A DNA stretch of 48,305 nucleotides, from contig NZ_CADIJW010000046.1 in assembly GCF_902859745.1 (NCBI RefSeq), positions 1 through 48,305 on the forward strand, given 5' to 3'. The notes under the pieces are model-generated. The model was not told the DNA's origin, did no database searches, and worked only from the letters and a program-made list of their open reading frames with translations. The translations under genes were made by a program, and so were the position numbers. Source of the stretch: Achromobacter dolens. Its GTDB lineage: Bacteria; Pseudomonadota; Gammaproteobacteria; Burkholderiales; Burkholderiaceae_B. This document shows, piece after piece, positions 1 through 48,305 of this stretch. Position 1 is the first letter of the stretch, and each line of letters begins with the position of its first letter.

Positions 1-2280
1 CCGGCGCTGCGTTCGCGCCACCCCTGGGCCGTGCGCCCCAGCCTGGCGCGCCTGCTGGCGCGGCCCGGTCACGCCCAGGCCTGCGGCCAGGCCACGGTGC
101 AGGGCGACAGCCCGGTGCTGGCGCCTGCGGCATCGCGGGATCTGCCGCACGCCAGCATCGACGAATTGAACGCGGCCCAGGTGTTCGCCGGCGAAAGCCT
201 GTGGCACGAGCGGGCGCTGGCGGCGGGCGAGGATCCGGTGGGCTGGCGGCTGCGGCACATGGTCGATGATCGCGGCCGCGAACTGGCGCGCCAGGTGGTG
301 GAACAGGCGCAGGCGGCCACGGCGCAGGAGGCCACGTCGGCCGCAGACGGCCTGCTGCGCGGCACCGGCCTGGCCACGGCGCAGGTCCGCTGCGAGGCCG
401 AGGATGGTTCGGCGCAGATGGTCTGGAGCGCCTGGGTGGCCGACGTGGCGATCCAGCCCGCCACCGGGCGCATCGAGGTGACGCGCGTCGTCGCCGGCCA
501 CGACAGCCAGGACCTGCGCGCGGCGCAAGGCGCGACCACGCGGCTGGCCATCACGCGCCAGCAACCCGAGCGGCTGGCCGATGCCCGCCGTCTCATTGCC
601 GGCCCGGCGGCGTTCGACGATTGGCGCGGCGCCGAACCGATGCCGTCGGCCGCGGGCCTGGATGCGGTCGCCATCGCGGCGCCGGACGTGCCCGGCCCGT
701 TGCGCGAAGGACGGCTGGACGTGGATGGCGTGCTGACGCTGCCCGCCGCCGCCGCCATCGCCAACGCCATCCAGGACGCCACCGGCGTGCGCCTGCGGCA
801 GGCGCCGTTCGACGCCGGCCAACTACGGCTGGCGCTGGCGGACCGGCGCGCGGCCGGCGGGAAGGGCGCATTGCGCCGGGGCTGGGGCTGGCTGGCGGCC
901 GGCGCGGCCGGACTGGCGGCCATGGCCACCGCGTTGTGGCCGCTGAAGTCGGCGCTGCCGCTGACCGCGGGACCCGACGCCTCCCTGTATTCGGCGCAGG
1001 CAATCGAGCGCGGCCGGCTGGTGGCGGCGGCCGGCGACTGCGTGGCCTGCCACACCGCGCCGGGCGGCGCGCGCAACGCCGGCGGCCTGGCGCTGGAGAC
1101 GCCGTTCGGCGTCATCTATTCCACCAATATCACCCCGGATGCGCAGACCGGCATCGGCCGCTGGTCATACGCGGCCTTTGAACGCGCCATGCGCCAGGGC
1201 ATCCACCAGGACGGCCGCCAGTTGTATCCGGCGTTTCCGTACACGGCCTATGCCAAGCTCAGCGACGCCGACCTGCAGGCGCTGTACGGCTACCTGATGT
1301 CGCAGCCCGCGGTGGCCGCGACGCCGCCGCGCACCGAGCTGGGCTTTCCGTTCAACCTGCGGCCGCTGCTGGCCGGCTGGAACCTGCTGTTCCACGATCC
1401 CAAGCCATTCACGCCGGATCCCTCGCAGGACGCCGAATGGAATCGCGGCGCGTATCTGGTGGAAGGCGTGGGCCATTGCGCCGCCTGCCATTCGCCGCGC
1501 AACGCGCTGGGCGCGGAGAAGGGCGGCCTGGCCTACCTGGCCGGCGGCCAGGCCGAGGGCTGGAACGCGCCTGCGCTGAACCGTCTGGCCACGGGCGAGC
1601 GGGCCTGGTCGGGCGAGGAACTGTTCCAGTATCTGCGCACCGGCTATTCGCCGCGCCATGGCGTGGCCGCGGGCCCCATGGCGCCCGTGATCCATGGGCT
1701 GGCCGAACTGCCGGCCAGCGACCTGAAGGCCATCGTCACCTATCTGATGGCGGTGCCAGGGCGGACGCCGTCGGCGGCGCGCGCGACGGCCACGGCCACG
1801 GCCACGGCTACGACCACGGCCACGGCAAGCGCCGCCACGTCGGCCAGCGTCGTTGCCGCCCCGGCGGTCACGACCGCAACCGCCGCCGCCACCATCAACG
1901 CGGTCCCCGCGCCCGCGGCCGTCAGCGAGGCCATCACGCTGCGCCGCGCCAGCGGCGAACGCATCTACCAGAACGCCTGCGCCGTCTGCCATGAAGCCGG
2001 CAGCGGGCCGACCCTGTTCGGGGTCAAGCCCCTGCTGGGCCAGAACACCAATCTGCACGCCGCATCGCCGGACAACCTGATCCAGGTGATCCTCCACGGC
2101 ATCCAGGCCCCGGCCGACGATGCCCTGGGCTACATGCCGGCGTTCGGCAACAGCCTGGATGACAGGCAGATCGGCGATTTGATCGACTATTTGCGCGCGC
2201 GGTTCGCGCCGGAGGAAGAGGCTTGGCCAGTTGACACGACGACCATAGGCAGGCTGCGCCAGCACGCGCAGCAGCAGTAA
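1..2280 (+). CDS. nicB: Nicotinate dehydrogenase subunit B-like, molybdopterin hydroxylase fused to three cytochrome c domains (5' partial)
   Basis: The frame is open to the left edge, so the N-terminus lies outside the window. The visible first third looks like the C-terminal end of a xanthine dehydrogenase-type molybdopterin subunit (around 330-560 there is a GTGLATAQVRCE then ATGRIEVTRVVAGHD stretch). A hydrophobic segment near 870-945 probably anchors it in the inner membrane. Three CxxCH haem motifs follow: CVACH at 1039, CAACH at 1477 and CAVCH at 1978. A Thr/Ala-rich linker separates the second and third cytochrome. Family knowledge: Mo-hydroxylase/tri-haem fusions such as Pseudomonas NicB hydroxylate nicotinate to 6-hydroxynicotinate and pass electrons to the respiratory chain. 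The downstream NiaP-like transporter and NicR/BpsR-like regulator support nicotinate. A related N-heterocycle or aldehyde substrate (isoquinoline oxidoreductase-like) is the main alternative. Confidence 0.75.
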   Translation, partial: PALRSRHPWAVRPSLARLLARPGHAQACGQATVQGDSPVLAPAASRDLPHASIDELNAAQVFAGESLWHERALAAGEDPVGWRLRHMVDDRGRELARQVVEQAQAATAQEATSAADGLLRGTGLATAQVRCEAEDGSAQMVWSAWVADVAIQPATGRIEVTRVVAGHDSQDLRAAQGATTRLAITRQQPERLADARRLIAGPAAFDDWRGAEPMPSAAGLDAVAIAAPDVPGPLREGRLDVDGVLTLPAAAAIANAIQDATGVRLRQAPFDAGQLRLALADRRAAGGKGALRRGWGWLAAGAAGLAAMATALWPLKSALPLTAGPDASLYSAQAIERGRLVAAAGDCVACHTAPGGARNAGGLALETPFGVIYSTNITPDAQTGIGRWSYAAFERAMRQGIHQDGRQLYPAFPYTAYAKLSDADLQALYGYLMSQPAVAATPPRTELGFPFNLRPLLAGWNLLFHDPKPFTPDPSQDAEWNRGAYLVEGVGHCAACHSPRNALGAEKGGLAYLAGGQAEGWNAPALNRLATGERAWSGEELFQYLRTGYSPRHGVAAGPMAPVIHGLAELPASDLKAIVTYLMAVPGRTPSAARATATATATATTTATASAATSASVVAAPAVTTATAAATINAVPAPAAVSEAITLRRASGERIYQNACAVCHEAGSGPTLFGVKPLLGQNTNLHAASPDNLIQVILHGIQAPADDALGYMPAFGNSLDDRQIGDLIDYLRARFAPEEEAWPVDTTTIGRLRQHAQQQ
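1789..1824 (+). repeat. Hexanucleotide repeat (GCCACG) inside the cytochrome linker
   Basis: Six consecutive 6-bp units, GCCACG three times, then GCTACG, ACCACG and GCCACG, encode alternating Ala-Thr residues in the linker between haem domains two and three. Length changes by whole units would keep the reading frame and only alter linker length. Confidence 0.8.
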
Positions 2281-2489
2281 GGGGAAGACGGGGCAGCGGA
2301 TCGGCCCATGGCGGGTCCGGCCGCGCCTCGCGACACAACATCGCGCGCATCGGTTTTCCATCGACGCCTGTCCGGCGCCGAGGGGCGCGGTCGACCTTCG
2401 CATCCGCGAAGCCGGCCATGCACCGAACCGGGGCCCGACGCCTTTCCAGGCGCGGATCCCGCGCGCGGCACACAAAGGGAATCACGCAT

Positions 2490-3806
2490 ATGTCAGCTTC
2501 ATTCATCACGGTGGAACAAGGCATCAAGACCGCCGGCGTCGGCAAGTTCCAGTACCGGCTGTTCATGATTTTCGGGCTGGTCTGGCTGGCCGACGCCATG
2601 CAGGTGCTGTCGATCGGCTTCAGCGCGCCTTCGATCGCCCGCACCTTCGGCATTCCGGTGCCCGAGGCCTTGCAGACCGGCACCGCGTTCTTCGTCGGCA
2701 TGCTGATCGGCGCCTTCGCGTTTGGCCGGCTGGCCGACCGCATCGGCCGCCGCCCGGTGCTGATGATGGCCGTGGTCATCGACGCCTGCGCCGGCGTGGC
2801 CTCGGCCTTCGCGCCGGACTTCGCCTGGCTGCTGTTGCTGCGCTTTGTCACCGGCATCGGTGTCGGCGGCACGCTGCCGGTGGACTACACCATGATGGCC
2901 GAGTTCCTGCCGAGCGAACGCCGCGGCCGCTGGCTGGTGCTGCTGGAATCGTTCTGGGCCCTGGGCACCATCTGCCTGGCGCTGCTGGCCCTGGCCGCGC
3001 TGTCGTGGGGCGACGATGCCTGGCGCGTGATCTTCTTCGTCACCGGCCTGCCGGCGCTGATCGGCGTGGTGCTGCGCTTCTACATCCCCGAGTCGCCGAT
3101 GTACCTGAACCGCAACGGCAAGTCGGGGCAGGCGCGCAAGGTGCTCGAACGCGTGGCCCGCGTCAACGGACGTCCGACCGACATCCCCGAGCTCAAGCCG
3201 GAACTGCATGAGCGCAAGCCGCTGTCAGCGCTGTTCTCGAACGCGCTGCGCCGCCGCAGCATCGCGCTGTGCCTGGCCTGGGCGCTGATCTCCATCGCCT
3301 ACTACGGCGTGTTCGTCTACCTGCCGATCAAGCTCAGCAGCCAGGGCTTCGCCTTCATGCGCGGCCAGGAATTCCTGGTGCTGCTGGCGCTGGTGCAGTT
3401 GCCGGGCTTCGCGCTGTCGGCCTACGGGGTGGAGCGCTGGGGCCGCAAGCCCACGCTGGTCGGCTTCCTGATCCTGAGCGCGGTGGGCTGCATGCTGTAC
3501 AGCCTGGGCACCTCCAGCTTCCTGGTGGTCGGCTCGACGCTGCTCATGAGCTTCGCGCTGCTGGGCACCTGGGGCGCGCTGTATGCGTTCACGCCCGAGG
3601 TCTATCCGACCGACCTGCGCGCCAGCGGCATGGGGCTGGCGGGCGCGGTGGCGCGTTTCGGCGGGCTGTTCGCGCCGGCCATCATCGCGCCCATCATGGC
3701 CACCCACTTCACGCTGGCGCTTGCGGTGCTGGCGGCCATGCTGCTGGCCGCGGCGCTGTCGATCCGGGCGGTCGACGTCGAGTCGCGCAACCGCGCGCTG
3801 GACTGA
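2490..3806 (+). CDS. niaP: MFS transporter, NiaP/SV2-like (probable nicotinate uptake)
   Basis: A 438-residue inner-membrane protein of the major facilitator superfamily with about 12 hydrophobic segments. The loop motif GRLADRIGRRPV lies after the second helix, and GVGGTLPVDYTMMAEFLP, RGRWLVLLESFWALGT, PESPMYL and TPEVYPTDLRASGMG are signatures of the NiaP/SV2/sugar-porter-like branch. The start at 2490 is chosen because AAAGGGA lies 9-15 bases upstream; an in-frame ATG at 2418 lacks a comparable site and adds 24 polar residues. The gene follows the hydroxylase on the same strand after about 210 bases and faces the MarR-type regulator. Nicotinate or a related pyridine carboxylate is the inferred substrate; an aromatic-acid symporter role is possible. 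Confidence 0.7.
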   Translation: MSASFITVEQGIKTAGVGKFQYRLFMIFGLVWLADAMQVLSIGFSAPSIARTFGIPVPEALQTGTAFFVGMLIGAFAFGRLADRIGRRPVLMMAVVIDACAGVASAFAPDFAWLLLLRFVTGIGVGGTLPVDYTMMAEFLPSERRGRWLVLLESFWALGTICLALLALAALSWGDDAWRVIFFVTGLPALIGVVLRFYIPESPMYLNRNGKSGQARKVLERVARVNGRPTDIPELKPELHERKPLSALFSNALRRRSIALCLAWALISIAYYGVFVYLPIKLSSQGFAFMRGQEFLVLLALVQLPGFALSAYGVERWGRKPTLVGFLILSAVGCMLYSLGTSSFLVVGSTLLMSFALLGTWGALYAFTPEVYPTDLRASGMGLAGAVARFGGLFAPAIIAPIMATHFTLALAVLAAMLLAAALSIRAVDVESRNRALD

Positions 3807-3854
3807 TCCGTCAGAAGGGCGGCGCGCATCCGGGAGGACGCGTGCCGCTCGCAC

Positions 3855-3899
3855 GCCGGAAGCCCGGACGCCGGACGCCCGGACGCCGGAAGCCCGGAC
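3855..3899. repeat. Three tandem 15-bp repeats between convergent genes
   Basis: GCCGGAAGCCCGGAC is present at 3855-3869 and 3885-3899, with one A-to-C change in the middle copy at 3870-3884. The array fills the space between the stop codons of the convergent transporter and MarR-type genes. Each unit contains the short palindrome-like CCGG and CCCGG elements, so it could act as a bidirectional transcription stop, but there is no T tract. Confidence 0.85.
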
Positions 3900-3902
3900 G
3901 CC

Positions 3903-4370
3903 TCATTCCCCGGCGTCGCCCTCGATCATCTTGCGCAGCAGGAATTCCAGCGCCACGCGCTCGGCGGGATTGAGCGTGCCATAGGTGCTTTCGGTGATCT
4001 GCAGGGCGAAGGGTTCCATTTTTCGCACCAGCTCCTGGCCCACCGGGGTCAGGTTGATCACCACCTTGCGGCGGTCGTGCGGGTCGTGGTCGACCCGCAC
4101 CAGCTCGCGCTGCTTGAGCCGGTCCACCACGCCGCGCACCGTGGCCTGGTCGATGACCGTGGCCTTGACGATATCCGCCAGCGAACTGCCCTGGTTGTCG
4201 CGCACCGAGCACAGCACGACGAACTGCGCCGCGGTCAACTGCGAGTCGGGGATGTACTGCTGGAACAGGGCGGTATGCCGTTGGTACACGCGCCGCAGCA
4301 GGTGTCCAATCTGGTCGGAGAACAAATAGCTGTCCTTGTCGGGGGCGGACTTGTTTTTCACATTTCGCAT
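3903..4370 (-). CDS. bpsR: MarR-family repressor, NicR/BpsR-like
   Basis: A 155-residue winged-helix regulator. The core LTAAQFVVLCSVRD, IVKATVIDQATVRGVVDRL (recognition helix) and DPHDRRKVVINLTPVG (wing) is typical of MarR proteins and closely resembles NicR of Pseudomonas putida and BpsR of Bordetella as I remember them. Those proteins repress nicotinate degradation genes and respond to 6-hydroxynicotinate; BpsR also represses a biofilm polysaccharide operon. Position beside the hydroxylase and NiaP-like genes supports this role. The start at 4370 is preferred because GGATAGG sits just upstream; the in-frame ATG at 4388 has no room for a ribosome site and overlaps the palindrome TACCC-T-GGGTA (4388-4398), a possible self-operator. 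The gene is the last on its strand after the receptor/permease operon and may also be co-transcribed with it. Confidence 0.78.
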   Translation of the reverse strand: MRNVKNKSAPDKDSYLFSDQIGHLLRRVYQRHTALFQQYIPDSQLTAAQFVVLCSVRDNQGSSLADIVKATVIDQATVRGVVDRLKQRELVRVDHDPHDRRKVVINLTPVGQELVRKMEPFALQITESTYGTLNPAERVALEFLLRKMIEGDAGE

Positions 4371-4463
4371 AAGCCTATCCGAAGCCATACCCTGGGTACG
4401 ATGATCTATCTCAATGGGATGTCCGGAAGTTTACGGGGCTTGCCGCCTTTGTGCCGACAGGGA

Positions 4464-5654
4464 TCAGGTTTTTCGCAGCGCCGCCATGAAGCAGGCCACG
4501 GCCAGCACCGCGCAGGCGGCCGCCAGCGCATAGAACGCAGGCCAGCCGACGAGGGCGATCAATGCCGGCATGCCCAGCAGCGCCAGCGTGCCGACGAAGC
4601 GGCCCAGGCCGTACAGCAGCGCGTAGTCGGTGGCGGCCTGGCCGCCCGCCGCCCAGCCCAGGATCAGGCCGCCCATGACGATGTACAGGCCGCTGACGCA
4701 GGCGCTGATCGCGATCGAGGCCGCGATGGCCAGGTCGGCGTGGCCGATGTACAAGGCCATGACGATGGCCAGCGCGCCGGCCACGGTGGCCGCCAGCAAG
4801 GCCCACAGCAAGGGCCGCGGGGCGCAGCGCCGCAGCGCCGCCGGCAGCGCCAGGGCCATCGCCAGGTTGGCCAGCGGCGCGGCCACGCCCAACACCCAGC
4901 CGATGCGGGCCAGCGGCACGCCCAGGTCCACCAGCATCAGCCGGTTCAGGTTGAACAGCGCCATCAGCGCGCAGGTGACCAGGCTGATGCGCAGCAGGCG
5001 CCCGGCCATGGCCGGTTGCCGCAGGGCGGCCCGCAGGCCCGGCCTTGCCTGCCGCGCCGCCGCTGGCGCGGCGTGGTCGGGCAGGCGCCAGGCCGGCAGC
5101 GTCGCGAACGCCATCAGGGCGGCCAGCAACAGCAGCGCGCCTTCCCAACCCAGTCGGGGAAACAGGCCGACCAGCACGCCGCCGCCCAGCACCGCGCCCA
5201 GCGACAGGCCGCCGACCTTGGCCGCCGATGCCGCGCCGCGATGGGCGTCGGCAATATGCTCGACCGTCCAGGCGTCCAGCGCCACGTCCATGGTCGCCAC
5301 CGCCAGCGTCGCGGCCAGGCCCAGCCCGAACAGCGCCGCCAGCGGCAACGCGCCGCCCAGCGCGATCGCGGCCACCAGCAGCACCGCCAGGCCCTGCGCC
5401 GCCACGATCCAGCCGCTGCGCCGGCCCAGCCAGGGCAGGCGCCAGCGATCCACCAGCGGGGCCCACAGGAAGGTCACGCCGAACGGCAGGTACAGCGCGA
5501 ATACCGGCGCCATCGAGGTCAGCGCATGGCCCTTGCCGCGCATGATCGGGCCGACGCCGCCCTGCACGAAGCCGAGCACCGCGCCAAGCGACACGTACAG
5601 GGCCGCGATGGCGGCCAGGCGCGCCCAGGGCGCGGCGGGTTGGCTGGTCCGCAT
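4464..5654 (-). CDS. MFS permease of the AmpG/RhtX-FptX type, partner of the TonB receptor
   Basis: A 396-residue, about 12-helix inner-membrane protein. The N-terminal sequence GFVQGGVGPIMR, LWAPLVDRW and MDVALDAWTVEHI resembles AmpG-like permeases, including the RhtX/FptX siderophore importers that act as single-protein inner-membrane carriers. The start lies one base after the stop codon of the upstream receptor gene, with GGAAG inside the receptor's last codons, so the two are translationally coupled. The context suggests import of a ferric siderophore or other large ligand delivered to the periplasm by the receptor. Substrate unknown; an exporter role cannot be excluded from sequence. 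Confidence 0.7.
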   Translation of the reverse strand: MRTSQPAAPWARLAAIAALYVSLGAVLGFVQGGVGPIMRGKGHALTSMAPVFALYLPFGVTFLWAPLVDRWRLPWLGRRSGWIVAAQGLAVLLVAAIALGGALPLAALFGLGLAATLAVATMDVALDAWTVEHIADAHRGAASAAKVGGLSLGAVLGGGVLVGLFPRLGWEGALLLLAALMAFATLPAWRLPDHAAPAAARQARPGLRAALRQPAMAGRLLRISLVTCALMALFNLNRLMLVDLGVPLARIGWVLGVAAPLANLAMALALPAALRRCAPRPLLWALLAATVAGALAIVMALYIGHADLAIAASIAISACVSGLYIVMGGLILGWAAGGQAATDYALLYGLGRFVGTLALLGMPALIALVGWPAFYALAAACAVLAVACFMAALRKT

Positions 5655-5655
5655 G

Positions 5656-7902
5656 TCAGAACTTCCAGCTCATGCCGACGCCCGCCAGTCGTTCCTGTCC
5701 CAACCGCACAGAACTGACCGTGGGTCCCCAGCTCTGGCCCGCCACCAGATATCGCTTGTCGAACAGGTTGTAGACGAAGCCATAGATTTCCAGCGGCCCG
5801 TCGCGCCAGCCGGCGCGCAGGTTGACCACGTCGTAGGCGGGCAGGGCGAAGCTTTCCTTGACGTCGGCCGCGCGCGCGCCGACGTGCTGCCAGACGATCT
5901 GGCCGTTGAGCTGGCCGGGCAGGCCGAGCGGTCGCGCCGGCGCCTCGACTTCCACGCCCAGATTGGCGGTCAGGCGCGGCACATTGGGCACACGGTTGCC
6001 CGACTGGGCGCCGGTGGCGCTGCCGGCGGGCACCGAGACCAGTTCGGCATGGGTGTAGCCGGCGCCGCCGATCAGCTTGACGTTGGGATGCACGCGCGCC
6101 GCGAAGTCCAGTTCGGCGCCCTTGCTGCGGTAATCGAGCGAGGCGGGCGTGAACAGCAGGGCGGACGGGTTGAACACGATCAGGTGGCCGCGCTTGACCT
6201 CGTTCAGGAATACCGAGCCGTTCAGGTCCAGGCGGCGGTCGAACCATTGCGACTTGAAGCCCAGTTCGTAGGTCCAACTGGTCGAGGCCTCGAACGGCGT
6301 TTCCGGCTTGCCGGTCGGCGTGTTGACGGACACGCCGGCAAAGCCGCCCGAGACATAGCCGCGCGACACGGTGGCGTAAGTCATCAGCGCGTCGCTCCAG
6401 TCATACGACAGGCCGGTGCGGCCGGTGACGAAATTGTCGGACAGCGTGTCGTGCTGGCGGAAGTTGGCCACCACCGCGGGGTTGCCGTTGCCGGTGTAGC
6501 GGTAGCGCGCGTCCTTGGCCTCGTGCGTGTAGCGCAGGCCGGCCAGGGCTTTCAGTTTCGGCGTCAGCGGCACGCTGGCCTCGCCGAACAGCGAGGCGCT
6601 GTCGGTCTTGATGCGGTTGGCCTGGGTGCCGTTCTGGGTCTGGAAGTTGAACGCCGCCGGCGAGGCCTTGGCGGTGGTGTCGTTGCGGAAGCTGGAGTGG
6701 AAGTAGTTGGCGCCCACGGTCCAGCCCAGTGCGCTGGTTTCCGGCGAACTCAGGCGCAATTCCTGTTGCCAGCTCTGTTCCTGGAAGCGGATGTCGGCGT
6801 AGTCGGCGTAGGGCACGTTGTACACGGACGCGGGCCGGCCGGTCATCGCCGAATAGATCAGGCCGTCGGTCAGGTCGAAGGCCTGGCGCGAGCGCGAATC
6901 CAGGTAGCTGGTCAGCGAGGTCAGGGTGAAGTGCTCGAACTCGTGCTCGACCTTGACGCTGCCGCTGCTGTCCTTCCAGTCGATCTTGTTCTCGGGATCC
7001 GAGGCGGTCTGCGGAAAGCGCGGGTTCTGCAGCCACACGAAGCGCGGCGCGGCGGCCTTCTGCTGGTCGTACGATCCGGTGACCGTCACCACGGTGCTGG
7101 CGCCGGGCGTCCACAGCACCGTGGCGCGCGCCGCGCCCACGTCGGCCCAGCCGTCCTTGCCGCCCGAAGCCAGGTTGGGGGTGGTCCCGTCCACCGTGGT
7201 GTAGCGCAGCGCCAGGCGCGCGGCCACGGTGTCCGACAGGGCCTCGTTGGCGATCAGTTCGCCCAGCCGGTGACCGTGCGAGCCGATCTCGCCGCGTATG
7301 GTGTATTCGCGGTCGAACACCGGCTGGTTGGCGATCACGTTGATGGCGCCGCCCTGCGTGTTGCGGCCGAACAGCGTGCCTTGCGGCCCGCGCAGCACCT
7401 CGACCCGGTTCACGTCCAGCAGCGTCGGCGGCGCGCCGTAGACCGAGCGCGGCACGTCGTTGGCGTACATCACCACCGAGGTGTCGTCCGGCGACAGCGG
7501 CGCGAACGAGCCCACGCCCCGGATGGTGAAGACGTTGGAATTCTGGCCGCCCGTGTCGGTGAACGCCAGGTTGGGCGCCGAGCGCGCCAGGCCGGCGTTG
7601 CCGGCCTGCGGCGCGGCGTCGGCGCTCAATTGCTCGCCGTTCAGCACGGTCATGCCGATGGGCACGTCCTGCGCGCTTTCCTCGCGCCGGCGCGCGGTCA
7701 CGGTGACGGCGGGCAGTTCGGTGGCGCCGGCCCGGGGCGGGTTGGAAGCGGCCTCCGACGCCGTCGTCGACGCCCACGCAGCGTCGGAGGCGGCTGCGGG
7801 AGGCGTTTGCGCCCGCGTTGAGAACGGGGGCAGGGTCAGCGACAACGCCAGCAGCAGGGGGCGGCACAGGCGGCAGCGCGGGAGCGCGGGTGACGGGGGC
7901 AA
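5656..7902 (-). CDS. TonB-dependent outer-membrane receptor
   Basis: A 748-residue outer-membrane receptor. A signal peptide with hydrophobic core LLLALSLTLPP ends near residue 31. A TonB-box-like LPAVTVTARR follows near residue 64, then the plug domain (QDVPIGMTVLNGEQL; FTIRGVG; VEVLRGPQGTLFGRNT; GGAINVI) and a 22-strand barrel ending in the terminal aromatic signature GMSWKF. The frame begins with TTG at 7902, preceded by GGAG at a good distance; no ATG in a suitable position was seen. The receptor takes up a ligand too large for porins, most often a ferric siderophore. It is first in an operon with the permease, and its promoter carries the TetR palindrome. The plug resembles the large IroN/FecA-unlike group common in sphingomonads and Burkholderiales, so a non-iron ligand is possible. 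Confidence 0.85.
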   Translation of the reverse strand: MPPSPALPRCRLCRPLLLALSLTLPPFSTRAQTPPAAASDAAWASTTASEAASNPPRAGATELPAVTVTARRREESAQDVPIGMTVLNGEQLSADAAPQAGNAGLARSAPNLAFTDTGGQNSNVFTIRGVGSFAPLSPDDTSVVMYANDVPRSVYGAPPTLLDVNRVEVLRGPQGTLFGRNTQGGAINVIANQPVFDREYTIRGEIGSHGHRLGELIANEALSDTVAARLALRYTTVDGTTPNLASGGKDGWADVGAARATVLWTPGASTVVTVTGSYDQQKAAAPRFVWLQNPRFPQTASDPENKIDWKDSSGSVKVEHEFEHFTLTSLTSYLDSRSRQAFDLTDGLIYSAMTGRPASVYNVPYADYADIRFQEQSWQQELRLSSPETSALGWTVGANYFHSSFRNDTTAKASPAAFNFQTQNGTQANRIKTDSASLFGEASVPLTPKLKALAGLRYTHEAKDARYRYTGNGNPAVVANFRQHDTLSDNFVTGRTGLSYDWSDALMTYATVSRGYVSGGFAGVSVNTPTGKPETPFEASTSWTYELGFKSQWFDRRLDLNGSVFLNEVKRGHLIVFNPSALLFTPASLDYRSKGAELDFAARVHPNVKLIGGAGYTHAELVSVPAGSATGAQSGNRVPNVPRLTANLGVEVEAPARPLGLPGQLNGQIVWQHVGARAADVKESFALPAYDVVNLRAGWRDGPLEIYGFVYNLFDKRYLVAGQSWGPTVSSVRLGQERLAGVGMSWKF

Positions 7903-7938
7903 GACAAACTCCAGGGTGGTTAATGAGAATTTGTCGCA

Positions 7939-7968
7939 ATTCTATTGACTAAACGTTTGGTCAGTCAA
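7939..7968 (-). promoter_or_regulatory. Receptor promoter with embedded TetR-type operator
   Basis: On the minus strand TTGACT (7968-7963) and TAGAAT (7944-7939) form -35 and -10 boxes spaced by 18 bases. The spacer contains the palindrome GAC-T-AAACGTTT-G-GTC (7947-7962; core AAACGTTT perfect), flanked by TTGACT/AGTCAA arms. Such palindromes are typical TetR-family operators. A half Fur-like AATGAGAAT lies at 7922-7930, just downstream of the -10; it is weak evidence for iron control. Confidence 0.6.
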
Positions 7969-8028
7969 TTGATCAATGCGTTTCGCGCCCGTAACATGCC
8001 GGTTGCCGCAACGATGGAGACCCTCGGC

Positions 8029-8649
8029 ATGACAGAGCTGCGCTCGCAATACACGACGCCCGACGCCCGCGACGTGATCCTGGAATCGGCGCTGACGCTG
8101 TTCGCCCGCCTGGGTTTCGACGGTTCGACCATGCGGCTGATCGCGCAGGAAGCCAAGGTCTCGCCCGGGCTGATCCACCATCATTTCAAGGACAAGGAAA
8201 GCCTCTGGTCCAAGGTGGGGGAATGCATCACCGAGGATTTCCTGGCCGCGATCGAGCCGATCACGCGCCAGCCCGTCACGGCGCGCACGGTGCCTGACAT
8301 GGTGGGCAGCTATCTGCGCTACTGGAAGACGCACCCGGCCGCTTTGCGCTTCCAGCTTTGGCGCGTGATGGGGGCGCAGGAAGCCGAGCGCCGGGCGCGC
8401 TCCGAACGCCTGAACCGGCTGTTCGTGCCGGTCTTCGCGCAGGCCCAGAAAGCCGGCTTCGTGCGCGCCGACATTCCGGCTGGGCAGGCCATGATCACCA
8501 CCGGCGCGCTGATCCAGTACTGGCTGCACAGCCACCTGGAAGTGGCCGACGCCATCGCGGCGGGCGGCGGCGCCATGCCGGACGAGGCCGCGTTCCTGGA
8601 GTACGTGTTGAGCCTGGTGGGGGCGCGGCGCCCGGGCGATGCGGCCTAG
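8029..8649 (+). CDS. TetR/AcrR-family transcriptional regulator
   Basis: A 206-residue regulator. The N-terminal helix-turn-helix spans about residues 15-60 (ARDVILESALTLFARLGF, then VSPGLIHHHFKDKESLW). The C-terminal ligand domain is all-helical (WRVMGAQEAERRARSERL). The start at 8029 is chosen because GGAGA lies about 8 bases upstream and because it gives the usual 15-25 residues before the DNA-binding domain; in-frame starts at 7945 (TTG), 7996 and 8014 would place the leader in the operator/promoter region. It is divergent from the TonB receptor, and the palindrome between them lies within the receptor promoter, so repression of the receptor/permease operon and of itself is likely. The inducer is unknown. 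Confidence 0.85.
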   Translation: MTELRSQYTTPDARDVILESALTLFARLGFDGSTMRLIAQEAKVSPGLIHHHFKDKESLWSKVGECITEDFLAAIEPITRQPVTARTVPDMVGSYLRYWKTHPAALRFQLWRVMGAQEAERRARSERLNRLFVPVFAQAQKAGFVRADIPAGQAMITTGALIQYWLHSHLEVADAIAAGGGAMPDEAAFLEYVLSLVGARRPGDAA

Positions 8650-8751
8650 TGGCCGTTTCTTTTCGTGATTGACAGGCCCGGGGTGCAGCGACCTTCCAAC
8701 GCGTTTCGCACTGGTGCATGACCGCCCGCAGGCCGGGCCTGCAACGGCGGC

Positions 8752-10296
8752 TCAGCGCGGCGCGGGGGCGGACACCTTGGCGCCGCCACGCCAGCGGTTC
8801 ACCAGCACCAGCAACGCGGTGGCCAGCAGCAGCACGGTGGCGGTGGCGATGACCGCCGCGTAGCCCGCGTCGAACGCGTCGCGGGCCAGCCGCGCCAGCG
8901 CGGCGCCTGTGTCGCTGGACAGGCCCTCGGCCACCACCAGCGCTTCGTCCAGGCTGTCGCGCGCCGCACCGGCCCCGGCTGCCGGCAGGCCGGCGGGCAC
9001 GTCCAGCGTGTGCGCGTAGACGCCCGACAGGATCGAGCCCATCAGCGTCACGCCCAGCGCGCCGCCCAGTTCATACGACACTTCCTCGATCGACGCGGCC
9101 ATGCCGGCGCGCTCGGGCGTGGCGCTCTGCATGATGGTGCTGGACGCGGCGGTCATGGTGGCGCCGATGCCCACGCCCAGCACGCACAGGCTGGCGATCT
9201 GCGCCGCCAGCGCGCCGTCGTAGCTGAACAGGTAGCCGCCCATGCCCAGGCCGGACACCAGCAGCGAGACGAACAGCAGGCGCGCGCTGCCCACCTTCGG
9301 CAGCAGCCAGCCGGCCAGCGGGCCGGCGATGAACGCGGCCAGCGGCAGCGGCAGGATGTAGAGCGCGGCCTGGATCGGCGACATGCCCAGCACCAGTTGC
9401 AGGCGCTGGCTGAACACCAGCTCCATGCCGAGCAGCGCCGCCGCCGCGAACAGCGCCGAGGCCACCGCCGAACTGAAGCTGCGGTTGCGGAAGATGGCGA
9501 AGTCGATCAGCGGATGGGGCCGCGCGCGCTGGCGCCGGGCGAAGATGAACAGCATCGCGGCGCCGCCGGCGCAGGCCAGCGCGGCGTCCAGCCAGGACGG
9601 CTGGGCGCGGCCCAGCTCCTTGAGCGCATAGGCGGTCAGGATCAGGCCGACCATCACCTGCAGCGAGCCGACCAGGTCCCAGGGGCGCTGGCGGTCCGGC
9701 CGGCCGGCCGGGATGTAGCGGCGCGCCAGCGGCAGCGCCAGCAGCACGATCGGCAGGTTGATCAGGAACACCGAGCCCCACCAGAAGTGCTCCAGCAGGA
9801 TGCCGCCGATGACCGGACCGAGCGCCGCGCCGCCCGAGGCCACCGAGGCCCAGACGCCGATGGCGATGGCTCGCTCGCGCTCGTCTGCGAAGGTCAGGCG
9901 CAGGATCGACAGCGTCGCCGGCATCATCATGGCCGCACCCACCGCCAGCACCGCGCGCGCCGCGATCAGCGCCGCGGGGTTGGGCGAATAGGCCGCCGCC
10001 AGCGAGGCCGCGCCGAACACGGCCAGGCCCATCATGAACAGGCGCTTGTGGCCCAGGCGGTCGCCCAGCGTGCCCATGCCCAGCAGCAGGCCGGACACCA
10101 CCAGCGCGTAGATGTTGACGATCCAGAGCTTGGACGAGGCCGTCACGCCCAGTTCGTGCGTGAGCCGAGGCAGGGCGGTGTACAGCACGGTCATGTCGAC
10201 CACGATCAGCAATAGGGCGCTGGAAACGATGGCCAGCACCAGCCAGCGACCCGGCGCGGGCGCGGCGACAGCGGGGGAGGGATTGCGCTGCGTCAT
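8752..10296 (-). CDS. DHA2-family (EmrB/QacA-like) MFS multidrug exporter, 14 helices
   Basis: A 514-residue inner-membrane antiporter. The N-terminal ALLLIVVDMTVLYTALPRLT is the DHA2 motif D1-like first helix with its conserved Asp. GMGTLGDRLGHKRLFMMGL is the motif A loop, and GPVIGGILLEHFWWGSVF matches antiporter motif C. The two additional central helices bring the total to 14, and the length is standard for SmvA/QacA-like proteins that export cationic dyes, biocides or antibiotics with proton exchange. The start at 10296 has AGGAG 7 bases upstream. The gene is divergent from a LysR regulator, whose site-like repeats fill the shared intergenic region. Confidence 0.87.
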   Translation of the reverse strand: MTQRNPSPAVAAPAPGRWLVLAIVSSALLLIVVDMTVLYTALPRLTHELGVTASSKLWIVNIYALVVSGLLLGMGTLGDRLGHKRLFMMGLAVFGAASLAAAYSPNPAALIAARAVLAVGAAMMMPATLSILRLTFADERERAIAIGVWASVASGGAALGPVIGGILLEHFWWGSVFLINLPIVLLALPLARRYIPAGRPDRQRPWDLVGSLQVMVGLILTAYALKELGRAQPSWLDAALACAGGAAMLFIFARRQRARPHPLIDFAIFRNRSFSSAVASALFAAAALLGMELVFSQRLQLVLGMSPIQAALYILPLPLAAFIAGPLAGWLLPKVGSARLLFVSLLVSGLGMGGYLFSYDGALAAQIASLCVLGVGIGATMTAASSTIMQSATPERAGMAASIEEVSYELGGALGVTLMGSILSGVYAHTLDVPAGLPAAGAGAARDSLDEALVVAEGLSSDTGAALARLARDAFDAGYAAVIATATVLLLATALLVLVNRWRGGAKVSAPAPR

Positions 10297-10327
10297 GCAT
10301 TGACTCCTATAACGCCGGATATTTTCA

Positions 10328-10374
10328 ATCTATGAAGCATGGATAAGAAGTTGGAATCCATCTATAAAATAGAT
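10328..10374. promoter_or_regulatory. LysR-type binding sites between exporter and regulator
   Basis: An exact inverted repeat ATCTAT-AAA-ATAGAT lies at 10360-10374. A related half, ATCTAT at 10328-10333 followed by a degenerate CATGGAT arm ending at 10344, sits 32 bases away. The AT-rich region contrasts with its GC-rich surroundings and has the form of the paired recognition and activation sites of LysR regulators (T-N11-A type). Confidence 0.55.
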
Positions 10375-10451
10375 GTATCGGTGGCGGCTCCGTCGCCCCG
10401 TGCGGCCGGCAACCGTTTTGAAGGCTTGCCTGGCCACGACCGGAGACAACC

Positions 10452-11327
10452 ATGCACTGGACCCTGGAACAACTGCGGCACTTCGTGGCGGCGGCGGACG
10501 CCGGCTCGTTTTCGGCGGCGGCGCGCCAGGTGGGCCGGGCGCAATCGGCCGTCAGCACCTCGCTGGGATTGCTGGAAGCGGACCTGGGGGTGGAGCTGTT
10601 CGACCGCTCGCGCCGCAATGCCACGCTGACCCGGGCCGGTGAAGTGCTGTTGCAGGAGGCGCGCGAGCTGTTGCGCCAGGCGGCGGGACTGGAGCAGCGG
10701 GCGCGGTCATTCGCGGCCGGGCAGGACGCGCACCTCAGCCTGGCGCTGGACGAGGCCTTGCCCGATCGGGTGCTGGGCGCGCTGGTGAAGGAGGTCTCGG
10801 CGCGCTTTCCCGCGCTGGAACTGACCCAGTTGAACGGCACGGCCACCGAAGTGGCGGACTATGTCTCGCAGGGGCGCGCCAGCGTGGCGTTCCATTACGA
10901 TCGCGGCGATCCGGGCGCGGCCTTCGCCCATCGCTACCTGGGCGACGTGGGACAGGGCATCTTCGTGGCGCGCGACCATCCGCTGGCCGCGTTGCCCGAA
11001 GTCACGCGCAACGACCTGGCGCGCCATCGTCAACTGGTGATGCGGATGGAGGGGGTGGAGGATGTGGTGATGAGTCCGTCGGCGTGGCGTTCAGACAGTT
11101 TCTACAGCATCGCCGCCATGGCCGTGGATGGCTTGGGCTGGGCCATTCTGCCGCTGAACATCGCCGAGTACGAGGGCTACCGCGAGGACCTGGCCAATGT
11201 GCCGTGCGTCGGCCTGTCGCTGCCGCCGCTGTCGGTGCGCACGCTCTGGCTGCAGGGCCGGACGCCGACGGCCACCGAGCGCTGGATCCAGGATCGCATG
11301 GAGCAACTGCTGCATCCGGCGGCCTGA
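10452..11327 (+). CDS. LysR-family regulator, divergent to the DHA2 exporter
   Basis: A 291-residue LysR-type regulator. The N-terminal winged helix (LEQLRHFVAAADAGSFSAAARQVGRAQSAVS through LEADLGVELFDRS) occupies residues 4-60, followed by the linker helix and a periplasmic-binding-protein-like effector domain from about residue 90. GGAGA lies just before the ATG. Location beside the oppositely oriented exporter suggests that it activates the exporter in response to an exported compound and controls itself; this is inference from the usual LysR arrangement. Confidence 0.87.
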   Translation: MHWTLEQLRHFVAAADAGSFSAAARQVGRAQSAVSTSLGLLEADLGVELFDRSRRNATLTRAGEVLLQEARELLRQAAGLEQRARSFAAGQDAHLSLALDEALPDRVLGALVKEVSARFPALELTQLNGTATEVADYVSQGRASVAFHYDRGDPGAAFAHRYLGDVGQGIFVARDHPLAALPEVTRNDLARHRQLVMRMEGVEDVVMSPSAWRSDSFYSIAAMAVDGLGWAILPLNIAEYEGYREDLANVPCVGLSLPPLSVRTLWLQGRTPTATERWIQDRMEQLLHPAA

Positions 11328-11404
11328 GCGGGCCGGAGCGGCCGGGCGGCCGGCGCTGGCGGCCTGCGGAAGGCGACCGCCGCGGCGGCCCGAGCCCGGA
11401 CGTG

Positions 11405-11851
11405 TCAGGCCTTCTTGCGATACACCAGCACCGGCGTGGTGGAGTGCGCCAGCACCTTCTGCGTCTGGCTGCCCAGCACCACGGCGGCCATGCCGCGCCG
11501 GCCGTGCGAGGCCATGGCGATCAGGTCGCAATGGCGTTCGCGGGCGGTGTCGATGATGGCCTGGTAGGGATCCTCGTGGGTGGCGCGCAGCGTTTCGCAG
11601 GGCACGCCGGCCTCGCGCGCCTGGGTGGCGGCGGCGCTCAAGAGGCGTTCGGCCTGGGCGCGGATCTGGCCCTGGTAGTCGCTCAGGCTGTGGGCCACTT
11701 GCGCCGCGCCCATGGCGAAGACGTGGAAGGGCTCCTCGACGGTGAGGATGGTGGCCTTGGCGCCCAGCGACTTGGCCAGATCAAGGCTTTCGACCAGCGC
11801 TTCCGAGGACAATTGCGAGCCGTCCGTGGGAATGAGAATGTGCTTGTACAT
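11405..11851 (-). CDS. Universal stress protein, UspA family
   Basis: A 148-residue cytoplasmic protein forming a single Usp domain. It starts with the canonical beta strand and loop YKHILIPTDGS, and ends with the nucleotide-binding loop SHGRRGMAAVVLGS followed by VLAHSTTPVLVYR. Presence of the glycine-rich loop suggests that it is an ATP-binding Usp rather than a UspA sensu stricto. Such proteins protect against starvation, oxygen limitation and envelope or DNA stress. The gene is monocistronic by spacing, and its upstream region contains an FNR/Anr-like box at the position expected for an oxygen-limitation-activated promoter. Confidence 0.92.
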   Translation of the reverse strand: MYKHILIPTDGSQLSSEALVESLDLAKSLGAKATILTVEEPFHVFAMGAAQVAHSLSDYQGQIRAQAERLLSAAATQAREAGVPCETLRATHEDPYQAIIDTARERHCDLIAMASHGRRGMAAVVLGSQTQKVLAHSTTPVLVYRKKA

Positions 11852-11904
11852 GGTGTCTCCCGTGTTTGTGCAGCGGCCGTCGCGACTTGCGACGGTTACG
11901 TAAC

Positions 11905-11946
11905 ACTGTATCGGTCGGGAGAGGGCGGCTACTTGAGCGGAATCAA
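11905..11946 (-). promoter_or_regulatory. FNR/Anr-type activated promoter of the universal stress gene
   Basis: TTGAT-TCCG-CTCAA on the minus strand (11946-11933) matches the FNR/Anr consensus TTGAT-N4-ATCAA at 9 of 10 positions. A -10-like TACAGT lies at 11910-11905. A start site about 7 bases further, near 11898, would put the box centre at about -41.5, the classic class II activation geometry. No good -35 box is present, as expected for an activator-dependent promoter. The palindrome GTTACGTAAC (11895-11904) and a 7-bp hairpin CCGTCGC/GCGACGG (11877-11895) lie in the leader. Confidence 0.6.
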
Positions 11947-11984
11947 ACCTTGCGCAGGGTCAAACCGCCCCGCGCGGCCCCGCG

Positions 11985-12671
11985 TCAGCTCAACAGCGCC
12001 GCGACCAGGTCGCCGCCCGCGCGGTCGCTTTCGCTGAAATCGAGCGCCGTCTGCACGTGTTCCAGGTGCTCGTCCATCAGCGCGCAGGCGCGGTCGACGT
12101 CGCCGGCGCGGGCCGCTTCGATGAAGGCGTGATGCTCGCGCGATGAGCAACTGGCATCGTGCGAGCTCTGGTACAGCACGGTGATCACGGCGCTGCGCGC
12201 CGACAGCTCGCGCAGCATGCCGGTCAGCACCGAATTGCCGACGGCCTCGGCCAGCAGGATGTGGAAGTCGCCCAGCAGGCGGTTGCGGGCCTGCACGTCG
12301 CCGCTTTCGACCGCGGCGCGCTCCTGGGCCAGGTGGGCGTCGATGCGGCGGTAGTCGGCCGCCGTGGCGCGGGCGACGAACTCGCGCGCCAGCGCGGCCT
12401 CGAGGATGCGGCGCACCGCGTAGACCTCGCGCGCCTCGTTGGCGTCGGGCTTGCTGACGAAGGCGCCCTTGTCGGGCACGATGTTGATGAGCTTGTCCTT
12501 GGACAGCATCAGCAGGGCCGCGCGGATCTTGGTGCGGCTGACCTTGTAGACGCGCGCCAGCGCCTCTTCGCGCAGGCGGGTGCCGGGCGGCAGCCGGTGC
12601 GCCACGATGGCGGCGGCGATGGCCTTGGCGATATCGTCGGCGCTGGGATCGGCGGGAACTTCCTGGGTCAT
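11985..12671 (-). CDS. GntR-family regulator, FadR/FCD subfamily
   Basis: A 228-residue regulator. The winged helix is at residues 10-75 (LPPGTRLREEALARVYKVSRTKIRAALLML, then VPDKGAFVSKP), and a helical FCD effector domain follows with likely metal ligands in ARNRLLGDFHILLAEAVGNSVL and SREHHAFIEAARAGD. FCD regulators usually bind small carboxylates. It is last in the apparent Bug receptor/dipeptidase/regulator operon, 108 bases after the dipeptidase; the AT-rich gap could hold its own promoter. No strong ribosome site precedes the ATG. Confidence 0.85.
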   Translation of the reverse strand: MTQEVPADPSADDIAKAIAAAIVAHRLPPGTRLREEALARVYKVSRTKIRAALLMLSKDKLINIVPDKGAFVSKPDANEAREVYAVRRILEAALAREFVARATAADYRRIDAHLAQERAAVESGDVQARNRLLGDFHILLAEAVGNSVLTGMLRELSARSAVITVLYQSSHDASCSSREHHAFIEAARAGDVDRACALMDEHLEHVQTALDFSESDRAGGDLVAALLS

Positions 12672-12779
12672 GAAGCGCGGGGCGGAAAGACTGTATGGGC
12701 AGCCAGTCTATCAAAATCCCGGGCTGGCAACATTTATTGCATACGAAAATTGTTGGAGCCGCTGCCTCGTCCGCCGCAC

Positions 12780-14183
12780 TCAGGCGCGGAACGCCGCCGG
12801 CTGGTACTGGCCGAGCGCGTCGAGCAGCCGCGTCCAGGCCTGCACGCCCTCGCGGATCGAGCCGATGCGGAAGAACTCGTTGGGCGCGTGCACGTCCTCG
12901 TCGGGCAGGTTGAAGCCGAACATCAGCGTGTCGATGCCGAGGGTTTCCTTGAACACCGACGTGATCGGCACGGAGGCCCCCAGCCGCACATGGATCGGAT
13001 CGCGGCCGTCTTCGGTCCGCAGCACCGCCTGGGCCGCGCGCACCAGCGGATGGTCCGGCGCCAGCGTCGAGGCCGGCGAGCCGTCGTGCATCGCCACCAC
13101 CTCCAGCGCGGCGCCGGGCGGGCAGTGCGCCCGCAGGTGCGCCAGGACCGCGCGGATCACCCGCGCCGGGTCCTGGCCTTCGACCACGCGCACGGTCAGC
13201 TTGGCCGAGGCCTCGCAGGCGATGATGGTCTTGGTGCCGGCGCCGGTATAGCCGCCCCACATGCCGTTCACGTCCAGGGCCGGGCGCAGCGTGATGCGCT
13301 CGCGCGGGCTGTAGCCGGGCTCGCCATGGCTGGTCGCGCCCACGTCGTCGAAGAACGCCGCCTCGTCATAAGGAAAGGCGGCGGTGTCCTGGCGCTGGCG
13401 CGGCGTGGGCGGCGCGGCGTCGTCGTCGAAGCCGGCCACCGCGACGCGGCCATCGGCCGCATGCAGCGTGGCCAGCAGCGCGGCCATGTCGTGCAGCGCA
13501 TTGCGCACGCCGCCGCCATAGCGCCCCGAATGCAGATCCTTGGCGGCCGTGCGCAACCGCACCTCCAGCGCCGCGTTGCCGCGCGCGCCGGTGTTGATGG
13601 TCGGCACCTGGGCGCTGGCGCGGCCGCCGTCGGCCGACAGCACCGCGTCGGCGGCCAGCAGGGCGCCGTGGCGCTGGATCAGCGCGCGCAGCGTGGGGCT
13701 GCCGGTTTCCTCTTCGCCCTCGATGAACACCTTGATGTTGACCGGGCAACTGCGCAGCGTGGCCAGGAAGGCGAACACCACCTCCAGCGCCACCGTGGTC
13801 GAACCCTTGACGTCGGAGGCGCCGCGCGCATAGAGCCGGTCCCCGACCTGGGTCGGCTCGAAAGGCGGGGTGCGCCACAGTTCCAGCGGGTCGGTCGGCT
13901 GCACATCGTAGTGGCCGTAGATCAGCAGCGTGGGCTTGCCGGGCGCGCCCAGCCACTCGCCGTAGACGGCCGGCTCGCCGCCGCCCTCCAGCAATTGCAC
14001 GTTGTGCAGCCCGTCGCGGCGCAGCCGCTCGCACAGGAAGTCGCGCGCCCGCGCCATGTGCGGGGCAAAGGCCGGGTCGGCGCTGACGCTGGGGATGCGC
14101 AGGAATGCCTTGAGCCAATGCGCGATCAGCGGCTGGCGCGCGTCGAGGTGCGCCAGCACCGGCTGGATGAGAGTGTCGGACAT
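12780..14183 (-). CDS. M20-family metallopeptidase (dipeptidase/deacylase)
   Basis: A 467-residue zinc peptidase of the M20 family, close to the usual 460-470 of cytosolic dipeptidases. The first metal/catalytic block is LLIYGHYDVQP (His metal ligand, Asp catalytic). ARGASDVKG carries the bridging Asp and EGEEETGSP the general-base Glu and a metal-binding Glu. The dimerisation (lid) domain occupies about residues 195-350, and a late APNEFF motif carries the remaining ligand region. The start at 14183 is preferred over 14219 because GGAG lies 7 bases upstream and the longer version overlaps the stop of the Bug gene. Likely hydrolyses dipeptides or N-acyl amino acids brought in or sensed via the adjacent Bug receptor system; exact substrate unknown. 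Confidence 0.88.
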   Translation of the reverse strand: MSDTLIQPVLAHLDARQPLIAHWLKAFLRIPSVSADPAFAPHMARARDFLCERLRRDGLHNVQLLEGGGEPAVYGEWLGAPGKPTLLIYGHYDVQPTDPLELWRTPPFEPTQVGDRLYARGASDVKGSTTVALEVVFAFLATLRSCPVNIKVFIEGEEETGSPTLRALIQRHGALLAADAVLSADGGRASAQVPTINTGARGNAALEVRLRTAAKDLHSGRYGGGVRNALHDMAALLATLHAADGRVAVAGFDDDAAPPTPRQRQDTAAFPYDEAAFFDDVGATSHGEPGYSPRERITLRPALDVNGMWGGYTGAGTKTIIACEASAKLTVRVVEGQDPARVIRAVLAHLRAHCPPGAALEVVAMHDGSPASTLAPDHPLVRAAQAVLRTEDGRDPIHVRLGASVPITSVFKETLGIDTLMFGFNLPDEDVHAPNEFFRIGSIREGVQAWTRLLDALGQYQPAAFRA

Positions 14184-14215
14184 GCAGACTCCGTGGGAAG
14201 GAAGAGGGCGGCCGC

Positions 14216-15187
14216 TCATTCGGCCTGGAAACCGCTGCTGCGCACCAGTTCGGTCAGGCGCGCGGTCTGTTCGGCATAGAAGGCTTCGCTGGCGCCCAGG
14301 GTCTGCGGCTCGAACAGGATCTTGCCCTGGGCCAGCAGCGTCTTGCGCGCGGCGGGGTCGGCCAGCGCCGCCTCGACCGCCGCGTGCAGCTTCTGCGCCA
14401 CCGCATCGGGCGTGCCTTGCTTGACCATGTAGGCGGTCCAGATGGTGTAGTTGAAGTCCTTCAGGCTGGCGCTTTCCTGCACGCTCGGCACGTCGGGCAG
14501 CATCGGCAGGCGGTCGCGGTTGAGGGTGCCGATGATGCGGATGCGGCCTTCGCGCCGCAGGTCCTCGTAATTGGCCTGATAGGGCACGATGGCGAAGTCG
14601 ATCTGGCCGCCCGCCATGTCGGTCAGCATCGGCGAGGCGCCGCGATAGGGGATGTGCGTCAGCGTCAGGCCGGCGCGCTTGGAAAGCGCCTCGGTGATGA
14701 GGTGGATCATCGAACCCGCGCCGCCCGAGCCGTACGTCAGCGGCGCGCCGCCCCGCCGGGCCAGCGCCACCAGTTCATCGACGTTGGCCACGCCCAGCCC
14801 GGCGCGCGTCATCACCACGTAGGGCGAGGTGGCGACCGGCGCGATCATGCGGAAGGCCTCGGGCCGGTAGTGGACCGATTTGTTGGTCAGGCCGGCCAGG
14901 ATCAGTTCGTTGGGCGAGCCCTGGAACACGTAGTAGCCGTCGGCCTTGGCGCCCAGCACGCGATTGGCGCCGAGCACGCCGTTGGCCCCGCCCAGGTTCT
15001 CGACGATGACCTGGCCGCCCAGCGCCTGGGTCATCGGCCCCTGCAGCGCGCGCGCCGTGATGTCGCTGGCGCCGCCGGCCGGATACGGCACCATCAGCGA
15101 TACCGGCCGGGCGGGGTAGTCTTCGGCGGCGGCGCCCGTGGCCAGCAGGGCGAGCGCGGCGACGGTGGATAACAGCAGTGTCTTCAT
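14216..15187 (-). CDS. Bug-family periplasmic solute-binding receptor (tripartite tricarboxylate type)
   Basis: A 323-residue secreted protein. The signal peptide is residues 1-21 (hydrophobic core LLLSTVAALALLATGAAA, cleavage near AAA-ED). The mature part begins YPARPVSLMVPYPAGGASD, the Bug hallmark. Further family motifs are VENLGGANGVLGANRV, TYGSGGAGSMIHLITEAL and HIPYRGASPMLTDMAGGQIDF. The start at 15187 has AAGGGA upstream; an earlier in-frame start at 15241 would precede the signal peptide with polar residues. No TctA/TctB membrane components are nearby, the usual orphan-Bug situation in Bordetella and Achromobacter. Operon with the M20 peptidase suggests an amino acid, acyl amino acid or similar ligand. 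Confidence 0.9.
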   Translation of the reverse strand: MKTLLLSTVAALALLATGAAAEDYPARPVSLMVPYPAGGASDITARALQGPMTQALGGQVIVENLGGANGVLGANRVLGAKADGYYVFQGSPNELILAGLTNKSVHYRPEAFRMIAPVATSPYVVMTRAGLGVANVDELVALARRGGAPLTYGSGGAGSMIHLITEALSKRAGLTLTHIPYRGASPMLTDMAGGQIDFAIVPYQANYEDLRREGRIRIIGTLNRDRLPMLPDVPSVQESASLKDFNYTIWTAYMVKQGTPDAVAQKLHAAVEAALADPAARKTLLAQGKILFEPQTLGASEAFYAEQTARLTELVRSSGFQAE

Positions 15188-15245
15188 CGGAGTCCCTTGG
15201 ATGTTGTGTGTTTTCCGGAATGCTAGAAGCGCTGTTTTCATCTGT

Positions 15246-15261
15246 CCAATCGATTGATTGG
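15246..15261. promoter_or_regulatory. Inverted repeat in the Bug/LysR divergent promoter
   Basis: CCAATC-GATT-GATTGG is an exact inverted repeat with a nested palindrome CAATCGATTG. It lies between the start codons of the Bug gene (15187) and the LysR gene (15321), the usual location of a LysR recognition site. Confidence 0.55.
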
Positions 15262-15320
15262 CTGATTACAATGCGTTTTATGCATGATTTTTCGCGGCGC
15301 GGCCGCGTCCCGGAGATTTC

Positions 15321-16235
15321 ATGAATCTGTCGCAACTGGCTCATCTGGTGGCGCTGCTGGAGACCGGCTCGTTCACCCGCGCCGCGGAATCGCTGCACCT
15401 GTCGCAGCCCGCGTTCAGCCGCAGCATCCAGTTGCTGGAGGCCGAGCTGGGGGCGCCGCTGGTGGATCGCATCGGCAAGCGCAACGAGGCCACGCCGCTG
15501 GGTCGGCAGGTGGCCGCGCGCGCCCGCCGGGTGCTGGCCGAGGTGCACGAGATCCGGCGCGAGGCCGAGCTGCTGGCGCAGGGCGCGGCCGGCGCGGTGG
15601 CGCTGGGCCTGGGTGCCGCGCCCGGCGCGCTGTTGAGCGTGCCGCTGATGCGCCATGTGATGGACGCCTATCCGCGGCTGCGCGTGCGCCTGTCGCGCGG
15701 GCCGACCGACGCGCTGCTCGCCGGCCTGCGTGAACGCGCCCTGGACGCGCTGGTCGTGCACGTGCGCACGCTGGACGACGACGCGGACCTGGACGTGGCC
15801 GCCATGCCCAGCCTGGCGTCGGGCTTTGTCTGCCGCCCGGACCATCCGCTGCTGGCGGGCCCCGCGCCGTCGCTGTCGCAGGTGCTGGCGTATCCCGTGG
15901 TGTCCACCGGCCTGTCGCCGGAGATCCGGCGGCGCGTCGCGGCGGCGCGGCCGGACGGCTTCGAACTGCACATGGAAAGCGAGGACATCGGCGGCCTGCT
16001 CGATATCGCCGCGCGCTCCGACGCGCTCTATCTGGGCGTGCTGGCGTCGGCCGCCGGGCCGGTTGCCGAGGGCCGCCTGGCGCGCCTGCCGCCGCCGCCG
16101 GATTTCGACATCGCGGCGCATTTCGCCTTTGTCACGCTGCGCGGACGCAGCGAAAGCCCGGCCACCCGCATCGCGCGGGAGTTCTGCTTCGAGCAGATGG
16201 GGCGGGCCGCGCAGGGGGCGGCCGCCGAGGGCTAG
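15321..16235 (+). CDS. LysR-family regulator, divergent to the Bug/dipeptidase operon
   Basis: A 304-residue LysR-type regulator with the N-terminal domain NLSQLAHLVALLETGSFTRA and SLHLSQPAFSRSIQLLEAELG (residues 2-45), then an effector-binding domain. CGGAGA sits just before the ATG. The final 15 residues are Ala/Gly-rich and probably disordered. Divergence from the Bug receptor gene and the inverted repeat between them suggest control of that operon. With a GntR regulator at the other end, the operon may have dual control. Confidence 0.87.
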   Translation: MNLSQLAHLVALLETGSFTRAAESLHLSQPAFSRSIQLLEAELGAPLVDRIGKRNEATPLGRQVAARARRVLAEVHEIRREAELLAQGAAGAVALGLGAAPGALLSVPLMRHVMDAYPRLRVRLSRGPTDALLAGLRERALDALVVHVRTLDDDADLDVAAMPSLASGFVCRPDHPLLAGPAPSLSQVLAYPVVSTGLSPEIRRRVAAARPDGFELHMESEDIGGLLDIAARSDALYLGVLASAAGPVAEGRLARLPPPPDFDIAAHFAFVTLRGRSESPATRIAREFCFEQMGRAAQGAAAEG

Positions 16236-16447
16236 GGCCGGCTCACACGGCAAGCAGCCTCGCGCAGGTCCGGGGAGGCGCCTCGCCGCGTCGACGACCC
16301 CTGGCGCGACGGATTCATGCCGCTTTGTGCACAATCGGCACGCCAGCCCTGATCAATCGCGCGGCCGTCTTGGCGTATCCTGCTGCGGTCGGCGCCTCGC
16401 GCCAGCGGCGCGCGCCGCCGGCCATGCCTTTCTCCCTGGAATTCCCC

Positions 16448-17491
16448 ATGCCCACTGGCCTTTCGTCCGCGTTGCAGCGCTTTCCCCGTCATGCCTTGCT
16501 CGACGGCCCCACGCCGATCCAGCGCCTGGCCGGGCTGGAGGCGGCCCTGGGCGCCGCGGCCAACGGCGTGCGCCTGTACGTCAAGCGCGACGACCACATG
16601 TCGCTGGGCGGCGGCGGCAACAAGCTGCGCAAGCTGGAGTTCCTGCTGGGCGAGGCGCGCGCGCAGGGCGCCGATACCGTGGTGACGGTCGGCGGCCTGC
16701 AATCGAACCACGCGCGCCTGACGGCGGCGGCCGCGGCCCGCGCGGGCATGGCCTGCGAGCTGGTGCTGGGCCGGGTGGTGCCGCGCGACGACGTCGATTA
16801 CGAGGAAAACGGCAACATGCTGCTGAACCGCCTGTTCGGGGCGACGGTGCATGCGCTGCCGGTGGGCGCCGATGCCATGGCGGCGGCGCTGGAGCGGGTG
16901 CGCGCGCTGGAGTTGGCCGGGCGCCGCGTCTACCTGGCGCCGCTGGGCGGGTCGACGCCCGTCGGCGCGCTCGGTTACGCCGCCTGCGCGTTGGAGATCC
17001 TGGCGCAGTCGCGTGAACTGGGGGTGGACTTCGCCCGCATCGTGGTGGCCAACGGCAGCGCCGGCACCCATGCCGGCCTGGCGGCCGGGGTGGTCGCGGC
17101 GGGCCTGCCCGCCAGCCGCGTGCAGTCTTTCACCACGCTGGCCGACGCGGAGGTCGCGCATGCCAAGACGGTAGACCTGACCGCCGCCACGCTGGCGCTG
17201 CTGGCGCAGGGCCGGGCGGACGACGTTGCGGCGCCGGCGCCCAATGACATCCTGGTCGATGGCAGCCAGCGCGGCCTGGCCTATGGGGTGCCCACGCCTG
17301 CCATGCTGGAGGCGGTCGGCCTGCTGGCGCGCAGCGAAGGGCTGCTGCTCGATCCGGTGTATTCCGGCAAGGCCTTTGCCGGCCTCCTGGCCGACGTGCG
17401 CGCCGGCCGCCACGCGCCGGGCAGCGACGTGCTGTTCGTGATGACCGGCGGCGCGCCCGGCCTGTACGCCTACAAGTCCGCGTTCCAATGA
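16448..17491 (+). CDS. dcyD: D-cysteine desulfhydrase / ACC deaminase-family PLP enzyme
   Basis: A 347-residue fold-type II pyridoxal-phosphate enzyme. LYVKRDDHMSLGGGGNKLRKL contains the PLP lysine at about residue 59. The serine/asparagine-rich loop GGLQSNHARLTAAAAA follows, then ENGNMLLNRLFGA and the phosphate-binding region PLGGSTPVGALGY. LDPVYSGKAFAGL and MTGGAPGLYAY complete the family pattern. The pattern fits D-cysteine desulfhydrase (D-cysteine to pyruvate, sulfide and ammonia); ACC deaminase and L-cysteate sulfo-lyase are related alternatives that sequence inspection alone does not exclude. Start at 16448 follows family N-termini (FPR...PTPIQRL); 16424 is also in frame. A palindrome TTGTGCACAA lies at 16325-16334 in the leader region. 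Confidence 0.82.
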   Translation: MPTGLSSALQRFPRHALLDGPTPIQRLAGLEAALGAAANGVRLYVKRDDHMSLGGGGNKLRKLEFLLGEARAQGADTVVTVGGLQSNHARLTAAAAARAGMACELVLGRVVPRDDVDYEENGNMLLNRLFGATVHALPVGADAMAAALERVRALELAGRRVYLAPLGGSTPVGALGYAACALEILAQSRELGVDFARIVVANGSAGTHAGLAAGVVAAGLPASRVQSFTTLADAEVAHAKTVDLTAATLALLAQGRADDVAAPAPNDILVDGSQRGLAYGVPTPAMLEAVGLLARSEGLLLDPVYSGKAFAGLLADVRAGRHAPGSDVLFVMTGGAPGLYAYKSAFQ

Positions 17492-17527
17492 AAAAACGGG
17501 CCGGCCGCCGCGAGGCGCCCGGCCCGT
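17491..17527 (-). terminator. Rho-independent terminator of the beta-oxidation/Bug operon
   Basis: ACGGGCCGG (17496-17504) pairs with CCGGCCCGT (17519-17527). On the minus strand the hairpin is followed by six T residues (complement of 17491-17496). It lies 24 bases after the stop of the Bug gene; the A tract overlaps the stop codon of the convergent desulfhydrase gene. Confidence 0.85.
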
Positions 17528-17551
17528 CCAGGACGGAGCCTGGGGGCGGTG

Positions 17552-18538
17552 TCAGTCCTTGGCCATCAGCCCCAGGTACTCGATCAGCCCCTTTTCCTTG
17601 ACGTAGGTCGCCTGGGCCCAGGCCTTGTAGTCGGCGCTGTCGCGGTAGGCGGGTTCCTGGTTAAGCTGTTTCATGACCTCGATGCTGGCCGGGTCGAACA
17701 GCGCCTTCTTGAAGGCGTCATGCAGCGTCTTGACCACCGCCGGGTCCATGCCCTTGGGACCGGCCAGGCCGTAGGGCGAGGTCGATACGACCTTGTAGCC
17801 CAGCTCCTGCGCGGTCGGCACGTCGGGCCAGCGCGTGGTGCGCTTTTCGCCGAACGTCACCAGCAGCCGCATCTTGCCCGAATCGACGAACTGGTCCCAG
17901 CCGGTGGCGTCGCTTTGCGCCATTACGTGGCCGCCCAACAACGCCTGCTGCATGTCGGCGTTGCCCTTGTACGGCACGTGGTTCAGCTTGACCTTGGCGT
18001 TGATGGCCACTTCCTCGATCAGCAGGTGCGGCGACGAGCCCACGCCGGTCGAGCCGTAGTCGATGGTGCCCGGATGCTGGCGCGCGGCCTCGATGTACTC
18101 ATTGAAGGTCTTGTAGGGCGAGTCGGCGCGCACCGTGAAGCCGAAGGTGTAGCCGGACAGGCCGATGATGAAGGTGAAGTCGTTGATCGGGTCCCACGAG
18201 GTCTTCTGCATGTATGGCATGCGCAGCATGGCCAGCGTGTACAGCGCGACGGTGTAGCCGTCGGGCTTGGCGGTGCGCGACATGGTCGCGGTGCCCAGCG
18301 TGCCGCCCGCGCCCGGGCGGTTCTCGACGATGACGGGCTGGCCCAGGTACTTGGATGCGTCCTGCGCCACGATGCGCAGGTGGCGGTCGGTGGAGCCGCC
18401 GGCCGGGAACGGCACGATCAGCGTGATGGGCTTGGTGGGAAAGGCGTTTTGCGCCGACGCCGCGGGCGCCAGCGCGCCGCCGGCCAGCGCCAGCAGCAGG
18501 GCGCCGAGGCAGGCGCGGCGCAGGGGTTGGTGGGCCAT
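17552..18538 (-). CDS. Bug-family periplasmic solute-binding receptor, last gene of the beta-oxidation operon
   Basis: A 328-residue secreted receptor. The signal peptide ends near residue 29 (LLLALAGGALAPAASAQ). The mature part starts FPTKPITLIVPFPAGGSTD, then VENRPGAGGTLGTATM, GSTGVGSSPHLLIEEV, HVPYKGNADMQQALLGGHV and the C-terminal FKKALFDPASIEVMKQL. It is a second Bug protein, clearly different from the one at 14.2-15.2 kb. It ends a set of CoA ligase and beta-oxidation genes on the same strand, which suggests that it captures the organic acid that this pathway degrades; Bug proteins for adipate-type dicarboxylates are known from related bacteria. No membrane TctAB genes are adjacent. Confidence 0.9.
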   Translation of the reverse strand: MAHQPLRRACLGALLLALAGGALAPAASAQNAFPTKPITLIVPFPAGGSTDRHLRIVAQDASKYLGQPVIVENRPGAGGTLGTATMSRTAKPDGYTVALYTLAMLRMPYMQKTSWDPINDFTFIIGLSGYTFGFTVRADSPYKTFNEYIEAARQHPGTIDYGSTGVGSSPHLLIEEVAINAKVKLNHVPYKGNADMQQALLGGHVMAQSDATGWDQFVDSGKMRLLVTFGEKRTTRWPDVPTAQELGYKVVSTSPYGLAGPKGMDPAVVKTLHDAFKKALFDPASIEVMKQLNQEPAYRDSADYKAWAQATYVKEKGLIEYLGLMAKD

Positions 18539-18598
18539 GGGGCTTGTCTCCGATGTGATTATGGTTTTGTGTGTCGTGGCTGTGTTGCGAGGCGCCGG

Positions 18599-20542
18599 TC
18601 AACCGCGCAGGGCGACCTTGACCGGCAGTCGTTGCAGCGCCTCGCGCAACTGCTCCTTCAGCGGCGCGGGGGTGGCGGCGTCGGCTTCTACGGCGACGTC
18701 GGGCTGCGCGTCGGACAGCACGCGCAGCAGGGGACTGTCCGGCGGCAGGCCGGCCTGTTCGAGGACGCGCTCGACCACGGCGCGCGCCGAGACCGCCGTG
18801 GCCAGGCGGCGCAGGTCGGGCTTGTAGATCTTGCCGACGTTGGTCATGGGCATCTGCTCGAGCACGATGACGCGCTTGGGCCGTGCCGGCGCCTCGTCGA
18901 CGTGGGCGGCGGCGTAGGCGATCAGCTCGGCCTCGGAGACCTCGGCATCGTCGGCCAGGGTCACGAAGGCGATCGGCAGCTCGCCCGCGTACGGATCGGG
19001 CGCGCCGACCGCGGCGCAGATGCGCACCGCCGGGTGCGAGGCCAGCGCATCCTCGATGGTCTTGGGATCGATGTTGTGGCCGCCGCGGATGATCAGGTCC
19101 TTGGCGCGGCCCTGCAGGTGCAGGCGGCCCTCGCTGTCCAGGAAACCGACATCCCCGCTGATGAGCCAGCCGTCCTCGGTGAAGGCGCGCGCCGTGTCCT
19201 CGGGGTCGAGAAAGCCGGGGATCACGTTGGGCGACTTGAACAGCAGCATGCCGGCCTGCCCGGGCGGCAGGTCGCGCGCCGGCTGCCCGGCGGGCGCATC
19301 CAGGCCGACGACGCGCACCTGCACATAGGGCAGCGGAAAGCCCACGCAGTTGACCGGAAAGCGCGAGCCGGGCGGCGTGATCGAGGTGATGCCGGCCATC
19401 TCCGTCATGCCCAGGCTTTCGTTCACGTGCAGGCCGAACAGGCGCTCGAAGCGCGCCGCCAGCTCCGCCGGCAACGGCGCGGCGCCGGTGCGGCAGTAGC
19501 GCAGCGACGAGATGTCGGCGCCGTCCAGCGGGATCTCGGCCAGCGCCGCCAGGATGGTCGGCACGCCCTGCAGCGAGGTGGCGCGGTGGCGCTCGACCAG
19601 CCGCCAGTAATTGCGCAGCACGTCGCGGTTGCGCAGCAGCAGCGTGGTCGGGATCACGGTCTGCACGCCGGCCGACAGCGCCGCCAGCGAGGCCGGCAGC
19701 ACGCCCGCCACGTGGAACAGCGGATAGCCGTTGATGACCACGTCGCCGGGTCCCGCGCCCTGCAACTGCACCGCCGCCCAGGCCGTGAAGACCTGGTTGG
19801 CGTGGGTGTGGATGGCCAGCTTGGGCGCGCCCGTGGTGCCGCCGGTGTGGAAGTAGGCGGCCACGTCGTCGGCGCGGATCACGCGGCCGCTGACCAGCCG
19901 GTCCGAGGGCTGGCCAGCGCGCGCGCTGTTGAAGTCGAGCGCGAAGTCGGGCAGCGCCGGGCGTTGCGACGGCGGCTCGTCGTGCGGCGCGACGCGCAGC
20001 AGCGTGCGCAATGTCGGCACCCGCTCGCGCAGGCGCAGGGCCTTGGACCAGGACTCGCATTCGGTGTCCGAGCCGTAGGCGATCAGCACCTTGGCGCCGG
20101 CGGCGGTCAGCAGCGAGGCCAGCTTGTCCTCGGTCAGCAGCGGGTTGAGCGGCTGCACGATGCCGGCGGCCTCGCCGCCCCACAGCGCCAGATGGTATTC
20201 AAGGCAGCCCGGCAGCAGCACGCCGACGGCGTCAGTCGGGCTGAGTCCCAGGCTGTGCAGCAGGTTGGCGGTCTGGTGAATGCCGGCCAGCAGCTCGTCG
20301 TAGCGCCAACTGATGGCCGGCTCGTCGGGATCGGCGTTGCGCAGGAAGGTCAGCGCGGTGCGGTCGCCAAAGGCGGCGGCCGAGTTGCGGAAGATCTCGT
20401 AGGTGCTTTGCACCGTCAGCGTCTCGGCCAGCGGCCGGGCCGCCAGGCGGCGCACGTCGTCGATGGAACGCACCGGGAACGGCGCGGCGAAAGGCGGGGC
20501 GACGGGAGGGGCGGTGGGGGAGGCTATGGGGGCCTGCGTCAT
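18599..20542 (-). CDS. AMP-forming acyl-CoA synthetase (acid:CoA ligase)
   Basis: A 647-residue ANL-superfamily enzyme that converts a carboxylic acid, ATP and CoA to acyl-CoA, AMP and pyrophosphate in the cytoplasm. The ATP-binding P-loop HTGGTTGAPK is at residues 232-241. GMTEMAGI is the adenine-binding A5 region, DGWLISGDVGFLD the A7 motif, GRAKDLIIRGGHNIDPKTIE the hinge, and the catalytic lysine is in NVGKIYKPDLRR. An N-terminal proline/alanine-rich extension (residues 5-23) and a C-terminal tail of about 70 residues make it longer than typical 540-560 residue ligases. The start at 20542 has GAGG upstream. It follows the small acyl-CoA dehydrogenase by 17 bases, so it most likely activates the substrate of this operon. 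Confidence 0.88.
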   Translation of the reverse strand: MTQAPIASPTAPPVAPPFAAPFPVRSIDDVRRLAARPLAETLTVQSTYEIFRNSAAAFGDRTALTFLRNADPDEPAISWRYDELLAGIHQTANLLHSLGLSPTDAVGVLLPGCLEYHLALWGGEAAGIVQPLNPLLTEDKLASLLTAAGAKVLIAYGSDTECESWSKALRLRERVPTLRTLLRVAPHDEPPSQRPALPDFALDFNSARAGQPSDRLVSGRVIRADDVAAYFHTGGTTGAPKLAIHTHANQVFTAWAAVQLQGAGPGDVVINGYPLFHVAGVLPASLAALSAGVQTVIPTTLLLRNRDVLRNYWRLVERHRATSLQGVPTILAALAEIPLDGADISSLRYCRTGAAPLPAELAARFERLFGLHVNESLGMTEMAGITSITPPGSRFPVNCVGFPLPYVQVRVVGLDAPAGQPARDLPPGQAGMLLFKSPNVIPGFLDPEDTARAFTEDGWLISGDVGFLDSEGRLHLQGRAKDLIIRGGHNIDPKTIEDALASHPAVRICAAVGAPDPYAGELPIAFVTLADDAEVSEAELIAYAAAHVDEAPARPKRVIVLEQMPMTNVGKIYKPDLRRLATAVSARAVVERVLEQAGLPPDSPLLRVLSDAQPDVAVEADAATPAPLKEQLREALQRLPVKVALRG

Positions 20543-20559
20543 GATGCCGTCCTCGCCGC

Positions 20560-21693
20560 TTACGCGCGCCCCAGCGCGATGTAGCGCCGCAGGTGGTGGT
20601 CCTCGTCGCCGAGCTGGTGGTCGATCATGACCAGCCGCTTGGCGTAGTGCGCCAGGGGCAGCTCCCAGGTCATGCCGATGCCGCCGTGCAGTTGGATGCT
20701 TTCCTCGGCCACCAGCGTGCCGATGCGGCCGATGGTGTACTTGGCGGCCGACAGCGCCCGTTCGCGCGTGGCGCGGTCGGGGTGGTCGAGCGCGGCGGCG
20801 GCGTTGATGACCGCCGAGCGCGCCTGCTCGATCTCCAGCAGCACGTCGGCCATGCGGTGCTGCAGCGCCTGGAAGCTGCCGATCGGCACGCCGAACTGGC
20901 GCCGGGTGCGCAGGTATTCCAGCGTGGCGTCGCGGGCGCAGTCCATCGCGCCCACGGCCTCGGCGCACAGCGCCAGGATGCCGCGGCCGGTGGCGTGTTC
21001 GAGCAACGCATGGCCGGCGCCGGCCTCGCCCAGCAGGCTGTCGGCACCCAGCACCACGTTCTCGAACGCCAGTTCCGCGGCGCGGCCGCCGTCGATCAGG
21101 TCGTAGCCGCGCGCCGTCACGCCCGGGGTGCCGGCGCTGACCAGGAACAGGCTGATGCCGGACTCGTCGTCCTCGGCGCCGCCGGTGCGCGCCGACACCA
21201 GGAACAGGTCGGCATGCTCGCCGCCCGTCACCACGGCCTTGGCGCCGTTCAGTGCCCAGCCGTCGCCGCTGCGCTCGGCGCGGGTGCGCACGTCGTTCAG
21301 GGCGTAGCCGGAGGTGGGCTCGGCCGCGGCCAGCGCAGCGGTGATGCCGCCCGCGATCAGGCCGTCCAGCGCCTCGCGCTGCGCCGGGCTGCCGGCGCGG
21401 GCGATGGCGCTGCCGACCATCAGCGCGTCCAGGAAGGGTTCCAGCACCAGGCCGCGGCCCAGCGCCTCGAACACCACGCTGATGTCAAAGCCCGCGCCGC
21501 CCAGCCCGCCGTGTTCCTCGGCGAACAGCGCGCCGATGGCGCCCAGTTCGGCGTAGCGGCGCCAGAACTCGGGGTTGTAGCCCTGCGCCATCCTGGCGTG
21601 GCGTTCGCGCGTGGCGAAGTCGTATTGTTCGGCGACAAAGCGGCGCAGCATGTCGGACAGCATGCGCCGGTCTTCGGTGTGTTCAAAGTTCAT
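20560..21693 (-). CDS. Acyl-CoA dehydrogenase, small subunit-like (PimD type)
   Basis: A 377-residue FAD flavoprotein of the acyl-CoA dehydrogenase family. Helical N-terminal domain (LGAIGALFAEEHGGLGGAGFD), middle beta domain (AAAEPTSGYALNDVRTRA; WALNGAKAVVTGG) and C-terminal helical domain (RRQFGVPIGSFQALQHRMADVLL; IQLHGGIGMTWELPLAHY). Paired side by side with another dehydrogenase, 9 bases apart, as in heteromeric PimC/PimD-type enzymes. Introduces the 2,3-double bond in an acyl-CoA; electrons normally pass to ETF. Confidence 0.88.
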   Translation of the reverse strand: MNFEHTEDRRMLSDMLRRFVAEQYDFATRERHARMAQGYNPEFWRRYAELGAIGALFAEEHGGLGGAGFDISVVFEALGRGLVLEPFLDALMVGSAIARAGSPAQREALDGLIAGGITAALAAAEPTSGYALNDVRTRAERSGDGWALNGAKAVVTGGEHADLFLVSARTGGAEDDESGISLFLVSAGTPGVTARGYDLIDGGRAAELAFENVVLGADSLLGEAGAGHALLEHATGRGILALCAEAVGAMDCARDATLEYLRTRRQFGVPIGSFQALQHRMADVLLEIEQARSAVINAAAALDHPDRATRERALSAAKYTIGRIGTLVAEESIQLHGGIGMTWELPLAHYAKRLVMIDHQLGDEDHHLRRYIALGRA

Positions 21694-21702
21694 GGCCGGC
21701 CT

Positions 21703-22899
21703 TTACAGTCCCAGGATCATCTTGGAGATGATGTTCTTCTGGATTTCGTTGGAGCCGCCGAAGATCGACAGCTTGCGGTTGTTGAAGTACTGCGCCGCGG
21801 CGCTGTCGGCGCCTTCCGGGCCGATGGGCGCGGCGCCGTAGCCGTCGTGCAGGGCCTCGGCCACGAACGGGCGGGCGTAGGGCCCCATGGCGCGGCGGTT
21901 CAGCGCGGTGATCTCCTGGCGGATCTGGGTGCCGCGGATCTTCAGCATCGAGCTTTCGGCGCCGGGCGCGCCGCCGCCGGCCACCGCCGCCACCACGCGC
22001 AGGTTGGTGGTGCGCATGTTGGCCAGCTCGATTTCGACCCGCGCCAGGCGCGCGGCGAAGTCGGGATCGTCGGCCAGCGGGCGGCCGTTCTTCTTCTGGC
22101 TGGCGGCCACCGCCTTCAGGCGTTCCAGTGCGGCGGTCGACTGGCCGACGCCCGCGATGTTGGTGCGCTCATAGGTCAGCAGGTATTTTGCGCAGGTCCA
22201 GCCGCGGTTTTCCTCGCCCACCAGGTTCTCGACCGGCACCCGCACGTCCGAGAAGAACACCTCGTTGACTTCATGCTCGCCGTCCAGCGTGATGATGGGG
22301 CGCACCTGCACGCCCGGGCTGGCCATGTCGATCAGCAGGAAGCTGATGCCTTCCTGGCGCCGGCCCTCGTTCGAGGTGCGCACCAGGCAGAAGATCATGT
22401 TGGCGTACTGGCCCAGCGTGGTCCAGGTCTTCTGGCCGTTGACGACGTAGTGGTCGCCGTCGCGCACGGCGGTGGTCTTGACCGAGGCCAGGTCCGAGCC
22501 GGCGCCGGGTTCGGAATAGCCCTGGCACCACCAGTCCGAGCCGTCCAGGATGCGCGGCAGCCAGTGGCGCTTCTGCGCCTCGTTGCCGTACTTGATCAGC
22601 ACCGGCCCCAGCATGCTCAGGCCGAACGGCACGATGCGCGGCGCGCCGGCCAGCGCGCACTCGTTGTCGAAGATGAACTTCTGCGTGGCGCTCCAGCCAG
22701 TGCCGCCGTATTCCACCGGCCAGTGGCTGGCCAGCCAGCCCTGGCGGTTGAGGATGGCGTGCCATTCGACCATGTCGGCGCGCGCCAGCAGCTTGCCCTG
22801 CGTGACCTTGGCCGACAGCCGCGCCGGCAGGTTGGCGGCCAGGAAGGCGCGGACCTCGTCGCGGAAGGCGTTTTCTTCGGGGGTGAATTCCAGATCCAT
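21703..22899 (-). CDS. Acyl-CoA dehydrogenase, large subunit-like (PimC type)
   Basis: A 398-residue flavoprotein beginning MDLEFTPEENAFRDEVRAFL. It contains YGGTGWSATQKFIFDNECA, WWCQGYSEPGAGSDLASVKT (flavin/substrate loop), GQKTWTTLGQYANMIF, and a long C-terminal helical domain. The start at 22899 has GAGGAA overlapping the stop of the thiolase gene just upstream, a translationally coupled arrangement. Together with the neighbouring 377-residue dehydrogenase it probably forms a heteromeric enzyme for a dicarboxyl-CoA or similar substrate; this is inferred from pim-operon gene order and not from a substrate motif. Confidence 0.88.
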   Translation of the reverse strand: MDLEFTPEENAFRDEVRAFLAANLPARLSAKVTQGKLLARADMVEWHAILNRQGWLASHWPVEYGGTGWSATQKFIFDNECALAGAPRIVPFGLSMLGPVLIKYGNEAQKRHWLPRILDGSDWWCQGYSEPGAGSDLASVKTTAVRDGDHYVVNGQKTWTTLGQYANMIFCLVRTSNEGRRQEGISFLLIDMASPGVQVRPIITLDGEHEVNEVFFSDVRVPVENLVGEENRGWTCAKYLLTYERTNIAGVGQSTAALERLKAVAASQKKNGRPLADDPDFAARLARVEIELANMRTTNLRVVAAVAGGGAPGAESSMLKIRGTQIRQEITALNRRAMGPYARPFVAEALHDGYGAAPIGPEGADSAAAQYFNNRKLSIFGGSNEIQKNIISKMILGL

Positions 22900-22910
22900 C
22901 GGGCGATTCC

Positions 22911-24092
22911 TCAGTAGATTTCGAACAGGCCGGCCGCGCCCATGCCGCCGCCCACGCACATGGTGACGACGGCGTAGCGCGCGCCGCGGCGGCGGCCTTC
23001 CAGCAGCACGTGGCCGGCCAGGCGGGCGCCGGTGACGCCGAACGGGTGGCCCAGCGCGATCGAGCCGCCGTTCACGTTCAGCCGCTCCATCGGGATGCCC
23101 AGGCGTTCCTGGCAGTACAGCGCCTGCGAGGCGAAGGCTTCGTTCAGTTCCCACAGATCGATGTCGTCGACCTTCAGGCCGTGGCGCGCCAGCAGCTTGG
23201 GCACGGCGTAGACCGGGCCGATGCCCATTTCATCGGGTTCGCAGCCGGCGATCGCCAGGCCGCGGAACGCGCCCAGCGGGCGGATGCCGGCGCGTTGCGC
23301 CTCGGCCGCTTCCATCAGCACGCAGGCGGCGGCGCCGTCCGACAGCTGCGAGGCGTTGCCGGCGGTCACGAACTGGTCCGGGCCGCGCACCGGCGCCAGC
23401 TTGGCCAGCGCCTCGTAGGTGGTGCCCGGGCGGTTGCAGGTGTCGTGGTCCACCGTGACCTCGCGTTCCGACACGGCGCCGGTGGCGCGGTCGGTGACGG
23501 CCATGGTGGTGGTGACGGGGATGATCTCTTCGCGGTAGCGGCCGGCGGCCTGGGCGGCCTCGGTGCGCGCCTGGCTCTGCGCGGCGAAGCGGTCCTGCGC
23601 CTCGCGGCTGATGCCGTAGCGCGCGGCGACGATGTCGGCGGTCTCGATCATGGGCAGGTACAGCTCGGGCTTGTTGGCCACGATCCACGGGTCCATGCCG
23701 CTGACGCCGTCGTCGCGGGTGCGGATCTGCGACACCAGCTCGACGCCGCCGGCGAGCATGGCGGGCGCGCCGTCCATGACGATGCGCGCCGCGGCCGAGG
23801 CGATGGCCTGCAGGCCCGAGGCGCAATAGCGGTTGACGGTGGCGCCCCCGACGCTGACCGGCAGGCCGGCGCGGATCACCGCCTGGCGGCCGATGTTGCG
23901 GCCGGTGGCGCCTTCGGGGTAGCCGCAGCCGATGAAGGCGTCCTCGATCAGGGCGGCGTCGATGCCGCTGCGCTCGACCGCGGCGCGCACCGCGTGGGCG
24001 GCCAGGGTCGGCCCGGCGATCAGGTTGAATTCGCCGCGCTGCGCCTTGGTGATAGGCGTGCGGGCGGTGGAGACGATGACGGCTTCGCGCAT
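22911..24092 (-). CDS. Acetyl-CoA acyltransferase (thiolase)
   Basis: A 393-residue degradative thiolase. The nucleophilic cysteine is C90 in [15 protein letters not shown]. The catalytic His is in [19 protein letters not shown], and the second Cys in [15 protein letters not shown], so all catalytic parts are intact. Cleaves 3-oxoacyl-CoA with CoA to acetyl-CoA plus a shortened acyl-CoA. It lies 25 bases after the FadB-like gene and overlaps the ribosome site of the next dehydrogenase, firmly within the operon. Confidence 0.92.
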
Positions 24093-24117
24093 ATCGGTTT
24101 CCGTTGAATGAGTGGGG

Positions 24118-26238
<2,121 letters not shown>

Positions 26239-26393
26239 GGGACAGTGTCTCCGGTAGGGTCGCCGCCCGCGCCGGCCCTGGCCGGCACGGCGGCATCGCA
26301 GAGCGGGGCTCTGGCGAGGCCGGCGCGCCCGGGGCGGACGCGGCGCAGTCGCGGCGCCTGGCGGGCCAGGAACGGCCCGTCTTGTATCCGTCT

Positions 26394-26422
26394 ATTCTTT
26401 CCCAGCAAAGAAGTCTTGACAA
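26394..26422 (-). promoter_or_regulatory. Candidate promoter of the beta-oxidation operon
   Basis: TTGTCA (26422-26417) and AAGAAT (26399-26394) on the minus strand are separated by 17 bases. The -35 matches the consensus at 5 of 6 and the -10 at 4 of 6 positions. The -35 box coincides with the first of three TTGACAA repeats. Confidence 0.45.
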
Positions 26423-26463
26423 TGGCATCCATAATTGACAACGACGATAAAGGAATTTGACAA
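26416..26463 (+). repeat. Three direct TTGACAA repeats upstream of the operon and LysR gene
   Basis: TTGACAA occurs at 26416-26422, 26435-26441 and 26457-26463, spaced 19 and 22 bases (about two helical turns), in an AT-rich island within a GC-rich context. This placement fits binding by the divergent LysR protein. A fourth TTGACAA lies at 27534-27540. Confidence 0.6.
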
Positions 26464-26521
26464 TAGGCACGGACCGCCGCGTTGCAACGGGCAAAGCCAG
26501 TACCGGTCCGGGAGAGTCGAC

Positions 26522-27448
26522 ATGGATACAAAGGCGCTGACGTTGCTGGTGGAGATCGTGGATGCGGGCAACCTGAGCGAAGCGGCGCGTCGGCTGAAGA
26601 TGACACGGGCCAACGTCAGCTATCACCTGACGCAGTTGGAGCGCGCCGTTGGCATGCAGCTATTGCGGCGCACCACGCGCCACGTCGAGCCCACCGAAAT
26701 CGGACTCAAGCTGTACCACCACGGCCGCAGCATCCAGGACGAACTGGCGGCGGCGCGCGAGGCCGTCGAAACGCTGGGCAAGACGCCGCAGGGCAAGGTG
26801 CGCCTGAGCGTGCCGAGCGGCTACGGGCAGTTCGTGATGATGCCGTGGCTGATCGAGTTCAAGCAGGCCTATCCCGACATCGTGCTGGACGTGCTGTTCG
26901 AGAACAGCGTCGATGATCTGCTGCGCGACGAGGTCGACATCGCCGTGCGCATCATGTCCGAGCCGCCGCACAATCTGGTGGCGCGCGAACTGGGCCAGGT
27001 GCGCTACGTGGCCTGCGCTTCGCCCGCCTTCATGCGCGAGCGCGGCCTGCCGGACAAGCCGGCCGACCTGGCGCGCCTGCCCATCATCAGCGCCGCCGTG
27101 ATCGGCCGGCCGCTGCGGCTGTCGGCCTACTACGGCGGCCAGCCGCGCCAGCACGTGGTGCTGGAGCCCACCGTCATTTCGCGCAACTACGCCTTCCTGC
27201 GCGAGGCGACGCTGGCCGGGCTGGGGATCGGCGTGGTGCCCGATTATGTCGTGCACGACGATATCGCGCGCGGCGACCTGCTGCCCGCCTTGCCGCAGTG
27301 GCGCTTGAGCATCTTCGGCCGCGCCATGTACATGCTGTACATGCCCAATCGCCACCATCCACGCGCCATTTCCATGATGATCGAGTTCATCCAGCAGCGC
27401 GCCCAGGCCGCGCACGAAGGACGGCCCGGGTTGCTGGGCGCGGCATAG
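26522..27448 (+). CDS. LysR-family regulator of the adjacent beta-oxidation operon (inferred)
   Basis: A 308-residue LysR-type regulator. Winged helix at residues 1-60 (ALTLLVEIVDAGNLSEAARR, KMTRANVSYHLTQLERAVG), effector domain after residue 90 (GYGQFVMMPWLIEF, DEVDIAVRI). It resembles the large CrgA/DsdC-like group. The start at 26522 is preceded by GGGAGAG; a frame extension to 26435 begins with TTG inside the repeats. Divergent orientation and the TTGACAA repeats between the genes suggest control of the acyl-CoA operon. Confidence 0.87.
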   Translation: MDTKALTLLVEIVDAGNLSEAARRLKMTRANVSYHLTQLERAVGMQLLRRTTRHVEPTEIGLKLYHHGRSIQDELAAAREAVETLGKTPQGKVRLSVPSGYGQFVMMPWLIEFKQAYPDIVLDVLFENSVDDLLRDEVDIAVRIMSEPPHNLVARELGQVRYVACASPAFMRERGLPDKPADLARLPIISAAVIGRPLRLSAYYGGQPRQHVVLEPTVISRNYAFLREATLAGLGIGVVPDYVVHDDIARGDLLPALPQWRLSIFGRAMYMLYMPNRHHPRAISMMIEFIQQRAQAAHEGRPGLLGAA

Positions 27449-27533
27449 GACCGGCGTTCGGCGGCGCCCGCTCGGCGCGAGACGCGGGCGGCCAAGCGAG
27501 TCCGGCGCCCGGGCTTGGTATTCTCGCGAAAGT

Positions 27534-27561
27534 TTGACAAAAAGAAACATAATGATAAAAA
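27534..27561 (+). promoter_or_regulatory. Candidate promoter for the lipoprotein genes
   Basis: TTGACA (27534-27539) and TAAAAA (27556-27561) are 16 bases apart in an AT-rich patch about 135 bases upstream of the first lipoprotein start. The rest of the 27449-27695 gap is GC-rich and shows no further feature. Confidence 0.45.
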
Positions 27562-27695
27562 TGCCGACCATTCCCGCGCCGGCTGGCGCCGGGAGTCCCC
27601 GGCCGCGGCCAGGGCGGCCTTGACCGTCTCTTGCCCATCGCGCCTGGCGTAGGCGTTGTTCCGATCCATTGCGGGCCTTTTCTTGCGGAGCAAGT

Positions 27696-28994
27696 ATGGC
27701 TTTCGTGTTCATGCGCCGGGCATGGTCCGGCCTGCGGCGTCCGGACGGCGCCGCGTTGCGGTGGGGCATGTTGGGACTGGCGGCGATGTTGACGGGATGC
27801 GCGGGCGGCGAGCCGCGCATCGGCGACGCCTACACGGTGCACACCCCGATCTACGCCGACAACCGCATTTTCTATCTCAAGCCCGGCGGCGATGAGCGCG
27901 CGCGCGTGCTGGAGCAGGCCGGCGCGCCGGCTTCTTCCGACGCGGAACGGCAACTGGCGGTGCCCGCCAACGCGCCGCTCTCGATCATGATGCGGTCGGT
28001 CGAGATCCCGGCGCTGAAGGACGCGGCCGGCGCCAAGACCGCCGGCATCGACGGCCCGGCGGACTACGCGGTCATCCTCGACGTCGCCGCCAGGGACGAT
28101 GGCAGCAACCAGTCCATCGTGGTCTGGTACCAGCGCGGCGTGCAGCCGGATCAATCCCTGAACTTCTCCAATCTGCTGGTGTATTACGTGCAGCGCTGGG
28201 ACGAGCGCGTGGCGCCGTCGTTCCGGCTGCGCGTGATGGACGTCACCACCGAACGCAACGCCGAGACCCTGCGCGCGCTGCAATGGGCGCAGGGCGTGGC
28301 CAACGGCGCGGCCAGCCTGGCCAACAATCCGCTGGTCTCGCCGCTGGTGGGGGTGGCCTTCACCGCCGCCGAGCTGGTGCTGGCGAACCAGCGCAACCGC
28401 ATGGTGCTGGACTACAGCGTGCAGCTCTATTCGCAGTCGGCGGTGAGCCAGTCGGCCGGCTCCAACCTCGGCCTGCTCAAGCAGGGCACCTATGTGGTGG
28501 TGGGGCGTCCGGTGGCCGGCACGCGCGCGTTCTGGGAAAAGGCGCTCACCTACAACACCCGCACCAACCAGGTGATGGACGGCGCCGAGCCGCTGAACGT
28601 GCCGACCGCGCTGGTGTCGGTGGGCACTTTCGAGAGCATCGTGCCCAAGTCGGTGCTGGAAAAGTCGGTGGCGCTGACGGCGCTGCTGAGCAAGGTCGGC
28701 GCCAGCGCCTCGGTCGAGCAGGTCAGCGACGCACAGGGCCGGCTGCAGGCCGCGCTGACCGCCTACACGCTGGGCGAACGGCTGGCGCGCTATCGCGACC
28801 AGAAGACGCTGGACGAGATTTCGACCAAGCTGGCCGACGATGATTTCTCCAAGTCCCTCGGCAGCGAGGAAGCCTTTCTGCTGCTGCGCGGCCTGAACGC
28901 CTGCTATCGGTTGAAAAAGCCGCTGGCGGATCTGGAGGAATTCCGCACCTATCACGACACGCAAGAGGGCCAGGCATGCAAGACCACATCCTAG
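27696..28994 (+). CDS. Putative lipoprotein of unknown function (432 residues)
   Basis: A secreted lipoprotein: the N-terminus is basic, followed by a hydrophobic core and the lipobox LTGC, giving lipid attachment at C35. The mature part is mostly soluble. Visible features are VVWYQRGVQPDQSLNFSNLL, an Ala/Asn-rich central helix region and C-terminal helices ending in FRTYHDTQEGQAC. I recognise no named domain. The start at 27696 has GGAG 7 bases upstream and places the signal sequence normally; a 27669 start only adds nine residues. It overlaps the next lipoprotein gene by 19 bases, so the two are probably translated together and may form an envelope complex. Confidence 0.75.
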   Translation: MAFVFMRRAWSGLRRPDGAALRWGMLGLAAMLTGCAGGEPRIGDAYTVHTPIYADNRIFYLKPGGDERARVLEQAGAPASSDAERQLAVPANAPLSIMMRSVEIPALKDAAGAKTAGIDGPADYAVILDVAARDDGSNQSIVVWYQRGVQPDQSLNFSNLLVYYVQRWDERVAPSFRLRVMDVTTERNAETLRALQWAQGVANGAASLANNPLVSPLVGVAFTAAELVLANQRNRMVLDYSVQLYSQSAVSQSAGSNLGLLKQGTYVVVGRPVAGTRAFWEKALTYNTRTNQVMDGAEPLNVPTALVSVGTFESIVPKSVLEKSVALTALLSKVGASASVEQVSDAQGRLQAALTAYTLGERLARYRDQKTLDEISTKLADDDFSKSLGSEEAFLLLRGLNACYRLKKPLADLEEFRTYHDTQEGQACKTTS

Positions 28995-29575
28995 CGCCGC
29001 GCGCCGGCGAGGGCGGCGGCTTCCTGCGCTGGCTGCCCCGGTTGTTGTTGCCGGCCCTGGCCGCGGTGCTGTTCGGCGGCTGTGCGTCGACCGCCGGACA
29101 GGCCCGGCTCACGGCGCCGGCGCCGGCCGGCATCGCGGGTCCCGGACCGGTCACGGTGCCGGCTTCGTGGACGGCCGGCGCGGGGCCCGCCGCGACGCCG
29201 ATGCCGCGGTTGTTCTCGCATCGACTGCTGGCGCCGCCGCTGCAACTGGTGCAGATCGCTTTCTCCGCCGAGACCCCGACCGTGCTGGCGGCCATGCAGC
29301 GGTTCGCCGCCGCCGCGCCGTCCGCGCTGGAGGCGCGCGGCCTGTTGCGGGCCCGGACCCTGATCGAGCCGGACTCCGGCTGGCTGACGCTGATCGCCCG
29401 CGCGCAAGGCGTGGACTGGGTGTTCGGCCTGCAGTTCAGCGCCGACGGCGGCGGGCTGCTGACGTTGCGGCTGCGCACCGCGGGCGCCGGCAATATCGAC
29501 AATCCGCGCCCGCAGGAAATGGACGCGCACATCGCCACGCTGGCGGCGCTGGCGCCGGGCCTGCTGGCCGATTGA
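28976..29575 (+). CDS. Putative small lipoprotein (199 residues), partner of the preceding gene
   Basis: Signal peptide with Arg residues and core LLLPALAAVLF, then lipobox FGGC with lipidation at C36. The next 40 residues are Ala/Pro/Gly-rich and probably a flexible tether. The remaining domain (LVQIAFSAETPTVLAAMQRF to LAALAPGLLAD) matches no family I recognise. The start codon lies inside the end of the preceding gene, so translational coupling is likely. Confidence 0.7.
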   Translation: MQDHILAPRAGEGGGFLRWLPRLLLPALAAVLFGGCASTAGQARLTAPAPAGIAGPGPVTVPASWTAGAGPAATPMPRLFSHRLLAPPLQLVQIAFSAETPTVLAAMQRFAAAAPSALEARGLLRARTLIEPDSGWLTLIARAQGVDWVFGLQFSADGGGLLTLRLRTAGAGNIDNPRPQEMDAHIATLAALAPGLLAD

Positions 29576-29669
29576 ACGCGGCCCGGCGGGCGCGCGTCTC
29601 TGGTATAAGGCCTGGAGTCGCCATCGGCCGCGAGGCCGACGGTCCGGACCTGACCGAGAGAGGTACACC

Positions 29670-30401
29670 TTGCCACATCCGCCCACCGCGAGCCGCCTGC
29701 TGGCATTGACGGCCCGCCAGTTCACCGCTCAGGTGCCCGCCATGGTCGCCGCCGCGCCGTGGGCCTGCGTGCTGTTCGCGCTGTCGCTGCCGGGCGCGTT
29801 GCTGCTGAACCAGGCGGGCGGTCCGCGCGAAGCCTGGTTCCTGCTGGCGGCGGTGGTCAATCTGCTGGCCCTGGCGCGCGTGGCGCTGGCATGGCAGCGC
29901 CAACTGGCGGGCGTGCCGCGCCAGGCGCCCAGCCTGGATGGCGCCCAGGCCCGCGTGCTGGCCCTGGTGTTCGCGGCGATCGTTGCGATCGCCGCGCTGA
30001 AGTCGATCAGCGGCAGCCTGACGCTCTCCCTGTATTTCCAGATGCCGAACACGCCCAGCACGGTGTTCCTGGCCATTGCGTTGCTGTTGCTGATGATCCT
30101 GTGGCTGCCCATGACGCACTTGCTGGGATCGTGGTCCCTGGCCCTGCCGCAGGCCGCCCTGACGGATGGCTATGGCTGGCGGCGGTCGCGCCAGGCGCTG
30201 CGCGGCGCGGTCTGGCCGTTCGCCGCCGTGCTGCTGTTGCTGACGGGCCTGACCGAGGTGACCGGCGCCGCGTTGCGCCGGACGCTGGTGTTGTGGCGCG
30301 CCGACGCCATCATCACGGCGGCGGGCGGCCTGTTGCTGACGCTGGCGCTGCTGCTGTTCCTGTCGATCCTGTGCGCCACCGCGTACCGCGAGCGCGCCTG
30401 A
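29670..30401 (+). CDS. Integral membrane protein of unknown function
   Basis: A 243-residue hydrophobic protein with about five or six membrane segments: residues 25-47, 55-75, 95-112, 128-155, 180-200 and 214-240. Charged loops contain GYGWRRSRQALRGAVW, reminiscent of the BPSS1780/DUF-type membrane proteins with repeated helices, but I make no family call. The start is TTG at 29670, preceded by GAGAGAGG. An extended -10-like TGGTATAAG lies at 29601-29609. Confidence 0.7.
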   Translation: MPHPPTASRLLALTARQFTAQVPAMVAAAPWACVLFALSLPGALLLNQAGGPREAWFLLAAVVNLLALARVALAWQRQLAGVPRQAPSLDGAQARVLALVFAAIVAIAALKSISGSLTLSLYFQMPNTPSTVFLAIALLLLMILWLPMTHLLGSWSLALPQAALTDGYGWRRSRQALRGAVWPFAAVLLLLTGLTEVTGAALRRTLVLWRADAIITAAGGLLLTLALLLFLSILCATAYRERA

Positions 30402-30425
30402 GCGGTGGCGCCGGCGCGCGGGCGT

Positions 30426-30881
30426 TCAACGCAGCATCGGCAGGCTGCCGGTCAGCGCGTTGATCCAGCGCTTGGCGCCGGCCAGGCCGACGCCGAGCAG
30501 GGGCTGGTCGCGGTGCGAGGTCTCGCGGTGCCGCGCCCAATAGTGGGCAGCCTCATGGATCTCGCGGGCATAGGCCGGAAACACGGCCAGCCGCGCGTCC
30601 TCGGGCGGCGGCTGCGTCAGCCGCTGACGCAATTGCGCCATCCGCACCGCATCGGCCGCCAGCACGATGATGGGCAGGTGCGAGATGGCCGACGAGGCCA
30701 TGCCATCGGGGTCGCGCAGCGGCGCGCCGGCCCAGCCGGGCAGGGCGGCCGCGAGGCCCGCGGCCAGGCAGGCCGAGACGTTGGCGGCCTGGCCCACGCC
30801 GAGCGTTGCCGCCAGCACGATCACGATTTTCTCCGGCACGGCGGGCGCGGACGGGACGACAGGGGCGGTGGGGACGGACAT
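30426..30881 (-). CDS. DUF2000-family protein
   Basis: A 151-residue cytoplasmic protein. KIVIVLAATLGVGQAANVSACLAAGLA near the N-terminus, LPIIVLAADAVRMAQLRQRL in the centre and EIHEAAHYWARH near the C-terminus fit the DUF2000 family, which has a peptidyl-tRNA hydrolase II-like fold; its function is not established. Start at 30881 has GAGGAA upstream. It is convergent with the preceding membrane-protein gene and separated from enolase by about 150 bases. Confidence 0.7.
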   Translation of the reverse strand: MSVPTAPVVPSAPAVPEKIVIVLAATLGVGQAANVSACLAAGLAAALPGWAGAPLRDPDGMASSAISHLPIIVLAADAVRMAQLRQRLTQPPPEDARLAVFPAYAREIHEAAHYWARHRETSHRDQPLLGVGLAGAKRWINALTGSLPMLR

Positions 30882-31030
30882 GCGCGGTTCCTCGGCAAAA
30901 GCCGCCATCGTCGGCGTTGGCGGCTGCCCTGTCTTGAACGCCAGTGAACGGGGTCAGGCCGCCGCCAGCCGCGCCAACGCCGCCGCGGCGCCGGTCAGGT
31001 CCGGCAGTACCGTGGCGCCGCGCTCGACCT

Positions 31031-32377
<1,347 letters not shown>

Positions 32378-32471
32378 TCAGCCACGCCGGCAGGTCGTCG
32401 GTGCGGCGATGAATCGGGCAATCAGCCATTTCAATGCCGGCATGCTAAAAATGGACCTTGAATCCGACAAT

Positions 32472-32505
32472 GCAGTTTTTCTGCCTCTTCGTCAGTTTTC
32501 CTGAC
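32472..32505. promoter_or_regulatory. Paired inverted repeats in the enolase/LysR divergent region
   Basis: GCAG-TTTTT-CTGC (32472-32484) and GTCAG-TTTTC-CTGAC (32491-32505) have centres 20 bases apart, two helical turns, on one face of the DNA. They end 12 bases before the LysR start, so binding there would also autoregulate. Confidence 0.55.
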
Positions 32506-32517
32506 AGATGATCCGCC

Positions 32518-33387
32518 ATGCGCCAGTTGCCGCCCCTGTCCGCCGTCCGCGCCTTCGAAGCCATCGCCCGCAGTGGTTCGGTCACCCGAGCGGCCGAGGA
32601 ACTGTGCCGCAGCCATGGCGCCGTCAGCCGCCATCTGCGCCTGCTGCAGGAGCACGCCGGCGTGGCGCTGTTCGAGAAAGACGGCACCGGCCTGCGCCTG
32701 ACCCAGGGTGGCGCCACGTTCTATGCCTCGGTGCGGGCGGCCTTCGACCAGCTTGAAAACGCCTACGAACGCCTGGCGCGCGAATCCCAGGCGCCGGGGC
32801 TGCACGTGGCCTGCAGCGCCACCTTCGCCATGCGCTGGCTGGTGCCGAACCTGGCCGTGTTCTATCGCAAGCATCCCGAGATCCGCATCCGCCTGTCGAT
32901 GACCTCGGCGCGTGAAATGCGCAACGAGGGCGCCGACCTGATCCTGGCCTGGGACCTGTCCGGCTACGCCGAGACCGACCGGCGCCAGGCCCTGGCGCTG
33001 GCGCCGGTGCGTTTCGGCGCGGTCTGCACGCCGGCCTATGCGCGCAGGAAGCCGGCCACGCGCGCGCGCATCGCCCATGAATACACCTCCAGCGCCTGGA
33101 ACCAGTGGGAGGCCATCACCGGGCAGCCGGCGGCGCAAGGCGACACGCTGGCGTTTCCCCACACCCACCTGTGCATCGAGGCCGCGCTGTCGGGCCTGGG
33201 GGTGGCGCTGGTCGAACGGCGGCTGATCTCGCGCGAGTTGCAGGACGGGCAACTGGTGGCGCCCTACGGCTTCGTGCCGTTCGACGGCGGCCTGCGCGCG
33301 GTGCCGGCCGCCGGCCGCGCCCGCACCGCCCATGCCGATGCCTTCATCGCCTGGCTGCGCGGTGCGCTGGCCGGGCCCGAGGACTGA
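32518..33387 (+). CDS. LysR-family regulator, GcvA-like
   Basis: A 289-residue LysR regulator with the GcvA-type N-terminus LPPLSAVRAFEAIARSGSVTRA, ELCRSHGAVSRHLRLLQEH, and effector domain from residue 90 (LHVACSATFAMRWLVPNLAVF). Divergent from the enolase gene with paired inverted repeats between them, so it probably controls that enolase and itself. Physiological inducer unknown. Confidence 0.85.
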   Translation: MRQLPPLSAVRAFEAIARSGSVTRAAEELCRSHGAVSRHLRLLQEHAGVALFEKDGTGLRLTQGGATFYASVRAAFDQLENAYERLARESQAPGLHVACSATFAMRWLVPNLAVFYRKHPEIRIRLSMTSAREMRNEGADLILAWDLSGYAETDRRQALALAPVRFGAVCTPAYARRKPATRARIAHEYTSSAWNQWEAITGQPAAQGDTLAFPHTHLCIEAALSGLGVALVERRLISRELQDGQLVAPYGFVPFDGGLRAVPAAGRARTAHADAFIAWLRGALAGPED

Positions 33388-33448
33388 TGGCCGCGCGGTG
33401 GGGCCGGCTGGCTTGGTATGCTGGACGGGCATTCCCGCCGGAGACTCC

Positions 33449-34789
33449 ATGACCGATACGCCGCCTTCCGCCAGCCCGTCCTCGCCAGCCTTCGCCACCC
33501 GTTCGGCGCTGGCGTCGCAGGCGCGCCGTGCCCAGTTGCGGCGCATGAAGATCGCCGCGCTGGCCCTGCTGGTGGCGATGATCAGCGGCTTCATCACGAG
33601 CCACGTCATGGGCGGCCAGGGCGTGTGGGCATGGGTGCGGGCCTTCTGCGAGGCCGCCACCGTGGGGGCGCTGGCCGACTGGTTCGCGGTGGTGGCGCTG
33701 TTCCGCCGGCCGATGGGCCTGCCGATTCCGCACACCGCCATCATCCCCAGCAACAAGGACCGCATCGGCGACAACCTGGCGGTGTTCGTGCGCGACCACT
33801 TCCTCGACCCGGATACGCTGATGGCGAAGCTGCGCGGCTTCGACCCGGCCGCGCGCCTGTCGCGCTGGCTGGCGCGGCCAAAGCAGGCGCACGCGCTCAG
33901 CGACGGCGCGCGGCGGGTCGCGCTGCAGACGCTGGACCTGCTGGACGACCGCGCGGTGCGCGGCGTGATCCAGGCGTTCGTGGTCAAGACCCTGCGGCGC
34001 TGGGACGCGGCCGGCAGCGCCGGCGAGGTGCTGGGCCTGCTGACCCGCGACGGCCGCCACCAGGAGCTGCTGGACGCCGCCATGGAGCGGCTGGGCGGCT
34101 ACCTGGGCGACGAGGACGTCAAGGAACGCGCCTCGGCGCTGCTGGTGAAATTCGCGCGCAAGGAATGGCCGCGCATCATCAAGGCGGTGGACGTGATCGC
34201 GTCGGTCGAGGGCATCGCCGACAACCTCGCGGACAGGCTGGCGCGGGCGCTGGTGCAGGAACTGCGCGATGTGCTGTCGGAACCGGATCACCCGGTGCGG
34301 CGCGACTACGAGGCCTGGGTGCTGGACTACATCGCGCGCCTGGGCAGCGATCCGGCGCTTGCCGCGCAGGTCGAGGCCATGAAGCAGCGCGCCATCGACC
34401 ACCCCAAGGTGCAGGAGTACGTGCAGGGCCTGTGGGACGACATCCATGCCGCGTTGCGGCGCGACCTGAGCGACGAGCATTCGGCCCTGGCCGCGCATCT
34501 GGAAAGCGCCTTGCTGGCGCTGGCGCGCAAGCTGGGCGAGGACCCGGACCTGCGCGAGGCCATCAACGGCCACGTGCTGGGCGCGGCGCGGCGGCTGACC
34601 GGGCGGTTGCGCATCGGCGTGACCGAGCACATCGCGCGCACCGTCAAGTTGTGGGACGAGCGCCACCTGGTCGATGAACTGGAGCTGAGCGTGGGGCGCG
34701 ACCTGCAGTACATCCGCTTCAATGGCACCCTGGTGGGCGGCCTGATCGGCGTGCTGTTGCATGCGGCGGTGCTGCTGGCGACGGGCTAG
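33449..34789 (+). CDS. DUF445 (YjiN-like) membrane protein
   Basis: A 446-residue protein anchored by a helix at residues 33-52 (MKIAALALLVAMISGFI) and a terminal helix NGTLVGGLIGVLLHAAVLLA. Between them are the conserved EAATVGALADWFAVVALFRRPMG motif, IPHTAIIPSNKDRIG and long amphipathic helices typical of DUF445/YjiN. Function is not established. The start at 33449 has GGAGA just upstream and follows the LysR gene by about 60 bases on the same strand. Confidence 0.85.
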   Translation: MTDTPPSASPSSPAFATRSALASQARRAQLRRMKIAALALLVAMISGFITSHVMGGQGVWAWVRAFCEAATVGALADWFAVVALFRRPMGLPIPHTAIIPSNKDRIGDNLAVFVRDHFLDPDTLMAKLRGFDPAARLSRWLARPKQAHALSDGARRVALQTLDLLDDRAVRGVIQAFVVKTLRRWDAAGSAGEVLGLLTRDGRHQELLDAAMERLGGYLGDEDVKERASALLVKFARKEWPRIIKAVDVIASVEGIADNLADRLARALVQELRDVLSEPDHPVRRDYEAWVLDYIARLGSDPALAAQVEAMKQRAIDHPKVQEYVQGLWDDIHAALRRDLSDEHSALAAHLESALLALARKLGEDPDLREAINGHVLGAARRLTGRLRIGVTEHIARTVKLWDERHLVDELELSVGRDLQYIRFNGTLVGGLIGVLLHAAVLLATG

Positions 34790-34792
34790 TGC

Positions 34793-34813
34793 GGCGCCCG
34801 CGGGGAGGGCGCC
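34793..34813. terminator. Possible terminator hairpin after the DUF445 gene
   Basis: GGCGCCC (34793-34799) pairs exactly with GGGCGCC (34807-34813) round a 7-base loop, three bases after the stop. There is no T tract, so termination is uncertain. The remainder of the gap to sodC contains only its AGGAGG ribosome site (34982-34987). Confidence 0.35.
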
Positions 34814-34995
34814 GGTCAACCATCGCGGATTTGCGGACATGTCCGATGTATCAGGAAGGAAGATTGCTGGCGAAGCGCCAGGGCGCGGTGCTATTGTCTC
34901 TGCCAGTCGCCGGGCCTGCCGTCAGATCCCCGGGACGACCGCCGCCCGGCCGGGCGGCCCGTATCACGCGCATCTCTCCCCAGGAGGCAAGTCCC

Positions 34996-35523
34996 ATGAA
35001 GAAATTCTCGATTCTCGTTGCAACGCTGGCGCTGGCCGGCGCCTCGGCCGCCGCCCAGGCCGAGAGCGTCACGATGTCGGTCCTGAACGACGACGGCAGC
35101 GTGGGCAAGAGCGCGGGCACCATCACGCTCGAACAGACCAAGGAAGGCCTGAAATTCACGCCCAAGCTCACCGGCCTGCCGCCGGGCGAGCATGGCTTCC
35201 ACGTCCATGAAAACGGTTCGTGCGCGTCGACCACGGTCGATGGCAAGGTGATGCCGGGCGGCGCCGCCGGCGGCCACCTGGATCCGCAGGGCACCAAGGC
35301 GCACAAGGGGCCGCTGGCCACCGACGGCCACCTGGGCGACCTGCCGTTCATCACCGTGGGCGCCGATGGCAACGCCAAGACGGCCGTGGTGGCGCCGCGC
35401 CTGAAGCTGGCCGACGTCAAGCAGCACGCGCTGATGATCCACGTCGGCGGCGACAACTACAGCGACACGCCCAAGCCGCTGGGCGGCGGGGGCGGCCGCA
35501 TGGTCTGCGGCGTGGTGAAGTGA
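34996..35523 (+). CDS. sodC: Periplasmic Cu/Zn superoxide dismutase
   Basis: A 175-residue secreted enzyme. Signal peptide residues 1-22 (LVATLALAGASAAAQAE). Copper ligands H69 and H71 (GFHVHENG), bridging H94, zinc ligands H103, H112 and D115, copper ligand H149, active-site Arg R168 and the disulfide pair C76/C171 are all present. Converts periplasmic superoxide to peroxide and oxygen, protecting against host or environmental oxidants. AGGAGG precedes the start. It is convergent with the GST gene, only 16 bases between stop codons. Confidence 0.95.
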   Translation: MKKFSILVATLALAGASAAAQAESVTMSVLNDDGSVGKSAGTITLEQTKEGLKFTPKLTGLPPGEHGFHVHENGSCASTTVDGKVMPGGAAGGHLDPQGTKAHKGPLATDGHLGDLPFITVGADGNAKTAVVAPRLKLADVKQHALMIHVGGDNYSDTPKPLGGGGGRMVCGVVK

Positions 35524-35539
35524 CGCCCCGGGCCGCCTG

Positions 35540-36181
35540 CTAGGCGGTGCCGTTGCGGCCGTGGGCGCGGTAGCCCGGCCGCTCGGCCAGCCGGTCGTAG
35601 TAGGCGGCCACCGCCGGCAGCGCCGGCCGCAGGGCGCTGTCCAGCGGCGTGGCGAACCAGCGGTTGACCGACAGGCCGATGGCAATGTCGGCCAGCGTGA
35701 AGGCCTCGCCGGCCACGTAGGCGCCGGTGTCCCGCAGGCGCCGTTCCAGGATTCCCATGAAGTGCGCCCAGTCGCGGCTCGAAGCCTCGATGGCGGCGGC
35801 ATCCCGGTGCGCCGGCGACTGCCGCGCCAGCGCCATGAAGGCATAGCTCCACGACCGGTTCAGGTCGGTCGCCTGCCAGTCCATCCACTGGTCGACCCGG
35901 GCGCGCAGCCTGGCATTGGCCGGATAGAGCGGATTCGCCGCGTCGCCGCCATATTGGTTGGCCAGATAGCGGATGATGCTGTTCGATTCCCACAGCACGA
36001 AGTCGCCGTCGCGCAGCACCGGCACCATGGCGTTCGGGTTGAGGGCCAGGAAGGCCGCGTCGGTCGTCGGACGAAAGCCCGAGCCCCAGTCCTCGCGCGT
36101 GAACGGCAGGTCGAGTTCGACGCAGGTCCAGAGGACCTTGCGGACGTTGATGGAAGAGGCTTTTCCCAGGATGTTCAGCAT
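35540..36181 (-). CDS. Glutathione S-transferase family protein
   Basis: A 213-residue cytosolic GST. The thioredoxin-like N-terminal domain has [49 protein letters not shown] (cis-Pro plus the Glu-Ser glutathione site). The helical C-terminal domain contains [21 protein letters not shown], with the N-capping/hydrophobic staple motif. The catalytic Ser is probably S9 or S10 (theta/beta-like). Specific substrate not inferable. Confidence 0.88.
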
Positions 36182-36330
36182 GATCGCGGCGGGGCGGGGT
36201 GTTTGGCGAGGCGCCGCGCGCGGCGGCCTCGATGGCAGGCCAGTCTAGCGGCCGCCGCCGGCCGCCGCCAGATACAGATCGGGCCGGGCGGGACCACAAC
36301 AGAAAGCCCGCCGGGGCGGCTGGGCGCCGT

Positions 36331-37551
36331 TCAGTCCGCCACGGCTTGCGGCTGGCGGCGCAGCCGCGCCACGGGCGAGGCCAGCAGCGCCGCGAACTGG
36401 GCGGCAAAGCCGACGCTGGACAACCACAGGCAGGCTTCCATGCCCAGCCGCGCCGCCAGGGTCGCGCCGATCAAGGCGCCCACGGGCCGCGCGCCGAACG
36501 TCGCCGTGACGATCACGGCCGAGACGCGGCCCAGCAGCGCGTTGGGCGTGACCGCCTGGCGCAGCGTGGTGGTGGCGATGGTCCATAGAATCGGTCCGGC
36601 GCCGAACAGGAACAGGCCGACCCCGGCCCAGGCGCCCGCCGGCCACGCCAGCGTCGACAGCAGGATCAGGCTGGCGGCCAGCGCGCAGGTGGGGCCGGCC
36701 GCGATCAGCGCGCCGAACGACAGGCGCGCCGCCAGCCACGGCGCGGCCAGGGCCCCGGCCAGCATGCCGGCGCCGTAGATGCCCAGCGTCATGCCCACGC
36801 CGGCGGCGGTCAGGCCCAGGCGCTCCACCGCGTAGACCACGTAGACGGCCTGCAGCACGAACCAGGCGGTGTTGAAGCACACCGCCGTGACCAGCACCGG
36901 CCGCAGCAGGGGATGCGCCGCCACGAACGCGGCGCCTTCGCGCAACTCGCGCCACAGGTGGCGTCGCGTCGCCGTGCGTGGCGGCTCGGGCGGCAGGCCC
37001 GCCAGCAGCCCCGCCGCCAGCAGCGACAGCAGGGTGGCCAGGCCGTAGGCGACGGCGGCGCCGATGCCGCCGACCAGCGCGCCGCCCAGCGCCGGCCCGG
37101 CCGAGAACGCCGCGCTGCGCGCCAGTTCCAGCCAGCGGTTGGCCTGCGCCAGTTGGGTTGCCGGCAACAGCGTCGGCACCAGCGCGGGCGCGGCCACGTT
37201 ATAGGCCACCGTGCCGACCGCGCCCAGGAAGCCCAGCACCGCCAGCGCGGCCAGGCTCAGGCCGTCCGCCGCCAGCAGCGCCAGCAGGCCCAGCAGGCTG
37301 GCGGCGCGCGCGCACTCGGCGGCGGTCATCAGGGTGCGGCGCGCGATCCGGTCGGCCAGCACCCCGGCGGGCAATGACAGCAGCAGGAAAGGGAGGGTCT
37401 GGGCGGTCTGCAGATAGCCGGTCTGGGCGGCGTTGGCGCCCAACGCCAGCACCGCCACCAGCGGCGCCGCCGCCAGGGCGATCTGTTCGGAACATTGGGC
37501 GGCCAGGTTGGAGGCGGCCAGGCGGCGGAATGCCGTGGGCAGGGCGGGCAT
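36331..37551 (-). CDS. MFS transporter, EntS/DHA3-like exporter
   Basis: A 406-residue inner-membrane protein with about 12 helices. LPFLLLSLPAGVLADRIARRTLM has the motif A loop; WLELARSAAFSAGPALGGALVG is the antiporter-type motif C region. RVSAVIVTATFGARPVGALIGATLAARLG is typical of the DHA3 (EntS/MefA-like) group. No good ribosome site precedes the ATG; just upstream on the other side of the start lies the terminator of the map gene. Substrate unknown. Confidence 0.82.
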   Translation of the reverse strand: MPALPTAFRRLAASNLAAQCSEQIALAAAPLVAVLALGANAAQTGYLQTAQTLPFLLLSLPAGVLADRIARRTLMTAAECARAASLLGLLALLAADGLSLAALAVLGFLGAVGTVAYNVAAPALVPTLLPATQLAQANRWLELARSAAFSAGPALGGALVGGIGAAVAYGLATLLSLLAAGLLAGLPPEPPRTATRRHLWRELREGAAFVAAHPLLRPVLVTAVCFNTAWFVLQAVYVVYAVERLGLTAAGVGMTLGIYGAGMLAGALAAPWLAARLSFGALIAAGPTCALAASLILLSTLAWPAGAWAGVGLFLFGAGPILWTIATTTLRQAVTPNALLGRVSAVIVTATFGARPVGALIGATLAARLGMEACLWLSSVGFAAQFAALLASPVARLRRQPQAVAD

Positions 37552-37586
37552 GGAGGCGACGGCCGGCGCGGCCGCGAAAACGACGA

Positions 37587-37608
37587 GGGCCCGATCATGA
37601 CCGGGCCC
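37587..37608 (-). terminator. Terminator downstream of the map gene
   Basis: GGGCCCG (37587-37593) pairs with CGGGCCC (37602-37608) round an 8-base loop containing TCATGA. On the minus strand it is followed after a short gap by TTTT, so it fits the end of the ParD-like/map transcript. The T run is short. Confidence 0.6.
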
Positions 37609-37652
37609 CGTGGGCGTCGCACTCCGTTAATTGCCGTCGCCGGCCGGCGGCG

Positions 37653-38444
37653 TCAGGGAATCGGCGGGTAGTCGCCGAAGCCGTCCGGCCAGGACGTCAG
37701 CACCTCGTAGCCGGTGTCGGTGACGACCACCATGTGTTCCCACTGGGCCGACAGCGAGCGGTCCTTGGTGACCACGGTCCAGCCGTCAGGCAACTGCTTG
37801 GTCTGCGGCTTGCCGGCGTTGATCATGGGTTCGATGGTGAACATCATGCCGGGCTGCAGCACCAGGCCCTCGCCGGGGCGGCCATAGTGCAGCACCTGCG
37901 GTTCGTCGTGGTAGATCTGGCCGATGCCGTGGCCACAGTATTCGCGCACGATGCTGAAGTGCTCGCGGTGCGCGACGGTCTGGATGGCGTGGCCGATGTC
38001 GCCCAGCGTGGCGCCCGGCTTGACTGCCATGATGCCGGCGCGCATGGCCTCGTAGGTCGTGTTCACCAGGCGGCGCGCCAGCGGGCTCGGCTGGCCGACA
38101 AAGTACATGCGGCTGGTGTCGCCGAACCAGCCGTCCTTGATGACGGCCACGTCGATGTTGAGGATGTCGCCGTTCTTGAGCACCTTGGCCGACGGGATGC
38201 CGTGGCAGATTACGTGGTTGGCCGACGCGCAGATGGTCTTGGGAAAGCCGTGGTAGCCGACGTTGGCCGGGATGGCCTTCTGCACGTTGACGATGTAGTC
38301 GTGGCAGATGCGGTCGAGCTCGTCGGTGGTGACGCCGGGCCGCACGTGCTCGGCGATCATGTGCAGCACTTCCGCCGCCAGGGCGCCGGCGCGCCGGGCC
38401 ATGGCGATGTCGGCGGCGGATTTGATGGAGACCTTGCGCGCCAT
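37653..38444 (-). CDS. map: Type I methionine aminopeptidase, coupled to a ParD-like gene
   Basis: A 263-residue cytoplasmic metallopeptidase that removes initiator Met from new proteins. All five metal ligands are intact: D98, D109, H172 (CGHGIG), E205 (FTIEPM) and E236 (AQWEHMVV), with the substrate His H81 in ASANHVICHGIPS. Length is standard for type Ia. The ATG directly follows the stop codon of the upstream small ORF without spacing, so translation depends on it. The chromosomal housekeeping map normally sits next to rpsB; this copy's location and coupling suggest a regulated second copy. This is inferred from context. Confidence 0.93.
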   Translation of the reverse strand: MARKVSIKSAADIAMARRAGALAAEVLHMIAEHVRPGVTTDELDRICHDYIVNVQKAIPANVGYHGFPKTICASANHVICHGIPSAKVLKNGDILNIDVAVIKDGWFGDTSRMYFVGQPSPLARRLVNTTYEAMRAGIMAVKPGATLGDIGHAIQTVAHREHFSIVREYCGHGIGQIYHDEPQVLHYGRPGEGLVLQPGMMFTIEPMINAGKPQTKQLPDGWTVVTKDRSLSAQWEHMVVVTDTGYEVLTSWPDGFGDYPPIP

Positions 38445-38690
38445 TTACGCGGCCTCCTGCTGGCCGGCGGTTGCCTGTCCGTGGGACAGGGCGGCGATGC
38501 TGAAGCCCTCGGCCTGCTCGATGCGGATCAGCAACTGGCAGATGTCGGCGTGGCGCAGCTCGGGGTAGAGCTCGGACAGCATGCCGATGCGCATCCAGTG
38601 TTCGGCCTGCGAGTTGATCGAGCGGCTCAGCGCGCTGCTGGCCACGCGCAGATTCTCGTGCATCTGCTCGGAAATCTTGACGATGCCCAT
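38445..38690 (-). CDS. ParD-like small protein (putative ribbon-helix-helix antitoxin family)
   Basis: An 81-residue protein. The N-terminal GIVKISEQMHENLRVASSALSRSINSQAEHWMRIGML resembles a ribbon-helix-helix DNA-binding unit as in ParD antitoxins and the ParD-like family (PF11903). The C-terminal tail is Ala/Gln-rich and probably unstructured. Its TAA stop is followed at once by the map ATG. No ParE toxin gene is near; the only partner is the aminopeptidase. A perfect 10-bp inverted repeat lies directly upstream and is a likely autoregulatory operator. Function as antitoxin is not shown; a simple repressor of its own operon is equally possible. Confidence 0.8.
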   Translation of the reverse strand: MGIVKISEQMHENLRVASSALSRSINSQAEHWMRIGMLSELYPELRHADICQLLIRIEQAEGFSIAALSHGQATAGQQEAA

Positions 38691-38697
38691 GGTGAGT

Positions 38698-38724
38698 GTT
38701 CCATATATGGTTTGTATATGGAAC
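38698..38724 (-). promoter_or_regulatory. Strong inverted-repeat operator before the ParD-like/map operon
   Basis: GTTCCATATA-N7-TATATGGAAC is a perfect inverted repeat with 10-bp arms; one arm overlaps the internal palindrome CCATATATGG (38701-38710). It ends eight bases before the ParD-like start codon, covering the GGAA that would serve as ribosome site. On the minus strand, TTGCGT then 18 bases then TAACAT is a plausible promoter just upstream. A DNA operator and an RNA hairpin hiding the ribosome site are both possible. Confidence 0.75.
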
Positions 38725-38779
38725 GTATGTTATCCCACCGTCGGGACCGGACGCAAACCGCCGCGGGGCGCACCCGGCG

Positions 38780-39940
38780 TCAGGCGCGCCCCTGGGCGGG
38801 GGCCTTTTCCAGCAGGTCCATGGCGTCCAATTGACGGTAGCGCGCCGGATAGATCGAGCGCGCGTAGTCCTCGCACGGCGTGCCCTGGGTGGCGATGGCC
38901 ATCACCACGAATTCGGCAAAGTCCTCGGGCGGACCGGCCTTGGCGTAGTCCGACGGGAAATTGCCGTCGGATCGGGCGGCGGCGCCCCAGGCCTTCATGT
39001 CGACGCGGGCGTTGTTGGCGTAGCTGTGGGCCAGTTCGTGCAGCACGGCGTGATCGATCATGGCCTGTTCGCCCGACATGCTGTAGAGCGTGATGCGCGA
39101 AAACATGGTCTCGCCCACCGTGTGCGTCTCGCGTGTCGGGTCGGCCCAGGGCGGGCCCTTCACCACTTGCGCGTTGAGGCGCGTGATGCGGTCTTCCAGC
39201 GCCATCCCCTTGGCCAGGCGGATCTGCAGATCGCGCCCTTGCAGCATCGCCTTGGGGGCGATGCCCAGGCTCTTGGCGACCTGTTCCGGTTGCGGCTGCG
39301 GTTCCTCGGTCAGGCGCTCGGTGAATTCCTGCGGCCGGCGCTGCATCAGGTCGCCGGTCCAGAGGGGATCGCGCGGTTCCAGCACCACCGGCACGCGCTG
39401 TCCGGCGGGCCAGGCTTCGTACATGACGCACTTGTCGTCCCCCGCGCGCGCCAGGTTGGCGGGTGGCTGGTAGGCCGACGGCCCGGTCAGCTTCACCGGA
39501 ACCCGTTTGGCGTCGAACATGGCCTCGGTGAGCTTGAGCGTGTCCTGCACCTGGGCGCATTTCACCGGCGCGTCCTGCGCCGCGATGGGTTCGATCGCGG
39601 CCAGCGCCGCCGGCGCGCCGGCCTGCAGAGCCTGGGGCGCGTCGTTCACGCCCGCGCCGCCGCCATCACCGCCGCCATGTTCGAGCTGGTAGAACTGCTG
39701 GCTGGCGATCAGGGTGGCGCCGCAGGAGGTCTTCATGCCCTCCAGCGCGGTGCGGCGGTCGGAACTGACGCTCTGCACGCCCTCGACGATGGTGTGCTGG
39801 CCGGGGCACTTGGGGCAGGTGACGCGGTCGCCGACGCGGGCCATGGGCCGGCCGAAGATCTGTACGGATTCATCCCCCGTCACCACCACGCCGCCGTGCG
39901 AGGTGCGGTCACCCTTGCGTATTACGGATCGCTGCGCCAT
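38780..39940 (-). CDS. PAAR-domain T6SS effector with C-terminal HExxH metallopeptidase-like domain
   Basis: A 386-residue protein. Residues 1-83 form a PAAR-type spike-tip domain (KGDRTSHGGVVVTG, RPMARVGDRVTCPKCPGQHTIVEG). A Gly-rich hinge (90-98) leads to a middle region and a C-terminal zincin-like domain: HELAH at 301-305, and a downstream EDFAEFV (E343 as likely third ligand), a pattern similar to lethal-factor-like zinc proteases. PAAR proteins sharpen the VgrG spike and carry effectors through T6SS. Here the enzyme is in the same polypeptide, a specialised effector. It is downstream of the repeat protein and near tssA. Target protein and compartment are unknown; the next gene downstream does not look like an immunity protein. 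Confidence 0.85.
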   Translation of the reverse strand: MAQRSVIRKGDRTSHGGVVVTGDESVQIFGRPMARVGDRVTCPKCPGQHTIVEGVQSVSSDRRTALEGMKTSCGATLIASQQFYQLEHGGGDGGGAGVNDAPQALQAGAPAALAAIEPIAAQDAPVKCAQVQDTLKLTEAMFDAKRVPVKLTGPSAYQPPANLARAGDDKCVMYEAWPAGQRVPVVLEPRDPLWTGDLMQRRPQEFTERLTEEPQPQPEQVAKSLGIAPKAMLQGRDLQIRLAKGMALEDRITRLNAQVVKGPPWADPTRETHTVGETMFSRITLYSMSGEQAMIDHAVLHELAHSYANNARVDMKAWGAAARSDGNFPSDYAKAGPPEDFAEFVVMAIATQGTPCEDYARSIYPARYRQLDAMDLLEKAPAQGRA

Positions 39941-39976
39941 GGCCGCCCGTTGCTCCCGAAAGAAGGTTAAGTCTGC

Positions 39977-40228
39977 TTACAGATAGGTGCCGTCCGGCGC
40001 CATGCGCGGGGTGCCCACGACGAAGGTGCCGTCGGGCGCCATGCGCACCGGGCCGCCGCCGCCAAGGTAGCGGCCATCGGGCGCGCGCTGGGGCGTGCCC
40101 GCGACGTACGTGCCGTCCGGCGCGCGGGTGATGGGCCCACCGTCGCCGACGTAAGTGCCATCGGGGCAGCGTCGCGGCGTGCCGTTGATGAAGCGGCCGT
40201 TGGGCATCATGTGGAATGACTTGTTCAT
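39977..40228 (-). CDS. Small PDGTY-repeat protein encoded with the PAAR effector
   Basis: An 83-residue soluble protein made almost wholly of about six 13-15 residue repeats with core PDGTYVxG(T/G)P, alternating TP and GGP endings. There is no signal peptide, membrane helix or cysteine-rich site except one Cys in the first repeat. The start at 40228 has GGAAG 6 bases upstream. It lies 36 bases before the PAAR effector gene on the same strand, so they are probably co-transcribed. The regular, beta-turn-rich repeats suggest a small solenoid or beta-sheet adaptor. I do not recognise a named family; chaperone, adaptor or immunity roles are all open. Confidence 0.75.
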   Translation of the reverse strand: MNKSFHMMPNGRFINGTPRRCPDGTYVGDGGPITRAPDGTYVAGTPQRAPDGRYLGGGGPVRMAPDGTFVVGTPRMAPDGTYL

Positions 40229-40309
40229 CGCGACTTCCTGGGTTTGGAGAGCTTGCATGATAGCGATGGTCCCTGATGCGTTTTGTAATAGGGCGTGTCA
40301 TGTTCCAAC

Positions 40310-40322
40310 GTAACGCGGTTAC
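40310..40322. promoter_or_regulatory. Inverted repeat in the divergent tssA/repeat-protein promoter region
   Basis: GTAAC-GCG-GTTAC is a perfect inverted repeat in a comparatively AT-rich gap (40229-40404). Longer, imperfect arms AGCGATGGTCCC (40262-40273) and GGGATCATCGCT (40329-40340) flank it. A T6SS regulator site is possible. Confidence 0.4.
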
Positions 40323-40404
40323 AGATATGGGATCATCGCTGCTTTCGCCGCCGGGCCATGCGCCGCTTGCGCATGGCTCGCCACCCGCAACGACACAAGA
40401 CACT

Positions 40405-41517
40405 ATGAGCGATATCGACGCACTGCTGCAGCCCATTCCGGGCGAGGCGCCTTGTGGCGCCGACATGGTCTTTTCCGCCGAATTCGACGCCATCCGCGAG
40501 GCCCGCCGCCAGGATGACCCGCACCTGGACCAGGGCGACTGGGTCATCGACATCAAAGAAGCCGACTGGCCGCAGGTGATCCGCATCTGCACCGAGGTGC
40601 TGACCCAGCGCAGCAAGGATGTGCGGGTGGCCGCCTGGCTGGCCGAGGCCTGGGCCAAGACGCGCGGCTTCGCCGGCCTGCGCGACGGCTTCCTGCTGGT
40701 GGACGGGCTGTGCCGGCGCTATTGGGATGGCCTGCATCCGGTGCCGGACGAGGGCGACGTGCAGCAGCGCGTGGGCAACCTGGCGTGGTTGTTGTCGCGT
40801 TCGCAGCAACTGGTGCGCGAACTTCCCTTGACGCAGTCCGAGGGAGGGCGCTTCGGCGCGGTGCTGTGGGACAGCGCCTCGCAACTGGCCAACGCCATCA
40901 AGCGTTCGCCGCAGAACGCCGCCGACATGTCGCGTGGCAAAGTCACCCTGGAGCAGTTCGACGCCGCGCGCCGCGACACGCCGCCGGCGTTCTACGCCGA
41001 GCTGGAAAGCCAATTGCAGAGCTGCTTCGGCGCGGTCGACGTGCTGGAATCGACGTTGACCGAGCGTCTGGGCGACGAAGGCCCGGCCTTCACGCCGGTG
41101 CGCACCGCGCTGAAGGACGTGACCGAGCTGGTGCATCGTTTCGCCCGCGAGGCCGGCCTGCTGGTGCGCGCCGACCTGGCGCCGGCGCCGTCCGCTCAGG
41201 CCGCGCCGTCCACCGGCGCGCCCATTACCCGCATGGAGCCCACCTTGACCGCTGCCGACCTTCCGCCCACGGCCTCCACGGCCACGCGCGGCCCGCTGCA
41301 AACGCGCGACCAGGCCCTGGCGCAACTGCGCGAAGTGGCCGAGTTCTTCCGCCGCACCGAGCCGCACAGTCCCGTGGCCTATCTGGCCGACAAGGCCGCA
41401 AGCTGGGGCGAGATGTCGCTGCACCTGTGGCTGCGCACCGTGGTCAAGAACGGCGAGGCGCTCTCGGGCCTGGAAGAGCTGCTGGGCGTGCCCAAGCCGC
41501 CCGAGAACAACGGCTGA
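40405..41517 (+). CDS. tssA: T6SS protein TssA (ImpA family)
   Basis: A 370-residue cytoplasmic T6SS component. The conserved ImpA N-terminal domain covers residues 1-130 (DALLQPIPGEAPCGADMVFSAEFDAI, CRRYWDGLHPVPDE). The C-terminal part has the typical RRTEPHSPVAYLADKAASWGEMSLHLWLR. TssA caps and guides sheath/tube assembly at the baseplate. The start at 40405 fits family N-termini (MSDIDALLQPIPG); ribosome site weak. It is divergent from the repeat protein/PAAR effector pair and converges on the OmpA/TagF/TssM operon. Confidence 0.9.
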   Translation: MSDIDALLQPIPGEAPCGADMVFSAEFDAIREARRQDDPHLDQGDWVIDIKEADWPQVIRICTEVLTQRSKDVRVAAWLAEAWAKTRGFAGLRDGFLLVDGLCRRYWDGLHPVPDEGDVQQRVGNLAWLLSRSQQLVRELPLTQSEGGRFGAVLWDSASQLANAIKRSPQNAADMSRGKVTLEQFDAARRDTPPAFYAELESQLQSCFGAVDVLESTLTERLGDEGPAFTPVRTALKDVTELVHRFAREAGLLVRADLAPAPSAQAAPSTGAPITRMEPTLTAADLPPTASTATRGPLQTRDQALAQLREVAEFFRRTEPHSPVAYLADKAASWGEMSLHLWLRTVVKNGEALSGLEELLGVPKPPENNG

Positions 41518-41552
41518 AATCCCGCCCGTGGCGCTGGCCGCGTGGCCGCCGC

Positions 41553-42347
41553 TCAGCGGCTGGCGCGGAATTCGATGCGGCGGTTCTTGGCGCGGCCCTC
41601 GGCGGTGGCATTGGTCGCCACCGGCTGGTCCGGCCCCGCGCCCAGCGTCTCGAAGCGGCCGGGCGGCAGCCCCTTGTCGACCAGATAGGCCCTGACCGCG
41701 TCGGCGCGGGCCTGGCTCAAGGCCAGGTTGGTGCTGCGGCTGCCGGAGCTGTCGGTGTGGCCAATGATCTGCACCTTGTCGCTGTGCAGCTTCGGGATCA
41801 CGTCGGCCACCTGGTCGAGCAGTTCGCGCCCGCGCGCCGTCAGCGTGGCGCTGCCAGTCTCGAATTCCACCACGCGGTTGGTGAGCACCTTGTCCAGCAA
41901 TCCCTGTTCGTCCTTGCCGGCCGCCACGCGAAGGCCGTTGACGATCTTGTAGGTCGGGTTGAGCGAGGTGGCGAAGGCGCTGGCGATCTGCTGGCGCGAG
42001 GCCTCGTTCTGCACTTCGCCCTGCAGGCGGATCTGGGTGCCGTCCACTTCCAGTTGGCCGCGGTTGATTTGCTTGAGCGGCTGGCCGATCAGCTTGCCGA
42101 CGTGCTCCGACCAGTTGGGGGGCGCGACCACGCCGCCGACCTCGATCTGGTCGATGACGTTGCCCACGCCATAGACCTGTTGCAGCCGAGCCAGCACGTC
42201 GGCCTTGGTGGCCTCGTCGGGCACGGCGCCGCTGGCCACCACCTGGCCGGGCTGCGGAATCACGTTGGCGGGGACGACGGTGGCGGCGTCCTGCGCCGCC
42301 GCGGCGCACGAGAACAGCGCCGCCAGGATCAGGAGAGAGACGCGCAT
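41553..42347 (-). CDS. OmpA-family peptidoglycan-binding protein of the T6SS locus
   Basis: A 264-residue secreted protein with signal peptide residues 1-19 (LLILAALFSCAAAAQ). The middle part has two BON-like modules (residues about 35-140, VYGVGNVIDQIEVGGVV and LQGEVQNEASRQQIASAF). The C-terminal OmpA domain, residues 155-264, contains VEFETGSATLTARGRELLD and IIGHTDSSGSRSTNLALSQARAD, the diaminopimelate-binding signature. It starts two bases after the tagF stop, so it is the last gene of the tssM-tagF operon. Likely anchors the T6SS envelope complex to the cell wall; it is not an N-terminal-anchored TssL. Confidence 0.85.
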   Translation of the reverse strand: MRVSLLILAALFSCAAAAQDAATVVPANVIPQPGQVVASGAVPDEATKADVLARLQQVYGVGNVIDQIEVGGVVAPPNWSEHVGKLIGQPLKQINRGQLEVDGTQIRLQGEVQNEASRQQIASAFATSLNPTYKIVNGLRVAAGKDEQGLLDKVLTNRVVEFETGSATLTARGRELLDQVADVIPKLHSDKVQIIGHTDSSGSRSTNLALSQARADAVRAYLVDKGLPPGRFETLGAGPDQPVATNATAEGRAKNRRIEFRASR

Positions 42348-42349
42348 GG

Positions 42350-43333
42350 TCAGGCTCCGGTGAAGACTTCGAGATAGGTGTCGAGCGCCATGCGCAGCGA
42401 CAGCCTGGGTTGGTCCAGATAGCTGGAGAGCTTGGCCAGGCCGTGGCTGGCCGACACGTGGTTGCGCACCCAGGGCGCGTCTTCCAGCACGATGTAATGC
42501 TCGGCGAAGGCCTGCGGCGTGGACAGCAGGCTGGCCAGCGTCTGCGGCGAAGCGCCGCGAAAACCCGCCACCAGCCGGTGCTTGCCGCCGATGCGGCCGA
42601 TGAACACCGCGATCTCGAAATCCGCGCGCGCCAGGAACGGCGCGATCAGCGTCATCCAGTACGAGGCCACCAGATTGATGTAGAGCGGATCGTCCGGCAG
42701 CGGCAGCGCCAGCCCGCGGTCGAGCTGCGAGGAACCGCTGGACATGACCGGTTCGAGCAGGATGCCCAGCGCCAGGACGATGTCGTGCACGTTGGCCGCG
42801 TGGCCGTTGCCGCGCAGCATGGCCTGCAGGCGCTCGACGGTCTGCAGGTCGACGAAGGCATCGAAGCCGTCGTCGGCCTCGGTGCGGATTTCGCCCTCGA
42901 GTTCGTTCAGGCTCTGCAGCGCCGGGCCGGGGTCGGCGTCGGTCATCAGCAGCGCGGCGGCGCCGCTCATGCGGTTCCACAGCCGGCTGAAGGCCATCGG
43001 GCTGCGGGCGATGAAGGCCAGCGGCCGCTGCACCTCGACCGAAGTCGCCGACAGGAACGGAAAGCGACGGCCCGACTGGTCGCGGCTGGGCTGGAGGTGC
43101 CCGGCGATGGCCAGCTTGCCGCGCGAGCCGAGGATGGCGAACGGCATCGGCTCGGCCTCGTCGTACAGCGTCTTCCAGTGCGGGTCCTGGGCCAGCAGCT
43201 CCATGGTGTTGGCGACCCAGCCGTCCAGCGTGCTCATCAGTTGTGGATGCGAGGTGTTCTTGACGAAGTCGCCGCGGGCCGGGATCTTGCCAAAGTAGGC
43301 CGTGCGGAACAGGGGGGACTGCAGGTTGCTCAT
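42350..43333 (-). CDS. tagF: T6SS-associated protein TagF
   Basis: A 327-residue cytoplasmic protein, longer than single-domain TagF. The family N-terminus FRTAYFGKIPARGDFVKNTSHPQL is clear, followed by FAILGSRGKLAIAGHLQPSRDQSGRRFPFL. The C-terminal half adds an extra domain (FVDLQTVERLQAML, YWMTLIAPFLARADFEIAVFIGRIG). TagF proteins repress or post-translationally hold back T6SS assembly in several species. Its start codon overlaps the tssM stop as ATGA, so it is coupled to tssM. Confidence 0.88.
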   Translation of the reverse strand: MSNLQSPLFRTAYFGKIPARGDFVKNTSHPQLMSTLDGWVANTMELLAQDPHWKTLYDEAEPMPFAILGSRGKLAIAGHLQPSRDQSGRRFPFLSATSVEVQRPLAFIARSPMAFSRLWNRMSGAAALLMTDADPGPALQSLNELEGEIRTEADDGFDAFVDLQTVERLQAMLRGNGHAANVHDIVLALGILLEPVMSSGSSQLDRGLALPLPDDPLYINLVASYWMTLIAPFLARADFEIAVFIGRIGGKHRLVAGFRGASPQTLASLLSTPQAFAEHYIVLEDAPWVRNHVSASHGLAKLSSYLDQPRLSLRMALDTYLEVFTGA

Positions 43334-46300
43334 TGCGGCGCTCCGGGTCGCGTCTGGGCGGAGGAGGATTCGGAAGTGGCGCCCACCACGGAGGAGGGCA
43401 GGCGCAGGTTGCGCAGGCCCTGGCTGCCGCCGGGCTCGCTGCCGCCGGCGCCGGGCGCCTGGGCGTTGCTGATGATGCGAAGCTTGACCGGCACCGTCAC
43501 GTTCGACTTGCCCCAGCTCATGTTGAAGCTGCCGTCGGCGTTGGAGGTGCGCTGGGCGGTCGCGATCAGGCGTTCCAGGCCGAAGCGGCCGGGTTCGTTG
43601 ACGATCTCGACCACGCTGCCGTCGAAGGTGGTGGCGGTGATGCGCGCGCCGGGCGCGCCCTGCGCATTGGGCCAGACGAAGTTGACCCATTGCGGCGGCG
43701 TGTTGCGGTAGCGAAGTTGCTGGCCGTCGATCTCGATGGTGTATTCGGTCACCCCGGCGGCGGGCTTGGGCTGGATCTGGAACAGCGTCTGCGGCTGGCT
43801 GGCCGAACCGGCGCCCGCGCCGCCGGACAGCGGCGCCACCCACTGCGCGAAGTTGGCGGTGAAGGTCGGCTGCAGGCTGATGCCCATGTCGCCCCAGGTG
43901 CGCGCCGTCAGGATGTCGCCGCGGCGCACGGTCAGCGGGCCGAGGGTGTCGTTGACGTATTTGGCGATGCTGCCCTGCGGGCCGAACACCTGGCCGATCT
44001 CGTCGCTGCTGGCCTCGACGCTGGCGCGCGAGGCGAACGGATACTTCTCGGCCAGGGTCTGGTTGAACGGCTGATAGACCTGCGCGTTCCAGACCTTGTT
44101 CAGTTCGCGCTCGGCCGGTTGCATGGCCACGGCGTAGGCCTGGATCAGCGGCCGCACCAGCAGCGGGCGCAGCGTCTCGCGCTGCGTCGCCGACAGGCCG
44201 GCCAGCATCTGCTCGTCGACCAGCTTGAGCGCGTCGGCCAGCTCCGAGTCCTTGCCTTCCAGCGTCTGGCGCAGCAGCACCAGCGAGCCGGGGCCGGGGT
44301 CGCCCTGGTTGTTGAGCAGGTTGAAGCGCGTGCGGATCTTGGACAGCGCGCCCATGTAGTTGCCCAGCAGCGACTGGTTCTCACGCGTCACCACCAGGCG
44401 CGCCACGTCCGAGAACTCGCGGCCCACCGGACCCATCGGGATGGCCTCGCCGTTGGCGGCAGTGGCGGGCGCCGGCGGCGTCTGCCGCAGGATCACGCGC
44501 TTGAACCAGCCGACCACGCCGCTTTGCGCCTGCTGCAGGCCGGCGTTGACCAGCGACGGGTTGTCCCACGAGGTCTGCTCATAGGCGGTGTTGATCAGCT
44601 TGGCGATGGGCGAGGTCTGCGGGTCGCCCAGGCGGTTCATCGCGCCCACCGACTGCTCGAAGCTGGTGAAGGGCTTGATGGTCACGCCGCGCAGGAACTT
44701 CTGCCATTCCTGGGCGTACTCCGTCTTGTACATCGTCGCCAGGCTCTTCTGGATCTGCTCGGGGCTGCCGTCCAGCGTCAGGTCGTCGCGCGCGTTCACG
44801 CCCAGCACCCAGTCGCTGGTCTGCACTTCCTTCTTGGCGGCCTCGTTGATGGCGGGCTGGATGTATTGTTCCCAGGCCTCGCGGGTGAAGGTGCCGGGGA
44901 TGGCGTAGCTGCCGGCCACCACGCCGGCGTCGTTCTCGCCGACGATGCGCGCCACCGTCATGGTCTGGAAGCGCGTGGCGGCGCGCGCCTTGAGCGTGGC
45001 GTAGGCGCGTTCGCGCGCCGGCATGCCCTGCATCACGGCGCGCAGGCTGGCGCGGGTCTTTTCCACCAGCGCCAGGTTGGTGTCGATCTGCGGCCAGCCG
45101 GCGTCGGGGGCGCGGCTGACGTAGAACGAGATCAGGCGCTCGGCGCTGCGGATCAACTGGTCGCGCGGCATGGCGCCGCGGTTGGTCTCCAGCCAGCCGC
45201 GCCAGAAACGCGTGATCTGGTCGGACAGGTGGGTCGGGTCGACGTGCTGGCGATTGGCCATCATCAGGTACGTCTTGAGCGCGTTGTAGGCGTCGTCGGC
45301 ATTGGTCGGCGAGGCGTCCTGGAACAGCGTGTCGCCGCCCGCGGCATTCGCGCCGCGCAGCGCCTGCGGCGCAGGCTTCGGCGCGCCGCCGGCGGCCGCC
45401 GCGTTGCCGGACATGTCGACCTTGGCCAGGAAGTCCTCCAGGCTCACCTTGACCGGGCTCAGCATGAACTGGCGTGCGCCGTTGTAGTACTCGGCCAGCA
45501 GGCGTTCCTTGAGCACGTCGCCCTGGTACAGCCCCAGGCCCAGCGACCACGGGCGGCTGGACGAATAGCGGTCCAGTTGTTCGATGCGGTCCTGCAGGAT
45601 CTCCATGGCCTCCAGGCGGCTCTGCAGGTCGGTGCGCTCGCTTTGCAGGCGCACCACCTTGTCCAGGTCGGCCTGCACGTTCTGCGCCAGTTGGCGGTTG
45701 CCCAGGTACGACCAGCTCCAGCCGCCCAGCACCAGGCCCAGCGCCAGCACCAGGCCGAAGAAGGTCAGGTAGCGCACGCGGGTCTTGGCCGGGCTGGCGT
45801 GCTGGCGCACCAGCTTCTTGTCGGCGAAGATCACGCTGGAGAACAGGTCGCGCAGGAAGAAGCCGTTGTGCGAGGACACGCTGCGCGCCTGGCCGCGCGG
45901 GGCCGGGCGCAGGTCGAAGCGCTCGGCCAGCCGTTCGGTCGAGGTGCTTTGCGACACGCCTTCCTGCAGCGCGCTGGTGAAGTAAAAGCCGCGGAACACG
46001 GGCTTGTACTGGAACGGGTTGGTCTCGAACAGCGTCGACAGGAAGGTGCGCAGGGCGGGCTTGATGCCGGCGAATTCCAGCGGGAACGTCAGCAGTCCCG
46101 GCGGCAGGTCGCGGTTGTTGCGCAGCGAGATCTGCGCCGTGCCCATTTCCTTGAGGCCTTCGTACAGTTCGTCGAAGCGTTCATCGAACAGGGCCAGCAC
46201 GTCGCGGTTCTCTTCCGCGCCGTAGGGCAGGGTGGCGCCCCAGACGCGGTCGCGTTCGCGCTGGTCGCTGTCGGAGAAGAACTCGTTGAAGCCGGAAATC

Positions 46301-47130
46301 AGGTCGGCCTTCGTGAAGATGATGTAGACCGGCGCGAACACTTCCAGCCGGTCGGTCAGTTCCTGCACCCGCTGGCGCAGGTTCTTGGCCAGGTTGATGG
46401 CGAACTCGGGGCCGGCGCCGGTCAGCTCGTCGATACTGGCGGCCACGATGATGCCGTTGATCGGCGCCTTGGGGCGATGGCGCTTGAGCAGGTCGAGAAA
46501 GCCCATCCATTCGTTGCGGTCTTCCTCGTGCACCGAGTAGCGGCCGGCCGTGTCCAGCAGGATGCCCTCGGTGGTGAAGAACCAGTCGCAGTTGCGGGTG
46601 CCGCCCACGCCGCGCACCGCCGCCCCGTTCTTGTCGGCGAAGGGAAACTGCAGGCCCGAGTTGATTACCGCGCTGCTCTTGCCCGCGGCCGGGTTGCCGA
46701 TCACGATGTACCAGGGCAGTTCGTACAGGGCTTCGTTGCCCGAGACCTGGCCGATCTTGGAGGTCTTGATGGTGCGCACGGCCTGCACCAGCCGGGTGCG
46801 CAGCGCGTCCACGTCGCCGCGGTTGGCGGCGGCCGCGCCGGCCTGCACCTGCTGCTCGAGCATGTCGCCCAGGTTCTTGTTGGCGCGCCGCGCGCGGCGC
46901 CGGCGCCACAGGTAGGCGCACAGCCAGATGAACAGGAAGATCCCCAGCGCGATGGCGGCCCAGACCAGGCCGATCTCGACCGTGTCGGCGAACAGGAACA
47001 GGAACACGACCAGGGCGATCAGGCCGATCGCCATGAACAGGCGCGGGTTGCCGAGGGCGCGCGATGTCCAATGTCGGCCTTCGCTCAGGGCGCTGGAGAT
47101 ACCGGAGAAGAAACCTGAAGGGCTACGCAT
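43330..47130 (-). CDS. tssM: T6SS membrane-complex protein TssM (IcmF family)
   Basis: A 1266-residue inner-membrane protein. Two helices at residues 30-75 and a third at about 454-475 (LTFFGLVLALGLVLGGWSW) border a cytoplasmic NTPase-like domain with Walker A motif GNPAAGKSS (G145-S153). The large periplasmic part ends in the C-terminal IcmF domain. TssM links the baseplate to TssL and TssJ and spans the periplasm. The ATG at 47130 fits the family; no strong ribosome site is visible, and the preceding synthase-like gene ends 23 bases upstream, so it is probably coupled to that gene. Confidence 0.93.
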   Translation of the reverse strand: MRSPSGFFSGISSALSEGRHWTSRALGNPRLFMAIGLIALVVFLFLFADTVEIGLVWAAIALGIFLFIWLCAYLWRRRRARRANKNLGDMLEQQVQAGAAAANRGDVDALRTRLVQAVRTIKTSKIGQVSGNEALYELPWYIVIGNPAAGKSSAVINSGLQFPFADKNGAAVRGVGGTRNCDWFFTTEGILLDTAGRYSVHEEDRNEWMGFLDLLKRHRPKAPINGIIVAASIDELTGAGPEFAINLAKNLRQRVQELTDRLEVFAPVYIIFTKADLISGFNEFFSDSDQRERDRVWGATLPYGAEENRDVLALFDERFDELYEGLKEMGTAQISLRNNRDLPPGLLTFPLEFAGIKPALRTFLSTLFETNPFQYKPVFRGFYFTSALQEGVSQSTSTERLAERFDLRPAPRGQARSVSSHNGFFLRDLFSSVIFADKKLVRQHASPAKTRVRYLTFFGLVLALGLVLGGWSWSYLGNRQLAQNVQADLDKVVRLQSERTDLQSRLEAMEILQDRIEQLDRYSSSRPWSLGLGLYQGDVLKERLLAEYYNGARQFMLSPVKVSLEDFLAKVDMSGNAAAAGGAPKPAPQALRGANAAGGDTLFQDASPTNADDAYNALKTYLMMANRQHVDPTHLSDQITRFWRGWLETNRGAMPRDQLIRSAERLISFYVSRAPDAGWPQIDTNLALVEKTRASLRAVMQGMPARERAYATLKARAATRFQTMTVARIVGENDAGVVAGSYAIPGTFTREAWEQYIQPAINEAAKKEVQTSDWVLGVNARDDLTLDGSPEQIQKSLATMYKTEYAQEWQKFLRGVTIKPFTSFEQSVGAMNRLGDPQTSPIAKLINTAYEQTSWDNPSLVNAGLQQAQSGVVGWFKRVILRQTPPAPATAANGEAIPMGPVGREFSDVARLVVTRENQSLLGNYMGALSKIRTRFNLLNNQGDPGPGSLVLLRQTLEGKDSELADALKLVDEQMLAGLSATQRETLRPLLVRPLIQAYAVAMQPAERELNKVWNAQVYQPFNQTLAEKYPFASRASVEASSDEIGQVFGPQGSIAKYVNDTLGPLTVRRGDILTARTWGDMGISLQPTFTANFAQWVAPLSGGAGAGSASQPQTLFQIQPKPAAGVTEYTIEIDGQQLRYRNTPPQWVNFVWPNAQGAPGARITATTFDGSVVEIVNEPGRFGLERLIATAQRTSNADGSFNMSWGKSNVTVPVKLRIISNAQAPGAGGSEPGGSQGLRNLRLPSSVVGATSESSSAQTRPGAPQ

Positions 47131-47153
47131 GATTCTGGCTATTTTTATGTGGG

Positions 47154-48305
47154 TCAGGCGGAGAGGGACGGAGACAGCAGGGCGAGTGTGCGCAAAGCGG
47201 GGTCCTGGGTCATGACGGCGATGACGGGGGCTTCGGCCTGCGCGCAGGCCTCGCCGGCGACCGCCAGCGTCAGCAGGTGCGCGGCCGCGCCGGTGTAGCC
47301 GCAGGCGCCGCCCACGGCCAGGCAATCCTCATTCGGATCGAGTGTGGTGAACAGCGTGCTGGCCAGTCCCGCGGTTTCGAGCGGACGGCTGCCACGATGG
47401 TCGGCGTCGCTGACCAGCGCTCGGATGTCGTCCGCGCGCCGGTCCTGCTGCTGCAGGAAGTGGCTGGCCAACTCGGCCAGCATCGGTTCGCTGGCGGCGC
47501 CACGGGCGTCGGCGCCGGTGGCGCGGTGCGCCATGGGCGACAGGGCCAGCTCGAAGGCGCCGTCCGGCGGCGCGGCGCCGGCGTTGTCACCGGCCCCGGC
47601 CTGGTTCAGGTCGAGCAGCAGGCCGGCGGCCGCTTCGCCGGGCACGCGTCCCTGCGGATTGGCGCTGTCGACCAGCATGCCGTCCGCGTCCCAGTCCTGC
47701 ACCACCGCGGCGTCGATATAGGAATCGGCCGAGGCCACGATGCGCAGCGGCGCGCGCGCTGGCGTGACGGGCTCCAGCGCCAGTTGCCGCAGCAGGCCGT
47801 CGCTGGCCAGGGCGTCGCGCGCCTCGTGTGGCCGCAGCGTCAGGCGGGCGGCGGGCCAGGCCGCGATGAGGCGGGCCTGGGCCAGCGCGTGCTCGCGCGC
47901 CGCCGGCGGCCATTGGGCTGGCAGCAGCAGTTCGACCTGCAGCAGCGGCCAATCGTCGTCGCGCTCCGGCGTGCCGTGATCCAGCACGTGGGCGCGGGCC
48001 TCGCGCGCCAGGCTCTCGACCACTTCGCACAGCAGGGCGGTGGCGCGCAGGCAGTTCTCGGCCTGCGCGGCGGCGGGCGCGGCTTGGGTTTCCGCGGCCT
48101 CGCGCAGCATGTGGTTGTCCAGGTGCGCGGCGCGCGCGCTGAAGATGGGAAAGCCGCGGGCGTTCTTGAGCGTGTCGTCCAGGTCGGGCCGCTGCTGTTT
48201 CGCCAATGCCTCGTGGATCGCGGCCGCATCGCTGCCGGGCGCGGCGCGCGCGGCGCTTGCCAACACCGCCAGCCGCGTGGCGGCCGGCGCCGCCTGGGGC
48301 GCCTG
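47154..48305 (-). CDS. Beta-ketoacyl-synthase-like (thiolase-fold) protein in the T6SS operon, 5' partial
   Basis: The frame is open to the right edge; the N-terminal half is outside the window. SADSYIDAAVVQDWDADGM (about 47690-47740) and RVPGEAAAGLLL (about 47610-47650) match the beta-ketoacyl synthase GxDSxLD...PGEAAxxLLL pattern. GACGYTGAAAHLL (about 47275-47310) occupies the place of the usual GHTxGAAG motif, so the histidine normally found there is absent; catalytic competence cannot be judged without the missing half. It sits directly upstream of tssM on the same strand. Synthase-fold proteins of unknown role occur in some T6SS loci. A structural or regulatory role is as likely as synthesis. 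Confidence 0.65.
   Translation of the reverse strand, partial: QAPQAAPAATRLAVLASAARAAPGSDAAAIHEALAKQQRPDLDDTLKNARGFPIFSARAAHLDNHMLREAAETQAAPAAAQAENCLRATALLCEVVESLAREARAHVLDHGTPERDDDWPLLQVELLLPAQWPPAAREHALAQARLIAAWPAARLTLRPHEARDALASDGLLRQLALEPVTPARAPLRIVASADSYIDAAVVQDWDADGMLVDSANPQGRVPGEAAAGLLLDLNQAGAGDNAGAAPPDGAFELALSPMAHRATGADARGAASEPMLAELASHFLQQQDRRADDIRALVSDADHRGSRPLETAGLASTLFTTLDPNEDCLAVGGACGYTGAAAHLLTLAVAGEACAQAEAPVIAVMTQDPALRTLALLSPSLSA

Follow-up and report, generated by a model that had tools for sequence, protein, structure and literature searches.

Organization of the locus

The window, by which we mean the whole 48,305-nucleotide stretch of Achromobacter dolens DNA analysed here, carries a small ParD-like gene and a gene for a type I methionine aminopeptidase (MetAP, gene map) side by side on the reverse strand. 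The pair and the elements around it are as follows.

37586-37609, reverse strand: intrinsic-terminator-like hairpin after map, 10 pairs and a T-rich tail (consensus scan)
37653-38444, reverse strand: map, type I MetAP of 263 aa, Map-a lineage by tree, TIGR00500 match
38445-38690, reverse strand: ParD-like gene, 81 aa, beginning MGIVKISEQMHENLR, match to the PF11903 (ParD_like) profile
38453-38458, reverse strand: AGGAGG, ribosome-binding-like, inside the 3' end of the ParD-like gene and 8 nt before the map ATG (read from the sequence)
38698-38724, no strand: perfect inverted repeat, GTTCCATATA-7-TATATGGAAC, whose 10-bp arms are 7 nt apart, lying 7 nt before the ParD-like ATG
38704-38729, no strand: candidate operator, two overlapping 15-bp TATAYGNNNCRTATA palindromes 11 bp apart, an arrangement also seen in relatives

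The junction of the two genes reads GCGTAAATGG, so that the TAA of the ParD-like gene abuts the ATG of map with zero gap. The original prediction started from three observations: this junction, a type I MetAP with a complete set of catalytic residues and, upstream, an inverted repeat with perfect 10-bp arms. All three are confirmed, the first by the PF11903 match and the junction itself, the second by a TIGR00500 score of 317 bits (cut-off 171) and the presence of all seven active-site and metal positions examined, and the third by arms that are 100% complementary. The further claim of a self-contained regulated unit is supported by the layout, which is that of a type II toxin-antitoxin system: an antitoxin-family gene, a partner directly downstream and a palindromic site upstream. 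The AGGAGG within the ParD-like gene suggests translational coupling to map. Between 37500 and 38900, a consensus scan returned 2 terminator-like sites, against 0.6 in shuffles, the second lying inside map; a consensus scan of the same interval found no sigma-70-like promoter.

The downstream neighbour of the pair is an MFS transporter gene and the upstream neighbour a PAAR-domain protein gene. Among 17 relatives, the MFS gene is downstream in 16 and the PAAR gene stands beside the pair in three (L020, L197 and L198). The PAAR-domain protein (38780-39940, reverse strand, PF05488) is T6SS-effector-like, with a HELAH motif read from the sequence. Beyond it lie a reverse-strand gene for a 93-aa protein of APDGTYV-like repeats that has no NCBIfam family match (39977-40258) and the T6SS protein TssA (40276-41517, forward strand, TIGR03363), so that the pair borders a T6SS region. 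Defence cargo and phage cargo were both rejected, with no PADLOC family match and no match in phage records at E ≤ 0.01; the matches in PHROGs were to families of unknown function only (small protein, E 1.7e-7; Map, E 1.3e-19).

Accessory status and conservation of the pair

The genome of the window gave six M24-family matches. A second map next to rpsB, anticipated by the original prediction, is present (L004 on G000:C37) and is 61.7% identical to the window Map. The window copy is therefore accessory, and the alternative that it is the only map in the genome is ruled out. At least two maps (E ≤ 1e-30) were found in 30 of 30 paired genomes, a set of our own choosing, and in these the paired map is an extra copy. 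One genome, G116, has four map-type genes, two of which (L185 and L186) fall outside the paired groups described below; L186 is very divergent, with an end branch of 1.01.

Of 200 genomes of the home GTDB family, 79 had PF11903 matches, 87 in all; 86 of these matches were read, the remaining one lying below the cut-off. Two branches can be separated by sequence, and the window belongs to branch 1 (MG[IL]V..., RS[IV]NxQA). Directly downstream of the branch-1 gene lies a map in 50 of 54 loci, the window and one apparently frameshifted copy (L012) included. The four loci without a full map are L070, which by eye appears to keep only a truncated map start, and L030, L031 and L034. These last three, which prompted the idea of a metal response, come from two genera and adjoin metal-type ABC transporter genes: an ABC-3 permease gene lies beside the L031 gene (Pfam) and the L030 gene (by eye), and a ZnuA-type metal-binding protein is encoded beside L034.

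Phylum-wide, a branch-1 match of at least 88.9 bits occurs in 48 of 398 genomes, counting that of the window, and the next match scores 46.1 bits. In all 48 a map lies downstream, overlapping or within 90 nt. In the best 80 of at least 591 named GTDB loci, map is immediately downstream in 79, with only a partial map match in L241. These locus sets overlap in part (L234 and G049, for example, are the same contig). The predicted adjacency of ParD-like gene and map is borne out by all three counts, which also rule out a chance local neighbourhood. Further, the two genes overlap by 4-23 nt in many relatives.

The pairing was also examined in the other direction, starting from two of the partner lineages, Map-b and Map-a. 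With a Map-b profile, the same 398 genomes yielded 34 genes at or above 447 bits, well separated from the next score of 357 bits, and 33 of the 34 lie in branch-1 genomes. The exception is G478, where an intact Map-b gene of 259 aa stands without any ParD-like gene in 3.7 kb, even with all search filters off. The 15 best matches to a Map-a profile (at least 489.9 bits) are all in branch-1 genomes; the scores show no clear gap here, and the next two matches, in G448 and G521:C3 (483.6 bits), stand without a neighbouring ParD-like gene. The reciprocal count thus comes to 33 Map-b plus 15 Map-a, or 48, in searches that scored up to 6 map and 14 small-protein candidates per genome and may include misses.

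Branch 2 comprises 32 loci of the home family, none with an adjacent map match, although one (L077) stops at a contig end. Five of the branch-2 partners were tested with Pfam and proved to be ParE-like toxins (three) or zeta toxins (two). Because toxins are found at the same place in these sister loci, the MetAP of branch 1 occupies the toxin slot, and to this extent the original prediction, which put the aminopeptidase in the toxin position, stands.

Partner lineages and transfer

In a tree of 124 map sequences (91 paired, 22 rpsB-linked and 11 other, after removal of near-copies and rows below 200 aa), the paired maps fall into three groups apart from one another. Map-b comprises 56 rows (support 100/100) and Map-a 34, the window's among them (support 96/86); the third is a single Sulfitobacter map, whose neighbours in the tree are unpaired maps of classes other than the window's. 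A single origin of the partner MetAPs was rejected by an AU test in which all paired maps were held together (p 1.6e-6). The tree would be explained either by the small gene having joined MetAPs more than once or by the MetAP having been swapped in place, and both scenarios would imply that MetAP activity matters. On the ParD-like tree, built by a quick method from few columns and with the Map-b row L044 sorted with Map-a by motif, the three Map lineages require 3 label changes (minimum 2) versus 29 in shuffles. The small proteins appear to follow nearly the same grouping as their partner maps, as expected of co-inherited genes.

Such co-inheritance, together with the gene overlaps, which suggest a fixed stoichiometry, could also point to control at the protein level, with the small protein inhibiting, chaperoning or targeting the MetAP in addition to, or in place of, repressing transcription. 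We consider this unlikely, as the C-terminal half of the small protein is poorly conserved, the 80 non-redundant branch-1 proteins vary in length between 67 and 99 aa and three different Map lineages serve as partners; a link at the DNA level fits at least as well.

The pair also occurs on plasmids. Of 16 plasmid regions that we chose to open, 15 contain it, the exception being an Aureimonas plasmid on which a site resembling the motif is present and map is absent within 3 kb. Carriers include a 24-kb Psychrobacter plasmid and a Klebsiella IncFII/IncR plasmid. On the latter (L047, 4001-4977), the pair and its flanks lie between IS26 copies, and the stretch is 98.5% identical over 2,984 bp to L062, from the window's genus; in this one case transfer looks recent. 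Three of the 15 plasmid pairs are divergent, all of them in Sulfitobacter (L046, L194 and L196), where the pair adjoins genes for a methyltransferase, rpsU and a 5-formyltetrahydrofolate cyclo-ligase.

Active site and methionine pocket

The window Map has H81, D98, D109, H172, H179, E205 and E236, which we take to be the five metal ligands and two active-site histidines. None of the seven is altered in any of the 109 paired maps examined, a set from which the L012 map (below 200 aa) was left out. The paired lineages differ at positions 62, 70 and 177 (E. coli numbering), which presumably belong to the methionine or S1 pocket. Map-b carries Y62Q, C70N and F177M in 65 of 65 sequences. Map-a keeps Y62 and carries F177Y throughout (43/43 for each), with C70L in 10 of 43. 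Unpaired rpsB-linked maps keep Y62 and C70 (22/22) and F177 (21/22, the remaining one having Y), and 3 of the 11 other unpaired maps have Y177.

An asparagine-type subtype of type 1 MetAP is reportedly due to Bala et al. in 2019. As far as the available part of a review goes, proteobacteria have a type 1 subtype in which Asn replaces Cys, and no operon link to a ParD-like gene is mentioned there (PMC11773813). Map-b, with Asn at the E. coli Cys70 position in 65 of 65 partners, matches the description at the level of sequence; the window Map, with Cys72 at this position, does not belong to the subtype.

The pocket changes raise the possibility that the paired MetAP has an altered specificity, acting on other N-terminal residues or resisting an inhibitor, so that its value would lie in the pocket rather than in dose. 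The lineage-wide substitutions in Map-b and Map-a, their rarity in rpsB-linked maps and the known Asn-for-Cys subtype speak for such a role. The window enzyme, however, retains Y62 and C70, and F177Y does not explain its pairing, since Y177 also occurs in four unpaired maps (1 of 22 rpsB-linked and 3 of 11 other). We regard altered specificity as a tentative proposal, one compatible with the autoregulated operon proposed below.

The upstream palindromes

With up to 3 mismatches allowed, the inverted repeat at 38698-38724 is matched nowhere else in the window, and no match appeared in 100 dinucleotide shuffles. Of 17 sequences of the window's genus (window included; L027, which belongs to another genus, excluded), 4 have perfect 10-bp arms, and the remaining 13 have arms that match at 8-9 of 10 positions. 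In two sequences of this genus, L021 and L029, both outer arms are altered in concert (GATCC/GGATC).

The palindrome pair is conserved more deeply than this repeat, which is best seen as the local face of a larger predicted operator. The two window palindromes, at 38704-38718 and 38715-38729, have one mismatch each; two matches at up to 2 mismatches, anywhere in the window, were reached in 4 of 100 dinucleotide shuffles. In relatives, TATAYGNNNCRTATA palindromes lie upstream of the small gene, often as two with a common half-site. Among 143 non-redundant upstream regions, drawn from 193, a single palindrome with at most one mismatch occurs in 126 versus 0.2 expected from mononucleotide shuffles, and a pair of palindromes at a distance of 10-12 bp, with no more than 4 mismatches in the two together, occurs in 128 versus 0.05 expected (98 with no more than 2 in the two together); the consensus was derived from the same sequences, so these counts show conservation and are not an independent prediction. 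When 10-12 bp is allowed, 140 of the 143 regions fit best with a spacing of 11 bp. Five regions differ from the single palindrome at 4 or more positions: in L010, L011 and L014 a stretch resembling the motif is found farther upstream, at a distance of some 90 nt or more, and in L030 and L031 the motif is absent upstream of the branch-1 gene. In Sulfitobacter L046, where the genes diverge, the motif lies in the intergenic region common to both. Many branch-2 loci have a different upstream motif, ctacaattgtggta-like by eye.

We rejected a regulon extending past the operon, as there is no second good site of the long motif form in 6.29 Mb. At up to 2 mismatches this long pattern occurs once, as does a reversed control, so that the search shows only the absence of a second good site of that form.

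The small ParD-like protein

The 81-aa protein matches PF11903 over residues 1-67 with 102.9 bits (E 9e-30), against a curated cut-off of 23, and is the only match in its own genome at E ≤ 0.001. An AlphaFold monomer model (mean pLDDT 71.7) shows an extended segment at residues 1-7 and helices at 8-21, 25-41 and 47-59, and would be compatible with a ribbon-helix-helix fold. A Foldseek search with this monomer model of moderate confidence found no PDB match at E ≤ 0.001, and no PDB relative was found by profile.

In the 80 non-redundant branch-1 proteins, all columns conserved at 90% or above fall within residues 1-43, with G2, H11, R15, R23, S24, N26, Q28, W32, G36 and E40 at 100%. The branch-2 set consists of 14 non-redundant proteins drawn from 19, with 11 zeta-type and two partial proteins excluded beforehand; in it, NPDLP, E57 and F65 reach 100%, and these have no branch-1 counterpart. 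We read the branch-1 pattern as that of a protein which may have kept its DNA-binding half and lost a toxin-binding tail.

This bears directly on whether the pair is a genuine type II toxin-antitoxin module, with MetAP as the toxin and the ParD-like protein as its antidote. Membership of an antitoxin family, abutting or overlapping genes behind a palindromic site, an identical gene order in the sister branch with its ParE-like and zeta toxins, residence on plasmids such as those of Psychrobacter and Klebsiella, and a small gene accompanying Map-b in 33 of 34 cases all fit such a module. Even so, the MetAP retains the catalytic residues of an ordinary essential enzyme, no branch-1 column past residue 43 reaches 90%, against 100% for NPDLP, E57 and F65 in branch 2, and G478 keeps an intact Map-b without the small gene, although its promoter may also be gone. 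On these three grounds we consider it improbable that the MetAP acts as a toxin. The original prediction had left the choice between a MetAP in the toxin position and a dose-controlled second Map; the slot is right, the toxin role is unlikely, and the second Map fits better and is the reading we favour over a toxin-antitoxin pair.

Discussion

We propose that the pair is probably a two-gene autoregulated operon for an accessory MetAP, with the ParD-like protein as autorepressor. The small protein would bind as dimers to the two adjacent palindromes just upstream of its own start codon and, when bound, would repress both its own gene and map. Lifting of this repression would add a second, catalytically competent type I MetAP to the rpsB-linked housekeeping enzyme. 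Dimerization, DNA binding and repression are steps that we infer.

It is tempting to speculate further on what might lift repression. MetAP is expected to remove Met1 before Gly, and Gly2 is invariant in branch 1: it is found in 194 of 194 entries (114 plus 80, some genomes counted twice) with several Gly codons in use. Residue 2 of the partner maps, whose start codons are less sure, varies widely. The DNA-contacting strand of the regulator is predicted to begin right at Gly2. Because of this invariance, we put forward, as a rather doubtful idea, that the operon could be a homeostatic sensor of N-terminal methionine excision. DNA binding by the regulator would depend on removal of Met1, such that when MetAP capacity falls, through an inhibitor or metal shortage, Met would stay on the regulator, the operon would be derepressed and the spare enzyme would be induced. 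If this is true, MetAP would report its own activity through its repressor.

The pair resembles the ParE-like type II pairs of PF11903 and PF15781 in antitoxin family, gene order and overlapping or abutting genes. It differs from them in that a MetAP replaces the toxin, in its upstream motif and in the unconserved C-terminal tail. Another comparison is with yflG of Bacillus subtilis and its regulator YvoA, which is presumably not a ParD-like protein. B. subtilis has two functional MetAPs, map and yflG, and yflG, weakly repressed by YvoA, is likewise an additional MetAP, expressed at a low level and modulated by a repressor, which can stand in for the first when expressed from a multi-copy plasmid; unlike the present case, it belongs to the Firmicutes, and the available part of the article does not describe YvoA as part of a yflG operon (PMC1266368).

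A literature search, with subscription journals mostly outside its coverage, found no published description of a ParD-like/map pair and no experiment on its toxicity or DNA binding. In the parts of the articles that were available, one fosmid carries map and a separate RelBE system (PMC3948609), a plasmid map is listed under 'virulence factors' with no partner (PMC6796979) and ParD-like is used as a term for an immunity candidate (PMC13129497).

The annotation 'ParD-like antitoxin' in branch 1 may not mark toxin-antitoxin systems. The pair also offers a genomic setting for asparagine-type MetAPs. In a broader context, N-terminal methionine excision is usually regarded as constitutive housekeeping. 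The occurrence of a palindrome-fronted, partly plasmid-borne MetAP unit in 48 of 398 sampled Pseudomonadota genomes, built on an antitoxin-family protein and combined with separate MetAP lineages, suggests that methionine excision may be regulated in many bacteria.
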